A DNA stretch of 64,000 bases from Flavobacteriaceae bacterium PS02334 (GTDB lineage: Bacteria > Bacteroidota > Bacteroidia > Flavobacteriales > Flavobacteriaceae): NCBI GenBank assembly GCA_029959295.1, contig JASCOH010000001.1, positions 974,210-1,038,209 on the forward strand. Reading direction: 5' to 3'. The notes beneath the pieces were generated by a model that saw only the letters and a list, made by a program, of their open reading frames with translations, was not told where the DNA came from and did not search any database. Numbering within the stretch: the first letter of the stretch is position 1; each line of letters starts with the position of its first letter. The position numbers and the translations under genes are program-made. Positions 1 through 64,000 of the stretch are shown in pieces.

Positions 1-398
1 ATATGAACTTCTTCTGGCGGACGAACTACTTTTGCTGGATTTATTTGGTCAATTACAAACTGAATCGCATCCAATTCTCTTTCACGATCGGGAAGAATAT
101 TCGCTTTCACAAAAATATCATCGATTACAAAACCAATATCTCGCGTAAAAATCTGGTTGTAATTTTCAATCATTTCCGGACGGAAAACCTTCACGTCATA
201 TTTCTGAAAAACGGTATTGAAAGCTTCCATTTCATTGACCATATCTTTTTCAACCGGATAAGTTCCTGCTAAAATATGCTCTAGCGATTTTGGATCATAA
301 GCTTCATCCGCAGTTGGGGTTGGTCCGTTATTTATCGCTGAACCAAGCACAACAGCTCTTAATCTTGAGGTTTCATTTTTTACATTTAACTGCAACAT
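1..398 (-). CDS. Amidinotransferase-family protein (5' part only)
   Basis: The minus-strand frame opens at the ATG at 398 and runs off the left edge, giving about 132 residues. The protein starts MLQLNVKNETSRLRAVVLGS and later has TRDIGFVIDD, the N-terminal pattern of the amidinotransferase / dimethylarginine dimethylaminohydrolase fold, where the RD pair belongs to the guanidino-substrate pocket. The catalytic Cys and His would lie in the missing C-terminal part, so the reaction (amidine transfer, arginine deimination or methylarginine hydrolysis) cannot be told. The start is supported by a perfect TATATTTG box 18 bp upstream. Family call fairly confident, exact enzyme not. Confidence 0.7.
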   Translation of the reverse strand, partial: MLQLNVKNETSRLRAVVLGSAINNGPTPTADEAYDPKSLEHILAGTYPVEKDMVNEMEAFNTVFQKYDVKVFRPEMIENYNQIFTRDIGFVIDDIFVKANILPDRERELDAIQFVIDQINPAKVVRPPEEVH

Positions 399-415
399 AG
401 AATTTTGGCTTTTGG

Positions 416-423
416 CAAATATA
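416..423 (-). promoter_or_regulatory. -7 box (TATATTTG) of the amidinotransferase gene
   Basis: On the minus strand TATATTTG followed by C matches the Bacteroidota consensus TAnnTTTG and lies 18 bp before the ATG at 398. No clear TTG -33 element is visible; TTTC sits at about the right distance. The leader would be only about 10 nt. Confidence 0.5.
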
Positions 424-488
424 GAAAATAGGTAGCTGAAACTTGCTGTATTCCTATATTTTAACCTCGTAAATTACTAATTAGATAA

Positions 489-2042
489 TTATTTTTCTTC
501 GTGGTATTCTTGTTCTGTATTGATTTCCCAGATATTTTCTTTGCTTAAAATATTGTTTTTAATATTTTGAACCGCTTGAATCGCCGTCAGCATTGAATGA
601 TCTTGGTTGTTGTATTTGTGCATTCCGTTTCTTCCAATCAAGAATAAATTCTCAAATTGGCTGGTGTAATCAATGATTTTATCAAATTTTTCATAAGTCC
701 CAAAATAAGCTGGATAGGTTTTTGGCATCTTAATTACCACGCTATCCAAAACATCTTCCCGGTTAATCATGCCGATTTCAATCATTTCTTGAATTGCCAA
801 TTCTTTCATGTCTGCTTCCGATTTATTCCAAAGATCATCGCCTTCATAGCAGAAATATTCTAATCCGACCCATTTTGTATTTGGATCTTTTACCAAAAAC
901 GGACTCCAGTTATTAAAAATCTGCAATCTCCCGACTTTCACGTATGGCTCTTGAATGTAAATCCAGTTGTCGGTAATTTCTTCTTTTTTCATCTTTTTCA
1001 GAAGCAACCCAACTGTTATAAAATCACGATAAATCAAGCCTTCCGCAATTTCACTAACTTCTTTCGAAACTTCACAATTCAAAGACGCAATTAACTCCTT
1101 AACCGGCATTGTAGAAATAAAATAATCGCCCTCAAAAAGAATTTCTTCTTTCGTAATTTGGTTTTCGGCAACGACAGAAAGAATTTTATTCCCTTCCACA
1201 TTGATATTTTTAACTTTCAAATGCTGTGTCAATTCGCCACCTTTCGCCGTAACTTTTTCAGCAACTTCTTCCCACATCTGGCCCGGACCGAATTTTGGAT
1301 ACAAGAAATATTCAATCAGCGAAGTTTCCACATCTTTCTGGCTGATATTCTTATCTGATTTTTTAGAAAATTTTTGGTTTAAAAAGTGCGCAATTGACTT
1401 TCTGATCGATAAGCCTTTGATTCTTTGCGCTCCCCATTCTGAACTGATTTCCGTGCATTTAATTCCCCAGACCTTCTCGGTATAATCTTTAAAAAACGTT
1501 TTGTATAGTTTTTCTCCGAATCTATTTATAAAGAAATCTTCTAAGTTTTTTTCGTTTTTTATAGGAAATGCCACGCTTTTCATATAGCTCATTCCGATTA
1601 AGAAAGTATTGAAAAGCCCTAGTTTCAAAACTGTTTCTGGTGTCAACGAAATCGGATAATCAAAGAATTTTTTCTGATAGTAAATCCTAGATTTTCGACT
1701 TCTCACCAACATCACGCTGTCCGGATTTTTAGCATCCGAAGGAAAATCAATCGTGTTTAATTCTTTAGATTTGTTTTGGTAAGAGATTTTGATGGCTTTT
1801 TCTTCCGAAAGAATCGGCAAGATTTTGCACCACCATTCCATAATAACATCTGATTTCGAGAAAAAACGATGTCCGCCAATATCGATGCGGTTTCCTTTGT
1901 AATTTACTGTTCGAGAAATTCCTCCCCAAAACTCACTTTGCTCTAAAACAACTGGCTGAATATCCGTTTTTTCAATAAATTCATACGCAGCCGTAAGCCC
2001 TGCAGGTCCGCCACCGATAATGATTGCTTTTTTATCTTTCAT
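489..2042 (-). CDS. NAD(P)/FAD-dependent oxidoreductase (protoporphyrinogen-oxidase / UDP-galactopyranose-mutase-like)
   Basis: A 517-residue flavoprotein. The N-terminus [20 protein letters not shown] holds the GxGxxG dinucleotide-binding motif within the first 15 residues. A second cofactor motif, [15 protein letters not shown], lies near the C-terminus and is the layout of HemY/UDP-galactopyranose-mutase-like amine oxidases. Such proteins are common in Bacteroidota polysaccharide loci, but the substrate is unknown here. The frame extends upstream to an ATG at 2090. I chose 2042 because a complete TTG-N20-TAGATTTG promoter occupies 2060-2090, so the longer start would begin in the -33 element and upstream of the mRNA. 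Transcribed alone; the terminator of gltA lies upstream. Confidence 0.8.
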
Positions 2043-2059
2043 ATAAATGCTATGGTTGA

Positions 2060-2090
2060 CAAATCTACATTTCCTAAACTTAGTTTCCAA
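2060..2090 (-). promoter_or_regulatory. Promoter of the FAD oxidoreductase gene
   Basis: On the minus strand TTG (2090-2088), a 20-bp spacer and TAGATTTG (2067-2060) form a full Bacteroidota-type promoter. Transcription should begin near 2053, about 10 nt before the ATG at 2042. This decides the start codon of the gene. Confidence 0.7.
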
Positions 2091-2175
2091 TAATTTAGAG
2101 AAATTTGTTTGGAGAAAAATGGTTAAAATGAAGAGAAAAAGTATTTTTCAGAATTCATTGTATTAAGTTTTGATC

Positions 2176-2209
2176 AAAAAAAAAGCCTCACATAAAGTGA
2201 AGCTTTTTT
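2176..2209 (-). terminator. Terminator of gltA
   Basis: A hairpin (AAGC/GCTT, a C-A mismatch, then TCAC/GTGA around an ATAAA loop) is followed on the minus strand by a run of nine T. It lies 18 bp beyond the gltA stop codon. Confidence 0.75.
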
Positions 2210-2226
2210 AATTATTCAAAAAAGAA

Positions 2227-3510
2227 TTATCTTTTCTCAAAAGGAACAAAATCTCTCAACGGAGCTCCCATATAAATCTGTCTTGGGCGACCAATTGGTT
2301 CTTTGTTCACACGCATTTCTTTCCATTGTGCAATCCATCCTGGAAGACGGCCGATTGCAAAAAGAACCGTAAACATGTCTGTCGGGATTCCTAAAGCACG
2401 GTAGATAATTCCTGAATAGAAATCTACGTTTGGATATAATTTTTTAGAAACGAAATAGTCATCAACCAAAGCTGATTCTTCTAATTTTTTAGCAATATTC
2501 AAGATTGGATCATCAACTCCTAAAGTTGACAAAACCTCATCAGCTGCTTTTTTGATAATTTTTGCTCTCGGGTCAAAGTTTTTGTAAACTCTGTGGCCAA
2601 AGCCCATCAAACGGAAAGGATCATTTTTATCTTTTGCTTTTGCCAAATATTTGTCAGCATCACCGCCATTTTTTTGGATTTCTTCAAGCATTTCTAAAAC
2701 AGCCTGGTTTGCACCACCGTGAAGTGGTCCCCAAAGCGCAGAAACTCCAGCAGAAATTGAAGCAAATAATCCAGCGTGAGAAGAACCAACCATTCTTACT
2801 GTTGAAGTCGAACAGTTTTGCTCGTGATCAGCGTGAAGAATGAACAATTTATCCAAAGCTGCAACAATTGTTGGGTTTGCAGCATAAGGTCCGGTTGGAA
2901 GAGAGAACATCAATTGCATGAAGTTTTCTACATAACCTTTTGTATTGTCATAATAGTTCAATGGGTAGCCCATGCTTTTTCTATAGGTCCAAGTTGCAAT
3001 AACCAGGAATTTACCCATAGTTTTGCAAACTGCCTCATACATTTCTTTTTCATTTTCAACGTTAACTGATTTTGGGTTAAAAGCAGTCAAAGCACTTGTC
3101 AAGCAAGACAAAACACCCATTGGATGTGCATTTTTTGGAAAACCGTCGATGATATTTTTCATCTCTTCGTTTACCAAAGTATATTTTCTGATATCAGTTT
3201 CAAACTGCTCCAATTGTTTTGCAGTTGGAAGCTCTCCGAAAATCAAAAGGTAAGAAACTTCTAAAAAGTTAGCTTTTTCAGCTAAATCTTCGATTGAATA
3301 ACCTCTGTAACGCAAAATTCCTTCTTCTCCGTCAAGGAAAGTAATTTCACTTTTACATGATCCTGAATTTTTATAACCTGGATCCATAGTTATTGCGCCA
3401 GTAGCGCCACGTAGTTTATCGATATCGATAGCAACTTCATTTTCTGTTCCAACGATTAGTGGAAATTCGTGTCTGTTACCATCAATTTCTAATATTGCTG
3501 TTTTTGACAT
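2227..3510 (-). CDS. gltA: Citrate synthase
   Basis: Condenses acetyl-CoA and oxaloacetate to citrate, the entry step of the TCA cycle, in the cytoplasm. The 427-residue length is that of the hexameric type II enzymes. Visible motifs are LHADHEQNCSTSTVR, GPLHGGANQ with the active-site His, GFGHRVYKNFDPRA with the second His and substrate Arg, and DVDFYSG with the catalytic Asp. The N-terminal beta-rich extension typical of type II (FPLIVGTENEVAIDIDKLR) is present. Monocistronic: it has its own terminator downstream and a promoter at 3625-3652, giving a leader of about 108 nt. High confidence. Confidence 0.97.
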   Translation of the reverse strand: MSKTAILEIDGNRHEFPLIVGTENEVAIDIDKLRGATGAITMDPGYKNSGSCKSEITFLDGEEGILRYRGYSIEDLAEKANFLEVSYLLIFGELPTAKQLEQFETDIRKYTLVNEEMKNIIDGFPKNAHPMGVLSCLTSALTAFNPKSVNVENEKEMYEAVCKTMGKFLVIATWTYRKSMGYPLNYYDNTKGYVENFMQLMFSLPTGPYAANPTIVAALDKLFILHADHEQNCSTSTVRMVGSSHAGLFASISAGVSALWGPLHGGANQAVLEMLEEIQKNGGDADKYLAKAKDKNDPFRLMGFGHRVYKNFDPRAKIIKKAADEVLSTLGVDDPILNIAKKLEESALVDDYFVSKKLYPNVDFYSGIIYRALGIPTDMFTVLFAIGRLPGWIAQWKEMRVNKEPIGRPRQIYMGAPLRDFVPFEKR

Positions 3511-3624
3511 AATATTATTGGGAATTTTTTAAAATTGAGTAAATATAATTTAACAAAAATAGGAAATTCAGGAGTAACTAAAAAGTAATACGGTAACGAT
3601 TTCGTTAATATTTCTTTAAATTTT

Positions 3625-3652
3625 GCAAAGTTAGTATACATTAATATAACAA
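3625..3652 (-). promoter_or_regulatory. Promoter of gltA, fused to the upstream terminator
   Basis: On the minus strand TAACTTTG followed by C (3632/3633-3625) is a perfect -7 box. A TTG at 3652-3650 sits 16 bp upstream, slightly short of the usual spacing. The TTG is formed by the last T of the terminator T-run of the preceding gene (3651-3686), so termination and initiation signals overlap. Confidence 0.6.
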
Positions 3653-3686
3653 AAAGCCCGCAGAATAAATCTGCAGGCCTTTTTAC
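3651..3686 (-). terminator. Terminator of the T9SS protein gene
   Basis: A hairpin with GCAGA/TCTGC, a C-A mismatch and GCC/GGC arms around an ATAAA loop is followed on the minus strand by five T. It lies 17 bp beyond the stop codon of the gene at 3703-6777. Confidence 0.75.
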
Positions 3687-3702
3687 TTAACTACCAACTT
3701 AA

Positions 3703-6700
3703 TTATTTTTTGATTAACTTCTCAACCTTATAACCCTTATCTGTTTTAATTTTCAAGTAATAAATTCCTGTTGAATATTTTGATAAATCAATGATTGTAG
3801 AATTTTCATTAACCAAGCCTCTCATCAAAATCCTTCCTTGAACATCATAAAATTCTATCGAATTAATAATACCTGATGCTTTGATATTGACGTTTTCACT
3901 CGCCGGATTCGGATACATTTTTACTGAATTATCTAAGTTGTGCTCGCCTACACTTAAAGTTTGAAAAACCGTATTTGCATTATTTGTATTAATTGGCGTA
4001 TTATAGTCAAAGAAAATAGACACTTTTTTAGACACTTCGTCGCCTGTTGTCAGGCTTGCTTTTGATTTTAATTTCAAGAGTACATTTCCGTGGCCTCCAG
4101 AATCAAGATTTACGCTTTTAAAGATAAATTCAGCGATATTTCCTTTCACTCTTGCGTCTACAGGATGTGAAGTTCCCAAAACTTGCAACGATGAAATATC
4201 ATATTTTGTAGTATCGATAATATCTTTTACTACAATATTCTCAGCCTGGTAATTCCCCGTATTTTCAAAACGAATCATATAATGAAGGTATTTTCCAATT
4301 TCCGATGGCGGAACAATATCTCCTTGAAGACACTGAATATCATTTGGATCAAAAGAACCAACGACTGTTTGATTAAATATAAATTCATTATCAGACCAAT
4401 TTTCATCGGTTGTCACATCTACAAAAACCCTGAATGTTAAGATATCGTCAATGTTTACCGCAGGCGTTTCTGTTGGAGAATTTACGTTAAAAACTACGTC
4501 AATAAAGCCGTTTTCAAAAGGTTTTATATTAGGAATTGTCCAATTTATTCGGCCAGGTCCGGTTGACGCGCCACTTGGCACAGCTGATGTCGAAATCAGG
4601 TCTAAAAGATCTGAATTGTACCAAAAATTCACATGTCCTTGAACCGTCTGGTTTCCTTTATTTTTGTAAACTATTCTGTAAACAGCATCAAAACCTGGTC
4701 TTGCGGGAACAACTGGCGCAATTACTATTTCTAAATCACGACGAATTCCGTTGGTAGAAATACAGAAATTATTAGTCGAAACTGAATTATTCACCAATGG
4801 AAAATTAACTACTGCATTTGCTGGATTTATATTAAAGAACGTTGGATTTTCAATTTCTGGCGTAACTGTATAATTTCCTGATTGCGTGTAAAAAGTATAA
4901 TCTGCTTGTTGATTGGTAAAAACTGATCCGGTAGTAGTACCGTCATTGATTTTCATTTTCACAAAAGGCCTTGGAGAATCAAGCGCATCACAACCGTTAT
5001 TAGTCAAATCGAAGGTTGCTTTTCCTGTAATCGTATTAAAATTTCCTCCTGGAACAAAAGTACAATAAGTAGAAAGTTGCAAATTTGGATAGCCCCACAA
5101 AGTCCAGCTCGTGTTTTCGCCCTCATCAACACAAATGTAGCGCAATGAAGGACAACCCAAAAACATGGAACAAGCATAGTCAAATCCTTCTGCCAAAAGA
5201 ACACCGCATGCATCTGCCTGTCCATTTTTTAAATTAATATACTCTAAATAAGGATTATTAGAAAAATCAAATTGCCCACCACGAATATGGCTCACATCGA
5301 CCTTTGTGATATTATTATTACTGCAAGAAAGCCCAGAAATATTTGTGAAAGCTTCTAATCCAGTTAAGTCTGAAATATCTGAACTAGAAACACCCAAGCT
5401 TCCAGTAACAGCTGTAGCTTCTGTAAATTGTATTTTTCCATCGCTATTCGTGTCATACCCATGAGCAATCAATTTTGCCTTAAAATTAGCATCCGGAATA
5501 TAAACCACTTCTGAATCCTCTTCTATTACTCGCAATTGATAGCTTGAAATTGTAGGTTCACAGCCTACAACTCCGTCAGTCACATTTGTTGCACTGATGT
5601 AGATTGTTTGCGGGTTAAAAATATTTGTATAATCTGTCAAGTCATAATTGTCGTTCATCGCGTTTGTTTGCGCAATTGCATCCGCTTGCGTCAAGAAAAA
5701 CTTTACATTCAGCGCATGTGCTCCAACAACACCTCCATCTTCAACTACAACTTGCTCGTTATTTACCGTATGAAAATGATTCATGATATTAAAAGAAGTG
5801 ATTCCTGTAAAAGGTCTTTGAGACAGAACATAATTTTGCAACGGACGAATGGTAGGCTTGATTTTTACGCTCATCAAAAAAGTCGCCGTACTAAATTCAA
5901 GAGTTGGGATTTTTGTTACACGAACAAAAAGGTAATCTAAAAATGGCGTATCAAGAGTATAGTTCATGTTTGTCAAAGCGCCTGTTCCTGCGATTGCATC
6001 GGCTTCTGTATTGAAAAAACTTACGGAATATTCAGTCGGATTTAATCCTCCAAAAATTTGAGGAAGTGAATTTTGCAGGTCATAAGTAATAATTCCGTCT
6101 GTATCATTGTCACACAAGTAAGCAGTAATGATTGGAGGCACTGGCAATGATCCGTTTGTCACATTTAAATTAAAACTTTTAGTCGCATTTCTGCATCCGT
6201 TAGCATTAAGAGCGCTCACCCAAATTTTTTCTGTTTGCGCCAATGATTCCATCACATAAGCATTTGAAGATAAAATTGCATTTTCGCCTGTCGCCGCATC
6301 AGCCTGATTTTTATGGTAAGTGACTGTTAGCCCTGAATCACCATTAGTAATTAAGGCATTATTTTGGGTCAAGTCAAAAACATTTGCTGGTCTTGACAAA
6401 AACAAGTCACTTGGATTTCCGACAACTGACGGATAATTTGTAATCAAATCAAAATAATAATAACTATAAAACTGCGTAGCACTGTGCCTAACTCTAATAT
6501 AAACTCTTTCAGGATTTGATGTCGCCTGATAATTTGGAACAGACACATTAAAAATTGGATTGCTGTTATTTTGTGCATCTTCCAGAGAATGATGAAAAGA
6601 ACGTATTTGCAGTCTAGTATCAATCGCAATAAGATCCACATATTTCATATTCAAGTTGAAAGCCCCCAGTTCTGGCGAATTTCTGCAAGCCGAAAGCGGA

Positions 6701-6777
6701 GGCAACTCTTGCTGCGCAGAAACGGTTTGCAGGGAAAAACCATACACAGCCAAAATTAATAGTAGTAATTTTTTCAT
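3703..6777 (-). CDS. Large T9SS-secreted surface protein with DUF7619-like and C-terminal sorting domains
   Basis: A 1024-residue protein with a Sec signal peptide (MKKLLLLILAVYGFSLQTVSA). The N-terminal 430 residues are repeated beta-sandwich-like segments with many Asn/Thr. Around residues 440-455 DTNSDGKIQFTEA resembles an EF-hand or dockerin calcium loop, followed by short leucine-rich-like steps (SGLSCSNNNITKVDVS). Residues about 807-940, from GSFDPNDIQCLQGDIVPP on, match the module called DUF7619 in flavobacterial surface proteins. The last 75 residues, with MYPNPASENVNIKASG and ending VEKLIKK, are a type A T9SS sorting signal. It is therefore exported by Sec and the type IX machinery and attached at the surface or released. 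The ligand is unknown. Monocistronic with its own terminator. Confidence 0.85.
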   Translation of the reverse strand: MKKLLLLILAVYGFSLQTVSAQQELPPLSACRNSPELGAFNLNMKYVDLIAIDTRLQIRSFHHSLEDAQNNSNPIFNVSVPNYQATSNPERVYIRVRHSATQFYSYYYFDLITNYPSVVGNPSDLFLSRPANVFDLTQNNALITNGDSGLTVTYHKNQADAATGENAILSSNAYVMESLAQTEKIWVSALNANGCRNATKSFNLNVTNGSLPVPPIITAYLCDNDTDGIITYDLQNSLPQIFGGLNPTEYSVSFFNTEADAIAGTGALTNMNYTLDTPFLDYLFVRVTKIPTLEFSTATFLMSVKIKPTIRPLQNYVLSQRPFTGITSFNIMNHFHTVNNEQVVVEDGGVVGAHALNVKFFLTQADAIAQTNAMNDNYDLTDYTNIFNPQTIYISATNVTDGVVGCEPTISSYQLRVIEEDSEVVYIPDANFKAKLIAHGYDTNSDGKIQFTEATAVTGSLGVSSSDISDLTGLEAFTNISGLSCSNNNITKVDVSHIRGGQFDFSNNPYLEYINLKNGQADACGVLLAEGFDYACSMFLGCPSLRYICVDEGENTSWTLWGYPNLQLSTYCTFVPGGNFNTITGKATFDLTNNGCDALDSPRPFVKMKINDGTTTGSVFTNQQADYTFYTQSGNYTVTPEIENPTFFNINPANAVVNFPLVNNSVSTNNFCISTNGIRRDLEIVIAPVVPARPGFDAVYRIVYKNKGNQTVQGHVNFWYNSDLLDLISTSAVPSGASTGPGRINWTIPNIKPFENGFIDVVFNVNSPTETPAVNIDDILTFRVFVDVTTDENWSDNEFIFNQTVVGSFDPNDIQCLQGDIVPPSEIGKYLHYMIRFENTGNYQAENIVVKDIIDTTKYDISSLQVLGTSHPVDARVKGNIAEFIFKSVNLDSGGHGNVLLKLKSKASLTTGDEVSKKVSIFFDYNTPINTNNANTVFQTLSVGEHNLDNSVKMYPNPASENVNIKASGIINSIEFYDVQGRILMRGLVNENSTIIDLSKYSTGIYYLKIKTDKGYKVEKLIKK

Positions 6778-6876
6778 AATATTTAAGTTTGTCGTATTTA
6801 TTTTTTGTAAAAGTATACTGCAAAAAACAATAAATTTTCAGCCATTGAGTATTCGATTACTTTGAATTAGAATTCG

Positions 6877-7638
6877 CTAAATCGTCTTCAAAAGTTCCTG
6901 CAATCTGTCTTTTTTTCGCTGTGAAATCGGCAAATTGCTGTTGTCAGCCATGATTACATAACCGCCGTCTTTTTTGATATACGATTTCAGATAAGAAAGA
7001 TTGATCAAATGCGACTGGTGGATTCTTTCAAATCCATGTTCGGTCAGCAGTTCTTCATATTCCTTCAAAGTCTTAGAAATCAAAATCGGCTTATTGTTCT
7101 TGATATAAAACTTCGTATAATTGTCCTCGCTTTCACATCTAATAATATCGCTGATCTCAAAAAGGTGAATTCCATCGGAAGTGGACAGCGCAATTCGCTT
7201 GAAATTATCTACTTTCTTTCGGATATTTTCCAAAAGCAAATCAATGTGGGCATAACTATCGTTTTTCTCCAAAACACCTTTTATCTTGGCGATTACTTTT
7301 TCCAATTCTTCTGGATCGACTGGTTTCAGCAGAAAATCCAATGCGCTGAATCGAAAAGCTTTGATGGCATATTGCTCGTGAGCGGTAATAAAAACAATAT
7401 GCGAAGAAGATTTTCCTTGGTTTTTCGCCACTTGTTCTAAAATATCAAAACCCGTTCCGTCTGTCAATTGAATGTCTAGAAAAACAACTTCTGGCTTTAA
7501 ATTTTGTATGGCTTCCACGCCTGTTTCTACAGAATCTGCCTCTCCCAAAATTTTAATTTCTGGCGCATATCTTGCCAGAAGGCTTTTCATTCCGTTTCTC
7601 AAATTGGCGTCGTCGTCAATTAGTAATGCTGTAATCAT
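6877..7638 (-). CDS. LytTR-family response regulator
   Basis: A 253-residue two-component regulator. The receiver domain (1-120) has the acidic cluster DDD at 8-10, phospho-acceptor Asp55 in VVFLDIQ, a Thr85 switch residue (ITA) and Lys105 in FLLKPVD. A linker leads to a LytTR DNA-binding domain (about 150-250) with IIRCESEDNYTKFYI, IHQSHLINLSYLKSY and the final RRK-like basic end. LytTR proteins bind pairs of direct repeats in promoters. The gene follows its histidine kinase (7712-9688) on the same strand after 73 bp that contain a long inverted repeat. Targets are not visible here. Confidence 0.93.
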   Translation of the reverse strand: MITALLIDDDANLRNGMKSLLARYAPEIKILGEADSVETGVEAIQNLKPEVVFLDIQLTDGTGFDILEQVAKNQGKSSSHIVFITAHEQYAIKAFRFSALDFLLKPVDPEELEKVIAKIKGVLEKNDSYAHIDLLLENIRKKVDNFKRIALSTSDGIHLFEISDIIRCESEDNYTKFYIKNNKPILISKTLKEYEELLTEHGFERIHQSHLINLSYLKSYIKKDGGYVIMADNSNLPISQRKKDRLQELLKTI

Positions 7639-7660
7639 ATTTTTCTTTTATTTTAGTCTT

Positions 7661-7713
7661 AAAGTTGAAAGTCTTAAAGCCGAAAGTGTAATGGCTTTAA
7701 GGCTTGCAACTTT
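7661..7713. repeat. Long imperfect inverted repeat between kinase and regulator genes
   Basis: CTTAAAGCC (7673-7681) and GGCTTTAAG (7693-7701) form a perfect 9-bp stem with an 11-nt loop. AAAGTTG (7661-7667) and CAACTTT (7707-7713) extend it across a 5-nt internal loop. The outer arm reaches the stop codon of the kinase gene. In the mRNA this is a stable hairpin in the kinase-regulator gap. No T-run follows it on either strand, so a simple terminator is unlikely. Confidence 0.75.
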
Positions 7714-9688
7714 ACAACTTTGGACTGTTATATTGCACCGGCAGATTCAAAGTCACTTTTGTTCCGATAGCTTTTCCGCTTTCGTCGGTAATTTCTTTGA
7801 TATCGACTTGCGAGGTTTTGTTGGTCACGGTTTCCATCATTTCCAATCGCTTTTTGGTAATATCCAAAGCCATTGATTTATGAATAGAAACCGACTGTTC
7901 TTTTAATTCTTTTGATTTGTCAAAACCGATCCCGTTGTCGGTAATCGTGCAGATCAGGCTTTGACCTTTTATGGCAAAATCAATAGCAATATGTCCCAAT
8001 TCTTTCTTCGGAATCAAGCCGTGAATGATGGCATTTTCCACGAATGGCTGTAACAAAAGCGGTGGCAAAGCCATATCATCTTCTATTTCTGGACTTTTTG
8101 TAATCGAAAAATTAAAGACTTGGTTGAAGCGCAATTGTTCCAACTCTAAATAATTCTGCAAGCTCTCGATTTCCTTGTCAATCGGAATCAGCGATTCTTT
8201 AGAATATTCTAAAGTAAGGCGCATCAGTTTTGAGAATTTCGAAAGATATTTTATCGCAGAATCGGTTCCATTTTGAACTATAAAACTAGAAATCGAACCA
8301 AGACAGTTAAATACAAAATGCGGATTCATCTGCAAATGCAATGCTTTTTGTTCATATTCTGCCAATTCTTTTTGAAGCGTCAATGATTTTTTCAATTGCT
8401 TTCTATTGTAAACCAAAAAGCCAATTCCGAATAATAATAGAATAAATAAGGCACTGAAAATCGTAATCAAAGTCGTGCGTTTTGCCTTTTCAGAAAACAG
8501 CAATTCCTTCTTTTCATGTGCTTCTTTTTGCAGGGCTTCCCTTTTTTCAAAATCAAAATTCATCTCTGCCTGAACGCTTTGGCGAATGTTTTCATGATTC
8601 GTCAAGCTGTCTTTTGCAGTGCTGAAAAGCTGGTAATGTTTTAAAGCTTCTGCGGGATTGTTCAGTTTTTGGTAGATTTCACTCAGCATTTTTTCGCACG
8701 CCATCATCTGTTCCAAAACCTGCAATTCTTTGGCCAAGCTTAAAGATTTATTGGTATTCAAAAGCGCTTCGTGATAGTTTCCTTTGGAAAAATAGAAATT
8801 CCCCAAATTAAAATAAGTATCTGAAATTCCGAATTTATCTTCGATGGAAGCAAATTCTAAAATCGCTTTTTTCCAACTTTCTAAAGCTTGGGGAGATTTC
8901 CCTGTTTCTTTATAATAAGTCCCTAAATTATTATAAAGCTCCCCCAAACCGCGAGCGTCAGGCTTCTTCTCAAAAACGGCTTTAGCTTTAGAATAATATT
9001 CAAATGCTTTGGGGAAATTTTTCTGCTTCAAGTAAATATTCCCAATATTCGTCGTCATGATTCCCAGCGCGTTATCCCCTATTTTTTCTTGGATTTTCTG
9101 CGCTTTTAGGAAATATTCCAGCGCTTTGAATTCTTCATTTTGCGATTTATAAACGACACCAATATTATTGTAGATTCGCGCCACCTTGGTTTCATCTTTA
9201 ATTTCTTCGTAGATTTTTACAGCTTTCAGATAATATTGGAGTGCCTTTGAATAATTGCTTTGCTCTGAAAACACAATCCCGATGCTTCCGTAAGATCGCG
9301 CCAAGCCATTTTTAACAGCATCTTCTTTTTTAGAATCTGAATTTATTTCAGACTCAAAAACGTGCTGTGCATTCGAAAAATTCTCTAGCGCTGCAGGATA
9401 ATTTCCGAGGATGATATTTGCATTTCCTAAATTTAAGCAAGCGTTTCCTTCTTCAACTTTGTGCTTGATTTTTTTAGACAATTCCAAAGCTTTTTTAGCA
9501 TAATCCTGCATCTTCTTTGGATCGCCAGACATATATTCAGTGGCAATTGCATTCAGCAAAACCGTTTTATCGATATCATTTTTAGATTTCTGGAGTATAT
9601 CCACAAGGCTGTCCGCCGTTTTATTCTGTGACAAAACCGGAAGCGACACCAGAAGAAAGAGAAACAGCACTCGTAATTTTTCTTTCAT
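7712..9688 (-). CDS. TPR-containing sensor histidine kinase of the LytS/YehU (His_kinase) type
   Basis: A 658-residue membrane kinase that should phosphorylate the LytTR regulator encoded next. A Sec signal peptide (MKEKLRVLFLFLLVSLPVLS) is followed by at least six TPR units (about 30-380) with repeats such as ALQYYLKAVKIYEEI and ALEYFLKAQKIQEKIG, placing the sensor in the periplasm. One membrane helix lies near 396-420. A coiled coil then leads to the His_kinase box LHLQMNPHFVFNCLGSI (His near 454) and an HATPase_c domain with NAIIHGLI and DNGIGF. The stimulus is unknown. The start fits a TACTTTTG promoter box 53 bp upstream. Confidence 0.92.
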   Translation of the reverse strand: MKEKLRVLFLFLLVSLPVLSQNKTADSLVDILQKSKNDIDKTVLLNAIATEYMSGDPKKMQDYAKKALELSKKIKHKVEEGNACLNLGNANIILGNYPAALENFSNAQHVFESEINSDSKKEDAVKNGLARSYGSIGIVFSEQSNYSKALQYYLKAVKIYEEIKDETKVARIYNNIGVVYKSQNEEFKALEYFLKAQKIQEKIGDNALGIMTTNIGNIYLKQKNFPKAFEYYSKAKAVFEKKPDARGLGELYNNLGTYYKETGKSPQALESWKKAILEFASIEDKFGISDTYFNLGNFYFSKGNYHEALLNTNKSLSLAKELQVLEQMMACEKMLSEIYQKLNNPAEALKHYQLFSTAKDSLTNHENIRQSVQAEMNFDFEKREALQKEAHEKKELLFSEKAKRTTLITIFSALFILLLFGIGFLVYNRKQLKKSLTLQKELAEYEQKALHLQMNPHFVFNCLGSISSFIVQNGTDSAIKYLSKFSKLMRLTLEYSKESLIPIDKEIESLQNYLELEQLRFNQVFNFSITKSPEIEDDMALPPLLLQPFVENAIIHGLIPKKELGHIAIDFAIKGQSLICTITDNGIGFDKSKELKEQSVSIHKSMALDITKKRLEMMETVTNKTSQVDIKEITDESGKAIGTKVTLNLPVQYNSPKL

Positions 9689-9740
9689 AAGAAACTAATT
9701 ATTCGTTGAAAAGCAGGTGCTTTCAATACATTGATCCAAG

Positions 9741-9748
9741 CAAAAGTA
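9741..9748 (-). promoter_or_regulatory. -7 box (TACTTTTG) of the kinase-regulator operon
   Basis: TACTTTTG plus C on the minus strand matches TAnnTTTG. A TTG lies 16 bp further upstream (GGATTAAAAG follows it), somewhat close. The leader would be about 45 nt. Confidence 0.5.
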
Positions 9749-9812
9749 ATATTTACTTTTAATCCAATAGCGCTGAATTAGAATTTGAGGGTTTTGAGTG
9801 AGAATTTGAAAC

Positions 9813-9843
9813 AAAAAAAGCAATCCCAAAAGAGATTGCTTTT
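9813..9843 (-). terminator. Terminator of the PPOX-family gene
   Basis: AGCAATC (9819-9825) pairs with GATTGCT (9834-9840). On the minus strand the stem is followed by seven T. It sits about 20 bp after the stop codon of the gene at 9865-10410. Confidence 0.75.
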
Positions 9844-9864
9844 CAACAGTATTTAAAAAATATA

Positions 9865-10410
9865 TTAGTTCTTTTGCTCTGGAGTGCTGTGGCCGTGACC
9901 GCCCTGCTCTCCTGTATTTTGCTCAATGACTTCAAGATTTGAATCTATGAAATAAGCGCTTCCGAAACCGTTCACATAAGCGCCTCTTTGAGGTTTTAGT
10001 TCAAAAAGAACGAAATCTGTCATTTCAGCAAGCACGTCCACTACTTTTCCGTGACGTTCTTTCAAGCCATCTATCGCTTGTGCGAAAAGAGGATTTTCTT
10101 TCTCGATAAGATTTGCCTCGCTGTTCACAGTCAAGCGCGTTCTTGCATAAATCTGTTTTCCTGCCGCTTCGTCCTCAATAAACATGATTGACGCTTTTTT
10201 TCTATCTTGAAGATTCTTAGTATGTTTTGCCATGTAAGAAACATAAATATAGAAGCTTCCGTCAATTAAAACAAAAGGCGCATAGCTTGAAACCGGATTT
10301 CCTTCTGCATCAACTGTTGCCAAGATCAATGATTTTGTGCTTTCCACTAATTCTTTAACTTTTGGTGCTTTTGGCTTTACTTGTGACTGGTCAGTATGTG
10401 TAGTACTCAT
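9865..10410 (-). CDS. Pyridoxamine-5'-phosphate-oxidase-fold protein, HugZ-like
   Basis: A 181-residue protein with the split-barrel flavin/heme-binding fold. Visible pattern: SLILATVDAEGNPVSSYAPF, then FYIYVSYMAKHTKNLQ and ASIMFIEDE, which is the arrangement of the HugZ/HutZ branch used in heme handling. The C-terminal part (RGAYVNGFGSAYFID) also matches that branch. The tail is His/Gly/Glu-rich (TGEQGGHGHSTPEQKN) and could bind metal. Heme degradation or storage is inferred from family resemblance only; no heme uptake gene lies beside it. Single gene with its own terminator. Confidence 0.8.
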   Translation of the reverse strand: MSTTHTDQSQVKPKAPKVKELVESTKSLILATVDAEGNPVSSYAPFVLIDGSFYIYVSYMAKHTKNLQDRKKASIMFIEDEAAGKQIYARTRLTVNSEANLIEKENPLFAQAIDGLKERHGKVVDVLAEMTDFVLFELKPQRGAYVNGFGSAYFIDSNLEVIEQNTGEQGGHGHSTPEQKN

Positions 10411-10516
10411 AATAGGGACTTTTGATTATATAAAAATTTGATGGGCGAAAGTTACGACAGTCAATTAAAAAAAGCTATGATAAAAGTCAGTTTTTAAGAA
10501 TAATTCTAAATAAGAA

Positions 10517-10548
10517 ACCCTGACACCATTAAAAAATGCTGTCAGGGT
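10517..10548 (-). terminator. Terminator hairpin of eno
   Basis: ACCCTGACA (10517-10525) and TGTCAGGGT (10540-10548) form a perfect 9-bp stem with a 14-nt AT-rich loop. On the minus strand it is followed by TTCTTATTTAG, a broken T-run, so efficiency is uncertain. It lies 24 bp after the eno stop codon. Confidence 0.65.
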
Positions 10549-10571
10549 ACTTATTATAAAACTAAAATTAC

Positions 10572-12185
<1,614 letters not shown>

Positions 12186-12947
12186 ATGCTACACAATTAC
12201 GAACCATCTATTAAACGTTTTGTCATTGCAACAATATTATGTATTGTAATAACAATTATCGGTATAGTTGCTATAACTTTTCAATTAGCAATCATAGACA
12301 AATTACCAAATAATTTTGGTGTATTTGGCGATGCAATGGGAGGGGTACTTAATCCTATCATTGCAATTGGAGCAGCACTCCTAACATTTCTAGCGTTTTA
12401 TATGCAAATTGTTTCGAATGAAGAATTAAAATCCCAATTTAATAAAACACAGATTAATCAACATACAGATTTTAAATTTAATAACTATCGAAACCAACTA
12501 AATCTCTTTATAAACGAATTCAACAGTTTTAACATTTCATACCACAATAACAAAATGATTACCAATATAAATGAATTAAAAGATAAAAATGCCAAGAAAT
12601 ACAATTTTATTGGATTACAAGCAATTCAACTTTTCTTGATTGAGTTCTTTAGAGACAAAGGTGAAAAGGAAAAGAATGGAACTAAGAATGTAAGATTAAA
12701 CGATAGTTATATGGGTATATATTTAACGTTAACAAATATGATTATTCATTACCATTATATTTTCGAATCAATTAACAAAAGTAAACTCGAAGATGAATAT
12801 TTGCTTGATTTGAAAAGCCTAACAACATATATTTATTATTCAAAACTCGTATATATATTTCAAATTTTAGAGACCGAATCAATTAATAGTGATTTAAAAT
12901 TGAGAATTGAAAGCATTAAAAACTATTACAATTATCCATCTGTTTAA
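12186..12947 (+). CDS. Two-helix membrane protein resembling putative phage abortive-infection proteins
   Basis: About 253 residues from the ATG at 12186; an in-frame GTG at 12162 would add 8. Two N-terminal membrane helices (IATILCIVITIIGIVAITF and PIIAIGAALLTFLAFYMQI) flank FGVFGDAMGGVLNP. That pattern, helix, G-rich NP loop, helix, then a long soluble alpha-helical domain with FNNYRNQLN, is what I know from the putAbiC-type family of putative phage abortive-infection proteins. The coding sequence is much richer in A/T than its neighbours and stands alone between eno and a decayed transposase and repeats, which suggests lateral acquisition. Phage defence is an inference from family resemblance; moderate confidence. 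Confidence 0.6.
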   Translation: MLHNYEPSIKRFVIATILCIVITIIGIVAITFQLAIIDKLPNNFGVFGDAMGGVLNPIIAIGAALLTFLAFYMQIVSNEELKSQFNKTQINQHTDFKFNNYRNQLNLFINEFNSFNISYHNNKMITNINELKDKNAKKYNFIGLQAIQLFLIEFFRDKGEKEKNGTKNVRLNDSYMGIYLTLTNMIIHYHYIFESINKSKLEDEYLLDLKSLTTYIYYSKLVYIFQILETESINSDLKLRIESIKNYYNYPSV

Positions 12948-13000
12948 TAAAAGCCCTTACTTGCGCGAGCGTTGACGACACAGATACTTGTACTCGTAAT

Positions 13001-13145
13001 CTAATTCAAATCTATTTCCAAAACAGTTTGAACATCATTGCCATAATTTCTTTCACTGCTATATTTCCAATCAATCGAATCTCTGACAAAACCCCTTTCA
13101 ACAGGATTATGATCTAATTTATTAGCTCTCATCCAAATTTTATGA
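13001..13145 (-). pseudogene. C-terminal remnant of an IS200-like / RAYT (Y1) transposase
   Basis: The minus strand reads ...WMRANKLDHNPVERGFVRD, then SIDWKYSSERNYGNDVQTVL, then EIDLN and a stop at 13001. The motif HNPVERGFV followed by WKYSSxRNY is the conserved C-terminal end of REP-associated tyrosine (Y1) transposases. The catalytic HUH motif and Tyr are absent: upstream the frame dissolves into the 21-bp repeat array starting at 13147. No start codon or promoter. A decayed transposase end. Confidence 0.75.
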
Positions 13146-13146
13146 G

Positions 13147-13497
13147 TCCTCAACCGAATTTAGTTAGTCATCAACCGAACTTTATTAGTCTAAAAGTAAA
13201 TAAAGTTAGTAAGGATGTATATTTAATTAGTCCAAAAGTATATTAAGTCAGTCTAAACGTGTATTAAATCAGTCCAGACGATAATTAAATTAGTCTAAAA
13301 GTATATTAAGTTAATCCAAACGTGTATTAAATCAGTCCAGACAATAATTAAATTAGTCTAAAAGTATATTAAGTTAGTCCAAACGTGTATTAAATCAGTC
13401 CAGACGATAATTAAATTAGTCTAAACGTATATTTAATTAGTCCAACAGTGAATTTAGTTAGTCCTAATGATAATAAAGTTAGTCCTAAAGGTTAATC
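13147..13497. repeat. Tandem array of 17 imperfect 21-bp repeats
   Basis: Units begin with GTC(C/T) and end TTA or TCA; nearly all are exactly 21 bp (the third is 20). Typical units are GTCTAAAAGTATATTAAGTT-A and GTCCAAACGTGTATTAAATC-A. From about 13251 to 13419 a higher-order 63-bp unit (three different 21-mers) is repeated with few changes. All six frames contain stops, so it is not coding. Twenty-one bp is two turns of B-DNA, so every unit presents the same face. It abuts the transposase remnant. Confidence 0.9.
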
Positions 13498-13576
13498 TCT
13501 ATTAGAATAAGACATTCATTAATTACAAATCCTCAAAAAATGGCCCTCTCAGCAAAGTAAAATCGGACTTTAAAAC

Positions 13577-13608
13577 AAAGCGAACCGCTTTAAGCCGCCC
13601 TAAATTTG
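13577..13608 (+). promoter_or_regulatory. Promoter and palindromic operator candidate of the VOC gene
   Basis: TAAATTTG at 13601-13608 is a perfect -7 box, 22 bp before the ATG. Just upstream, AAAGCG (13577-13582) and CGCTTT (13586-13591) form a palindrome with a 3-bp centre in the -33/spacer region, where a repressor would block polymerase. No clear TTG is present. Confidence 0.45.
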
Positions 13609-13630
13609 TCTAACACAAAAAAACAAAATC

Positions 13631-14008
13631 ATGTTAGACCACATTATTCTCACAGTTAGCGATTTCAAACGTTCGGTAGATTTTTATACGAAAGCCTTAG
13701 AACCGCTTGGCATTACAATGGAAATGGATTATAAAGGCCCAGAAAACCACCCTAATTTAAAAGGTTTTGGCGATGGCAACACTATCTTTTTTTGGATGAA
13801 GGAAGGAAAGGCCAATGCGAACGGAACGCATATCGGATTCGTAGCAAAAGACCACGCACAAGTGGATGCCTTCCACAAAGCGGCAGTTGCAGCCGGAGCC
13901 CAAGTTCTTGAATCTCCTAGAGTTTTTCTTGAATATTATCCTGGGTATTATGCGACATGGGTACTTGATCCTGACGGTTATGAAATTGAGCTTGTACACA
14001 AAAGCTAA
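13631..14008 (+). CDS. VOC-family protein (glyoxalase / bleomycin-resistance fold)
   Basis: A 125-residue single-module vicinal-oxygen-chelate protein. Metal-ligand positions are visible: His4 in MLDHIILTVSDF, His67 in NGTHIGFVA and Glu120 in DPDGYEIEL. Such proteins are dimeric lyases, dioxygenases or drug-binding proteins; the substrate cannot be told from sequence. It is followed by a terminator that also carries the promoter of the AraC gene, so the two are separate units. The AraC protein next door might regulate it, but nothing in the sequence proves that. Confidence 0.85.
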   Translation: MLDHIILTVSDFKRSVDFYTKALEPLGITMEMDYKGPENHPNLKGFGDGNTIFFWMKEGKANANGTHIGFVAKDHAQVDAFHKAAVAAGAQVLESPRVFLEYYPGYYATWVLDPDGYEIELVHKS

Positions 14009-14039
14009 AGACAGAATTTAATTCTAGCATAAAATTATA

Positions 14040-14074
14040 GAGAGAGGTGTTTTATATTTGCGCCTCTCTTTTTA
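14040..14074 (+). terminator. Terminator of the VOC gene, with the next promoter in its loop
   Basis: AGAGAGG (14041-14047) pairs with CCTCTCT (14063-14069), followed by TTTTTATT. The 15-nt loop contains TATATTTG, the -7 box of the AraC gene. Confidence 0.7.
14053..14060 (+). promoter_or_regulatory. -7 box (TATATTTG) of the AraC-family gene
   Basis: A perfect TAnnTTTG followed by C. Transcription should start near 14066, so a start codon at 14047 in the same frame is upstream of the mRNA and the ATG at 14092 is the real start. No TTG -33 element is evident. Confidence 0.6.
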
Positions 14075-14091
14075 TTCGTAAATTTGTGATC

Positions 14092-14901
14092 ATGGGACAG
14101 CAACAAAGCGAATATGCAGAAATTCTATTGTCGTGCATTGAAGAAAAATACTTCAAGAATGAAATTGCTTTAGAGCACCATTCTTTTGCAAGGATCATTT
14201 CGGGCGAAATGAAAGTGATACAGGCGGATAAGACCTATACTTTTGGTCCCGGACAGACCTTGCTTTTCCCCCGAAACCAACTTTCTACACTGATTAAAAA
14301 TCCAAAACACGGACTGCCGTACAAAGCGATGGTAATCTTTTTTACGCCAAAAAGATTAAAAGATTTTTATACCAAAAATCCTATTCAATTTACATCGCCA
14401 CATCTGCATAAGATCAAGACCTTTGAAAGCCATCCCCTTTTGGAAAGCTTTTTTGCTTCTTTGATTCCTTATTTTGATTTAGAAAGTGATCTGCCTGAAA
14501 AAATTGTTTCCATAAAAATAGAAGAAGCGCTGACCATACTTCGCAGCATCGATGCCACGGCAGATAACATCTTAGCTGATTTTTCACAGCCTGATAAAAT
14601 CAATCTTGCCCAGTTCATGGAGAAGAATTATATGTTCAATTTGACAATCGAAAGGTTCAGCTACCTGACCGGAAGAAGCCTCACTACTTTTAAGCGTGAT
14701 TTCAAAAAAGAATTCAACAATACGCCTCAAAAGTGGATTATCCAAAAAAGACTAGAACTTGCCCATTATCAACTGTCTGAAAAGAAGCAAAAACCGATTG
14801 ATGTGTATCTTGAAACTGGTTTTGAAAATCTTTCGCATTTTTCTTTTGCGTTCAAAAAGCATTTTGGATATTCGCCTACGGAGCTGACGTGCAATCGATA
14901 A
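14092..14901 (+). CDS. AraC-family transcriptional regulator
   Basis: A 269-residue DNA-binding protein starting MGQQQSEYAEI. The N-terminal half (about 1-150) has a cupin-like ligand-binding pattern (FGPGQTLLFPRNQLSTLIKN). The C-terminal 100 residues carry two helix-turn-helix motifs: LTIERFSYLTGRSLTTFKRDFKKEF and then PIDVYLETGFENLSHFSFAFKKHFGYSPTE, the classic AraC signature. The effector is unknown. The gene has its own promoter and is followed after 31 bp by the HD gene, with which it may be co-transcribed. Confidence 0.92.
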   Translation: MGQQQSEYAEILLSCIEEKYFKNEIALEHHSFARIISGEMKVIQADKTYTFGPGQTLLFPRNQLSTLIKNPKHGLPYKAMVIFFTPKRLKDFYTKNPIQFTSPHLHKIKTFESHPLLESFFASLIPYFDLESDLPEKIVSIKIEEALTILRSIDATADNILADFSQPDKINLAQFMEKNYMFNLTIERFSYLTGRSLTTFKRDFKKEFNNTPQKWIIQKRLELAHYQLSEKKQKPIDVYLETGFENLSHFSFAFKKHFGYSPTELTCNR

Positions 14902-14932
14902 AATTTTCCTTAAATTCATACGATAAACAACA

Positions 14933-15523
14933 ATGCTAACCGAAAACCTCCTAAAACAAGTCGCTTTCATCAAAGAAATCGACAAGCTGAAATACATCCA
15001 GCGCAAGACCAAGCTTTTCAACAGCGACCGCCACGAAAATGACGCCGAACACAGCTGGCATCTGGCCATGATGGCAATTGTTTTAGCCGAGCATTCAGAC
15101 AAGCCAATAGACGTGCTGAAAGTTTTGAAAATGGTTTTGATCCACGACATTGTGGAGATTGATGCGGGCGATATTTTTATTTATGATACGGTAAAAAACC
15201 ATTCCAACACCGACGAGGAACTGCTTGCCGCACAAAGAATCTTCGGGCTCTTGCCTGCAGCACAAGCTGAAGAATTTATAGCCATCTGGAAAGAATTCGA
15301 AGACGGAATAACCGACGAAGCCAAGTTTGCCAAAACAATGGACCGATTCGAACCCCTACTCCAAAACACTTCAAACAACGGCGGAACTTGGAAGGAATTT
15401 GACGTGCCGTATCAGAAAGTTTATGACAAGAAAGTAGCGATCAAAGACGGTTCATCCACCATCTGGAATTACGCCGAAAATTTAATTAATGAAAGCGTGG
15501 AAAAAGGAATTTTAAAGAAGTAA
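14933..15523 (+). CDS. HD-domain phosphohydrolase (YfbR-like)
   Basis: A 196-residue metal-dependent HD-superfamily protein. Key residues: HENDAEHSWHLA (His34, His40, His43), the HD doublet at 71-72 in LIHDIVEIDAGD, and a downstream Asp in TMDRFEPLLQN. The layout matches HD_3/YfbR-type 5'-deoxynucleotidases, which trim nucleoside monophosphates; the substrate is inferred. It lies 31 bp after the AraC gene and converges on the NYN gene with a 6-bp gap and no obvious terminator. Confidence 0.88.
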   Translation: MLTENLLKQVAFIKEIDKLKYIQRKTKLFNSDRHENDAEHSWHLAMMAIVLAEHSDKPIDVLKVLKMVLIHDIVEIDAGDIFIYDTVKNHSNTDEELLAAQRIFGLLPAAQAEEFIAIWKEFEDGITDEAKFAKTMDRFEPLLQNTSNNGGTWKEFDVPYQKVYDKKVAIKDGSSTIWNYAENLINESVEKGILKK

Positions 15524-15529
15524 CTTAAA

Positions 15530-16336
15530 TCAGCTGAATCTTAGCCTGACATAAACATGCTTTATTCCCTTTTTATCAGATTCCTTTTCGTCGATTTCTA
15601 AAATATCGGTAAGCGATTTCAGCATGGGCGTAAGCTTTGCAAAACCATAATTTCTGGAATCAAATTCAGGCTTTTTCCTGACCACAAGATTTCCAACATC
15701 GCCCAAAAATGCCCATCCGTCGTCGTCGGCGATATCTTCAATGGTCGATTCGATGAGTTGTATAATATCTTCATCGATTTTATTAAGCGGTTTTTGAGTA
15801 GCTTTTTCAGCAATTTTAGCGACTTCTTTTTCAACCACTTTTTTAATTTCAGAAGCAGCAACGGTGCTTTTAATTGTCTTTTTCTTGATGGCTCCGTCTA
15901 AAACTTCAATGAAAATAAACCGGTCGCAAGCGCTTATGAAGGGTTTAGGCGTTTTCTGTTCCCCGATTCCAATGACTTTCATGCCCGATTCCCGCAGTCG
16001 AATTGCCAAGCGCGTAAAATCACTGTCGCTTGAAACAATGCAGAAACCGTCTAATTTGCCTGAATACAACAAATCCATCGCATCAATAATCAAGGCAGAA
16101 TCAGAAGAATTTTTTCCAGAAGTATAGCTGTACTGCTGAATCGGCGTGATGGCGTGTTCCAGCAAAACGCTTTTCCATCCGTTGGCATTTGGACGCGTCC
16201 AGTCGGCATAAATTCGTTTGGTTGTCGGCGTTCCAAATTTGGTAATTTCTTCCATCATGCCTTTCACATTGCTGTAAGGCACATTGTCGGCATCAATCAA
16301 TACCGCAAGTTTTAATTCTTTTACGTTTTGAGACAT
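15530..16336 (-). CDS. NYN-domain (PIN-like) ribonuclease with C-terminal OST-HTH/LOTUS domain
   Basis: A 268-residue protein. The NYN domain (about 8-155) has the acidic active-site pattern: AVLIDADNVP (Asp15, Asp17), SSDSALIIDAMDLL (Asp78, Asp84) and CIVSSDSDFTRLA (Asp103, Asp105). After a Lys/Glu-rich linker the last 80 residues (IIQLIESTIEDIADDDGWAF to the end) form an OST-HTH/LOTUS-type winged helix expected to bind RNA. Such proteins are called LabA/DUF88 or Maf-like; an RNA-cleaving or RNA-binding role is inferred. All acidic residues needed for metal binding appear present. Monocistronic. Confidence 0.88.
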   Translation of the reverse strand: MSQNVKELKLAVLIDADNVPYSNVKGMMEEITKFGTPTTKRIYADWTRPNANGWKSVLLEHAITPIQQYSYTSGKNSSDSALIIDAMDLLYSGKLDGFCIVSSDSDFTRLAIRLRESGMKVIGIGEQKTPKPFISACDRFIFIEVLDGAIKKKTIKSTVAASEIKKVVEKEVAKIAEKATQKPLNKIDEDIIQLIESTIEDIADDDGWAFLGDVGNLVVRKKPEFDSRNYGFAKLTPMLKSLTDILEIDEKESDKKGIKHVYVRLRFS

Positions 16337-16413
16337 TTTAGAAATTTAAGTTCTTTAAAAGTAGTAAAAATATCGCCACTAGAAAATTTCGTTTTTAAAA
16401 ACTAATCACAAAC

Positions 16414-16441
16414 AAAAAAGACGCTTGTTACAGCGTCTTTT
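16414..16441 (-). terminator. Terminator of carA
   Basis: AAAAGACGC (16416-16424) pairs with GCGTCTTTT (16433-16441) around an 8-nt loop; on the minus strand a T-run follows. It begins 3 bp beyond the carA stop. Confidence 0.8.
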
Positions 16442-16444
16442 CAA

Positions 16445-17557
16445 TTAAGCCTTAACAGCTTTATTTATATTCTCAATAAAAATATCAAACAGATAAGAAG
16501 AGTCATGCGGACCAGGACTCGCTTCTGGATGGTATTGCACTGAGAAACAGTTTTTGTTTTTCATTCGCATTCCGGCAACGGTTCCGTCATTGATGTGCGT
16601 GTGTGTGATTTCTAAATCAGGATGTTTTTCTAGTTCTTCGCGATTGACTGCAAATCCGTGGTTTTGAGAAGTAATCTCTCCTTTTCCAGTGATTTCATTT
16701 TTCACCGGATGATTGATCCCTCTGTGTCCGTTGAACATTTTGTAAGTGGAAATTCCGTTTGCCAAAGCCAATACTTGGTGGCCAAGACAGATTCCGAAAA
16801 CAGGTTCGTCATTCTCCAAGATTTTCTTGGCAATCTCAATAGCGCCAAAAAGCGGATCAGGATCTCCAGGACCATTTGAAAGGAAAAATCCGTCTGGATT
16901 AAACGCTTTCATTTCTTCGTAAGTCGTATCGAAAGGAAAAACTTTGATGTAGCAGTCTCTCTTTGCTAGGTTTCTCAAGATGTTTTTCTTGATCCCTAAA
17001 TCCAAAGCTGCGATTTTATATTGAGCGGTTTCTTCTCCGATAAAATAAGGCTCTTTTGTAGAAACTTTTGAAGCCAGTTCCAAACCTTTCATATCTGGAA
17101 CTTCAGCAAGCAATGCTTTTAATTCTTCTACTGATTTTCCATCTGTAGAAATTACCGCATTCATCGCTCCATTATCGCGGATATAGCTTACCAAAGCTCT
17201 GGTGTCTACATCAGAAATGCAGATCAGGTTTTGTTTCTTGAAATAATCTTCCAAGTTTTCTGAAGAGTTCACACGGGAATGATTGAAAGAAAAGTTTTTG
17301 CAAACCAATCCAGAAATCATGATTTTGTCTGCTTCAATGTCTTCTTCATTTACGCCGTAGTTTCCGATGTGGGCGTTTGTTGCGACCATGATCTGGCCGA
17401 AATAAGAAGGATCTGTGAAGATTTCTTGGTAGCCGGTCATTCCTGTATTAAAACATACTTCTCCAAAAGTAGTGCCGCTGATTCCCATTGATTTTCCGTG
17501 GAAAATGGTTCCGTCGCTTAAGAGCAGGATGGCGCTTTGTCGTGTTGTGTATTTCAT
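16445..17557 (-). CDS. carA: Carbamoyl-phosphate synthase small (glutaminase) subunit
   Basis: Releases ammonia from glutamine for the large subunit CarB, feeding pyrimidine and arginine synthesis. 370 residues, the usual length. The N-terminal CPSase small-chain domain (TGMTGYQEIFTDPSYFGQI) is followed by a class I glutamine amidotransferase domain with SNGPGDPDP, the nucleophile in FGICLGHQVLALA, NHGFAV and the His/Glu pair in YHPEASPGPHDS. carB is not in this window. It sits between rplQ and eno, as often in Flavobacterium. Promoter box TAAATTTG at 17642-17649. Confidence 0.97.
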   Translation of the reverse strand: MKYTTRQSAILLLSDGTIFHGKSMGISGTTFGEVCFNTGMTGYQEIFTDPSYFGQIMVATNAHIGNYGVNEEDIEADKIMISGLVCKNFSFNHSRVNSSENLEDYFKKQNLICISDVDTRALVSYIRDNGAMNAVISTDGKSVEELKALLAEVPDMKGLELASKVSTKEPYFIGEETAQYKIAALDLGIKKNILRNLAKRDCYIKVFPFDTTYEEMKAFNPDGFFLSNGPGDPDPLFGAIEIAKKILENDEPVFGICLGHQVLALANGISTYKMFNGHRGINHPVKNEITGKGEITSQNHGFAVNREELEKHPDLEITHTHINDGTVAGMRMKNKNCFSVQYHPEASPGPHDSSYLFDIFIENINKAVKA

Positions 17558-17641
17558 TCGTCGTAGTTATTTTTTTTTATTTGACTCATGGAACTCGCTA
17601 AGCTTCGTTTCATTTGTAGTTGTTGTGTGTAGTTGCGGGTG

Positions 17642-17649
17642 CAAATTTA
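17642..17649 (-). promoter_or_regulatory. -7 box (TAAATTTG) of carA
   Basis: A perfect TAnnTTTG plus C on the minus strand, 84 bp before the carA ATG. No TTG is seen at the expected distance, so the -33 element is weak. Confidence 0.45.
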
Positions 17650-18086
17650 ATTCAATTTATGGGTATTTGAAAATTTATTTGTTCTGCTTGTATGTTTTGG
17701 AATGCGGATTTTGGCGGATGGCGCTGATTAACGCGGATTTTTCAAAAATTGTGCTTATAATCTTCTTGTGACCGTGCGGACAAAGGACGAATCTGCGATG
17801 TCTTTAGCTTTTAAAAACGTTCCCTCGACTGCGCTCGGGATGACACTGAAGATATTGCTTACCGACAAAGGTTGGGACTGGCGTTTGCAAAAATGCCAAG
17901 CGTTTCTCTCATAGCCCCGATGGTGCCTTTGTTTGAGCTCTTAAACCTGCGACCGAGCAGGTTTAAAGCGAGTGGCTCCAGCGGAAATTGCCTTTGCTGG
18001 AAATGCCTTGTGTTTCGCTTCTGAAAACGTTCCCTCGACTGTGCTTGACAAACTTTATGTGATTGCTTCGTTCCTCGCAATGACGC
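17650..18086. other. Intergenic region between rplQ and carA with repeats
   Basis: No gene. It holds an 18-bp direct repeat, AAAACGTTCCCTCGACTG, at 17814-17831 and 18024-18041, the first continuing into a palindromic TCCCTCGACTGCGCTCGGGA; an ATTGC...GCAAT hairpin at about 18062-18081; and a structured segment described separately. The higher GC and repeat content contrast with the flanking genes. Confidence 0.7.
17881..18010. ncRNA. Candidate structured intergenic RNA-like element
   Basis: TTAAACCTGC (17941-17950) and GCAGGTTTAA (17957-17966) form a perfect 10-bp stem with a 6-nt loop, enclosed by GAGC (17935-17938) and GCTC (17975-17978). CAGC...GCTG follows (from 17979). It shares the phrase TAGCCCCGAT and CAGCGGAAAT with the element at 44230-44328, in the plus orientation. 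No promoter was recognised and function is unknown. Confidence 0.3.
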
Positions 18087-18120
18087 AAAAAAAAAGGATA
18101 AACTATAATAGCTTATCCTT
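18087..18120 (-). terminator. Terminator of the rpoA-rplQ end of the ribosomal operon
   Basis: On the minus strand AAGGATAA-GCTA pairs with TAGT-TTATCCTT and is followed by nine T. It lies 28 bp past the rplQ stop. Confidence 0.8.
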
Positions 18121-18147
18121 GATTTTTTTATGAAATGAATTTCTTCA

Positions 18148-18657
18148 TTATTCTGCAGCGTCTGTAGAAGTTTCTTCAGTAGATTTTGCTGGTGCTTCTG
18201 CTTTTGGAGCTTCTTCAACAACTGTTTCTTCTTTTTTAGCTTTTCCACCACGACGGCTTTTTGCTTTTTTAACTTCTTTTTTACCACCGTTGTAAAGTTC
18301 GTTGAAATCTACTAGTTCGATCATCGCCATGTCAGCGTTATCTCCTAGACGATTTCCAAGCTTGATGATACGTGTGTATCCACCTGGACGATCTCCTACT
18401 TTTGCAGCTACGTCTCTGAACAAGTCAGTTACCGCATATTTGCTTCTTAGGTAAGCGAAAACAACACGTCTGTTGTGCGTTGTATCATCCTTTGATTTTG
18501 TGATCAATGGCTCAACGAATTGTTTAAGCGCTTTTGCTTTAGCGACAGTTGTGTTAATACGTTTGTGCTCGATAAGAGAACAAGCCATATTAGCTAACAT
18601 TGCCTTTCTGTGCGATGTTTGTCTGCTTAAGTGATTGAATTTTTTTCCGTGTCTCAT
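18148..18657 (-). CDS. rplQ: 50S ribosomal protein L17
   Basis: Begins [20 protein letters not shown], the L17 signature, and continues with [13 protein letters not shown] and [16 protein letters not shown]. The conserved domain ends near residue 130. A further 35-40 residues form a Lys-then-Ala/Glu-rich tail ([20 protein letters not shown]), so the protein is 169 residues against about 120-130 in E. coli. Tails of this kind are common in Bacteroidota L17. Last gene of the cluster, 62 bp after rpoA and followed by a strong terminator. Confidence 0.96.
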
Positions 18658-18719
18658 GACGTGTTTTTTTTAACTTCATCTTGCTTCAATCCTCTTTGGA
18701 GAGCAAAATATGAAGTAAT

Positions 18720-19712
18720 TTATTCTTTATCTAATTTGTATTTTGCTAAGTCCATACCGAAATGCAGGTTTTTCACAGCCACAAGCTCATCAAGCTCAGT
18801 CAATGATTTTTTACCGAAATTACGGAATTTCATTAAGTCGTTTTTGTTGAAAGATACTAGATCTCCGAGTGTATCCACTTCAGCCGCTTTTAAGCAATTT
18901 AATGCTCTCACTGACAGATCCATATCAACAAGCTTAGTTTTAAGCAATTGTCTCATGTGCAATGACTCTTCGTCATATGATTCTGTCTGAGCGATTTCAT
19001 CAGCTTCTAGTGTTATTCTTTCATCAGAGAACAGCATGAAATGGTGAATCAAAACTTTTGCAGCTTCAGTAAGGGCATCTTTTGGATTGATTGATCCGTC
19101 AGTTTTGATTTCAAAAACTAATTTCTCGTAATCTGTTTTTTGCTCTACACGGAAGTTTTCAATTGCATATTTTACGTTCTTTACCGGAGTAAAGATTGAA
19201 TCTGTAAAAATAGTACCGATTGCAGCATTTTGTTTTTTGTTCTCTTCTGCAGGAACGTATCCTCTACCTTTTTCAATAGTCAACTCCATGTTCAAGTTAA
19301 CTTTGCTATCTAAATTGCAGATAACCAATTCTGGGTTCAATACTTGGAATCCAGAAATGAATTTTTGAAAATCTCCAGCAGTGATCTGGTCTTTACCAGA
19401 AATTGAGATGGAAACAGATTCGTTATCGATATCTTCAATCTGACGTTTGAAACGTACTTGCTTAAGATTAAGGATAATTTCTGTAACGTCTTCAACTACT
19501 CCTGAAATTGTAGAAAACTCGTGATCTACACCTTCGATACGAACAGATGTAATTGCATATCCTTCTAAAGCGGAAAGCAAGACTCTTCTAAGTGCATTAC
19601 CAACAGTCAATCCATAGCCAGGTTCTAAAGGTCTGAATTCAAACTTACCTTCAAAATCGGTTGAATCGATCATGATAACTTTATCGGGCTTCTGAAAATT
19701 AAATATTGCCAT
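18720..19712 (-). CDS. rpoA: DNA-directed RNA polymerase subunit alpha
   Basis: A 330-residue subunit that nucleates polymerase assembly. The N-terminal domain has [20 protein letters not shown] and GYVPAEENK; the C-terminal domain (about 250-320) has [20 protein letters not shown] and [15 protein letters not shown], which contacts UP elements and regulators. It lies 18 bp after rpsD and before rplQ, the normal alpha-operon order. Confidence 0.98.
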
Positions 19713-19730
19713 ATGTTCGACTAGTGTCTA

Positions 19731-20336
19731 TTATTTGTTATACAACTCTACGATTAGCTGCTCTTTAATGTTTTCTGGAATTTGAAGTCTTGCTGGAACT
19801 GAAACGAAAACACCTTCTTTAAGGTCGTTGTTCCAAGTGATCCATTCGTAAACATGACTTGAATTAGATAATGAACGGTCGATCGCTTCTAATGATTTAG
19901 ATTTTTCACGAACTGCTACTTTATCTCCAGGTTTTAGGTGGTAAGAAGGAATGTTTACAAGTTCACCGTTAACAGTGATGTGTCTGTGAGAAACGATTTG
20001 ACGTGCAGCTCTTCTTGAAGGAGCGATACCCATTCTGAATACTACGTTGTCTAATCTTGCTTCACATAATTGTAAAAGAACTTCACCTGTTACACCTTTA
20101 GTTGCAGATGCTTTTTCGAATAAGTTTCTGAATTGTTTTTCTAAGATACCGTAAGAGTATTTAGCTTTTTGCTTTTCCATCAACTGGACAGCATATTCAG
20201 ATTTTTTTCCTCTTTTTTTAGCCTGCCCGTGTTGTCCGGGTGGATAATTTCTTCTTTCGAAAGATTTGTCATCTCCGAAAATTGCCTCGCCAAATTTACG
20301 AGCGATTCTTGTACTTGGACCAGTATATCTTGCCAT
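19731..20336 (-). CDS. rpsD: 30S ribosomal protein S4
   Basis: A 201-residue primary 16S rRNA binder. It has the N-terminal [20 protein letters not shown], then NYPPGQHG, and the S4 RNA-binding domain [20 protein letters not shown] followed by [19 protein letters not shown]4 is the regulator of the alpha operon in several bacteria. Here an 88-bp gap upstream contains a strong structured element (20354-20405) that could be its autoregulatory site. Confidence 0.97.
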
Positions 20337-20353
20337 TTCTAAAAATTAAATTA

Positions 20354-20405
20354 AGGTAGAGATTATGAATTCAGGTCATATCCTCCGATAATCTATTATC
20401 TACCT
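20354..20405 (-). ncRNA. Structured leader of rpsD, candidate S4 autoregulatory RNA
   Basis: In the mRNA, AGGTAG-(ATAAT bulge)-AGATTAT pairs with ATAATCT-CTACCT, 13 bp in two perfect blocks (20405-20388 with 20366-20354). The apical loop contains a small AGG/CCT pairing. It lies between rpsK and rpsD, 18 nt before the S4 start codon. I recall a proposed S4 leader in Bacteroidia; whether this is that motif is not checked. Confidence 0.5.
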
Positions 20406-20424
20406 AGTTATACTTAAATATATA

Positions 20425-20808
20425 TTAAACTCTACGTCTTTTTGGAGGACGACATCCATTGTGAGGCATTGGAGTAACATCAATGATTTCAGTTACTTCG
20501 ATTCCACCATTATGAAGAGAACGGATAGCAGACTCACGTCCGTTTCCTGGTCCTTTTACATAAACTTTCACTTTTTTAAGTCCAGCCTCTAACGCTACTT
20601 TACTACAATCTTCTGCTGCCATTTGAGCTGCATATGGAGTGTTCTTTTTAGAACCTCTAAAGCCCATTTTACCAGCTGAAGACCAAGAAATAACTTCACC
20701 TTTTTTGTTTGTCAAAGAAATGATGATATTATTGAAGGTAGCAGAAATATGAGCTTCTCCCGTTGATTCAACGATAACTTTACGTTTTTTTGCAGTTGCT
20801 TTAGCCAT
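20425..20808 (-). CDS. rpsK: 30S ribosomal protein S11
   Basis: 127 residues. Contains [34 protein letters not shown] and the C-terminal [18 protein letters not shown], all diagnostic for S11, which binds at the 30S platform beside the Shine-Dalgarno helix. It follows rpsM after 8 bp. Confidence 0.97.
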
Positions 20809-20816
20809 ATTACTTA

Positions 20817-21191
20817 TTATTTAGTTGCTTTTTTCTTGTTAGCAACAGTTTTTCTTTTACCTTTTCTTGTTCTAGAGTTGTTCTTAGTTCTTTGTCCTCT
20901 TAATGGAAGACCAGATCTGTGACGAATTCCTCTGTAGCATCCGATATCCATTAAACGTTTGATGTTTAATGAAATTTCTGAACGTAACTCACCTTCGATT
21001 TTAAAAAATGATACAGCTTCACGAATTGCTCCGATCTCGTCATCATTCCAATCTTGAACTTTAGTATCTTGGCTAACTTGAGCTTTTTCTAAAATCTCGA
21101 TAGCTCTGCTTGATCCTATTCCGAAGATATAAGTCAAAGCGATAACTCCTCTTTTGTTTTTTGGGATATCTACCCCTGCTATTCTTGCCAT
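20817..21191 (-). CDS. rpsM: 30S ribosomal protein S13
   Basis: 124 residues starting [20 protein letters not shown], with YGRGxxR-type sequence [20 protein letters not shown] and a basic C-terminal tail. S13 is in the 30S head and contacts 5S/L5 bridges and P-site tRNA. It is separated from rpmJ by only 2 bp. Confidence 0.97.
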
Positions 21192-21193
21192 AA

Positions 21194-21310
21194 CTATCCT
21201 TGTCTTTGTTTAAATCTAGGATTCTTTTTGTTAATCACGTATAATCTGCCTTTTCTTCGCACAATCTTGCACTCGGCACTTCTCTTTTTTACTGAAGCTC
21301 TAACTTTCAT
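21194..21310 (-). CDS. rpmJ: 50S ribosomal protein L36
   Basis: A 38-residue ORF reading [20 protein letters not shown], then [18 protein letters not shown] and stop. This is the L36 sequence pattern. Only the first Cys of the zinc-ribbon motif (C..C..C..H) remains (SAECKIV); the second Cys is replaced (IVRRKG), so this is the zinc-independent C-minus form. It lies between infA (4-bp gap) and rpsM (2-bp gap). Confidence 0.95.
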
Positions 21311-21314
21311 ATCC

Positions 21315-21530
21315 TTAATATCTATAAGTAATTCTTGCTTTTGACAAATCGTAAGGGCTCATTTCTAGTTTCACTTTATCGCCAGGCAATAATTTGATGT
21401 AGTGCATACGCATTTTACCAGAAATGTGAGCGATCACAATATGTCCATTTTCTAACTCTACACGGAACATCGCATTTGATAATGCTTCAATGATTGAACC
21501 GTCTTGTTCTATTGCTGATTGTTTTGCCAT
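21315..21530 (-). CDS. infA: Translation initiation factor IF-1
   Basis: 71 residues, a single OB fold: [20 protein letters not shown], then [20 protein letters not shown] and [13 protein letters not shown], ending [12 protein letters not shown]-1 occupies the ribosomal A site during initiation. It is 3 bp downstream of secY, replacing the map/adk genes found there in some other bacteria. Confidence 0.97.
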
Positions 21531-21533
21531 AAA

Positions 21534-22886
21534 TTAAGCTACTGCTTTTCTGTTTTTACCGCTCTTCATCAGACCGTCGTAATGCTTGTTCAACAAATAT
21601 GAATTAATTTGTTGGATAGTATCACTTGCAACACCCACCATAATCAATAACGATGTACCACCATAAAACAAAGCCCAAGATGGTTGAACATCTAAAACAC
21701 TTACAACAATTGCTGGGAACACAGCTATTAAAGCAAGAAATAATGAGCCTGGAAACGTTACTAATGACATAATTCTATCTAAGAATTCAGAAGTTTCAGC
21801 TCCAGGTCTAATTCCCGGGATGAAACCGCCGCTTCTTTTCAAGTCATCTGCCATCTTATTTGTAGGTACCGTAATTGCGGTGTAAAAGTAAGTAAAAACT
21901 ACGATTAACAACGCAAAAACTAAATTATACTGCCATCCAAAGATATTTTGGAATGCCGTACTCACAGAAGTCGCTGTTTCTGAACTAGATAGACCAGCCA
22001 AAGCCGCAGGAATAAACATGATTGCTTGCGCAAAAATGATAGGCATAACTCCAGAAGCATTAAGCTTTAATGGAATCCATTGTCTATTTCCGGCTTGTTC
22101 GAACTCTCCAGAAGCAGTACGACGAGCGTATTGTACTGGAATTTTTCTAACGGCCATCACTAATAAGATACAAGCTACGATTACCAAAAGCCAAATTATT
22201 ACTTCGAAAACTAATAACATCGGCCCACCATTATTGTTTGTTACCCTAGTTGAAAACTCTTGGATGAATGCTTGTGGCATTCTAGAGATGATTCCAACCA
22301 TGATCAATAATGAGATTCCGTTTCCAATTCCTTTATCAGTAATTTTTTCACCCAACCACATTGCGAAGATAGTACCTGAAACAAGTATTACCACAGATAA
22401 AAACTGGAACGCAAAAGGCGAGATCAATCCTGGATTAACATTAGAAAGGAAAGCTTCTCCTGGCAAAGTTCTGTATAGATTGAAAATATAACCCGGAGCT
22501 TGAACTAAAGTAATAACGATAGTCAGCCAGCGAGTGATTTGATTCATTTTCTTTCTGCCACTTTCTCCATCTTTTTGAAGTTTTTGAAGGTAAGGCACAG
22601 CGATACCCATCAATTGAACAACGATAGATGCAGAAATATATGGCATAATACCTAATGCAAATACAGATGCTTGCGAAAACGCACCACCTGTAAATACATC
22701 GATTAGCCATCCAATCCCTTCTTTAGTTTGATCAGTAAGTCCATTTAACTTAGTCGCATCAATACCTGGAAGTGTTACTTGTGCACCAAAACGGTATACT
22801 AATAACAGACCAAGAGTCACTAAAATTCTATTTTTTAGTTCTTCAATTTTCCAAGCATTGCTTAGCGATTCTATAAATTTCTTCAT
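21534..22886 (-). CDS. secY: Protein translocase subunit SecY
   Basis: A 450-residue channel with about ten membrane helices. Signatures include PGIDATKLNGL, the plug region near GGAFSQASVFALGIMPYISA, FAMWLGEKITDKGIGNGISL and GGFIPGIRPGAETSEFLDRI. It forms the SecYEG channel used by the many signal-peptide proteins in this window. It lies in the usual place after rplO (14-bp gap). Confidence 0.98.
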   Translation of the reverse strand: MKKFIESLSNAWKIEELKNRILVTLGLLLVYRFGAQVTLPGIDATKLNGLTDQTKEGIGWLIDVFTGGAFSQASVFALGIMPYISASIVVQLMGIAVPYLQKLQKDGESGRKKMNQITRWLTIVITLVQAPGYIFNLYRTLPGEAFLSNVNPGLISPFAFQFLSVVILVSGTIFAMWLGEKITDKGIGNGISLLIMVGIISRMPQAFIQEFSTRVTNNNGGPMLLVFEVIIWLLVIVACILLVMAVRKIPVQYARRTASGEFEQAGNRQWIPLKLNASGVMPIIFAQAIMFIPAALAGLSSSETATSVSTAFQNIFGWQYNLVFALLIVVFTYFYTAITVPTNKMADDLKRSGGFIPGIRPGAETSEFLDRIMSLVTFPGSLFLALIAVFPAIVVSVLDVQPSWALFYGGTSLLIMVGVASDTIQQINSYLLNKHYDGLMKSGKNRKAVA

Positions 22887-22900
22887 CTTAACTATAAGAA

Positions 22901-23356
22901 TTATAAAGTTACAGCTTCTCCACCAGCAGCTTCAATAGCAGCTTTTGCAGTAGCAGTAAATTTATGAGCGGTTACCTTTAATTTAGTTGTTAATTCGCCT
23001 CTACCCAAAATCTTAACGATTTCGTTTTTAGTTGCCAAACGGTTTGCTACAAAAACTGCCATATCAACAGTTCCGTCAGTAATAATTCCGTTGTCAACTA
23101 AAGCTTGAAGCGTGTCAAGGTTTACACCTTCGTATTCTTTACGATTGATGTTTGTAAAACCAAACTTAGGCACACGTCTTTGAAGCGGCATTTGACCACC
23201 TTCAAAACCAATCTTTTTAGAATAACCAGAACGAGATTTTGCTCCTTTGTGACCTCTTGCAGAAGTACCACCTTTACCAGAACCTTCTCCTCTACCTAAT
23301 CTTTTATTTTGATTGTGTGTAGAACCTTCAGCAGGTTGTAAGTTACTTAAATTCAT
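22901..23356 (-). CDS. rplO: 50S ribosomal protein L15
   Basis: 151 residues. Gly/Lys-rich N-terminus (RLGRGEGSGKGGTSARGHKG, then AKSRSGYSKKIGFEGGQMPL) and the C-terminal KVTAHKFTATAKAAIEAAGG are typical of L15, a late assembly protein of the 50S core. Confidence 0.97.
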   Translation of the reverse strand: MNLSNLQPAEGSTHNQNKRLGRGEGSGKGGTSARGHKGAKSRSGYSKKIGFEGGQMPLQRRVPKFGFTNINRKEYEGVNLDTLQALVDNGIITDGTVDMAVFVANRLATKNEIVKILGRGELTTKLKVTAHKFTATAKAAIEAAGGEAVTL

Positions 23357-23368
23357 AACTATAATTTG

Positions 23369-23551
23369 TTATTTAGCTTCTTCAACAGAAACTAAGTGTT
23401 TTACTTTGTTTATCATCCCAAGGATAGCAGGGTTTGAATCATGCTCCACAACTTGTCCCATTTTACGAAGACCTAAAGCCTCAAGACCTCTTTTTTGAGT
23501 AAGAGGGCAATTGATTTTGCTTCTAACTTGTTTTACTAATAATTTTGCCAT
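23369..23551 (-). CDS. rpmD: 50S ribosomal protein L30
   Basis: 60 residues. Contains [12 protein letters not shown]-like start ([20 protein letters not shown]), [19 protein letters not shown] and [10 protein letters not shown], matching bacterial L30. Located between rpsE and rplO as in the spc operon. Confidence 0.96.
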
Positions 23552-23563
23552 AATTTCCTTGAA

Positions 23564-24091
23564 TTAACCTTTAAAAACTTTCTCTAAAGAAACACCTCTT
23601 TGTTTTGCAACAGTGTGAGCGCTTCTCATTTGCAATAAAGCATCAAAAGTTGCTTTAACTACGTTATGAGGATTAGAAGAACCTTGAGATTTTGATAATA
23701 CGTCGTGAATACCTACTGATTCAAGAACTGAACGAACAGCTCCACCAGCGATAACTCCTGTACCGTGAGAGGCAGGAATCAAGAATACGCGTGCACCACC
23801 AAATTTACCTTTTTGCTCGTGAGGAACAGACTGACCGTTCAAAGGAATTTTTACTAAATTTTTCTTAGCATCTTCTACTGCTTTCGCAATTGCTTCAGAA
23901 ACGTCTTTAGATTTTCCTAATCCGTGACCAACTACTCCGTTTTCATCACCTACCACTACAATTGCAGAAAAACCGAAAGCTCTACCACCTTTTGTAACTT
24001 TAGTAACACGATTAACACTTACCAAACGATCTTTTAATTCAAGACCACTAGGCTTTACTAACTCTACATTTTTGTATTTACTATTAGACAT
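23564..24091 (-). CDS. rpsE: 30S ribosomal protein S5
   Basis: 175 residues. The double-stranded-RNA-binding-like N-domain ([19 protein letters not shown], then [14 protein letters not shown]) and [20 protein letters not shown] are diagnostic. S5 helps maintain decoding accuracy. It lies 12 bp before rpmD and 6 bp after rplR. Confidence 0.97.
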
Positions 24092-24097
24092 ACTATA

Positions 24098-24448
24098 TTA
24101 GAATTTAAGTCCAGCTGCTCTCGCACCTTCCGCTAATGATTGAATACGTCCGTGGTATAAATAACCTCCTCTATCGAAAGTCACTGTATCAATACCAGCT
24201 TTTAAAGCTTTTTCACCAACCAGTTTTCCAACTGATGCAGCTACTTCAACGTTTGTACCTTTACTTACTTCTTTTTCTCTTGAAGATGCAGCTAATAAAG
24301 TTACCCCGTTCACATCATCAATTAGTTGTGCGTAGATTTCTTTATTACTTCTAAATACAGATAATCTTGGTTTAGCAGCAGTACCGCTTACAATTTTTCT
24401 GATTCTGAATTTAATTCTCTGTCTTCTTTCAGATTTTGTTAATGACAT
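24098..24448 (-). CDS. rplR: 50S ribosomal protein L18
   Basis: 116 residues. [16 protein letters not shown]-like block ([20 protein letters not shown]), then [20 protein letters not shown]-type segment and [17 protein letters not shown] at the end. L18 binds 5S rRNA together with L5. Confidence 0.97.
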
Positions 24449-24461
24449 AATCTTTCTATTT

Positions 24462-25004
24462 TTAAGCTGATTTACCTGCTTTTCTTCTTAATACTTCACC
24501 AACAAACTTAACTCCTTTTCCTTTGTAAGGTTCTGGCTTACGGAAAGCTCTAATCTTAGCCGCTACCTGTCCTACAAGTTGTTTATCAAAAGATGTTAAT
24601 TTCACAATTGGGTTCTTACCTTTTTCAGAAATTGTTTCCAAAGTTACTTCTGGAGCGATATCTAAAACGATATTGTGTGAGAATCCTAGAGCTAAATCTA
24701 ATTTATTTCCTTGGTTTGAAGCTCTATAACCAACTCCAACCAATTCTAATGATTTAGTAAAACCTTCAGACACACCAATAATCATATTGTTTACAAGTGA
24801 TCTGTATAATCCGTGCTTTGCTCTTTGGTCTTTATGATCAGATGATCTTTCAACTAGAACTTGACCATCTTCAACTTTTACAGTTACATCAGAAAATTCC
24901 TGAGTAAGTTGACCTAATTTTCCTTTTACTGTAATCACACCTTCAGCAACTTCAACAGTTACTCCAGCAGGGATTACAACGGGATTTTTTCCTATTCTTG
25001 ACAT
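24462..25004 (-). CDS. rplF: 50S ribosomal protein L6
   Basis: 180 residues, two related alpha/beta domains. [19 protein letters not shown] at the start and the C-terminal [19 protein letters not shown] are characteristic. L6 sits near the factor-binding site of the 50S subunit. It is 17 bp downstream of rpsH. Confidence 0.97.
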
Positions 25005-25021
25005 CGTTAAGTCGTTTTAAA

Positions 25022-25420
25022 TTAGTATACGTAACAGATTACTTCACCACCAATATTCAATTGCTTAGCTTGTTTTCCTGTCATCAAGCCTTTTGATGTA
25101 GAAACAATAGCAATTCCTAATCCGTTAAGGATTCTTGGAAGGTTAGCAGCACCTGCATATTTACGCAAACCTGGTTTACTAATTCTTTGGATATCTTTGA
25201 TAACTGGCTCTTTAGTATCTTTATCATACTTCAAAGCGATTTTGATTGAACCCTGAACAGAGTTGTCTTCAAATTTGTAACTTAAGATATAACCTTGATC
25301 AAATAAGATCTTTGTTATTTCTTTTTTTAGATTAGATGCAGGGATCTCAACAACTTTGTGGTTTGCAGCCACGGCGTTTCTTACCCTTGTCAAATAATCC
25401 GCAATAGGATCTGTATACAT
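25022..25420 (-). CDS. rpsH: 30S ribosomal protein S8
   Basis: 132 residues from the ATG at 25420 ([20 protein letters not shown]), the normal length and start. An in-frame ATG at 25459 would add 13 unconserved residues and is rejected. The C-terminal [18 protein letters not shown] and [10 protein letters not shown] are conserved. S8 represses the spc operon in E. coli. Here a 160-bp gap upstream holds an internal promoter and a 15-bp inverted repeat, so rpsH appears to open its own transcription unit. Confidence 0.96.
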
Positions 25421-25448
25421 ATGTATAAAATTGCGGTTTTGGTTTTCT

Positions 25449-25465
25449 TTTCGGACCATCCGAAA
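25449..25465 (-). promoter_or_regulatory. Small hairpin in the rpsH leader
   Basis: TTTCGG (25449-25454) pairs with CCGAAA (25460-25465) around a 5-nt loop, flanked by GGTTT/AAACC that can extend it. It lies about 30 nt upstream of the S8 start codon in the mRNA made from the internal promoter. Confidence 0.4.
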
Positions 25466-25497
25466 GAACCTGAAACCATTAAACTTAGTTAATTAAT

Positions 25498-25563
25498 CAA
25501 CAGATAGTTGTCAATTTACCGACAAAAATCCGGCAAACTTACAACTATCTGTTGACATATCAA
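25498..25563 (-). promoter_or_regulatory. Internal promoter of the spc operon with embedded 15-bp inverted repeat
   Basis: On the minus strand TTG (25563-25561), a 19-bp spacer and TAAGTTTG (25541-25534) make an ideal promoter, with a start site near 25527. TCAACAGATAGTTGT is present as a perfect inverted repeat: one arm (25541-25555) fills the spacer, the other (25497-25511) lies about 20-30 bp downstream of the start site; 29 bp separate them. Confidence 0.7.
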
Positions 25564-25580
25564 AATTGCAAATAATATTT

Positions 25581-25850
25581 TTACCAGCTTGCTTTTTTAA
25601 CACCTGGAATTAGTCCATTATTAGCCATTTCACGGAAAGTTACACGTGAAATTCCGAATTGACGCATATACCCTCTAGGTCTTCCTGTTAATTTGCAACG
25701 GTTGTGCAAACGAACTGGAGAAGCATTTTTCGGTAATTTTTGCAAACCTTCGAAATCTCCAGCTTCTTTCAAAGCTTTTCTTTTCTCAGCATACTTTGCT
25801 ACCGTTTTTTCTCTTTTCACCTCACGGGCTTTCATTGATTCTTTAGCCAT
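25581..25850 (-). CDS. rpsN: 30S ribosomal protein S14
   Basis: 89 residues. Ends [11 protein letters not shown], with [20 protein letters not shown] in the middle. It is the longer zinc-free form (C-minus): only one Cys of the ribbon remains. It lies 3 bp after rplE and is followed by the promoter region of rpsH. Confidence 0.96.
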
Positions 25851-25853
25851 GTC

Positions 25854-26405
25854 TTAATTCTTTTTAAAAGGTAAACCTAATTCTGCCAATAATGATTTTG
25901 CTTCTTTATCTGTTTTTGCAGATGTAACGAAGGTAATATCCATTCCTGAGATTTTGTTAACTTTATCGATATCAATTTCTGGGAAAATGATTTGTTCCAA
26001 AACTCCAAGGTTGTAATTTCCTCTTCCGTCAAAACCAGTAGCCTTAATTCCGCTAAAGTCTCTTACACGTGGTAAAGAAGAAGTAATAAGTCTGTCTAAA
26101 AACTCATACATTCTTTCTCCACGCAAAGTTACTTTTGCACCAATCGGCATTCCTTTTCTCAATTTGAATGACGCAACGTCTTTCTTAGAGATAGTAGATA
26201 CTGCTTTTTGACCTGTAATTTTTGTCAACTCATCAACCGCATAGTCAATAAGTTTTTTATCAGATACAGCAGCACCAACTCCTTTACTTAAAACGATTTT
26301 TTCAAGTTTTGGAACTTGCATTACGTTTTTGTAACCGAATTCTTCTTTAAGAGCAGAGATAACTCTGTCTTTATATTCCTGTTTTAGTCTAGGTGTATAC
26401 TCCAT
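25854..26405 (-). CDS. rplE: 50S ribosomal protein L5
   Basis: 183 residues. [19 protein letters not shown], then [14 protein letters not shown] and the C-terminal [20 protein letters not shown] define L5, a 5S rRNA binder at the central protuberance. In the E. coli operon S8 binds mRNA at the rplE start; no such site was looked for successfully here. Confidence 0.97.
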
Positions 26406-26407
26406 TA

Positions 26408-26722
26408 CTATAGTACTTGATTAGATTTTTTTGCAAATCTTACTTTCTTATCTCCTTCAATTTTCGAACCTGTCTTAGTAGCTTCCTTAGTTTTAGGATC
26501 TATAAGAGATAGGTTAGAAATGTGAATTGGAGCTTCTTTCTTAACGATTCCGCCTTGAGGGTTTTTCGCACTTGGTTTCGTGTGTTTTGAAACCATGTTA
26601 GCACCTTCAACGATCGCTTTATTTTTCTCACGGTCTACTCGCAAAACTTTACCTTCAGTACCTTTGTGGTCTCCAGCAATTACTCTTACGATATCTCCTG
26701 ATTTGATTTTTAGCTTTATCAT
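26408..26722 (-). CDS. rplX: 50S ribosomal protein L24
   Basis: 104 residues with a KOW motif near the N-terminus ([20 protein letters not shown]). [18 protein letters not shown] follows. L24 initiates 50S assembly. Two bp separate it from rplE. Confidence 0.97.
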
Positions 26723-26733
26723 CTCGTAAATAA

Positions 26734-27102
26734 TTAAAGCACTTCTGGTGCCAATGATACAATTTTCATGAATTGTCTTTCACGAAGTTCTCTTGCTACC
26801 GGACCAAAAACACGAGTTCCTCTCATTTCTCCTGCAGCGTTCAAAAGAACACATGCATTGTCATCGAAACGGATATAAGAACCGTCGGCTCTTCTCACTT
26901 CTTTTTTGGTACGTACAACAACTGCAGTTGAAACAGCTCCTTTTTTAACGCTTCCGTTAGGAGATGTATCTTTGATAGAAACTACAATCTTGTCACCAAC
27001 AGAGGCATACCTTCTTTTGGTACCTCCTAAAACACGGATAGTTAAAACTTCTTTAGCCCCTGTGTTATCTGCTACTTTTAGTCTTGATTCTTGTTGTACC
27101 AT
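26734..27102 (-). CDS. rplN: 50S ribosomal protein L14
   Basis: 122 residues. [20 protein letters not shown] and the C-terminal [20 protein letters not shown] are diagnostic of L14, which forms inter-subunit bridges and binds silencing factor RsfS. Confidence 0.98.
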
Positions 27103-27104
27103 AA

Positions 27105-27365
27105 TTATTTAGCTCTTTCAATGATTTCAACTAATCTCCAACATTTTGATTTACTTAAAGGACGCGTTTCGCTAATTCTTACAGTATCTCCAATGTTACA
27201 GTCGTTTGTTTCGTCGTGTGCAACGTATTTCTTTGTTTTCAACACGAACTTACCGTATAGTGGGTGTTTTACTTTTCTTGTTTCAGAAACAACAATAGAT
27301 TTCTCCATTCTGTTGCTAGTAACAACCCCAACTCTTTCTTTTCTTAAATTTCTTTTATCTTCCAT
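27105..27365 (-). CDS. rpsQ: 30S ribosomal protein S17
   Basis: 86 residues, OB fold. [19 protein letters not shown], then [19 protein letters not shown] and [20 protein letters not shown] are conserved in S17. Two bp upstream of rplN. Confidence 0.97.
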
Positions 27366-27382
27366 CTTTGAGCAGAATACAA

Positions 27383-27574
27383 TTATTGTAAATCTCTTTT
27401 GCTTATCTCAGTAGCTACTCTAGCAACCGATCTTCTTACACCTCTTAATTGAAGCGGATTTTCGATTGGCGAGATAGTATGAGCGGTTTTTAAGTCGGCA
27501 TATGTCTTCTTAAGCTGAGATAATTTCTCTTGTAATTCAGCAATAGACAGATCTTTAATTTCTGATTGTTTCAT
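27383..27574 (-). CDS. rpmC: 50S ribosomal protein L29
   Basis: 63 residues, two-helix hairpin: [20 protein letters not shown], then [21 protein letters not shown]29 lies at the polypeptide exit tunnel beside trigger-factor docking protein L23. Confidence 0.96.
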
Positions 27575-27586
27575 AATAAATATTAA

Positions 27587-28012
27587 TTATGCTTCGAAAT
27601 CTCTAGCAACGACGAATTTAGTTTTTACGGGAAGCTTTTGAGCTGCAAGACGTAACGCCTCTTTTGCAACTGACAAAGGAACTCCACCAACTTCAAACAT
27701 AATTCTTCCTGGTTTAACAACGGCAGCCCAATATTCTACGGCACCTTTACCTTTACCCATACGTACCTCTAGAGGTTTCTTTGTGATTGGTTTGTCTGGA
27801 AATATTTTGATCCATAATTGTCCTTCTCTTTTCATGAAACGAGTTGCAGCAATACGTGCCGCTTCTATTTGACGAGAAGTTAAGAACATTCCATCTTCAT
27901 GTACAGATTTAATACCAAACATTCCATTAGAAAGTTCATGCCCTCTTTGAGAGTTTCCTTTCATTTTACCCTTCTGTACCTTGCGGTATTTTGTTCTTTT
28001 AGGCTGTAACAT
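27587..28012 (-). CDS. rplP: 50S ribosomal protein L16
   Basis: 141 residues. [32 protein letters not shown]-type segment ([20 protein letters not shown]) and [18 protein letters not shown] are L16 hallmarks. The protein contacts A-site tRNA. Confidence 0.97.
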
Positions 28013-28030
28013 TTTTCTTTAATTTAAAAA

Positions 28031-28792
28031 TTACTTTCTTTTACGATCTGCACCTGGTTTTCTGTCTTTGTTGAAAGGCTTGCGATCTCCTCTTGGAGAA
28101 TCTCCACCTTTTCCACCAGCACCGGCTTGTTTCTTATCCATTCCAACTAGTGGAGATAGATCTCTTTTACCGTAAACTTCACCTTTCATGATCCACACTT
28201 TGATTCCCATTCTACCATAAGTAGTATGTGCTTCAGCCAAAGCATAATCGATGTCGGCTCTGAAAGTAGATAAAGGAACACGTCCTTCTTTAAAACCTTC
28301 TGAACGTGCCATTTCAGCACCATTCAAACGACCTGAAATTAAAACTTTGATACCTTCTGCATTCATACGCATTGCGGCAGCAATAGCCATTTTAATTGCT
28401 CTTCTGTATGAAATACGACTTTCAATTTGACGAGCAATACTAGTCCCTACTAAGTAAGCGTCTAGTTCTGGTCTCTTGATTTCAAAGATGTTGATTTGAA
28501 CCTCTTTGTCAGTAACTTTCTTAAGTTCTTCTTTCAACTTGTCTACCTCTTGGCCACCTTTTCCGATAATGATACCAGGTCTAGCAGTAGTGATAGTAAC
28601 GGTTACAAGTTTCAAAGTTCTCTCGATGATTACTTTTGATACACTAGCTTTTGATAAACGAGCATGGATATACTTTCTGATTTTATAGTCTTCAGCAAGT
28701 TTATCGCCGTAGTCATTTCCACCATACCAGTTTGAATCCCATCCTCTGATGATACCAAGTCTGTTTCCAATTGGATTTGTCTTTTGTCCCAT
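28031..28792 (-). CDS. rpsC: 30S ribosomal protein S3
   Basis: 253 residues. KH-2 domain with [20 protein letters not shown] and the C-domain [20 protein letters not shown], then [21 protein letters not shown] basic Gly/Lys/Arg tail of about 35 residues follows. S3 lines the mRNA entry site. Confidence 0.97.
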
Positions 28793-28793
28793 C

Positions 28794-29207
28794 TTAATTA
28801 TTTGCTTGTGTGTTATCTAATTGTCCTAATACGATTGTTACGTGGTTAGAACGTTTTCTAATTCTGTGTGCGCGACCTTGTGGAGCTGGACGAAGTCTTT
28901 TCAACATCATTCCACCATCTACTCTGATCTCTTTAACGATTAAGCCTGCTTCAGCTACGTTACCTTCTGCATTTTTCTGCTCCCAATTGTTGATTGCAGA
29001 TAACAAAAGTTTCTCTAACTTTCTTGAAGCTTCTTTAGAACTGAATCTTAATATATTCAAAGCTCTTTCCACTTTCTGACCTCTTACTAGATCTGCTACT
29101 AAGCGCATTTTTCTAGGTGAAGTAGGGCAGTTATTCAATTTTGCGAAGGCAATCTGCTTGTTAGCTTCTTTGATGCCTTCAGCTCTTTCTCTTTTACGAA
29201 CTCCCAT
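28794..29207 (-). CDS. rplV: 50S ribosomal protein L22
   Basis: 137 residues. [20 protein letters not shown] near the N-terminus and the tip-loop region [20 protein letters not shown] near the end identify L22, whose loop lines the exit tunnel. One bp upstream of rpsC. Confidence 0.97.
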
Positions 29208-29213
29208 TGCTTC

Positions 29214-29492
29214 TTATTTTTTACCTTTGTTTTTTGCTCCAGCGTGACCTCTAAAAGATCTTGTTGGTGAAAATTCTCCTAATTTGTGACCTACCATGTT
29301 TTCTGTTACGTAAACTGGTACAAACTGACGACCGTTGTGAACTGCGATAGTTTGTCCAACAAAATCTGGAGTAATCATAGAAGCTCTAGACCATGTCTTT
29401 ACAACTCCTTTGTTACCTTTTTCAATATTTTCTTGAACTTTTTTATCTAACTTATAGTGAACAAAAGGTCCTTTTTTTAATGAACGTGCCAT
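29214..29492 (-). CDS. rpsS: 30S ribosomal protein S19
   Basis: 92 residues. [20 protein letters not shown], then [20 protein letters not shown] and [13 protein letters not shown] are the S19 signature. It lies in the 30S head beside S13. Confidence 0.97.
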
Positions 29493-29498
29493 ATCTTA

Positions 29499-30323
29499 TT
29501 ATTTCTTTCTACGTTCTACGATATACTTGTTACTCGGGTTTTTCTTAGAACGGGTTCTATAACCTTTAGCAGGTATTCCGTTTCTAGAACGTGGGTGTCC
29601 TCCAGAAGAACGTCCTTCACCACCACCCATTGGGTGATCGACAGGGTTCATCGCTACTGGTCTTGTTCTTGGTCTTCTACCTAACCATCTAGATCTACCT
29701 GCTTTTCCAGATACCACTAATTGATGATCAGAATTAGATACTGCTCCAATTGTAGCTGAACAAGTAAGCAAGATTAATCTTGTTTCACCTGAAGGCATTT
29801 TGATTGTAGCATATTTTCCATCTCTTGCCATTAATTGAGCGAAAGTTCCAGCAGAACGAGCAATTACAGCTCCTTGACCTGGACGCAACTCAATACAAGA
29901 GATAACAGTTCCCAAAGGAATTTTACTCAAAGGCAATGTATTACCGATTTCTGGAGCCGCATCTGAACCAGAAACTACTTTCTGACCCACTTGCAATCCG
30001 TTTTGTGCGATAATGTAAGTTTTCTCTCCATCAGCATAAGCTAACAAAGCGATAAACGCAGTACGATTCGGGTCATATTCAATAGATTTTACTGAAGCTG
30101 GAATTCCATCTTTAGTTCTTTTGAAATCGATGATACGATATCTCTGCTTGTGACCACCACCCGTATAACGCATGGTCATCTTTCCTTGACTATTTCTACC
30201 GCCTGAGTTTTTTATCGGTGCGATCAATGAACGCTCCGGCTTATCAGTTGTAATGGCGTCAAAACCATTAACAACTCTAAAACGCTGACCCGGGGTAATA
30301 GGTTTTAATTTTCTAACTGACAT
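29499..30323 (-). CDS. rplB: 50S ribosomal protein L2
   Basis: 274 residues. [40 protein letters not shown] and the C-terminal [20 protein letters not shown] are conserved; the last includes the His region implicated in peptidyl-transferase-centre assembly. Confidence 0.98.
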
Positions 30324-30337
30324 GTTTCTGCCTTATT

Positions 30338-30628
30338 TTAGATATTATTATAAAAATCGATGGTTTCTCCTTCTTGTACTTGAACGATTGCTTTTTTGTA
30401 AGCATTTGTCTTTCCATTGATGATACCACTCTTAGTGTACTTCGTCGATCTATCAGCTCTGTAGTTCATTGTATTTACTTCAACAACTGAAATTCCATAA
30501 GCAGCCTCTACAGCATTCTTAATTTGAATTTTGTTTGCTTTTTTATCTACAATAAATCCAAAACGATTGAAAACCTCACCATCTTTAGTGATTTTTTCTG
30601 TGATAATTGGTTTAATTATAATACTCAT
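30338..30628 (-). CDS. rplW: 50S ribosomal protein L23
   Basis: 96 residues. IIKPIITEKITKDGEVFNRF, FIVDKKANKIQIKNAVEAAY and VNTMNYRADRST match L23, the docking site for trigger factor and SRP at the tunnel exit. Confidence 0.97.
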   Translation of the reverse strand: MSIIIKPIITEKITKDGEVFNRFGFIVDKKANKIQIKNAVEAAYGISVVEVNTMNYRADRSTKYTKSGIINGKTNAYKKAIVQVQEGETIDFYNNI

Positions 30629-30634
30629 AGCTTA

Positions 30635-31264
30635 TTATTTGCTTAAATTTTCTTCAATTCCTTCTAAAGATCCTTCTAAAAGCACTAAATTATTTGCATT
30701 TAAAATAGCATAAGTACTTAATTCTGAACTACTTACAACGCTAGATGTCTTCAAATTACGTGATGACAAATATACATTTTTATTTGACTCTCCCAACACG
30801 AATAAAGATTTTTTATTCTCTAACCCTAAAGCTTTCAAAACGTTAATGAAATTTTTAGTGTTTGGAGTATCAAATGTGAAGTCTTCTAGAACTGTAATAT
30901 TTGATTCTTTTGCTTTGATTGAGAAAGCAGATTTTCTTGCCAATCTTTTCAAGCTTTTATTCAATTTGAATGAATAACTTCTTGGTCTTGGTCCGAAAAC
31001 TGTACCTCCACCTTTAAACAAAGGGTTTTTTGCACTACCAGCACGAGCCGTACCAGTTCCTTTTTGCTTTTTAATCTTACGAGTAGATCCCGCAACTTCA
31101 GCTCTTTCTTTAGCTTTGTGCGTTCCTTGTCTTTGATTAGCAAGATATTGCTTCACATCAAGGTATACTGCGTGATTATTTGGCTCAATTGCGAATACTG
31201 AATCAGAAAGAGTGATCGTTCTGCCAGTTTCTTTTCCGTTGAAATTTAAAACTTTTACTTCCAT
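30635..31264 (-). CDS. rplD: 50S ribosomal protein L4
   Basis: 209 residues. The long basic loop KQYLANQRQGTHKAKERAEV, GSTRKIKKQKGTGTARAGSA and VFGPRPRSYSFKLNKSLKRL are typical. L4 is the S10-operon repressor in E. coli. Its ATG overlaps the rplC stop codon (TAATG at 31262-31266), so the two are translationally coupled. Confidence 0.97.
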   Translation of the reverse strand: MEVKVLNFNGKETGRTITLSDSVFAIEPNNHAVYLDVKQYLANQRQGTHKAKERAEVAGSTRKIKKQKGTGTARAGSAKNPLFKGGGTVFGPRPRSYSFKLNKSLKRLARKSAFSIKAKESNITVLEDFTFDTPNTKNFINVLKALGLENKKSLFVLGESNKNVYLSSRNLKTSSVVSSSELSTYAILNANNLVLLEGSLEGIEENLSK

Positions 31265-31878
31265 TACTTCTGAATGATTACATAAGAGTTAGTGTGTCCT
31301 GGAACACATCCTTTAACTAAAAGTAGGTTCTTGTCAGCAACAACTTTCAAAACTCTCAAGTTTTGAACCGTTACATTATCAGTTCCCATTCTTCCTGCCA
31401 TACGCATTCCTTTGAATACTCTAGAAGGATAAGAAGAAGCTCCTACAGATCCTGGCGCTCTTAAACGGTTGTGTTGACCGTGAGTTGCTTGTCCAACACC
31501 ACCAAAACCGTGACGTTTAACAACCCCTTGAAAACCTTTACCTTTTGATACACCTTGAACATCTACGAATTCACCTTCTGTAAAAACATCTACTGTCAAT
31601 ACATCACCTAAATTGTACTCGTTTTCAAACTTGAATTCAACGACTTTTTTCTTCGCAACAGTTCCAGCTTTTTTAAAGTGACCTACAGCCGCCTTAGTGG
31701 AGTGTTTCTCGTTTTTGTCATCGAAACCAAGTTGCAACGCTTCATACCCGTCAACACCTTTGGTTCTGACTTGGGTAACAACGCATGGTCCAGCTTCGAT
31801 TACTGTACAAGGAATATTTTTCCCGTTTTCGTCGAAAATGCTAGTCATGCCGATTTTTCTACCAATTAACCCAGACAT
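31264..31878 (-). CDS. rplC: 50S ribosomal protein L3
   Basis: 204 residues. [40 protein letters not shown] and [20 protein letters not shown] are L3 hallmarks; the Gln in the GGxxxTHG region is the usual PrmB methylation site neighbourhood. It is the first gene of its transcription unit here: rpsJ lies 356 bp upstream behind a terminator, and a good promoter precedes rplC. Confidence 0.97.
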
Positions 31879-31947
31879 AAAAATTAATTTTGATTATTAA
31901 AAATTCCCTTCAATTTAAAAACCACATAAGTTTCCAAACAGGGAGTG

Positions 31948-31978
31948 CAAAAGTAGCTATTAAAATCGAATATACCAA
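31948..31978 (-). promoter_or_regulatory. Promoter of the rplC (S10-type) operon
   Basis: On the minus strand TTTG with TTG at 31978-31976, a 20-bp spacer and TACTTTTG (31955-31948) plus C. Transcription should begin near 31941, leaving a leader of about 63 nt before rplC. Confidence 0.7.
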
Positions 31979-32181
31979 ACAGTTATAAAAATTAAATAGC
32001 TGATTATTACAATCTAAGAAAAAATTAAAATAGCAGTAATTGAAATTTTATCTGATACTTTTTAAAAACACCACTAAAAGATTCTATAAAAAATTCCAGA
32101 AAACCCCGCCATAAGAGACATTACCAGAATATTGTTTTAAAATAAATCTTTTCCAAAATCCAATTATAAAATAAAAAAAAC
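31979..32181. other. AT-rich spacer between rpsJ terminator and rplC promoter
   Basis: Very AT-rich DNA with A- and T-tracts directly upstream of the rplC promoter; it could act as an UP element. No gene seen. Confidence 0.4.
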
Positions 32182-32217
32182 AAAAAAGCGAAACATTTCT
32201 GTCTCGCTTTTTTTTTA
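32182..32217 (-). terminator. Terminator after rpsJ (end of the str operon)
   Basis: AAAAAAGCGA (32182-32191) pairs perfectly with TCGCTTTTTT (32204-32213) around a 12-nt loop and is flanked by A/T runs that give a T-tail on the minus strand. It separates rpsL-rpsG-fusA-rpsJ from rplC onward. Confidence 0.8.
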
Positions 32218-32234
32218 TAAAATATAATAGAAAA

Positions 32235-32540
32235 TTATACTTTGATCTCTACTTCTACTCCACTTGGCAACTCTAATTTCATTAGAGCGTCAATTGTTTT
32301 TGATGAAGAAGAATAAATGTCAATCAATCTTTTGTATGACATTACTTCAAATTGCTCTCTCGCTTTTTTGTTAACGTGCGGAGAACGCAACACTGTGAAA
32401 AGTTTTTTGTGAGTTGGCAATGGAATTGGACCCGTTACAACCGCACCCGTACTTTTTACGGTTTTTACGATCTTTTCAGCAGACTTGTCTACCAACATGT
32501 GATCGTAAGATTTTAATTTTATTCTGATTTTTTGACTCAT
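32235..32540 (-). CDS. rpsJ: 30S ribosomal protein S10
   Basis: 101 residues. [20 protein letters not shown], then [20 protein letters not shown] and SREQFE-like segment ([20 protein letters not shown]). S10 is also transcription elongation factor NusE. It closes the str operon, 11 bp after fusA, instead of opening the S10 operon as in E. coli. Confidence 0.97.
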
Positions 32541-32551
32541 TTTCTTTAGAA

Positions 32552-34708
32552 TTAAGCGTTACCTTTTGCTTTTTTGATTACCGCTTCAGATATGTTAGAA
32601 GGCGTTTCAGCATAGTGAGAAAACTCCATTGTTGAAGTAGCTCTACCTGACGACAATGTTCTTAATGTTGTAACATAACCGAACATCTCAGATAATGGCA
32701 CATCAGCTTTGATTGTTTTAGCGCCATTTCTGTCACCCATATCATTAACTTGACCTCTACGACGGTTGATATCACCAACGATATCTCCCATGTTTTCTTC
32801 TGGAGTAATAACTTCCATTTTCATGATTGGCTCAAGAATTACAGCACCAGCAGCTTTAGCTACTTCTCTATAACCCATTCTTGCTGCTAATTCAAAAGAA
32901 AGAGCATCAGAATCCACAGGGTGGAAAGATCCATCTAACAAAGTTACTTTCAAGCTATCTACTTGGTATCCTGCTAAAGGACCAGTTTTCATTGCTTCTC
33001 TAAAACCTTTTTCTACAGAAGGGATATATTCTTTAGGAACGTTACCACCTTTTACAGAATTCACGAACTGCAATCCTACAGGAACTTTACCGTCAACTTC
33101 ATCTGCTGGCTCAAGTACAAATACTATATCACCGAATTTACCACGACCACCTGATTGTTTTTTGTATGTTTCTCTGTGTTGAGCAGATTTTGTAAAAGCT
33201 TCTTTGTATTCAACTTGAGGCTCACCTTGGTTTACTTCAACTTTGAATTCACGTTTCATTCTATCAACCAAGATATCTAAGTGAAGCTCACCCATACCAG
33301 AGATAATAGTTTGACCAGAAGCCTCATCAGTTCTAACAGTAAATGTTGGATCTTCTTCAGCTAATTTTGCCAAAGCCATACCCATTTTATCAACGTCAGC
33401 TTTAGTTTTAGGCTCAATTGCAATACCAATTACCGGTGCCGGGAATTTCATAGACTCAAGAATAATTGGGTGTTTTTCATCACACAATGTATCTCCAGTT
33501 TTGATATCCTTAAATCCAACAGCAGCTCCAATATCTCCAGCTTCGATATAATCGATTGGATTTTGTTTGTTAGCGTGCATTTGATAGATACGAGAAATTC
33601 TTTCTTTGTTTCCAGAACGTGTATTCAAAACATAAGAACCTGCATCTAAACGACCTGAATAAGCACGGAAGAAAGCCAAACGACCTACGAATGGGTCAGT
33701 TGCAATCTTAAACGCTAGAGCAGCGAACGGCTCTTTAACGTCTGGCTTACGCAAGATTTTTGTTTGATCTTCTTCTAATAAATCAACATCATCAGGATCA
33801 ATCCCAACAATACCTTCTTTATCCATTGGAGATGGCAAATATTTACATACAGCATCCAACATAAACTGAACTCCTTTGTTTTTGAAAGAAGATCCAGCAA
33901 TCATTGGAATGATAGCCATATCCATAGTAGCCGCTCTAAGCGCTACGTTGATTTCTTCCTCTGTGATAGAATCTGGATCTTCCATGTATTTATCAAGGAG
34001 GTTCTCATCGTAATCAGCAACTGCTTCAATAAGGATATCTCTGTATTCTTTCACTTCAGCAAGCATGTCTTCTGGAATTGGCACAATATCAAAAGTTGCC
34101 CCTTGAGTTGCGTCATGCCAGATGATAGCTTGGTTTTTTACTAAATCTACAACACCTTTGAAATCATTTTCTTCACCGATTGGCAAAGTGATTGCAACTG
34201 CGTTTGATTTTAGCATATCTCTTACTTGTTGACAAACTGCCAAAAAGTTAGATCCTTGACGGTCCATTTTGTTTACGAATCCCATACGAGGAACTCTGTA
34301 TTGGTCAGCAAGTCTCCAGTTAGTCTCAGACTGAGGCTCAACACCATCAACTGCACTAAACAAGAAAACCAATCCATCCAATACTCTCAAAGAACGGTTT
34401 ACCTCTACGGTAAAATCAACGTGTCCAGGAGTATCAATGATATTAAAGTGATAAGGCAATGTTTCAGGAAGCACTTTTCCTTGCTCAGTTGGAAAGTTCC
34501 ATTCGCAAGTTGTAGCAGCAGAAGTAATTGTAATACCTCTTTCTTGCTCTTGTGCCATCCAGTCCATTGTTGCAGCACCATCGTGCACCTCACCAATTTT
34601 GTGTGATTTTCCAGTATAAAAAAGGATACGCTCTGTTGTTGTTGTTTTACCAGCATCAATGTGAGCAGCAATCCCAATATTTCTTGTGTATTTTAAATCT
34701 CTAGCCAT
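32552..34708 (-). CDS. fusA: Translation elongation factor G
   Basis: A 718-residue GTPase that drives translocation and, with RRF, ribosome recycling. G1 [15 protein letters not shown] at 16-30, G2 around [13 protein letters not shown]3 DTPGHVDF, G4 NKMD. Domain IV is present with its tip loop. The length matches the main housekeeping EF-G. Confidence 0.98.
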
Positions 34709-34718
34709 TTCTTAATGA

Positions 34719-35195
34719 TTAAAATCTAAAGTGTGAGAATGCTTTGTTTGCTTCAGCCATTTTATGAGTATCCATTCTCTTTTTAACAGCAGCACCTTCT
34801 TCTTTAGCAGCAGCTAAAACTTCAGAAGCTAGTTTTTGAGCCATAGATTTCTCATTTCTTCTACGTGCATAAAGTATCATCCACTTCATTGCCATAGAGA
34901 TTTTTCTGTCTGGTCTGATTTGCATTGGGATTTGGAATGTAGCTCCACCAACTCTACGGCTACGTACTTCTACGTGAGGCATAACGTTTGTCAAGGCATC
35001 TTTCCAGATTTCCAATGAAGATTTTTCTGCGTCTTGTTTCTTGTTTTCTACGATTTCTAATGCATCATAGAATACTTTGAAAGCAGTTGATTTTTTACCA
35101 TCCCACATCAAGTTGTTCACGAAACGTGTTACTAACTGATCGTTAAATTTTGGATCTGGCAAAAGAGGTCTTTTTTTGGCCTGTCTTTTTCTCAT
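34719..35195 (-). CDS. rpsG: 30S ribosomal protein S7
   Basis: 158 residues. [40 protein letters not shown] and [20 protein letters not shown] are diagnostic. S7 organises the 30S head and represses the str operon in E. coli. It is 74 bp after rpsL and 10 bp before fusA. Confidence 0.97.
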
Positions 35196-35269
35196 TTCTT
35201 CGTTTTTTTGTTATTCGTTAATGTTCATCGTATAAAAACGTGCACTTTTAACTTATAACGTGTTTAAGA

Positions 35270-35653
35270 TTACTTTTTTGCTTCTTTTGGGCGTTTAGCA
35301 CCATACTTAGATCTTCTTTGCGTTCTTCCTGCAACACCTGATGTATCAAGCGCTCCACGAACGATGTGGTATCTAACTCCTGGTAAATCTTTTACCCTTC
35401 CACCCCTAACTAATACTATCGAGTGCTCTTGTAAATTGTGTCCTTCTCCAGGGATGTAAGCATTCACTTCATTACCATTTGTCAAACGTACACGCGCAAC
35501 TTTACGCATTGCAGAGTTTGGTTTTTTTGGTGTAGTAGTGTAAACACGCGTACAAACCCCTCTTCTTTGAGGACAAGAATCTAAAGCAACCGATTTACTC
35601 TTCTTAGTCATCTGAGTTCTTCCAGTTCTTACTAATTGTTGAATTGTTGGCAT
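35270..35653 (-). CDS. rpsL: 30S ribosomal protein S12
   Basis: 127 residues. [20 protein letters not shown], then [20 protein letters not shown] and [19 protein letters not shown]. The Lys in TPKKPNS, whose mutation gives streptomycin resistance, is wild type. First gene of the str operon. Confidence 0.98.
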
Positions 35654-35705
35654 AATTAATACTAAAATATATTATGATTTAATTTTCCCGCTTTTTACGG
35701 GGTTG

Positions 35706-35735
35706 CAAATGTATGAATATTTTTTTTTTAAACAA
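35706..35735 (-). promoter_or_regulatory. Promoter of the str operon
   Basis: On the minus strand TTG (35735-35733), a 19-bp A-rich spacer and TACATTTG (35713-35706) plus C. The start site would be near 35699. Immediately downstream the leader can form a CCCG/CGGG hairpin (about 35687-35702). Confidence 0.75.
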
Positions 35736-35857
35736 ACCTTAATTCATTAATTTTCAATCCTATTAGCCAATAATATTTTTCGAATATATTATTCCTTCAT
35801 TTTTTGCGTTACTTTTACAAACATAATCCGCTTGCTTTTAAATAATTTAATTCCCTT

Positions 35858-37519
35858 TTGAAAAAACTCATTCCTCTTATATTCTTCTTTTTCAGCCTTC
35901 AAAGTTTTGGGCAAAATCTGTATTTAAAAATTTCTGGAGAAACTGAAAAAGCTACTAAATTTATCGACTCCGTCGGATATTCAAAAAAACATAGTAATGC
36001 AAAATCAATTTTAGAAGAAACGAATAGTGTTTCCGACAAATTAAAGCGTTTGGGTTTTTTAGAAAATGAAACTCTTGAGAATAAAAAGGAAAACGATAGC
36101 ACTTTTCACACAAATTTAAAACTCGGCGAAAAAACAAAATTCATACATATATATATAGGTAGAAATTCTGAACTTCAAAAACTCGGAATTCTAGAAGAAA
36201 AAGACACTTTAATAATGCCTTTGTCCGAAACGGAAACTTTCATGAATGCTACTTTGCAGAAATTAGAAAAAAAAGGATATTCGCTGGCCAAACTCCAACT
36301 AACAAATTTAAAAAGAGAAAAAGATTTTTTGAAAGCAGATTTGTTTTTTGAAAACGAAAAGCTACGAGAGGTAAATGACATCGTCATCAACGGTTATGAC
36401 AAATTTCCGGAAGGCCATAAAAAAGAAATAAAGCGCCGTTATAAAAACAAAGTTTTCAACCAAGAAACACTAAAAAAGATTCATGATGATTTTGAAAAAT
36501 TCCAATTTGTCAATCAAACAAAATATCCAGAAATCCTATTCACAAAAGACACCACAAAAGTTTATGTCTATGTAGAAAAATCAAAACCAAATCGTTTCGA
36601 CGGATTTATTGGATTTGGAAATAACGACAACGGCGATTTAAAAATAAATGGCTACTTAGACTTGCTTTTGGTAAATTCTCTCAATGTTGGAGAAAGATTT
36701 AATTTATACTGGAAAAGCGACGGAAACAAGCAAACTACTTTCAATGCTTCGCTAGAACTTCCTTATATTTTCAAAAGCCCTTTGGGAATTAAAGGCCAAT
36801 TAAATATTTTTAAGCAAGACAGCACTTTCCAAAACACGCAAACAGCAATTGACTTAGGATATTATTTCAATTTCAACACAAGAGTTTATTTAGGATACCA
36901 ATCCACAGAATCGAACGACATCCAAAATTTAATCGGATCAACAATTACCGATTTCGACAATTCATTTATTACGGGAAATTTTGAATTCACACAATTTAAA
37001 AACGACGATTATTTCTTTCCAGAAAAAACCATTATCAACATCAAAGCCGGAACCGGAAAAAGAAACTCAGAAACATCCACAAACAATCAATTTTTCATCA
37101 ATGGCGATTTGCGGCATAATTTATATCTCAACGAAAAAAATATCATAAATATAAAAAGCCAGAACTATTATTTACAAAGTGAAGATTATATCACAAATGA
37201 ACTATTTCGCTTTGGAGGCATAAATTCCATCCGAGGTTTTAACGAAAACAGCCTGCAGGCAAATTTGTTTTCTTCCATTTTGACAGAATATAGATATATC
37301 CTTGCCCCCACTATTTACGCACACTCTATAATCGACTTTGGCTATTTTCAAGACAAAACCACCAACAACGAAGGCCAATTATTAGGATTGGGTTTTGGTT
37401 TTGGACTCCTGACGAAGAATGGATTATTCAATCTCATTTACGCCAACGGAAGTACAGGCGATCAGGAAATTAAGCTCTCAAATTCAATTGTACATATCAG
37501 CTTCAAGGCAAAATTTTAA
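35858..37519 (+). CDS. Outer-membrane beta-barrel of the BamA/D15-like superfamily
   Basis: 553 residues starting at a TTG codon directly followed by a Sec signal peptide (KKLIPLIFFFFSLQSFG); no ATG fits, and the signal peptide supports the TTG. The N-terminal 220 residues are Lys/Glu-rich with one or two POTRA-like segments (LREVNDIVINGYDKFPEGHK). From FDGFIGFGNNDNGDLKINGY onward alternating aromatic strands form a C-terminal barrel; the strand NELFRFGGINSIRGFNENSL carries the RGF motif of D15/Omp85 proteins, and the protein ends with a barrel-type KAKF. A role in insertion or secretion of outer-membrane proteins or lipids is inferred. Divergent from rpsL. Confidence 0.75.
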   Translation: MKKLIPLIFFFFSLQSFGQNLYLKISGETEKATKFIDSVGYSKKHSNAKSILEETNSVSDKLKRLGFLENETLENKKENDSTFHTNLKLGEKTKFIHIYIGRNSELQKLGILEEKDTLIMPLSETETFMNATLQKLEKKGYSLAKLQLTNLKREKDFLKADLFFENEKLREVNDIVINGYDKFPEGHKKEIKRRYKNKVFNQETLKKIHDDFEKFQFVNQTKYPEILFTKDTTKVYVYVEKSKPNRFDGFIGFGNNDNGDLKINGYLDLLLVNSLNVGERFNLYWKSDGNKQTTFNASLELPYIFKSPLGIKGQLNIFKQDSTFQNTQTAIDLGYYFNFNTRVYLGYQSTESNDIQNLIGSTITDFDNSFITGNFEFTQFKNDDYFFPEKTIINIKAGTGKRNSETSTNNQFFINGDLRHNLYLNEKNIINIKSQNYYLQSEDYITNELFRFGGINSIRGFNENSLQANLFSSILTEYRYILAPTIYAHSIIDFGYFQDKTTNNEGQLLGLGFGFGLLTKNGLFNLIYANGSTGDQEIKLSNSIVHISFKAKF

Positions 37520-37628
37520 CAGAAAACCACCAAAAGCCTTTAATCTACAAAAAAAATATTAAAAAAAACTCTTGCTTTGTTAATGTTTTATTAAGAAATT
37601 TGAACTAACTAATTCAAACCTTAATATA

Positions 37629-40600
37629 ATGAGAACAAAAATTAATTGGTGCTTGACGCTTTTCATGGCGTTAATCGTGCAAATTACATTTGCACAACAA
37701 AGGACAGTGAGTGGCACTGTTACTGACGCCAGCGGATTGCCTCTTCCAGGCGTAGGGGTCGTAAAGAAAGGAACTACCGAAGGAACTCAAACAGATTTCG
37801 ATGGAAAATTCCAAATTCAAGTGGCAGATTCACAAGTTTTAGTATTCAACTTCATTGGTTTAAAAACTCAAGAAGTAGTTGCTTCGCCAAACATGACCGT
37901 TAAAATGGCAGAGGATGCCGTTCAACTAGAAGGTGTAGTAATTACCGGAGCAATGGGTATTAAAAGAAAGAAAGATGAGCTGACTTCAGCTTCACAAGTA
38001 GTTAACAACAGAGAACTTACTCAAGCTTCTAACCCTAACGTTATACGAAGCTTAGCAGGAAAAGTATCAGGCTTACAGGTTAACAATTCAAGTAACGGAG
38101 TAAATTCAAAAACTCGTATCGTACTGAGAGGAACAAGGTCAATATCAGGCAATAACGAAGCCTTAGTTGTTATTGATAACGCAATTTCTAGTGCTTCAGC
38201 ACTGCAACAGCTTCCTCCAGAAATTGTTGAAAGCATGAACATTGTTAAAGGTGCTCAAGGTGCGGCTCTTTATGGAGAACAAGGCTCAAATGGTGTAATT
38301 ATTGTCACTACAAAAAGAGGAACTAAAAACGAAAAATTAGTAGTTACCGTAAACTCTTCTCTTGACTTTGAAGAAATTTCTTTTTTACCGAAAAGACAAA
38401 AAAAATATGGTCAAGGATGGGACGGAGAACAACTATCCGATGAAAATGGCGCATGGGGAGCTCTACTTGATGGACAAATTGTTGAAACAGGCTTAGCGCA
38501 AGCAAACGGAGAATCTCTTCTATTACCATATAGTAGCATAAAAGACAACTTCAAGCCTTTTTTCAAAACAGGAATTACAAGACAAAACGGCATTACGCTT
38601 AATGCTGGTGGAGAAAATGGATATGTTTTATTTACAGCAAATAATACCAAATCAGACTTTGTTGTAAAAGGTGACGAAATTGAAAGAAACAGCTTTATTT
38701 TAAAAGCTGGAAAAACAATTGGAAAATTCAAGATTGATGGTAATATAAACTATAACTACTCTAAGTCAGGCCAAACAAATGCTGAAAACAATAGAGATGG
38801 CATTTTACTTTCTCTCTTACAAGGAGCCTCAAACATTCCTGTTAAAGCATTTGAGAATTCAGGACCTGGATCAGGCTGGACTGCTTATTACAAAAATCCT
38901 TATTGGGTGAGAGATAATAACCGTATTAGTGCAAATCAAACATTTTTAAATGGAATTGTAGCTTTAGGATATGAAATCAATAAAAACATTGATGTTTCTT
39001 ATACCGCTAACGTACAATTTACAAATGGAGAAAGCCAAAGTTACATTAACGGCTATAATGACCTTAATGGGCATGACTCTTTAAGCCAAACTTCACAATT
39101 CTTTTCTTCGCAATCTTCGCAAAGAAATTTTTATGGTGATTTGTTGATCAATTTCAAATACCAACTAACCGATGCATTGAACCTAAAATTAAACGTAGGT
39201 AACAACATTCAGGACAGATCTTATAGAATAACTTCAAACGGAGGAACAAACTTGGATATCCCAGGATGGTACAATATTAAAAACGTACTTAATCCAGCTA
39301 ATCCATTAACATTAAATAATTCCTACACAAAATCAAGAAGATACGGTTTTTTTGGAAATCTTGATTTAGGATATAAAGACTTTTTATTTTTAAATGCCAC
39401 TGGTCGAGTTGATGGAACTTCTACTTTATCAAAAGACAATCAGACCTATTTTTATCCTAGCGCCGGCTTATCATTCATTCCTTTAAAAGCTTTTAAAGCT
39501 GAAAATGATATTTTAAGTTATGCTAAAATTTCTGCAAGTATCGTACAAATTGGGAACGCTGCTCCAGTTGACGCATATAGAATTAACGACGTGAGCGTTG
39601 TACCTACAGGTTTCCCATTCGGAACCACAGGATCTTATATAGCCAATAGAGATGTGACAAATCCAGATATTGATCCTGAATTTGTAGTCACTAAAGAACT
39701 AGGTTTGAGCTTAGGATTTCTTAAAGACAGAATCACTTTTGACGGCGCAATTTATAGAGCAGACGTTACAGACTTAATTACTCAAAGTTCAACATCATCT
39801 GCATCAGGACTAACTAATTACACATCAAACATTGGCGATTTAAAAACTACAGGTATAGAACTTGATTTAGCAATAACACCGATTAAAACTGAAAACTTTA
39901 GCTGGAATGTAAGAGCAAGTTATAGCTCAAATAAAACAGTTGTAAAATCATTATCAGAAGGCGCAGATCAAATCAATTTATTTACGGCTAACTCAACAGG
40001 AGGATATGGCGGTTTTACCGTAAGTAACATTGGCGCAGGTATTTTTGCAGAAGTTGGTCAAGAATTTCCTTTAATCAAAGGAACATCTTTAGTGAGAGAT
40101 GATAATGGAAACGTAATCATCGGAGATGACGGGATGCCTACAGTTGACCCTACTTTCAAAACTTTAGGAAAAGTAACACCTGATTACATACTAGGATTCA
40201 CCAACACACTTGAATACAAAGGCTTTAGACTAGTTACTGTTATGGACTATAGAACAGGGCATAAAGTAATATCAGAAACTAAATACAACTTGACTTGGAG
40301 TGGACACAGTAGAGAGACTGCCGATTTTGACAGAGATGCTGGATTTATTTATCCAGGTTCTGTAATGGAATCTCCAGCTGGATCAGGAAACTACATACCA
40401 AATACTACTCCATCCGCAGCCGGTTATGGTGGAAATGGTGTTATTAATTACTATGATCTTTTATCTAAAAGTGGAGAAAACAATGTAATTGACGCCACTG
40501 CTTTCAGAGTTCGTGAAATTGCACTTAGCTATTCTTTTCCTGAAAAATCTTTGGAAAGAACAGGCTTGACAGGTTTACGTATTGGTGTAAACGCTAGAAA

Positions 40601-40793
40601 TCCTTTTATTGATCTTTCTTCTGAAAACAAAGGCTACACTGATCCAGAAGCTGACAACACTTACAATGCTGGGGTTACAAATGCCTCAGTTAGAGCAACG
40701 GGTAACACTTCTTTAAATGGTCAGGGTTATTCAGGAACAGGCCAATATCCTTCAACTAGAACCTTTGGTTTCAGTGTTAATTTAACCTTTTAA
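37629..40793 (+). CDS. SusC/RagA-family TonB-dependent outer-membrane transporter
   Basis: 1054 residues. A signal peptide (to about residue 22) is followed by a carboxypeptidase-regulatory-like domain (TVSGTVTDASGLPLPGVGVV), a plug domain with GVVITGAMGIKRKKDELTSA and NVIRSLAGKVSGLQV, and a 22-strand barrel ending in FGFSVNLTF with terminal Phe. It imports large substrates using TonB energy together with the SusD-like lipoprotein encoded 9 bp downstream. No glycosidase, peptidase or anti-sigma gene accompanies the pair, so the substrate is unknown. Confidence 0.95.
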   Translation: MRTKINWCLTLFMALIVQITFAQQRTVSGTVTDASGLPLPGVGVVKKGTTEGTQTDFDGKFQIQVADSQVLVFNFIGLKTQEVVASPNMTVKMAEDAVQLEGVVITGAMGIKRKKDELTSASQVVNNRELTQASNPNVIRSLAGKVSGLQVNNSSNGVNSKTRIVLRGTRSISGNNEALVVIDNAISSASALQQLPPEIVESMNIVKGAQGAALYGEQGSNGVIIVTTKRGTKNEKLVVTVNSSLDFEEISFLPKRQKKYGQGWDGEQLSDENGAWGALLDGQIVETGLAQANGESLLLPYSSIKDNFKPFFKTGITRQNGITLNAGGENGYVLFTANNTKSDFVVKGDEIERNSFILKAGKTIGKFKIDGNINYNYSKSGQTNAENNRDGILLSLLQGASNIPVKAFENSGPGSGWTAYYKNPYWVRDNNRISANQTFLNGIVALGYEINKNIDVSYTANVQFTNGESQSYINGYNDLNGHDSLSQTSQFFSSQSSQRNFYGDLLINFKYQLTDALNLKLNVGNNIQDRSYRITSNGGTNLDIPGWYNIKNVLNPANPLTLNNSYTKSRRYGFFGNLDLGYKDFLFLNATGRVDGTSTLSKDNQTYFYPSAGLSFIPLKAFKAENDILSYAKISASIVQIGNAAPVDAYRINDVSVVPTGFPFGTTGSYIANRDVTNPDIDPEFVVTKELGLSLGFLKDRITFDGAIYRADVTDLITQSSTSSASGLTNYTSNIGDLKTTGIELDLAITPIKTENFSWNVRASYSSNKTVVKSLSEGADQINLFTANSTGGYGGFTVSNIGAGIFAEVGQEFPLIKGTSLVRDDNGNVIIGDDGMPTVDPTFKTLGKVTPDYILGFTNTLEYKGFRLVTVMDYRTGHKVISETKYNLTWSGHSRETADFDRDAGFIYPGSVMESPAGSGNYIPNTTPSAAGYGGNGVINYYDLLSKSGENNVIDATAFRVREIALSYSFPEKSLERTGLTGLRIGVNARNPFIDLSSENKGYTDPEADNTYNAGVTNASVRATGNTSLNGQGYSGTGQYPSTRTFGFSVNLTF

Positions 40794-40802
40794 AAAAAAA
40801 TC

Positions 40803-42416
40803 ATGAAAAAAATAATTTATTCGTTTACAATACTGGCATTAACGCTGGTATCATGTTCGGATTTCGTAGATGTAAATACCACCACAAATAATCCGCTTAC
40901 TGAAACTATTACGCCTCGTTCTATTTTACCTGGCGCTCAAAGCTTAGCATTTAACACACAAGCTGGCGGCACTAGAATGAACCAACTTGGGAGCGTTATG
41001 ACAAATAGCTGGGCCGGCAATGTTAATAGAGTAACAGGTGGTTATTCTAAAGAATTCACTCAAAACATAGACAATACTTTCTATAATGGAGTTTGGGACG
41101 GTATATATCTTAATGTCTACAATTTTCAAAACATCATTAATACAAAACTTCCTAATCAGGAAAACTATATTGCAATTGCTAAAATTTTAAAAGCATATTA
41201 CATGCAGTATATAGTTGACCTTTACGGAAAGGCACCTTATAGCCAAGCATTTAAAGGTCGTGATAATTTGACACCTGCATATGATGACGACAAAGCTATT
41301 TACCGTGCATTAGTACAAGAGTTAGAAGAAGCAAGAGAATTAATTGCAAATTCACCTGATGCTGAAGAAGCAATTTCCGACATAATGCTGGGAGGAGACA
41401 TGGACAGATGGGTATCTTTTGCAAATACAATTGAACTTAGAATACTTTTAAGACAATCAAATCTTACTGATAGCGAAACTGTGACTTACAGAAATACAAA
41501 ATTGGCTGAATTGGTTGCATTAAATGATTTCGTCACTGAAGATGTCACTATCAATCCTGGCTATTCAGAAGCAAATGATGATCAGCAAAATCCATTTTTC
41601 AACGATTTCGTTGCTGATGCAGCTGGAACAGCACCACAAAATCGTAATTTTGTAGTAGCATCGTCACATATTGCTACTTTTCTTAATGGTACTCAAACTA
41701 CTCCTAACAATACTGTTGGCCTAGTAGACGAAAGAAGATTTAGAATGTTTACAAATCCTGCTCCAGGAGGCGTTCCAAGTAATAAAGTTGGAGGAGTAAC
41801 ACAAGGAGATGTAACTATAGCTGCTGGCGGTAGCGCTCCTACAGATGCTAATCTTTCAAGATTAGGAATTGGAATAACTGGTTTAGTAAATGGCTCTGCT
41901 GGTGGCGGAAATACATCTTTGCAAAATGGTTCAAGAAGAAACGGCTTTGTGATGCTTGCATCTGAAAGCTATTTCCTTCAATCTGAAGCAGCTTACAGAT
42001 ATCCTGCTGTATTTACACAAGATGCAAAAGCATTATTTGAGCAAGGAATCACAGCATCTTTTGCTTTTTATTCTCCTAGTTATGTTGGAGTTACGCTTCC
42101 TGCTTTAAATGCTGCAGCTTATATCGCAGCATCTGATTCTTATGATGGAATTGGATGGACAGGATCAAGCAATAAGATTCAAGCAATCATGACACAAAAA
42201 TGGTTAGCCCTTACAGGTATTCACGGTATTGAACCATACATTGATTTTATCAGAACTGGTTTTCCTTTGACACCGCAACCATTAACTGCTAACGGACCAA
42301 CAAAACCAAAACGTTTGTTTTACCCTTTATCAGAATATGTAGCTAATTCATCAAACGTACCACAGTTAACCCTCCCACAAGTTTTCACGGAAGGCGCATT
42401 TTGGATTGCTAACTAA
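40803..42416 (+). CDS. SusD/RagB-family surface lipoprotein
   Basis: 537 residues with a lipoprotein signal peptide (TILALTLVSCSD, Cys19 as the lipid anchor). The helical TPR-like scaffold with NVYNFQNIINTKLPNQENYI and ILKAYYMQYIVDLYGKAPYS places it in the SusD-like group 2 family. It acts as the substrate-capturing lid on the SusC partner encoded just upstream. Followed by a strong terminator. Confidence 0.93.
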   Translation: MKKIIYSFTILALTLVSCSDFVDVNTTTNNPLTETITPRSILPGAQSLAFNTQAGGTRMNQLGSVMTNSWAGNVNRVTGGYSKEFTQNIDNTFYNGVWDGIYLNVYNFQNIINTKLPNQENYIAIAKILKAYYMQYIVDLYGKAPYSQAFKGRDNLTPAYDDDKAIYRALVQELEEARELIANSPDAEEAISDIMLGGDMDRWVSFANTIELRILLRQSNLTDSETVTYRNTKLAELVALNDFVTEDVTINPGYSEANDDQQNPFFNDFVADAAGTAPQNRNFVVASSHIATFLNGTQTTPNNTVGLVDERRFRMFTNPAPGGVPSNKVGGVTQGDVTIAAGGSAPTDANLSRLGIGITGLVNGSAGGGNTSLQNGSRRNGFVMLASESYFLQSEAAYRYPAVFTQDAKALFEQGITASFAFYSPSYVGVTLPALNAAAYIAASDSYDGIGWTGSSNKIQAIMTQKWLALTGIHGIEPYIDFIRTGFPLTPQPLTANGPTKPKRLFYPLSEYVANSSNVPQLTLPQVFTEGAFWIAN

Positions 42417-42443
42417 TTTAGAATAGAAATAATAACTGTAAAA

Positions 42444-42474
42444 AACCATCCGTTAAAACGGATGGTTTTTTTTT
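42444..42474 (+). terminator. Terminator of the susCD operon
   Basis: AACCATCCGTT (42444-42454) and AACGGATGGTT (42457-42467) form a perfect 11-bp inverted repeat followed by seven more T. The T-run leads straight into the -7 box of rlmB. Confidence 0.9.
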
Positions 42475-42475
42475 A

Positions 42476-42483
42476 TATCTTTG
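42476..42483 (+). promoter_or_regulatory. -7 box (TATCTTTG) of rlmB, probably giving a leaderless or near-leaderless mRNA
   Basis: A perfect TAnnTTTG plus C whose last base lies 4 nt before the ATG at 42488. Transcription starts about 4-8 nt after this box, so the mRNA would begin at or next to the start codon. No TTG is seen upstream; the region is the terminator stem. Confidence 0.6.
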
Positions 42484-42487
42484 CGCC

Positions 42488-43222
42488 ATGGAAAAAGAAC
42501 ACCAAATCTTCGGAATCAGAGCAATAATCGAAGCTATTCAAGCAGGAAAAGAAGTTGACAAAGTCTTCATTCAAAAAGACATTTCAGGCGAATTGATGAA
42601 AGACCTAATGAAGGTCATGAAACGCGCCGGCGTGAATTTCTCTTACGTACCTGTTGAAAAACTGAACCGATTGACGCCAAATAATCATCAAGGTGCCGTG
42701 GCAACAATCGCTCCGATATCTTTTCAAGATCTGGAAACTTTAATCGAATCTGTCATAGAAAGTGGCAAGACTCCCCTATTTTTAATTTTAGATCAAATCT
42801 CTGACGCCAGAAATTTCGGCGCAATCATCAGAACCGCAGAATGTACAGGCGTTAACGGAATCATTGTTCAAAAGGCAGGTTCCGCTCCGGTAAACGGAGA
42901 TACTGTAAAAACTTCTGCAGGAGCCGTTTTCAATGTGCCGATTTGCAAAGTAGAACATATTAAAGATGCTATTTTTCAACTTCAAGGTTCAGGAATCAAG
43001 ACTGTTGCCGCCACTGAAAAAACTGACCAAAACATTTACGACATCGCTTTAAACGAACCTGTTGCAATAATCATGGGTTCTGAAGACCGAGGCGTAAACC
43101 CATCAGTTTTGAAAATCGTAGACGAAAAAGCAAAACTCCCAATGTTTGGAACTATTGCTTCTCTGAATGTTTCCGTGGCTTGCGGTGCATTTCTTTATGA
43201 AGCTGTTCGCCAAAGAAGCTAA
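42488..43222 (+). CDS. rlmB: 23S rRNA 2'-O-ribose methyltransferase (guanosine-2251), RlmB type
   Basis: 244 residues. N-terminal substrate-binding domain (HQIFGIRAIIEAIQAGKEVD, NHQGAVA) and a SPOUT/SpoU catalytic domain with motif 1 ILDQISDARNFGAIIRTAEC, motif 2 IIMGSEDRGV and motif 3 IASLNVSVACGAFLYEAVRQ. It uses SAM to methylate the P-loop of 23S rRNA; the exact nucleotide is inferred from RlmB-like features. The gene begins almost at its promoter. Confidence 0.93.
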   Translation: MEKEHQIFGIRAIIEAIQAGKEVDKVFIQKDISGELMKDLMKVMKRAGVNFSYVPVEKLNRLTPNNHQGAVATIAPISFQDLETLIESVIESGKTPLFLILDQISDARNFGAIIRTAECTGVNGIIVQKAGSAPVNGDTVKTSAGAVFNVPICKVEHIKDAIFQLQGSGIKTVAATEKTDQNIYDIALNEPVAIIMGSEDRGVNPSVLKIVDEKAKLPMFGTIASLNVSVACGAFLYEAVRQRS

Positions 43223-43251
43223 ATCTCTTCCAGCCATTGGTTTATCAATAA

Positions 43252-43300
43252 AAAACCGCAGCTTCGTGATTTCAAAATCAGCGAATCTGCGGTTTTCTTT
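43252..43300 (+). terminator. Terminator of rlmB
   Basis: AAAACCGCAG (43252-43261) and CTGCGGTTTT (43287-43296) pair perfectly, followed by CTTTT. The 25-nt loop can form a smaller inner stem. It lies between the convergent rlmB and rhomboid genes and could serve both. Confidence 0.75.
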
Positions 43301-43321
43301 TAACATGAATCTTCTAAAATA

Positions 43322-44119
43322 TTATTCCTCTTTGCGAAACTCAGTATTTTCTTTATGAATTTCTGTAGTATCATCAAAAGGAATAACGGTATAAACAACA
43401 TTAAAATTAGAACGAAAATACTCCACATCCACAACCTCAATTTCCTCTAATTTTGGCAAATTCTGGAAGTTTCCGTTTTCATCAAAATGCTTCATAAACT
43501 GATCTTCTTCTGAATTGTAATCCGGCTTTTCCCATTCATAAAAAACAGGCTTCTGATATTCTGGAGTTTTTATCGCAAGTGAAAAAACATAACCCGTAAT
43601 CAATCCTGCCAAATGCCCTTCCCAAGAAATTCCTTCTTTTACACCTGGAAAAATATACCAGATCATTCCTCCATATAGAAGGATAATCGTAAACGAAAGC
43701 GCAACCAATCGATAATATTTTGTCTGAATTCCTTTGAAAAAAATAAAACTTACTAGAACATAAATCAAGCCGCTGGCGCCAATATGATAAGATTCACGGC
43801 CAATAACCCAAGTGAGAAAACCAGAAAGCAATATTCCAAAGCCGATGACTTTCAAGGCTTGATTTCTATAGAAAAAGCGCAATGCCATAATCAAAAGAAA
43901 TAACGGAATCGAGTTGTTATAAAGATGTTCAATGTCACCATGTAAAAACGGACTGAAAAGAATTCCTCGCATTCCCTCAAAAGTTCTAGGATAGATTCCG
44001 AATTCCGTTAAGTTTAATCTGAATCGAATTTCTGCCCAAAAAACCAGCCAGAGAAGCACAACAGAAAATAATGGCCAAGCCAAAACTGAGGGTGAGAATT
44101 TTAAATTTTTGTCTTCCAT
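43322..44119 (-). CDS. Rhomboid-family intramembrane serine protease
   Basis: 265 residues with about six membrane helices. Active-site pattern: HLYNN at 65-69 (oxyanion Asn), Ser116 in GASGLIYV on helix 4, and His169 in WEGHLAGLITGYV on helix 6. The Gly at the start of the GASG motif is typical. A soluble C-terminal tail (about 195-265) is rich in Asp/Glu. Rhomboids cleave membrane proteins within the bilayer; the substrate is unknown. Single gene. Confidence 0.92.
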   Translation of the reverse strand: MEDKNLKFSPSVLAWPLFSVVLLWLVFWAEIRFRLNLTEFGIYPRTFEGMRGILFSPFLHGDIEHLYNNSIPLFLLIMALRFFYRNQALKVIGFGILLSGFLTWVIGRESYHIGASGLIYVLVSFIFFKGIQTKYYRLVALSFTIILLYGGMIWYIFPGVKEGISWEGHLAGLITGYVFSLAIKTPEYQKPVFYEWEKPDYNSEEDQFMKHFDENGNFQNLPKLEEIEVVDVEYFRSNFNVVYTVIPFDDTTEIHKENTEFRKEE

Positions 44120-44229
44120 TATTTCTTAAGCTAGTTTGTTGGGAAAAATTACTCAAAAATATATCCAAAAATATTTTCGTGCTATTTTGTCAGCGTTCCG
44201 ATTTTCGACAAACTGAGCGCTACTCTTTC

Positions 44230-44328
44230 GAGCTAGCCCCGATTGCAGCGGAAATCCTTTTGCCTCATCCCGAAACTTCGGGATCGAGGCAAAAGATTGG
44301 AGCGGAAAGCGGGACTGAAGCCTCGGAA
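44230..44328 (+). ncRNA. Structured intergenic element resembling the Flavo-1 RNA motif
   Basis: A near-perfect 18-bp stem joins CTTTTGCCTCATCCCGAA (44257-44274) with TTCGGGAT-GAGGCAAAAG (44277-44295, one bulged C). On both sides lie AGCCCCGATTGCAGCGGAAA and GATTGGAGCGGAAAGCGGGA, where CCCG and CGGG can close an outer helix. This organisation is what I remember of the flavobacterial Flavo-1 motif; not checked. It sits between the divergent rhomboid and rarA genes. Function unknown. Confidence 0.55.
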
Positions 44329-44392
44329 ATTTTACAAAAGTTTATGCTTCAAAATATAAAAAAAACACCTCCAAAATCCGTAATTTTACAAA

Positions 44393-45670
44393 ATGGAAGC
44401 ACCTTTAGCAGAACGAATCAGACCACAATCACTTGAAGATTATTTGGGACAACCGCAGTTGGTGGGACCTTCGGGCTCATTGACACAGCAAATCACGAAA
44501 GGATTAATTCCATCGCTGATTTTGTGGGGACCGCCTGGAACGGGAAAAACGACCTTGGCGCAAATCATCGCACAGGAATCAAAACGCCCGTTTTATATCT
44601 TGAGCGCCATCAATTCTGGCGTAAAAGATGTTCGCGACGTGATTGAAAAAGCCAAGCAGAGCGGTGGCCTTTTCACGGCTAAAAATCCAATTTTATTTAT
44701 CGACGAGATTCACCGTTTCAGCAAATCGCAACAGGATTCTTTGTTGGCTGCTGTTGAAAAAGGCTGGGTTACATTGATTGGCGCGACTACTGAAAACCCG
44801 AGTTTTGAGGTAATTCCCGCTTTACTGTCGCGTTGTCAGGTTTATATTTTGAATGCTTTTTCAAAATCAGACTTGGAATCGTTGCTTGAAAGAGCGATGC
44901 GAACCGATGTTTTCTTGAAACAAAAAAATATTGAGCTGAAAGAAACCGAGGCTTTACTGAGGCTTTCGGGTGGCGACGGTAGAAAGTTGCTGAATATTTT
45001 TGATCTTGTTGTTAATGCTTCGAACGATGATAATATCGTAATTACGAATGATTCTGTTTTGAAATTGGTACAGCAGAATACCGTTTTATATGACAAAACT
45101 GGTGAACAGCATTATGATATTGTTTCGGCTTTCATAAAATCTATCCGCGGAAGCGATCCAAATGGAGCTGTTTATTGGCTGGCGAGAATGATTGAAGGCG
45201 GTGAAGATGTGAAATTTATTGCAAGGAGAATGCTGATTTTGTCAAGCGAAGATATTGGAAATGCAAATCCGACGGCTTTTATTATGGCAAATAATACTTT
45301 TCAAGCCGTTTCCACGATCGGTTACCCAGAAAGCAGAATTATTTTGAGTCAATGTGCAGTTTATTTGGCTACTTCTCCAAAAAGCAATGCTTCGTACATG
45401 GCAATTGGAAAAGCACAGCAAGTTGTAAAACAGACTGGCGATTTGCCGGTTCCAATACATTTGAGAAATGCGCCGACGAAATTAATGAAGGAATTAGGTC
45501 ATGGCGAAGACTATAAATATGCCCATGATTATCAAAATAATTTCGCCGAGCAAGAATTTTTACCCGACGAAATTAAAAGTACTGCTTTTTATGTTCCGGG
45601 AAATAATTCAAGAGAAGCTTCTACTAGAGAGTTCTTGAAAAACCGCTGGAAAGACAAATATGGCTATTAG
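44393..45670 (+). CDS. rarA: Replication-associated recombination protein A (AAA+ ATPase, MgsA/WRNIP1 type)
   Basis: 425 residues. Starts [20 protein letters not shown], the clamp-loader-like N-terminus. Walker [11 protein letters not shown], Walker [16 protein letters not shown], sensor 1 [20 protein letters not shown] with the Arg finger, then the tetramerisation domain with [20 protein letters not shown] and [11 protein letters not shown]. It acts at stalled forks. The stop codon overlaps by 4 bp the stop of the convergent secreted-protein gene. Confidence 0.95.
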
Positions 45671-46395
45671 AATTTGATTAAAAGCTTTTCAGAAACTGGT
45701 TTGTCATCTTTGTAATATTCAAGAATCCATTCGCCGTTTTTCTTAATTACAGCACCATTTATTGTTTCAGATTGAGCTGTAAAATAATCTGGTTGCGAAG
45801 TTTTATAAATCTTCAAAACCACTTTTGGCGTTTTATCTACTAATTGATAACCATTTGCAATTGGTTGCGCAAAAAGATAATCTTTATTTTCATCAATTTG
45901 TGGTGATGATTTTGGGGTTTGTAGCGTCTGTGTAACATTAGATACAGATTGTGACGTAACTTTTGTACCATTATATTTGTATCCATAATTATTAAGAATT
46001 AAAAAAGCATCATTTAAAGCTTCTGGATAAGCAATTTTATATTCCTTATTTCTACTTTTTCCTGGCTCACTCGTAAAAACAACTTTATTATCACAGTCTT
46101 TAAAAACTATAATCAGTTTTGTTGCTAAAAAACCACCAGCATTCTCAACATTTACATATAATCGGCTACATCTATCATTAGAAGCATCTTGCGGAAGATT
46201 TTCATTCTCATAAAATGCCTGAAAACCCATTTTATTTAAATTATGCTTAGTAATTGTGTTCAACCTGTATTTATTTTCCTCGTTGAAAAATTCAAATTTT
46301 ACAGGAACTATGACTATTTGATAATCATTCAAGCTTTTTTGCGCTGATGCAAAAAATGAGATCGACAAAAACAGAATTAGGAAATATTTTTTCAT
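45667..46395 (-). CDS. Secreted protein of unknown function
   Basis: 242 residues with a Sec signal peptide (MKKYFLILFLSISFFASAQ). The rest is unrecognised: an N-terminal half with YQIVIVPVKFEFFNEENKYR and LYVNVENAGGFLATKLIIVF, and a Pro/Ser/Gln-rich linker before a C-terminal beta-rich part (TTAQSETINGAVIKKNGEW-like). Likely periplasmic. It is the last gene of the five-gene operon 49553-45667, 13 bp after yjjG-like. It converges on rarA with a 4-bp overlap and no terminator. Confidence 0.8.
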   Translation of the reverse strand: MKKYFLILFLSISFFASAQKSLNDYQIVIVPVKFEFFNEENKYRLNTITKHNLNKMGFQAFYENENLPQDASNDRCSRLYVNVENAGGFLATKLIIVFKDCDNKVVFTSEPGKSRNKEYKIAYPEALNDAFLILNNYGYKYNGTKVTSQSVSNVTQTLQTPKSSPQIDENKDYLFAQPIANGYQLVDKTPKVVLKIYKTSQPDYFTAQSETINGAVIKKNGEWILEYYKDDKPVSEKLLIKF

Positions 46396-46408
46396 TTTTA
46401 TTTTTGGT

Positions 46409-47095
46409 TTAAAGATATTCTTTTATAGCTAATAAATTATTGACTTGCTTGATGTTTTCAGTAATTTCAATATTATGTTCGTTAAACATTATGGCATCAA
46501 TTCCAACATTTAAAGCACCTTGAATATCTGCTTCAAAGTTATCACCAATCATAATGCTTGTCTCTTTTTTAGATCGTGCCAAATCTAAAGCATAATGAAA
46601 AATATGCGGACTAGGCTTTTTAAAACCTGCATTTTCAGAATTAGTTACTGTCTCAAAATAATGGGCAATATTTGAATTCTTCAGCTTATTATATTGAATT
46701 TCATTGAAACCATTTGTAATAATATGAAGCTTGTATTTTGGTTTTAGATAATTTAAAAGCTCTATTGTTCCTTCAAAAAGATGGTTGTATTGTGGCAAAA
46801 ATTGTATATATTCTTCAGAAAGCAACTGAATTAAATCATCGCTAATAGCATAATTTACAGCATTAAAAGCATCTTTTAGCCTTCCATAACGCAATTCTTC
46901 TTGGGTAACTTCATCATCTTGGTATAATTTCCAATATTTTGTATTTATTGGAACATAAAGCGCTACAAATTCTTCAACATTCACATTGATATCGTGTTTT
47001 TTAAGAATTGCTTCGAACGCCAAAGCCGAATTTTTTTCAAAATCCCACAACGTGTGGTCTAAATCAAAAAATATATCTGAAATTTTTGTATCCAA
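46409..47095 (-). CDS. YjjG-family HAD hydrolase (noncanonical pyrimidine nucleotide phosphatase-like)
   Basis: 228 residues. HAD motif I IFFDLDHTLWD with the nucleophile Asp, motif II Thr in HIITNGFNEIQ, the Lys in KKPSPHIFHYAL and motif IV MIGDNFEADIQGA are all present. The N-terminal cap matches the YjjG branch, which dephosphorylates nucleoside monophosphates including mutagenic analogues. It is 1 bp from the DUF3299-like gene, so part of the same operon, though a functional link to the exporter is not evident. Confidence 0.88.
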   Translation of the reverse strand: MDTKISDIFFDLDHTLWDFEKNSALAFEAILKKHDINVNVEEFVALYVPINTKYWKLYQDDEVTQEELRYGRLKDAFNAVNYAISDDLIQLLSEEYIQFLPQYNHLFEGTIELLNYLKPKYKLHIITNGFNEIQYNKLKNSNIAHYFETVTNSENAGFKKPSPHIFHYALDLARSKKETSIMIGDNFEADIQGALNVGIDAIMFNEHNIEITENIKQVNNLLAIKEYL

Positions 47096-47096
47096 T

Positions 47097-47645
47097 TTAT
47101 TTTCCTTTTACGATTACGGCATCTTCAATGTGGTAAATCCAATCTTCAATGTCGTTTTCATTAATTCTAAAATTCCCTTCCAAAGTAACATATTGGTCGG
47201 TTTTTAATTTTGGTGTAGAACCTTTAAATTTGATTCCCATGATGGTTTCCGGACCGGCTTGACCACAAAAAAAACAAGAAGCAAATACATTTTTGCTTAA
47301 AGCATAAGTCGTATTATCAATCGGAACAATAAATCCTGACATGGCAACTCGCTTTTTATTTTTTGCTTTAAGCGTAGAATTTACCAATGGAAACATCACG
47401 CCTTCAGGATAATCCTTATGCTTTTTCTTGAGGAATTTTATAGCGCCCAGTTGTTTCCAGCTTAAAGTGTCTACAACCGCAAATGTTTTATTTTCAAAAA
47501 CAGAAAAATTTGCAGAAGGCAAAAATCCAGCTTCTTGGTAAGGTTCTGAATTGTTTCTTTGTAAATTTTCTTCCGAAGAAAAAGCCATTTCTAAACCTAA
47601 AATCAATATAAAAAAGCCAATAAAAAAATAATATATCTTACGCAT
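47097..47645 (-). CDS. DUF3299-like periplasmic protein
   Basis: 182 residues. An N-terminal membrane anchor or signal (FFIGFFILILGLEMAFS) is followed by SWKQLGAIKFLKKKHKDYPE and then GFIVPIDNTTYALSKNVFAS with CFFCGQAGPE. The layout W-L / mature PxV / GF(I/M)xPLD / CxxC resembles the DUF3299 family, which accompanies MacB-like ABC exporters and His-rich proteins in zinc-regulated loci. The CFFC pair could bind metal. Its start overlaps the permease stop by 8 bp, so translation is coupled. Family call by resemblance only. Confidence 0.6.
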   Translation of the reverse strand: MRKIYYFFIGFFILILGLEMAFSSEENLQRNNSEPYQEAGFLPSANFSVFENKTFAVVDTLSWKQLGAIKFLKKKHKDYPEGVMFPLVNSTLKAKNKKRVAMSGFIVPIDNTTYALSKNVFASCFFCGQAGPETIMGIKFKGSTPKLKTDQYVTLEGNFRINENDIEDWIYHIEDAVIVKGK

Positions 47646-48927
47646 TTGCCAAAGTTTTTGAAATGTTTAATCGGTATGCTTTTACAGCCGGAATCAACGC
47701 TGCCAGTATCCCTACAAAGATAGTAACAATAAATAAAATTCCCTCCTTCTCCCACACAAAAGCGAACGGATCAAAAGTCATTTTATATTGTTCATCAGTC
47801 GTGGAAGAAATCAATACCAGCGCAATTCTTCCAACAATAGTGCCAAGAATAAAACCTGTGAAGCAAAGCAAAATACTTTCAAAAAGAACTAAACTTAAAA
47901 GCTGTAAACGGCTTGCGCCAGAAACTCTGAGTAGCGCGAATTCATATTTTCTTTCTTTTAAAGTATTGTATAAAGCAATAAAAATGCTGATTCCTGAGAT
48001 TAGCATTATTCCGTAAGCCAAGTATTGCAAGGCCTCCAAGCCTATTCCGAATAAAGAAAACAGTCTGTTAATTTCAACTGCTGGCGAAGCGGCTTGCATT
48101 TTTGTATTTTGCGCAACTAATCTAGGCCAAGTCACAAAGCCCATTTTATTTCTGAATTTTATCAAAACAGCCGTAATTTCTTTTCCATTTTCTGAAACTG
48201 GAGCAGTATTTTCATGATGAGCTTCATGATCATGGTGTTCATGTTCATCTCCTTCAAAATGCATATGCCCTTCTTCTCCATGATCTGGATTTTCTTCAGC
48301 TTCAGAATGTTCATGATTTTCGTGCATTTGCCAAACGCTTTGGATATTTGACAGAATTAAATTATCCACTACTTTTCCGGTTTCGCTTGCAATTCCTGAA
48401 ACTATATATTTAAATTCTTCGTGAACTTCGCCTTCCAAAGCATCTCCGTGAGAACCAAAAAATTTGTCTCCTACCTTAATGTTTAATTTTTTTGCAATTT
48501 CACTTCCAACAACAACTTCAAGATTTTTATCGAAGATTTTTCCAGAAATCACTTTTCCACCAAATTTCTCCAAATACTCCGGAGTCGTTCCAACGATTTT
48601 AAAACCGCGGTAATTATCTCCAAAAGCCAAAGGAATCGCCGATTTCACAAACGGATGTTTCATCCAGACTTTCGCATCGTCATAACTGATATTTCCAGTT
48701 GGCGCATCGACTTGATAAACCGACGAAAGTATCAATTGCAACGGACTTCCCTGCGCTCCCAAAACCACGTCAACGCCGTCAATATTGCTAGAAAATTGTT
48801 TTTCAAATTGTTCCTGCAATAAAATCAAAAGCGAAATAATGGCTACACTTGCCGTCAATAAAACAACGCTCAAAACAGTATTCAAAGGCTTAAACCAAAT
48901 GTTTTTCCAAGCTAATTTTGTAATCAT
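47638..48927 (-). CDS. MacB/FtsX-type ABC transporter permease with a His-rich periplasmic insertion
   Basis: 429 residues. One N-terminal helix (VLSVVLLTASVAIISLLILL), a large periplasmic MacB_PCD-like domain, and three C-terminal helices (YGIMLISGISIFIALYN, LCFTGFILGTIVGRIALVLI, IVTIFVGILAALIPAV) with the FtsX loop RKYEFALLRVSGAS. Between residues about 202 and 242 lies an insertion with twelve His in 42 residues (HEHEHHDHEAHH core), expected to bind Zn, Cu or Ni. It shares TAATG with the ATPase gene at 48927. Extraction of lipoproteins or envelope metal handling is inferred. Confidence 0.85.
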   Translation of the reverse strand: MITKLAWKNIWFKPLNTVLSVVLLTASVAIISLLILLQEQFEKQFSSNIDGVDVVLGAQGSPLQLILSSVYQVDAPTGNISYDDAKVWMKHPFVKSAIPLAFGDNYRGFKIVGTTPEYLEKFGGKVISGKIFDKNLEVVVGSEIAKKLNIKVGDKFFGSHGDALEGEVHEEFKYIVSGIASETGKVVDNLILSNIQSVWQMHENHEHSEAEENPDHGEEGHMHFEGDEHEHHDHEAHHENTAPVSENGKEITAVLIKFRNKMGFVTWPRLVAQNTKMQAASPAVEINRLFSLFGIGLEALQYLAYGIMLISGISIFIALYNTLKERKYEFALLRVSGASRLQLLSLVLFESILLCFTGFILGTIVGRIALVLISSTTDEQYKMTFDPFAFVWEKEGILFIVTIFVGILAALIPAVKAYRLNISKTLANA

Positions 48928-49553
48928 TATAAAGAAATTTGGTTAGAAAATCGGTCTTTCAATCTTTGGTCGTGCGTCACAATTATTAAGGAAGCTTTAT
49001 ATTCTTTGGATAAATTCGACAATAAATCGGCTACTTTAAAAGCATTTTCATCATCTAAACTCGAAGTCGGTTCGTCAGCCAAAAGCAATTTCGGTTCGTT
49101 GATCAAAGCTCTAGCAATCGAAACTCTTTGCTGTTGCCCAATGCTTAATTGCGAAGTCAATTTGTGCATCTGGTCTTCTAAATCCAGTTGTTTCAAAAGT
49201 GATTTTGCTTTTTCTTCAGATTTTTTTCCAGTGGCAAGCCAAGAAGCCATTGAAATATTTTCTAAAACAGAAAAAGCTTCCACAAAATGAGATTGCTGCA
49301 AAACCAAACCGATATTTTTCCCTCGAAATTGGTCTAGTTTTTTATCAGAAAGCGTAGAAATTGAAGTTTCATCGATTAAAATCATGCCGTTTTTTGGCCG
49401 CAATAATCCTCCCAATAAATGCAGTAAAGTAGTTTTCCCTTTTCCCGAACCGCCCGTAATCAAAAGCGTTTCACCGTTTTCAATTTGTATATCTGGAAAA
49501 TTAAAATTCACTTTTCCTTGGTATGAAAAAGCGAGATCTTTAGTTTTTATCAT
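48927..49553 (-). CDS. ABC transporter ATP-binding protein (LolD/MacB-type)
   Basis: 208 residues. Walker A GGSGKGKTTLLHLL, Q-loop GLVLQQSHF, signature LSIGQQQRVSIARAL, Walker B LLLADEPTSSLD and H-loop VTHDQRL are complete. The length and LolD-like sequence fit a homodimer working with the FtsX-type permease encoded immediately downstream (1-bp overlap). First gene of the operon. Powers mechanotransmission across the inner membrane rather than import. Confidence 0.94.
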   Translation of the reverse strand: MIKTKDLAFSYQGKVNFNFPDIQIENGETLLITGGSGKGKTTLLHLLGGLLRPKNGMILIDETSISTLSDKKLDQFRGKNIGLVLQQSHFVEAFSVLENISMASWLATGKKSEEKAKSLLKQLDLEDQMHKLTSQLSIGQQQRVSIARALINEPKLLLADEPTSSLDDENAFKVADLLSNLSKEYKASLIIVTHDQRLKDRFSNQISL

Positions 49554-49617
49554 GCCGATTCTTGCTGTAAATTATAACCCGCAATTTAATCAAAGATTTA
49601 GTGAAGTGGCTTAAAGA

Positions 49618-50076
49618 TTACTTAAAAATGCGCTTGTCAAAAGGAAAATCTTCTTGGTGGATGATTTTTATGCGGTGAAAATCTTTGTGATAGGGATTTA
49701 TCAAAAAATTATGTTCGCCTTTTACCACAGCAGAAGGCACTTTTATCAGGCAAAATTTATTTTCTCGGATGGTCTTATCGCCTATTTTTTGGGTTTCAAT
49801 ATTTTCAGGAAAAGTATTCCAAGATTTCGAAAGCTCTTTATTATCCAAAATATAAATTTCTAAATCATCGGGAATTTCAATCGTTATCATTGCAAAACCT
49901 TTGGGCATTGTCGCCAAAGTCAAATGAACTGCGACTTCTGCCATCGCAAGTGCGCGATTTTGTGCCGTATAAATGACTTCCGTTCCTTTAGAATTCCAGC
50001 GCGCGCCAATCATTGCGGCGCCGATTCCGGATAATGCTATCGGATATTTTTTATTTTGGAGCCTGAAAACTTCCAT
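49618..50076 (-). CDS. RES-domain toxin
   Basis: 152 residues. MEVFRLQNKKYPIALSGIGA has the conserved Arg5, then GARWNSKGTEVIYTA and LAMAEVAVH supply the RES-domain Arg, Tyr and Glu, and the C-terminal VPSAVVKGEHNFLINP is the usual end. RES toxins degrade NAD+ and arrest growth. The gene overlaps the antitoxin stop by 1 bp (TAATG at 50076), the usual antitoxin-first order. High confidence for family, activity inferred. Confidence 0.92.
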   Translation of the reverse strand: MEVFRLQNKKYPIALSGIGAAMIGARWNSKGTEVIYTAQNRALAMAEVAVHLTLATMPKGFAMITIEIPDDLEIYILDNKELSKSWNTFPENIETQKIGDKTIRENKFCLIKVPSAVVKGEHNFLINPYHKDFHRIKIIHQEDFPFDKRIFK

Positions 50077-50579
50077 TACACAAAAATTCCCTGGTCGATT
50101 TTATGCAATTCGCTCATCACCATTTCTTTCCCGTAAGAATCTTTCATCAATTCAAAAGGTTTCAGATTTCCCAAAGCAAAATTTGGCGTATTCAGCCAAA
50201 GATAAAATTGTTCTTCAGAGTCAAAAACATCCTTTCCAAGTGAAGTAACTTCGGCCAATTCCAAGATTTTTTCTGAAGGAATAGATTCAAATACATAATT
50301 GTCTTTGGTTTTATTTCGAAGCAAAGTTCTAGTAGAAACGCCTAAAAATTCTGCCCAGTCTTCTTGCTTGAAAGGCGTTCTGTCTTTAATCATTTCATAT
50401 AAATCATACGGAATTCCTCTTCGAATCGAATGCACAATCAGCAATTTGCTAGACAAGAATTTTTTATACGTAAGATCTTTATCGACTACCGCAAGATTGG
50501 ATTCCTTCTCGACTTTGGTGACAAAAGAACGAACTGCTTTGTCTATTTGGACATCTGAATTGGCTACTAACTTTGACAT
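50076..50579 (-). CDS. Xre/MbcA/ParS-family antitoxin
   Basis: 167 residues from the ATG at 50579 (MSKLVANSDVQIDKAV). An HTH region (FKQEDWAEFLGVSTRTLLRN) is followed by the antitoxin C-terminal toxin-binding domain (DSEEQFYLWLNTPNFALGNL, then KPFELMKDSYGKEMVMSEL). It neutralises the RES toxin and represses its own operon. A TTG start at 50600 is possible in frame but lies on the -7 box and operator, so it is rejected. Confidence 0.9.
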   Translation of the reverse strand: MSKLVANSDVQIDKAVRSFVTKVEKESNLAVVDKDLTYKKFLSSKLLIVHSIRRGIPYDLYEMIKDRTPFKQEDWAEFLGVSTRTLLRNKTKDNYVFESIPSEKILELAEVTSLGKDVFDSEEQFYLWLNTPNFALGNLKPFELMKDSYGKEMVMSELHKIDQGIFV

Positions 50580-50585
50580 AATTAT

Positions 50586-50628
50586 GACATTTGTCTTCAA
50601 ATTTACGACATTTGGCGCTTAAAAACAA
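50586..50628 (-). promoter_or_regulatory. Autoregulated promoter-operator of the RES/Xre operon
   Basis: On the minus strand TTG (50628-50626), a 20-bp spacer and TAAATTTG (50605-50598). Two copies of CAAATGTC (50614-50607 and 50593-50586), 21 bp apart, flank the -7 box; the downstream copy is the near-palindrome GACAAATGTC. The ATG at 50579 lies about 12 nt after the expected start of transcription. Confidence 0.7.
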
Positions 50629-50634
50629 ATTGCA

Positions 50635-51327
50635 TTACAAAATATTGTCATCCGCAAAACTGTAATAGCCTTTTTCAGTGACAATTATATGGTCTAAAAC
50701 TTTTATATCTAAATTATCGCCCGCCAATTTCAGTTTTCTTGTGATTTGTTTATCAGCTTCGCTCGCAATCAAAACACCCGACGGATGATTGTGCGAAAGT
50801 ATAATTCCGGTAGCATTTTGTTCCAAAGCAACTTTGAAAACCAGCCGAATATCCACAACAGTTCCCGTAATGCCGCCTTTGCTCAACTGCCATTTATAAA
50901 CTACTTTGTTGGAATTATTAAGGTATAAAATCCAGAATTCTTCATGAGGCAATTCGCCGATAATCGGCTGCATAATTTCAAAAGCGATTCTGCTGGAAGT
51001 AATTTTTGTAAGTTCGACAGTTTCTTCAGAACGTCTTCTTCTTCCCAACTCCATTGCGGCAATAATCGAGATAGCTTTTGCTTCACCGATTCCTTTGAAA
51101 GTTGTTAATTGCTGCAGCGACATTTTTCCTAAAGCGTTCAAGTTTTCAACACTGGTAAGGATTCTTTTGCTTAAATCGACAGCGCTTTCGTCCCGATTTC
51201 CTGAACCAATTAAGATGGCGATCAGTTCGGCGTCGCTCAAAACGGACTTTCCTTTGAGCATTAATTTTTCTCGTGGCTTGTCGTCTTCAGCCCAATATTT
51301 TATTGAGAATGGGGTATTTTCTTCCAT
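50635..51327 (-). CDS. radC: RadC/JAB-type protein
   Basis: 230 residues. An N-terminal helix-hairpin-helix segment (LQQLTTFKGIGEAKAISIIA) precedes a JAMM/MPN-like domain with EEFWILYLNNSNKVV and the metal motif SHNHPSGVLIASEAD (HxH...D). RadC is historically named for DNA repair, but the role is unclear; in accessory regions it is often linked to recombination. The gene converges on nothing and lies just upstream of the toxin-antitoxin promoter. Confidence 0.93.
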   Translation of the reverse strand: MEENTPFSIKYWAEDDKPREKLMLKGKSVLSDAELIAILIGSGNRDESAVDLSKRILTSVENLNALGKMSLQQLTTFKGIGEAKAISIIAAMELGRRRRSEETVELTKITSSRIAFEIMQPIIGELPHEEFWILYLNNSNKVVYKWQLSKGGITGTVVDIRLVFKVALEQNATGIILSHNHPSGVLIASEADKQITRKLKLAGDNLDIKVLDHIIVTEKGYYSFADDNIL

Positions 51328-51400
51328 TTGGCAACTATTTTTTTTGAATGGTTTATAATTTTCTTACAATACTATCCGTTTGAATAGCAAAGCCTAAGAT

Positions 51401-51979
51401 ATGAAATCAATTTGCATGCTGTTATTTTTAGTTGGAATTTCTACAATAAAAGTTGAAAAAACATTTTACGAGAAACTTTCTGATGCCGCAATTACATTGA
51501 CAAAAGACAAAGTCGAATACGATCCAAAATATTTTTCGATAAAATATCCAAACGGAGATGTGCCAAAAGACAAAGGAGTTTGCACGGATGTTGTGATTCG
51601 CGCCTATAGAAAACTTGGAATTGATCTGCAAAAAGAAGTCCACGAAGACATGAAAAGCAATTTTTCAAAGTATCCAAAAACATGGGGATTGAAAAAAACT
51701 GACACCAATATCGATCACAGAAGAGTCCCGAATTTACAAGTATATTTTACTCGTTTCGGAGAAAGTTTAGGTATTTCAGAAAAAGCTTCTGATTATAAAA
51801 CAGGCGATTTGGTTACGTGGAAAATCAACGGAAAATTGCCTCACATCGGAATCGTGACCAATAAAAAAACTGCTGACGGAAAACGAAATTTAATCGTTCA
51901 CAATGTCGGCGCCGGACAGGTTTTAGAAGACTGCCTTTTTAAATATGATGTGACGGGACATTATCGATTTAAGAAATAA
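51401..51979 (+). CDS. DUF1287-domain secreted protein
   Basis: 192 residues. A short hydrophobic N-terminus (SICMLLFLVGIST) suggests export. The rest matches DUF1287: YPNGDVPKDKGVCTDVVIRA, then DIDHRRV-like NIDHRRVPNLQVYF, and KLPHIGIVTNKK with VHNVGAGQVLEDCLFKY. The Cys, His and His arrangement resembles NlpC/P60-like amidases, so cell-wall or peptide hydrolysis is a guess. Single gene. Confidence 0.85.
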   Translation: MKSICMLLFLVGISTIKVEKTFYEKLSDAAITLTKDKVEYDPKYFSIKYPNGDVPKDKGVCTDVVIRAYRKLGIDLQKEVHEDMKSNFSKYPKTWGLKKTDTNIDHRRVPNLQVYFTRFGESLGISEKASDYKTGDLVTWKINGKLPHIGIVTNKKTADGKRNLIVHNVGAGQVLEDCLFKYDVTGHYRFKK

Positions 51980-51990
51980 GCGAATTTGAA

Positions 51991-52050
51991 AATTAGCGAA
52001 TTAGCGACCTCTGGATTCCGCTAATTCGCTAATTAAATCATTCGCTAATT
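51991..52050. repeat. 16-bp perfect inverted repeat between convergent genes
   Basis: AATTAGCGAATTAGCG (51991-52006) and CGCTAATTCGCTAATT (52019-52034) are perfect reverse complements with a 12-nt loop; a third partial copy (TTCGCTAATT) follows at 52041-52050, overlapping the mpl stop. It could terminate both the DUF1287 and mpl transcripts, though T-runs are short. Confidence 0.75.
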
Positions 52051-53406
52051 AAACAAAGTTTTTACTTCATCAAAATTCAACCCGCCATAATTGCCAGAGC
52101 TCATTAAAAGCAAGGCAATTTTTTCAGTATCAAATTTCAAGTGGTATAAATATTCTTTAAAAGCTGCCGGATTGGTGTAAATAATCAAATCTTCACGATT
52201 GAAGGCTTTTGCAATTTGCTCATAGCTCACTTCTTCCAATTGCTTAATTTTAACCGCATCTGGAGAATAAAACACAACCGCAACATCTGCAGCGTCAAGC
52301 GCTCCTTCATATTCTTTCAGAAATTCTGCATTCAAACTGCTATAAGTATGCAATTCTAAACAAGCAATCAGTTGACGGTCTGGATATTGTTCTTTCACCG
52401 CTTTTGTCGTCGCCGCAACTTTGCTTGGCGAATGCGCAAAATCTTTATACGCTACATTATTTTTATTTTCTGCAATTTTTTCTAAACGTTTTGAAGCGCC
52501 TTTGAAACTTGCAATAGCTTCATAAAAATCTGCTTCGTCAACGCCCATATTTTGGCAAATCCATTTTGCTCCTGCCAAATTATTTAAATTGTGCGCTCCA
52601 AAAACTTCAATCGGCATTGCTCCTTCAGGAGTTTCTAATAAAGTCACGCCATTTTCAACTGAATATTTTGGAGTGGAATACGGAATTCTTCTGATTGGAT
52701 TTGTCGAAGCTTCTGCCACTCTTTTCACTTCAGTATCATCTTCGTTGTAAACCAGAATTCCGCCGTTTGTAATTTTTTGGATGAAGATTTCAAATTGCTC
52801 TACATAATTTTCATATGTTGGAAAAACATTGATATGATCCCAAGCGATTCCTGAAATCAAGGCGATATTCGGCTGGTACAAATGAAATTTCGGCCGTCTG
52901 TCCATCGGCGAAGACAAATATTCATCACCTTCCAAAACAATAAAATCATTTTCTTCCGTCAAGTGAACCATCGTGTCAAAACCTTCCAATTGCGCGCCAA
53001 CCATGTAATCTACATTGATATTATGGTAATGCATCACGTGCAAAATCATTGACGTAATTGTAGTTTTCCCGTGAGAACCGCCAATGACAACGCGGGTTTT
53101 ATTTTTCGACTGCTCGTATAAAAATTCAGGATAAGAATAAATTTTCAATCCTAATTCTTGCGCTTTCAGCAATTCAGGATTATCCGCTTTGGCGTGCATT
53201 CCAAGAATTACCGATTCGATGTCAGCAGTTATTTTCTCAGGAAACCAGCCCAATTCCTCAGGCAAAAGTCCCTTTTTCTCCAAGCGTGTTTTTGAAGGCT
53301 CAAAGATTGCGTCGTCGCTTCCGGTAACTTGATATCCTTTATTGTGCAATGCTAGCGCCAAATTGTGCATCGCGCTGCCGCCAATGGCTATGAAATGTGT
53401 TCTCAT
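52045..53406 (-). CDS. mpl: UDP-N-acetylmuramate:L-alanyl-gamma-D-glutamyl-meso-diaminopimelate ligase
   Basis: 453 residues, Mur-ligase family. MRTHFIAIGGSAMHNLALAL at the start, the ATP loop GGSHGKTTITSMILH near 108, then LEGDEYLSSPMDRRPKFHLY and the C-terminal KDFAHSPSKVAATTKAVKEQ with ACLELHTYSSLN. Mpl reuses the tripeptide released during peptidoglycan turnover. MurC was considered; the DEYxxS/T block and GGSAM start favour Mpl. Confidence 0.93.
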   Translation of the reverse strand: MRTHFIAIGGSAMHNLALALHNKGYQVTGSDDAIFEPSKTRLEKKGLLPEELGWFPEKITADIESVILGMHAKADNPELLKAQELGLKIYSYPEFLYEQSKNKTRVVIGGSHGKTTITSMILHVMHYHNINVDYMVGAQLEGFDTMVHLTEENDFIVLEGDEYLSSPMDRRPKFHLYQPNIALISGIAWDHINVFPTYENYVEQFEIFIQKITNGGILVYNEDDTEVKRVAEASTNPIRRIPYSTPKYSVENGVTLLETPEGAMPIEVFGAHNLNNLAGAKWICQNMGVDEADFYEAIASFKGASKRLEKIAENKNNVAYKDFAHSPSKVAATTKAVKEQYPDRQLIACLELHTYSSLNAEFLKEYEGALDAADVAVVFYSPDAVKIKQLEEVSYEQIAKAFNREDLIIYTNPAAFKEYLYHLKFDTEKIALLLMSSGNYGGLNFDEVKTLFN

Positions 53407-53477
53407 TTTATATTTGTGATTTGTGATTCATGATTTATGAATTCGGTTGAGCCGAATCTTATCAAAAATACACTTCA

Positions 53478-54215
53478 TTATGTTTTGCTTTTTTCTGTAA
53501 ATTCTTCTAGAATTGCTTTTGCTTTTTCTGGCTGTTTCATTTTATTTTTATACAAATCGGCCAGTTTCTGGTAGGTTGTTTTTGAACCTCCGACTTCTAC
53601 TGCTTTTTTATAATTTTTTTCGGCTTCGGAATACCTTTTGAAATATTCTGCAATATGGCCTTTGGAAAGATAGCCGTCAACAGCAGAAATTTTTGCCAAT
53701 TCAGAGGCATATTTTTGTGCTTTTTTCTCGCTTCCGCCAACAATTCCTGGCAATTGCAAATATAATTCTACCAAGGCCCAACGCGCTCCAATATGTTTTG
53801 GATTTAATTTTATAGCTTTTTCAAAAGATTCTTCCACTTCATCAATCATTCCCAAAGCTTTGAATTTGTTGCTTTCTTTTGCCTTCATTCCATAAGCGCC
53901 ACCATATTTGTAAAAATAATCAGCTTCAGAAGGATATTGCTTTTTTAGCTTATCGTAATAGCTTATCGCCTTATCCCAATTTTTAGAATAGCTTTCAATA
54001 TCGCCTAAATATTCCATGATTTGAGCATCAGAAGGTTTCTTTTTAAGCAATTCTAAGAAAATTTCTTTTGCATCGGCATAATTCCCTTTTTGGAAAAACT
54101 GTTCCGCTTTTTTGAAATCAGACTGCGCCGAAATCAAATAAGGAAGAAGTAAAAATAACGTGAAAAAATATTTCAAAAGATGTCTTTTTATTGATTTCAA
54201 AAATAGCAAAATCAT
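53478..54215 (-). CDS. TPR-repeat protein, probably periplasmic
   Basis: About 245 residues from the ATG at 54215; an in-frame ATG at 54293 would add 26 non-hydrophobic residues before the signal peptide and is less likely. The signal or anchor HLLKYFFTLFLLLPYLISAQ is followed by five or six TPRs (KKAEQFFQKGNYADAKEIFL, AISYYDKLKKQYPSEADYFY, AEKNYKKAVEVGGS). No catalytic motif. TPRs mediate protein contacts; the partner is unknown, though the TPR regulators downstream are possible. Confidence 0.8.
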   Translation of the reverse strand: MILLFLKSIKRHLLKYFFTLFLLLPYLISAQSDFKKAEQFFQKGNYADAKEIFLELLKKKPSDAQIMEYLGDIESYSKNWDKAISYYDKLKKQYPSEADYFYKYGGAYGMKAKESNKFKALGMIDEVEESFEKAIKLNPKHIGARWALVELYLQLPGIVGGSEKKAQKYASELAKISAVDGYLSKGHIAEYFKRYSEAEKNYKKAVEVGGSKTTYQKLADLYKNKMKQPEKAKAILEEFTEKSKT

Positions 54216-54385
54216 TTGAAATGACAGCCGTGATTTAAGGCTTTCAGAACAATAAGTAAATATAGCACATTGTTGGGAATTTGCATGAAGCAAAAAATTA
54301 TTTCGCTTATCAACTTTTTGCGTATGAAATATTGCTCACAATCGGATTCTTCGAAAATTATTAATCAATCCAATAATCTAAAAAA

Positions 54386-56137
54386 CTAATTAGCTTGCAT
54401 TGATTCAAATTCAAGTTTTAAATAAGAAATGAATTTTGACGGCGCAATACCCGTTCTCTGCACAAAAGCACGATTGAAAACCGCATGCGAAGCAAAACCG
54501 CATTCCTCGGCAAGATAGGCAATTTTATAGCTGGAATATTCAGGTTCGTTTTTTAGCTTGGATGTAATATAATCTATCCGCAGGTCGTTAATATACCCGT
54601 TAAAGTTATTGTTTTTGTGTTTTTTTATGGTTTCCGAAAGGTAGCGCACATTGGTATTAAAATCTATCGCCATGCTGCTGATGGAAACATCTGGCGAGAG
54701 AAATTTCAGCTTCCGTTCAAAGCTGTCAAAACGTTTCAAGATATTTTTTTCGGCTTCGTCGCTCATGGCAGAAGTCACATTTTTTATTGCAGGGATTGGC
54801 TTTTCGGCGACGTTTTCTTTTTCTTCTATGATTTCTTCTGCTTCCGGCAATTCTTTTTGTGTGGCTTCCTGCTGGTCAAGTCTTGCCATCACGGCTAGGA
54901 ATTTTTTCTTATCTCGCTTGCTTTTTATGACCCCAAAAATAATGGCTGCCACTGCGAGAAAACCTGCCAAAATACCCAATATTGCATAGCGATTTGCTGT
55001 TTTATTCTTTTGGGAGATTTCCTCATTCTTAGGGTCGATGACATCAATCTGATAGAGCTTTGCCATAAAATCGGCTTTGGCGGCATAATTTGTTTTTTGG
55101 GAGCCTTCTATAAATTTCTTGGAATAGAGCGCAACCTTTTTTTCATCGCCCAATTTTTCAGCATTTTGCGAGGCAAGCCTGTAGAGTTCTAACTCATAAT
55201 TCGTAAAAGATTGTATTATAACCTTATTAGCCAATGCCTGCTCACAATAGGCCAGCGATTTGGCATATTCTCCTTTCTTGTTATAGCATACGGCCAAATA
55301 ATAAAGCGACTGATAGGTGTCTATTTTTAAACCCTTTATATATTTTTCCTGCGATGCCTCTATCTTGGCAATGGCATCATCATACTGGCCTCGCAAGATA
55401 AAATAAAAAGTTTCTTGATACCAAATGCCATACATATCATAGATGCCTTTTTTTTCTAAAAGCTTTACTTGTTGGATATAATAAGCGCTAGAGTCTAGTT
55501 TTTTCTGATAATTATAATTGGTTATTAATCGCGAAGAGTATTCCTCTTTAGTCATCAATAAATCAACCATTACTTTTTTTTCTTCATGGGGATGCGAGGC
55601 GATATAGCGCTCTATTTTTTCTATATTTTTTCTATATATCTTGGCTTGTTTTTTAAAATCGCCCATTACTGCATAAGCGGCGCAATAAACATTAATCTCT
55701 ATCAATGATTCCAGTTCTGGCTGTTTAGGAGTATATTTTTTAATTTGTTCTATGCAGGCTAGCGCCTCCTCATTTTTATTTATCATTACATACACCGCAG
55801 CCATCGTATTAAGACTCTTTAGTATATAACGAGGATTATTGCCTCTTTTAGCATACATCAAGCTTTTTTTTAGATATACAATCCGTTGATTATAATCGTT
55901 TTTAAGAGTCCCATAATACATATCGCCAATGTCCCAATAAGCAATTGCTTTTATAGAGTCATGGGGGTTTCTGCGGAGGATTTCTTCAGAATAAAATTTT
56001 ATTACCGTATCCATATTGTAAAAGGCTTGTTCTGATTTATCAATAAGCTGTTTTACAGTATATTTGGCCAGCGAGTCTTTTTGGGCTGTGGTACTAAAGG
56101 CGATTAGTAAAAAAAGAATAAAATGAAGCTTTTTCAT
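54386..56137 (-). CDS. Membrane one-component regulator: TPR sensor + TM + AraC-type HTH (paralogue 1)
   Basis: 583 residues from the ATG at 56137. The frame reaches 56173, but that start would overlap the neighbour and lacks a signal peptide. Sec signal (KLHFILFLLIAFSTTAQ), then TPR-like repeats (about 25-380) including GIWYQETFYFILRGQYDDAI, a membrane helix (ILAGFLAVAAIIFGVI) near 395-415, an acidic linker (EEIIEEKENVAEKPIPAIKN) and an AraC HTH (about 490-575) with VRYLSETIKKHKNNNFNGYI and AYLAEECGFASHAVFNRAFV. The sensor is periplasmic and the DNA-binding part cytoplasmic. Thirteen bp follow the stop of paralogue 2. Targets unknown. Confidence 0.88.
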   Translation of the reverse strand: MKKLHFILFLLIAFSTTAQKDSLAKYTVKQLIDKSEQAFYNMDTVIKFYSEEILRRNPHDSIKAIAYWDIGDMYYGTLKNDYNQRIVYLKKSLMYAKRGNNPRYILKSLNTMAAVYVMINKNEEALACIEQIKKYTPKQPELESLIEINVYCAAYAVMGDFKKQAKIYRKNIEKIERYIASHPHEEKKVMVDLLMTKEEYSSRLITNYNYQKKLDSSAYYIQQVKLLEKKGIYDMYGIWYQETFYFILRGQYDDAIAKIEASQEKYIKGLKIDTYQSLYYLAVCYNKKGEYAKSLAYCEQALANKVIIQSFTNYELELYRLASQNAEKLGDEKKVALYSKKFIEGSQKTNYAAKADFMAKLYQIDVIDPKNEEISQKNKTANRYAILGILAGFLAVAAIIFGVIKSKRDKKKFLAVMARLDQQEATQKELPEAEEIIEEKENVAEKPIPAIKNVTSAMSDEAEKNILKRFDSFERKLKFLSPDVSISSMAIDFNTNVRYLSETIKKHKNNNFNGYINDLRIDYITSKLKNEPEYSSYKIAYLAEECGFASHAVFNRAFVQRTGIAPSKFISYLKLEFESMQAN

Positions 56138-56150
56138 TAAAAATGGGTTT

Positions 56151-57902
56151 CTAAGCGATAATACTCGAATCACGTTTTAAGTAAGAAATGAATTTTGACG
56201 GCGCAATTCCGGTTCTCTGCACAAAAGCACGGTTGAAAACCGCATGCGAAGCAAAACCGCATTCTTCAGCAAGATAGGCAATCTTATAGCTGGAATATTC
56301 GGGTTGGTTTTTTAGCTTCAAGATAATATAATCAATTCGCAAGTCGTTGATATACCCGTTAAAATTATTGTTTTTGTGTTTTTTTATGACTTCCGAAAGG
56401 TAGCGCACATTGGTGTTAAAATCTATCGCCATGCTACTCACTGAAACATCTGGCGAGAGAAATTTCTGCTTCCGTTCAAAGCTGTCAAAACGTTTCAGGA
56501 TATTTTTTTCGGCTTCATCGCTCATGGCAGAAGTCACATTTTTTATTGCTGCGATTGGCTTTTCGGTAATGTTTTCTTTTTCTTCTATTTCTTCTGATTC
56601 TTCTAATTCTGGCAATTCTTTTTGTGCGGCTTCGTGCTGGTCAAATCTTGCCATTACTGCTAGGAATTTTTTCTTATCGCGCTTACTTTTTACAACCGCC
56701 CAAATAATGGCTGCCACTGCTAAAAAACCTGCCAAAATACCCAGTAGGGCATATCGATTTGCCGTTTTACTCTTGTGCGAGAGTTCTTCATTCATAGGAT
56801 CTATGACATCTATTTTGTAGAGCTTTGCCATAAAATCGGCTTTGGCGGCATAGTTTGTTTTTTGGGAGCCTTCTATAAATTTTTTTGAATAGAAAGCAGA
56901 CGTTTTTTCATCGCCCAATTTTTCAGCATTCTGCGAGGCAAGCCTGTAGAGTTCTAGCTCATAATTAAGGAAAGTTCGAATGATCGTTTTATTGTCTAGT
57001 GCCTGCTCACAATAGGCCAGCGATTTGGCGTACTCTCCTTTCTTATTGTAACATACGGCCAGGTAATAAAGCGACTGGTAGGTGTCTATTTTTGAGCCTT
57101 TGATATATTTCTCCTGAGATGCCGCAATTTTGGCAATGGCATCGTCATATTGGCCTCGCAAGATGAAATAAAAAGTTTCTTGATACCAGATGCCTAACAT
57201 ATCATGGATACCTTCTTTTTCTAGTAATTTTACTAGCTTGATATAATAGGCAGCAGAGTCGAGTTTGTTCTGATAGTTATAATGGTTTATCAATTGTGAA
57301 GCGTAAAATTCTTTATTTTTCAGTAACGCCTCTATTACTTCTTTTTTTTCATACGGATGTGAGACTATATAGCGATCTATTTTTTCTATATCCTTTCTGC
57401 GTATTTTGACTGCTGTTTTAAAATTACCTACCATTGAATACATAACGCTATAATTATCACCATTCATCAATGATTCGAGTTCTGTCTGTTTAATAGTATA
57501 GTATTTAATTTGATTGATACAGGCGAGTACTTGATCATTTTTATTTATTGCTGCATACATCTGTACTAATCCATTAAGACTCCTCATTATCTCATAAAGG
57601 TTATTACTTTTTTTGGCATACATCAAACTTGTTTTTATGGTTTCAATGGCTTTATTATAATCATTTTTAATAGAACCATAATACATATCGCCAATATTAT
57701 TATAAGCAAATGCTTTTATAGAATCATGGGGATTTCTGCTTATGATTTCGTCAGAATAAGGTTTAATATTCGGATCTAAACTATAATATGCTTTTTCAGA
57801 TTTTTCAATAAGTTGCTTTATAGAATATCTTGCCAGCGAGTCTTTTTGGGCTGTGGTACTAAAGGCGATTAATAAAAAAAGAATAAAATAAAGCTTTTTC
57901 AT
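56151..57902 (-). CDS. Membrane one-component regulator: TPR sensor + TM + AraC-type HTH (paralogue 2)
   Basis: 583 residues, same layout as its two neighbours: signal peptide (MKKLYFILFLLIAFSTTAQ), TPR sensor, a helix at FLAVAAIIWAVV, linker and HTH. The linker differs from the other two (LEESEEIEEKENITEKPIAA), as do parts of the N-terminal TPR (RKDIEKIDRYIVSHPYEKKE), while the HTH and the GIWYQETFYFIL block are almost identical. It starts 12 bp after paralogue 3. The trio looks like one operon of recent duplicates; ligand and DNA target are unknown. Confidence 0.88.
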   Translation of the reverse strand: MKKLYFILFLLIAFSTTAQKDSLARYSIKQLIEKSEKAYYSLDPNIKPYSDEIISRNPHDSIKAFAYNNIGDMYYGSIKNDYNKAIETIKTSLMYAKKSNNLYEIMRSLNGLVQMYAAINKNDQVLACINQIKYYTIKQTELESLMNGDNYSVMYSMVGNFKTAVKIRRKDIEKIDRYIVSHPYEKKEVIEALLKNKEFYASQLINHYNYQNKLDSAAYYIKLVKLLEKEGIHDMLGIWYQETFYFILRGQYDDAIAKIAASQEKYIKGSKIDTYQSLYYLAVCYNKKGEYAKSLAYCEQALDNKTIIRTFLNYELELYRLASQNAEKLGDEKTSAFYSKKFIEGSQKTNYAAKADFMAKLYKIDVIDPMNEELSHKSKTANRYALLGILAGFLAVAAIIWAVVKSKRDKKKFLAVMARFDQHEAAQKELPELEESEEIEEKENITEKPIAAIKNVTSAMSDEAEKNILKRFDSFERKQKFLSPDVSVSSMAIDFNTNVRYLSEVIKKHKNNNFNGYINDLRIDYIILKLKNQPEYSSYKIAYLAEECGFASHAVFNRAFVQRTGIAPSKFISYLKRDSSIIA

Positions 57903-57914
57903 TAAAAAGGATTT

Positions 57915-59660
57915 TTAAGCGATAATAATCGAATCACGTTTTAAATAAGAAATGAATTTTGACGGCGCAATTCCGGTTCTCTGCACAAAAGCACGATTGA
58001 AAACTGCATGCGAAGCAAAACCGCATTCTTCAGCAAGATAGGCAATTTTATAGCTGGAATATTCGGGTTGATTTTTTAGCTTCAAGATAATATAATCTAT
58101 CCGCAGGTCGTTGACATAACCATTAAAATTATTGTTTTTATATTTTTTTATAGCTTCAGAAAGGTAGCGTACATTGGTATTAAAATCTATCGCCATGCTG
58201 CTCACTGAAACTTCTGGCGAGAGAAATTTCAGCTTCCGTTCAAAGCTGTCAAAACGCTTTAGGATATTTTTCTCAGCTTCATCGCTCATGGCAGAAGTCA
58301 CATTTTTTATTGCCGGGATTGGCTTTTCGGCGACGTTTTCTTTTTCTTCTATGATTTCTTCTGCTTCCGGCAATTCTTTTTGTGTGGCTTCCTGCTGGTC
58401 AAGTCTTGCCATCACTGCTTGGAATTTTTTCTTGTCATGCTTGCCCTTTATCATTGCCCCAATGATTACTGCAGTGGCGAGCAAACCTGCCAAAATACCC
58501 AATAGGGCATAGCGATTTGCTGTTTTATTCTTGTGGGAGAGTTCTTTATTCATAGGGTCTATGACATCTATTTGATAAAGCTTTGCCATAAAATCGGCTT
58601 TGGCGGCATAGTTTGTTTTTTGAGAACCTACCAAATATTTTTTAGAATAGAATGCTACGGCTTTTTCATCTCCCAATTTTTCGGCATTTTGCGAGGCCAG
58701 ATGATAGAGCTCCAGTTCATAGTTAAGGGAAGATTGCATTACAACTTTATTGGCTAATGCCTGCTCGCAATAGGCCAGCGATTTGGCATATTCACCTTTC
58801 TTGTTATAGCATACGGCCAAATAATAAAGCGACTGGTAGGTGTCTATTTTTGAACCCTTGATATATTTCTCTTGAGATGCCGCAATTTTGGCGATGGCAT
58901 CATCATACTGGCCTCGCAAGATGAAATAAAAAGTTTCTTGATACCAGATGCCAAACATATCATAGATGCCTTTTTTTTCCAGCTGCCTTACTTGTTTGAT
59001 ATAATAAGCAGCCGAATCGAGTTTCTTTTGATAGTTATAATTGGTTATTAGTTCTCCCGCATAAAATCCTTTATTTTTCAACAGCTTAGCAATTGTTTCT
59101 TTTTCTTCATTGGGATGCGAGGCTATATAGCGCTCTATTTTTTCTATGTCTTTTCTATATGTTTTTGCTTCCTTTTTAAAATCGCCCATTAATCCATAAG
59201 CAATAGCATAAATATTACCGTGTCTCAGTGATTCCATTTCTGTTCGTTGAGTACTATATTTTTTAATTTGCTCGATGCAGTCTAGTGCCTGTTGGTTTTT
59301 ATTCATCATTACATACAGGATTGCCATCACATTATGGCTCTCTATTATATAATGCGTATTATGGCTTCTTTTGGCATGCATCAAGCTTTTTTTTAGGTTT
59401 TCAATGGCTTTATCCAAATCAATTTTAATAACACCGTAATACATATCGCCCATATTGCAATAAGCCATTGCTTTTATAGAATCATGGGGGTTTCGGCTGA
59501 TGATTTCTTCACAATAAATTTTTATTCGCGGGTCCAAATTCGCATTTGCTTGGTCCGTTTTATCGATAAGCTGTTTTACAGTATATTTTGCCAGCGAGTC
59601 TTTTTGGGCTGTGGCACTAAAGGCGATTAGTAAAAAAAGAATAAAATAAAGCTTTTTCAT
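57915..59660 (-). CDS. Membrane one-component regulator: TPR sensor + TM + AraC-type HTH (paralogue 3, first in operon)
   Basis: 581 residues. Signal peptide MKKLYFILFLLIAFSATAQ, periplasmic TPR region with LDRAI-like repeats (DLDKAIENLKKSLMHAKRSH), helix LGILAGLLATAVIIGAMIKG and a cytoplasmic HTH (VRYLSEAIKKYKNNNFNGYV, AYLAEECGFASHAVFNRAFV). Its linker (QQEATQKELPEAEEIIEEKE) is identical to that of paralogue 1 rather than the adjacent paralogue 2. Transcription reads 59660 to 54386. A 22-bp repeat array lies 350-550 bp upstream. No perfect TAnnTTTG box was found before it. Confidence 0.88.
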   Translation of the reverse strand: MKKLYFILFLLIAFSATAQKDSLAKYTVKQLIDKTDQANANLDPRIKIYCEEIISRNPHDSIKAMAYCNMGDMYYGVIKIDLDKAIENLKKSLMHAKRSHNTHYIIESHNVMAILYVMMNKNQQALDCIEQIKKYSTQRTEMESLRHGNIYAIAYGLMGDFKKEAKTYRKDIEKIERYIASHPNEEKETIAKLLKNKGFYAGELITNYNYQKKLDSAAYYIKQVRQLEKKGIYDMFGIWYQETFYFILRGQYDDAIAKIAASQEKYIKGSKIDTYQSLYYLAVCYNKKGEYAKSLAYCEQALANKVVMQSSLNYELELYHLASQNAEKLGDEKAVAFYSKKYLVGSQKTNYAAKADFMAKLYQIDVIDPMNKELSHKNKTANRYALLGILAGLLATAVIIGAMIKGKHDKKKFQAVMARLDQQEATQKELPEAEEIIEEKENVAEKPIPAIKNVTSAMSDEAEKNILKRFDSFERKLKFLSPEVSVSSMAIDFNTNVRYLSEAIKKYKNNNFNGYVNDLRIDYIILKLKNQPEYSSYKIAYLAEECGFASHAVFNRAFVQRTGIAPSKFISYLKRDSIIIA

Positions 59661-59800
59661 TGTGGGGGGAAAGAGTATTAAAAATTGTATACCAATTAAT
59701 ATTCGATAAAAATAACCAATAAATAGTCTTATTGCAAAAAATTAAGATTTGGACAATCAAAACAGCAATCTGTTTAAGAAAAAAGAGAAAGTATTTTCAT

Positions 59801-59836
59801 AAAAAATCTCCCTGCATTTTAATGCAAATGCAGGGA
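59801..59836 (-). terminator. Hairpin terminator
   Basis: TCCCTGCATTT (59809-59819) and AAATGCAGGGA (59826-59836) form a perfect 11-bp stem with a 6-nt loop, followed on the minus strand by ATTTTTTATG. It could end a transcript from the gene at 60338-61435 that runs through the repeat array. Confidence 0.65.
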
Positions 59837-59857
59837 AATTAAAATTATAATAGTTAA

Positions 59858-59962
59858 TTAAAGAGAAAACCCTTTATGACTGTTGCTGTCCTTGTCAAAA
59901 TTTATTGCTTGTAAGAAACAATTATTAGGACATAAATCTGTATTGATAATCCAAAATATTAT
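59858..59962 (-). pseudogene. Short coding remnant
   Basis: A minus-strand frame without a start codon reads WIINTDLCPNNCFLQAINFD and then KDSNSHKGFSL, with stop at 59858. The composition looks like real protein rather than random AT-rich DNA, so it may be the C-terminal end of a decayed gene. I do not recognise the family. Low confidence. Confidence 0.25.
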
Positions 59963-59990
59963 TTATGACCAGCATCCTGCTTTTACCTTA

Positions 59991-60011
59991 AGCCCAGCAT
60001 TAGTGCGGGCT
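59991..60011. repeat. GC-rich hairpin bordering the 22-bp array
   Basis: AGCCC-a-GCA pairs with TGC-GGGCT around TTAG (one bulged A). It ends 2 bp before the first repeat unit. No T-run follows on either strand. Confidence 0.5.
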
Positions 60012-60013
60012 AG

Positions 60014-60210
60014 ACCTAACCGTTTGCGTGTGGCGACCTAACCGTTTAGGTCAGATGACCCAACCGCTTGGGTTGTATAGGGTAAAATTTTAGGTCCCTA
60101 GGGGTAACTGGTTGGGTTATATAACCTAACCGGTTGGGTTGTCAGGGGTAACCGGTTAGGTCACCCTACCCAACCGCTTGGGTCATGAAGGGTAAACGGT
60201 TGGGTTGTTT
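60014..60210. repeat. Tandem array of nine 22-bp quasi-palindromic repeats
   Basis: Nine consecutive units of 22 bp (last 21), each a 16-bp core plus a variable 6-bp spacer. The core follows (A/G)(C/G)(C/G)(T/C)AAccGnTT(A/G)GGT. Two kinds are perfect dyads: ACCTAACCGTTTAGGT (60036) and ACCCAACCGCTTGGGT (60058, 60168). The T-A and C-G changes occur together on both arms. Not coding in any frame of useful length. Confidence 0.92.
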
Positions 60211-60337
60211 CAAGCTTTTGTTTCATAAAAGCTAAGCGCTAAAACATTCCAGACTTGAATTATTCAAATTAATTGCGGGTATTATGCCACTAGCTTCACA
60301 ATTAGAATGCTTGCGCGAGTGGCATAATATTGACTAT

Positions 60338-61435
60338 TTAATAGGTCACTTTAACTTGCGTGACCGATTGTTGGTCTCCCGCACTTGTAGTTCCTGTTTC
60401 GGTCAGCTTGAAGGTTGTGCTTGTTGTGCCTGCGGCCGCTACGAAAGTAAACGTGGTCACGTATCCTGCACTATTGGTTCCATTGCCCGTATTGCGCGTT
60501 GCAATTGCCGTGCCGCTTGTAGCCGTGCCACCATAGACGTTAATCTGAGTCTGGGTATGTGTGCCATAACCATCGGTACCAGACAAACCATTGTGGTTGG
60601 TAACCATCCTAACTGTGTAAGTTCTGCCGGCAACGGTTGCTACTGTTTTGTAAGCCATACCGCTTCCTATGGTACTATTGCTGCAGTTGTCACCGCTAAG
60701 GTAACAGGCAGGCTGCACGCCCGGATCACAAACCTTTGCAGACTGCCACGATCCGCTGAGTACCCATCCTCCACCAGAAACAAGGGTGCAATTAAAACCA
60801 TTGTTATCAAACAGTATGGCCACGCCAACAGTTATAGTCATCGTACAGCTGCGTCCGGCAAAGCTGATGGCAAACGAAGCTGTTCCTGAGCCTGAAGGCG
60901 TTCCGGTAATGTCATAGACTAAATTGCCCGAACCGCTGGCGAGCGTTCCTGCACGAAGTGTAGCCGTAAGCCCAGTAACACCAGTAGAAGCAGTGCCTGC
61001 ATCGGCAGGATAACTTCCGCCGTTTCCACCGGTGTAAGGAACCGTTTGGCTTACGCCACTTGCCACAGTCTGTGATGTAAGAGTGCCAGTCAGCACGCCC
61101 GTAGCACAGTTAATGCTAGAAACAGCAGGAGTTACACACGTTTTATCAGCACCTGCATCAGTCACAAAATCAATAGATTTAGTAGCATCAGCAAAGCTTA
61201 CCGAGCCATTGCCTGTGCCAAAATTTACATTGTTTGTACTCCAAGTTGTATTTTGCACGATGGCAACACCGGTATTGATCGTTTTGGTGTCCGTCGTAAC
61301 GTTAAAGATACTCGTCGGATTTCCCCAAGTAGCACAATTGTCCCAATTCCCTGAGGTTGTCGCGGTGTTCTGGGCCACTGCAGGCAGGCAGGCCAGCAAT
61401 AGTAACAAAACAGAATGGGTTATTATTTTTTTCAT
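60338..61435 (-). CDS. Secreted low-complexity beta-rich protein
   Basis: 365 residues. A Sec signal peptide (MKKIITHSVLLLLLACLPAVAQ) precedes GNWDNCATWGNPTSIFNV-like and Thr/Gly/Ala-rich sequence. One copy of a module I know from flavobacterial surface proteins is present: VSQTVPYTGGNGGSYPADAG, then GVTGLTATLRAGTLASGSGN and CTMTITVGVA. No T9SS sorting domain is seen, and the end VTQVKVTY has no anchor. GC is clearly above its surroundings. Probably an extracellular or adhesin-like protein; function unknown. A plus-strand Cys-rich frame over the same DNA is a shadow. Confidence 0.75.
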   Translation of the reverse strand: MKKIITHSVLLLLLACLPAVAQNTATTSGNWDNCATWGNPTSIFNVTTDTKTINTGVAIVQNTTWSTNNVNFGTGNGSVSFADATKSIDFVTDAGADKTCVTPAVSSINCATGVLTGTLTSQTVASGVSQTVPYTGGNGGSYPADAGTASTGVTGLTATLRAGTLASGSGNLVYDITGTPSGSGTASFAISFAGRSCTMTITVGVAILFDNNGFNCTLVSGGGWVLSGSWQSAKVCDPGVQPACYLSGDNCSNSTIGSGMAYKTVATVAGRTYTVRMVTNHNGLSGTDGYGTHTQTQINVYGGTATSGTAIATRNTGNGTNSAGYVTTFTFVAAAGTTSTTFKLTETGTTSAGDQQSVTQVKVTY

Positions 61436-61462
61436 CTTTTTAGGTTTAAAGGGTTTTAGGTA

Positions 61463-61494
61463 TAAGGCTCATGTTTTTTTACCCATGAACCTTA
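61463..61494. repeat. Intercistronic hairpin
   Basis: TAAGG-c-TCATG pairs with CATGA-a-CCTTA around a T-rich loop between the genes at 60338-61435 and 61510-62373. On the minus strand it lies 16 bp after the stop of the second gene but without a T-run beyond the stem; it may stabilise or process the mRNA. Confidence 0.4.
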
Positions 61495-61509
61495 CGCCCA
61501 GCCACCTGA

Positions 61510-62373
61510 TTATTTCTTAAGTTTTTCCATTTCTGCTTTAAGCTCATTAATTTGAGCCTGCTGTGCTTTGATAGCTTCAATCAATGCAGGAACCAACTCT
61601 GTATAGCTAACCGCTTTAAAACCTTGATCATTAGTGCTAACCGCTTCTGGAAATTGTTTTTCTACTTCTTGAGCGATAACCCCCATATCATGTCCATTTC
61701 CTAAAGTCTGTCCTGGAAAATCTTTCGCTTCTTTCCAATCATATGTATAGCCACCTAATTGCATTACTTTTTCCAAAGCGTTTTGAATCGGCTTGATGTT
61801 CTTTTTGAATCTAGAGTCAGAAGGTCCTTGGATTTTAGTAGCCGTGATGATTCCGTTTACGTGAAGTGTCGTTGAAGGCGTAGCGGTACCGATACCTACA
61901 TTGCCATTTTCAAGTACTACGAAACGACCATTGCTTACGTTTGGAGCATCGATACCAAAAATACCAGCACCTGTTTGCGTAAATGCTTGTGAACCAGCAA
62001 TAGTATTCAAGATGAATTTACCAGTTGTTGCATTGAACTGAAGATTCTTGTCAGCCATGTTCACGGAGCGATTACTGGTAAGCGCTCCATTGCTGTTGTA
62101 AATGTTGGTGCTTGTTCCTGAGTCTTTCCAAGCGGTACCGTCAAAGAACCATATGGTATTCGAGGTAGTATCAAAAACCTGTAGACCTGCCACAGGAGAT
62201 ACAATTGCTGTTCTTTCAGCAGTTAACATTCGTGGCATCAAGAAACCTTTAGTTGTGCTGGTGATATCTAGCATTGATGAGGCAACAGGCGTTTTTGTAC
62301 CAATACCTACTTGTGCGTTGGCTACTAAGCTCGTTATTAAAAGAACTACTAATGCGTAAAATTGTCTTTTCAT
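61510..62373 (-). CDS. Secreted tail-fibre-like protein with C-terminal endosialidase-type chaperone domain
   Basis: 287 residues. Signal peptide MKRQFYALVVLLITSLVANAQ, then VGIGTKTPVASSMLDITST and a repeated segment with SVNMADKNLQFN and FVVLENGNVGIGTATPSTTL. The C-terminal 95 residues (SRFKKNIKPIQNALEKVMQL, YTYDWKEA, GVIAQEVEKQFPEAVSTND) form an S74-type intramolecular chaperone, which in phage fibres trimerises and then cleaves itself off at a Ser-Asp pair (here SDSRFKKN). It ends in a Lys/Glu coiled coil. It shares a 72-residue block with the next gene. Confidence 0.88.
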   Translation of the reverse strand: MKRQFYALVVLLITSLVANAQVGIGTKTPVASSMLDITSTTKGFLMPRMLTAERTAIVSPVAGLQVFDTTSNTIWFFDGTAWKDSGTSTNIYNSNGALTSNRSVNMADKNLQFNATTGKFILNTIAGSQAFTQTGAGIFGIDAPNVSNGRFVVLENGNVGIGTATPSTTLHVNGIITATKIQGPSDSRFKKNIKPIQNALEKVMQLGGYTYDWKEAKDFPGQTLGNGHDMGVIAQEVEKQFPEAVSTNDQGFKAVSYTELVPALIEAIKAQQAQINELKAEMEKLKK

Positions 62374-62446
62374 GGTATAAAAAATTTAATAATTGTTTGG
62401 ATTTTATTTTAGAAACTCGAAACCTATTTTGGAAGGTTTCAAGTTT

Positions 62447-62480
62447 TTAAAAAATCCCCACATTACTACAACATGGGGAT
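62447..62480 (-). terminator. Terminator of the long tail-fibre-like gene
   Basis: ATCCCCA (62454-62460) and TGGGGAT (62474-62480) pair; on the minus strand six T follow. It lies about 115 bp past the stop codon of the gene at 62595-64000, in an AT-rich stretch with no other gene. Confidence 0.65.
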
Positions 62481-62594
62481 ATAAAAAAATTTAAAAGAGT
62501 TTAATCGGTAATATTAATCCACTATATATATTTATTAATTCAGTAACCGTCAAGGTACTTTTGCACTTGTGGCAGTACCGTCTAATTGTTTTAA

Positions 62595-64000
62595 TTATAG
62601 TGCGCAATCTCCAGTTACATAAGCGTTTCCGGGAGTATCAACGATAACACCAATAGCTGAGTTTTTCACTCTGGCAAGTGAACCGCCACCTGATGGATAG
62701 TTTACTACAGTTCCAGATCCAGCAACAACGTTTACTCTACCAGCCCCCTTTTGGATAATCTCACAGTAAAATCCTGCAGGAAGTGTAGCTGGAACAGTAA
62801 TAGAAATAGTACCGCTGGCATTGGTTGAGGTGATAATTTTACCAAGGTCGCTTGCTTGTAATGTGTAGGCAACTGCTGTAGCATATACTCCAGCATTTGT
62901 TAATACACCGCCTGTTGAGTTTACCACATAAGGAGCTGCTGTTGTTCCAGAACCTGTAATGGTTACATTGGTTCCGGCAGTTACTTTAGTTTCAGAACCA
63001 TCAGCAGCTGCTGCAGTAGCGTTCACGATGTATGGTGAAGCTGTTGTTCCAGAACCTGTAACGGTTGTATTTGTCCCTGCTTGCACTTTAGTTTCAGATC
63101 CGTCAGCTGTTGATGCTGCAGTTGCCCAAGTAGCCAAACCGTTAGCGTCAGAAGTCAAAACTTTTCCTGCACCTTGCGTACCGTCAGCAATCTTTACTGT
63201 ACCTGCAACGTCTAGTCTTGCATTCGGATTTCTTTGACCGATACCCACATTTCCGTTTTCAAGCACTACAAAACGTCCATTGCTTACGTTAGGGGCATCG
63301 ATACCAAAAATACCAGCGCCAGTTTGCGTAAATGCTTGCGTACCTGTTGCTGTATTAATTACAAACGTACCCGTTGTAGAATTAAACTGAAGATTCTTGT
63401 CATTCATATTTACCGAACGTCCGCTAGTAAGCGTACCATTACTAGTATATAAATTTGAAGCATCTACCACATAAGGTGCAGCCGTAGTTCCAGAACCTGT
63501 AACGGTTGTGTTGGTTCCTGCCTGTACTTTAGTTTCAGAACCATCACCTGTAGAACCTGCAGCCACTGTCTGCCAGCTAGCCAAACCGTTGGCATCTGAA
63601 GTCAGTACTTTTCCTGCAGCCTGAGAGCCGTCAGTGATTTTTATCGTACCGTTAACATCTAGTTTTGCGCCAGGGGTTGTTGTTCCAATACCCACGTTAC
63701 CAGCGTTTTGCACTAAAAATCTAGTTGTTGCGCCGCCGCCGCCTGATGTTTTAACAACAAAGTCAGCAGCGCCTTCGTTGGCTGAACCATTCACATATTC
63801 TGCACCGATGGCTATCGGATAAGAGCCATTAATGAAGTTAGGATTAAAACCAATAAGCGCCTGCTGTCCCACTGCTGCCGTGCCCGATGCACCGCCAATG
63901 CGCAGCATGCTATTTGCAGTTGTGCTCAAAGGCCCTGTGATTTGCATAGGAAGCGCGTTGTTGCTCGTAAAAAATGTAGATCCTGAACCCCCTGAAAAGG
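62595..64000 (-). CDS. Tail-fibre-like repeat protein (5' end outside the window)
   Basis: At least 468 residues; an ATG at 63947 exists but the same open frame continues to the window edge (SGGSGSTFFTSNNALPMQIT), so the start lies beyond 64000. Repeats dominate: three copies of DGSETKVQAGTNTTVTGSGT type, two of GxxxAGKVLTSDANGLA(S/T)W, and the FVVLENGNVGIG block shared with the downstream gene. The C-terminus (YCEIIQKGAGRVNVVAGSGT, ending VTGDCAL) is not an S74 chaperone. Likely an extracellular fibre or adhesin. No T9SS sorting signal is visible in the part seen. Confidence 0.8.
   Translation of the reverse strand, partial: FSGGSGSTFFTSNNALPMQITGPLSTTANSMLRIGGASGTAAVGQQALIGFNPNFINGSYPIAIGAEYVNGSANEGAADFVVKTSGGGGATTRFLVQNAGNVGIGTTTPGAKLDVNGTIKITDGSQAAGKVLTSDANGLASWQTVAAGSTGDGSETKVQAGTNTTVTGSGTTAAPYVVDASNLYTSNGTLTSGRSVNMNDKNLQFNSTTGTFVINTATGTQAFTQTGAGIFGIDAPNVSNGRFVVLENGNVGIGQRNPNARLDVAGTVKIADGTQGAGKVLTSDANGLATWATAASTADGSETKVQAGTNTTVTGSGTTASPYIVNATAAAADGSETKVTAGTNVTITGSGTTAAPYVVNSTGGVLTNAGVYATAVAYTLQASDLGKIITSTNASGTISITVPATLPAGFYCEIIQKGAGRVNVVAGSGTVVNYPSGGGSLARVKNSAIGVIVDTPGNAYVTGDCAL

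Follow-up and report, generated by a model that had tools for sequence, protein, structure and literature searches.

A tandem array of nine units in the window, that is, the whole 64,000-nucleotide stretch that was analysed (contig C11 of the 4.6-Mb genome G000), belonged to a group of arrays that share the grammar RSSYAA-N4-TTRSSY at a step of 21 or 22 bp and are found here and there among the genomes of the genus as well as in other parts of the phylum. The new finding is that a family of uncharacterised proteins, each about 160 residues long, is linked to 21/22-bp arrays of many sequences, both in the genus and across the phylum. We favour the reading that the array may be a phased platform for a protein, to which we give a probability of roughly 45%. 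Because the family is linked to arrays across the phylum, the array and the linked protein probably belong to one system.

The nine 16-nt cores of the window array started at 60014, 60036, and so on to 60190, with a constant 22-bp step and spacers of 6 nt each. This layout, which the initial annotation had described, was confirmed and lay far beyond chance in shuffles and autocorrelation. The autocorrelation at lag 22 was 0.56, compared with 0.13-0.34 at the remaining lags from 15 to 30. The self-complementarity of the cores was 98 of 144, versus 35 +/- 7 with a maximum of 60 in 2000 mononucleotide shuffles, and the register of the array gave the top self-complementarity score across the 64-kb window. 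A consensus scan with up to three mismatches returned 12 matches (6 sites on both strands), every one inside the array, where 0.8 were expected; TRF reported only 60013-60073 here. The cores were dyad-like, but the units differed from one another and no core was a perfect palindrome over 16 bp, the best reaching 14/16 (units 2, 3, 6, and 8). The signal YAA-N4-TTR was present in all nine units, and the centres were CCGG-like in most of them and AATT in unit 4. The array was non-coding, since the 22-bp step is not a multiple of three and no ORF of at least 80 aa overlapped 60014-60211. In each of the genomes G061 and G278, one array had a leader ending in GCGCTAG. Nothing near the array matched a Bacteroidetes promoter motif, and the 365-aa protein on its right side had no Pfam family over the cut-off. 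Elsewhere in the window, Rfam matched a Flavo-1 RNA (44231-44320, plus strand) and an S4-Flavobacteria ribosomal leader (20361-20393, minus strand).

Table 1. Features of the window at and around the nine-unit array.
Feature	Position	Strand	Remarks
First of three tandem TPR + AraC-type HTH (HTH_18) genes	57915..59660	-	354 bp between its start codon and the array; not counted as part of the element
Terminator-like stem, 15 pairs, between the array and the AraC-type gene	59805..59840	-	consensus match; 0.7 expected by chance
Homology block common to the second G000 array (array and short flanks)	59977..60256	+	86% over 283 columns
Leader stem-loop GCCC...GGGC directly before unit 1	59992..60010	+	read from sequence; common to the second array
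Tandem array, 9 units (16-nt core + 6-nt spacer, 22-bp step)	60014..60211	+	grammar RSSYAA-N4-TTRSSY
Tail stem-loop AGCTTTT...AAAAGCT directly after unit 9	60213..60233	+	read from sequence; largely common to the second array
Gene, 365-aa protein with signal-peptide-like start	60338..61435	-	stop codon toward the array, 133 bp off

The initial annotation had further held that the arms covary, so that symmetry is conserved rather than sequence, and this claim did not hold, either in the window or in related arrays. The two matched arm forms on which it was built do occur, ACCTAA/TTAGGT once (unit 2) and ACCCAA/TTGGGT twice (units 3 and 8), but GGGTAA was paired with TTRGGT in units 4, 5, 7, and 9, and unit 1 ended in GCGT. 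In the window, 37 of 54 arm positions were complementary, compared with 36.6 when the right arms were dealt randomly (P 0.67). Across arrays, the complementarity of 220 units was 0.682 versus 0.681 (z 0.08); these units came from 26 of 37 arrays, the other eleven having been set aside in advance because they were of other dialects or fitted poorly (L055, L056, L057, L096, L099, two of L100, L101, L102, L103, and L105). No arm covariation appeared at unit offsets from -4 to +4 with 17 of 18 regions used, and in the 21 covariation tests of L-R, L-L, and R-R type no L-R signal emerged; z was 2.0 and 2.5 in two of the L-L tests, which was not counted as signal. The position-wise tables contained no compensatory excess in the arms, and only two centre pairs lay above independence in the pooled table, which mixes AATT- and CCGG-centred genomes. 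A candidate rule that both arms are never off-type (0 G-C cells, pooled P 0.001) vanished under the within-array null (4 versus 3.97), and the apparent absence of doubly off-type units was due to strand polarity. The off-class arms of GGGT type stood on one side in 32 of 33 cases versus 24 expected, in the 11 of the 26 arrays with at least two such units, and in 26 of 27 when the copies L008 and L049 were removed. The features that are kept are the class RSSYAA-N4-TTRSSY and a strand polarity.

Comparison of homologous arrays gave evidence that the cores, unlike the spacers, are under selection after duplication. The window array and its copy at locus L008 differed at 3 of 108 positions in the arms and AA/TT, 4 of 36 in the centres, and 17 of 48 in the spacers (P 1e-7 for arms and AA/TT versus spacers). 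Five other homologous pairs, which are not independent because two arrays were used twice, gave pooled differences of 1/172 in AA/TT, 41/344 in arms, 24/172 in centres, and 50/203 in spacers (AA/TT versus spacers, P 6e-14). Because AA and TT are set in the grammar with which arrays were found, how often they occur is no evidence; the homologous-array comparisons were made with zero skipped units. C-to-G changes were absent from the arms of the window pair but rare in its spacers as well (1/17), so selection on single arm letters cannot be read from this pair.

Genome G000 contained two further arrays of the same grammar. The second (C11:403166-403375, locus L008) was 88% identical to the window array with equal unit order and lay 95 bp from a gene of the linked family; the window array is a copy of it without the gene. 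The third (C22:193001-193218) had about 10 units, one of which can be read as a core longer by one base and a spacer shorter by one base with the 22-bp step intact. Another intergenic array in the window (13122-13510) had an exact 21-bp step, at least 14 units, and a different sequence, and a relative of it was found on contig C68 of G000 (L195). With the window array as the query, 4 of 299 genus genomes matched, G000 included; with a AAAATTTT-centred array, 18 of 398 matched, G000 not among them, and of these the loci of G122, G134, G161, and G362 were left out of the fetched set. We parsed 37 arrays in 34 of 35 scanned loci, L104 being without an array. With a parser that permitted steps of 20-23 and 42-44, the 293 steps of these arrays comprised 178 of 21, 103 of 22, nine of 42, one of 44, and two of 20. 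ORFs of at least 70 aa overlapped four strict 21-bp arrays, L055, L056, L100, and L101 (G099 and G179), which are open as reading frames of seven-residue repeats.

Beyond the genus, a sequence-only model was built from 29 segments of three units each, and 9 of 296 phylum genomes matched it. On reading of these matches, arrays were recognised in G539 (same class, other family) and G690 (same order, other family), the array of G401 was doubtful, and G438, G627, and G678 were not array-like. The units of G539, ACCYAA...TTRGGT, closely resembled those of the window. A Chitinophagaceae MAG carried two arrays (L130 and L131), in which ACGTAAAATTTTACGT-like units pass into AAAGCACGGGG units at a similar step within a single block. 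The centres were CCGG-like in all three G000 arrays, and AATT was commonest in 22 of 23 arrays of other genomes, with AAGT in L090; this contrast is partly one of selection, because the 23 arrays came mainly from AATT-centred queries. No AATT array was found in G000 with an AATT array and the model as queries, and no CCGG-centred array was found elsewhere with the window array and its copy (299 and 60 genomes), whereas the wider grammar was common to several genera. Genome-specific centres are thus weakly supported, since two of the three G000 arrays are copies, the queries were biased to AATT, and G099 has two dialects in one genome.

The gaps that hold the 37 arrays were convergent in 12 cases, tandem in 15, and divergent in 7, with 3 not classed, according to mechanical ORFs that were non-overlapping by construction of the gap table. 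Several loci with arrays were common to different genomes: a radical-SAM, hemN-like gene (Pfam) in four genomes with neighbours 84-95% identical, a linked-family locus in three (G000, G010, and G061; neighbours 61-75% identical), and four or five further loci in two genomes each (82-99%). ABC-transporter and copper-ATPase loci were dropped as common loci because their neighbours were just 25% and 30% identical. The order of units was kept at four same-locus pairs, with mean similarities of 12.9, 12.5, 11.3, and 10.9 versus at most 9.5 for unrelated arrays in 650 comparisons; as z-scores these pairs reached 4.9, 6.5, 4.0, and 3.1, and unrelated pairs reached 4.7, overlapping two of them. The neighbour proteins of two of the four pairs were mostly 98-99% identical, so these genomes are close. 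At the locus common to G000, G010, and G061 the arrays could not be aligned unit by unit (z <1.5). Equal unit order was also found at unrelated loci within a genome (L045, L046, L047, and L049), which indicates that blocks get copied; L045, L046, and L049 were 82-83% identical over 202-233 bp, and the homology stopped within about 30 bp of the array. At one locus the number of units differed between two genomes (L053 and L134). Peptidase_S74 (endosialidase-chaperone) surface genes were duplicated between the window (61510-63998) and L008 (1-3565), with DNA pieces about 79-91% identical, and each of the two gene clusters adjoined one array copy. Since the second G000 array lies beside surface genes like those of the window, the copy may stem from a larger duplication.

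The linked family was recognised from the gene at L008:5462-5983, whose relatives adjoin arrays in G010 and G061. With the G010 protein as the query, the family was found in 24 of 199 genus genomes at 30 loci. A TRF array, counted if its period was 19-24 or the double or triple of this, lay within 1 kb at 28 of the 30 loci; of 23 enolase loci taken from these genomes for comparison, 2 had one (P 2e-10). Raising the TRF score to 70 gave 24/30 versus 2/23, and to 100 gave 19/30 versus 2/23. As the test started from a gene picked for adjoining three arrays, these discovery loci were removed, and 25 of 27 loci still had a TRF array; one of the two loci without one, L140, begins at a contig end with an array remnant. 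Arrays accompanied 2 of 8 Y1-transposase loci. Across the phylum, a profile of 28 members matched 20 of 395 genomes, and 20 of 30 fetched loci, which include the G000 locus again, had a TRF array; at a distance of about 20 kb, 2 of 19 stretches did (P 1e-4). The other 10 loci had none nearby. Among TRF rows of period 10-39 in 60 loci, 63 were at 21, 11 at 22, and at most 5 at any other period. The repeat sequences themselves differed widely among gene loci, so the link is to period and class, not to one sequence. Among the matches listed for 28 genus loci, 18 had arrays on the 3' side of the gene alone and 7 on the 5' side alone; 3 had them on either side at once.

Six genomes of the phylum sample were judged to bear arrays of the window grammar (one of them doubtful), and five of these carried the gene; its distance from the array was 119 bp in G278, 131 bp in G690, and 330 bp in G539. 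Among array-bearing genus genomes, 7 of 12 had the gene, and G016, G069, G108, G122, and G134 gave no match at the threshold applied; in the array-bearing G315 no linked gene was found at E 1e-6. Most arrays in the 35 scanned loci, that of the window included, were not beside the gene. The family loci were L138-L167 and L219-L248, with several gene copies in G539 and other genomes. An alignment of 28 of the 30 family proteins (A3; L161 was incomplete and L162 was left out) contained invariant residues that include W76, D82, R86, and Y122 in the numbering of its first sequence. The mean net charge was -4, and such acidic proteins do not suggest a DNA-binding protein. Pfam and NCBIfam held nothing over cut-off for the family and the PDB no sequence match at E 1; weak single-member matches comprised one in PHROGs and five in PADLOC, where no family matched more than 1 of 28 members (best E 0.005). 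A MobP3 relaxase model matched 8 of 28 members weakly (best E 0.0015), far below its cut-off: the member listed scored 17 bits versus 150.

The initial annotation had suggested the neighbouring AraC-type regulators as the partner of the array, which would then be their operator array. Proximity (354 bp) and a phasing that resembles that of AraC half-sites speak for this, yet a search of related genomes for the core and its neighbours, which found arrays in scattered genomes, turned up a different linked family and no AraC linkage. None of the 34 other-genome arrays had a homologue in its scanned flanks, and among the 229 other ORFs of the 35 scanned loci no homologue of the AraC-type protein was found (best outside match E 0.08). 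The three genes, 77-81% identical, are contiguous or overlapping, so at most one promoter could be served, and the terminator-like stem lies between them and the array. The site-regulator linkage of an operator was absent from the scanned loci, and we regard this role as scarcely probable. Very improbable, too, is intrinsic curvature, where A-tracts in phase would bend the DNA and this bending would itself be functional. With a wedge model, the 23 other-genome arrays of the test set were predicted to be curved (z 4.4 to 37.5 versus shuffles), but those of G000 were weakly curved or straight (path ratios 1.26, 1.18, and 1.05; z 6.1, 2.7, and -0.3) while keeping the period and the arms.

The arrays might instead be a selfish or neutral repeat element, MITE-like and copied round the genome, with the linked gene perhaps as its own factor and no host function. 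The equal-order copies at unrelated loci (L045/L046/L049), the patchy distribution in the genus (18/398 with one query), the varying unit number at one locus, and a gene beside a repeat family, which recalls RAYT genes beside REPs, are all consistent with this account. It is nevertheless unlikely, given that cores are far better conserved than spacers after duplication and that no Y1 transposase was detected at E 0.001 in the array-bearing genomes G061, G278, and G016, a protein found in 24 of 30 genomes. We are more doubtful about a transcribed array whose repeats would function at the RNA level, either by themselves or together with the linked protein, as they do in type III toxin-antitoxin systems, for instance. 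The polarity of the GGGT-type arms and the presence of a small protein gene next to the repeats would suit it, and the repeated-hairpin RNA also proposed in the initial annotation gained some ground from the fold of the plus strand (z -7.3; minus strand -5.0, versus dinucleotide shuffles). When the own arms, centres, and spacers of the window array were permuted, however, the z-score was only -0.4; the two other G000 arrays did beat their permuted versions (z -2.2 and -2.0), but 15 of 17 arrays lay within -1.6 to +1.6 on the plus strand by the same comparison. The compensatory arm changes of a structured RNA were not found, Rfam had no match at the array, arrays stood on either side of the linked gene or, in many cases, nowhere near it, and the PADLOC matches were confined to single members. 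The repeated-hairpin reading is therefore disfavoured, while acidic linked proteins and arrays with a polarity leave room for an RNA partner. The linkage raised the odds of an RNA role and slightly lowered those of the selfish element, of curvature, and of the platform.

Several known systems resemble these arrays in part. REP and BIME elements are dispersed intergenic imperfect palindromes with a RAYT gene beside some copies. The present arrays are likewise dispersed imperfect palindromes with a gene beside some, but their unit is half as long with a fixed step of 21-22, and by Pfam the linked protein does not resemble Y1 transposases. Plasmid iterons and partition sites such as sopC are tandem phased protein sites; the arrays here lie at several chromosomal loci, and neither the window array in a plasmid collection nor the L046 array in phages gave a match. 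Type III toxin-antitoxin systems also place a small protein gene beside a tandem repeat array, whereas the present arrays are mostly 3' of the gene and often without it. The available text of PMC8860590 describes such systems as an endoribonuclease toxin paired with multiple RNA repeats; no toxin family was over cut-off for the linked protein in Pfam or NCBIfam, and PADLOC gave only scattered weak matches. BrickBuilt, a MITE of Porphyromonas gingivalis, is a dispersed intergenic tandem array with a leader, a tail, and predicted long stems, as far as the available part of PMC4596501 goes, but it has a 23-nt unit of another consensus and IS-like terminal inverted repeats, and the window array with its 22-bp step shares neither that unit length nor that consensus.

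The closest counterpart is the class of non-coding constant-size tandem repeats of Subirana and Messeguer. According to the available text of PMC8161180, their units measure 20-21 or 52 nt for Bacillus and 20-23 nt across many groups, their sequences vary and are specific to the species, and they contain a short characteristic signal. The window array appears to fit the 20-23-nt type of this class: it is non-coding, its unit is constant and near 21 nt, the signal is in every unit, its nine units at a step of 22 exceed the minimum of four, and several families of the same size exist in the genome (three arrays of the grammar and the 21-bp family at 13122-13510 and on C68). It departs from the class as presented there in that a dyad-like signal, RSSYAA-N4-TTRSSY, is found again in several genera, a locus can keep its array in different genomes, arms have strand polarity, and one protein family is tied to arrays of many sequences, a link of which that part of the paper makes no mention. 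Its authors proposed a protein that polymerises on the repeats, which favours the platform, or small RNAs, and the 52-nt repeats of Bacillus coagulans were reported as transcribed (PMC8161180, PMC8625621, each in the text available). Among the literature matches listed, none was recognised as describing such arrays in Flavobacterium.

The platform reading would account for the array as follows. Intergenic, non-coding tandem arrays, that of the window being one of several, have a step of two helical turns, and each unit is most likely a loosely specified putative binding site with RSSY half-sites around YAA...TTR. With a step of 21-22 bp, all sites would face the same side of the helix, and copies of the linked protein, or of a partner of it, could line up there next to one another in a patch with a direction; from the fixed phase, the conserved core, the free spacer, the loose half-sites, and the linked protein we infer that protein binding along one helix face fits, and with it a candidate binder, its cooperativity, and a role. 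A role in chromosome architecture or maintenance would fit. Several observations argue against the platform: the linked proteins are acidic and no library names them, the gene gave no match in 5 of 12 array-bearing genus genomes and in G315 at the thresholds applied, 10 of 30 phylum gene loci lack an array by TRF, the linkage would suit an RNA partner equally, and the half-sites are more variable than in most operators. A wider proposal, whose odds the linkage raised and which we put forward tentatively as possible but on balance unlikely, is that the fixed-step arrays and the 160-residue family are two halves of one Bacteroidota system. Alone or together with a partner, the protein would read the arrays of its own genome. 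The two-turn step would be what must be kept, and joint change of reader and array would let the sequence diverge into dialects of each species.

Constant-length repeats of unexplained function have been catalogued in many bacteria, and no partner for them was found in the available parts of the literature examined. The case described here offers a readable grammar, selection on cores with free spacers, strand polarity, and a linked family in several families of the phylum. The linked family makes the puzzle of these repeats a bench question on one small protein, and if arrays and protein are indeed two halves of one system, it would be the first partner gene for constant-size bacterial satellites.
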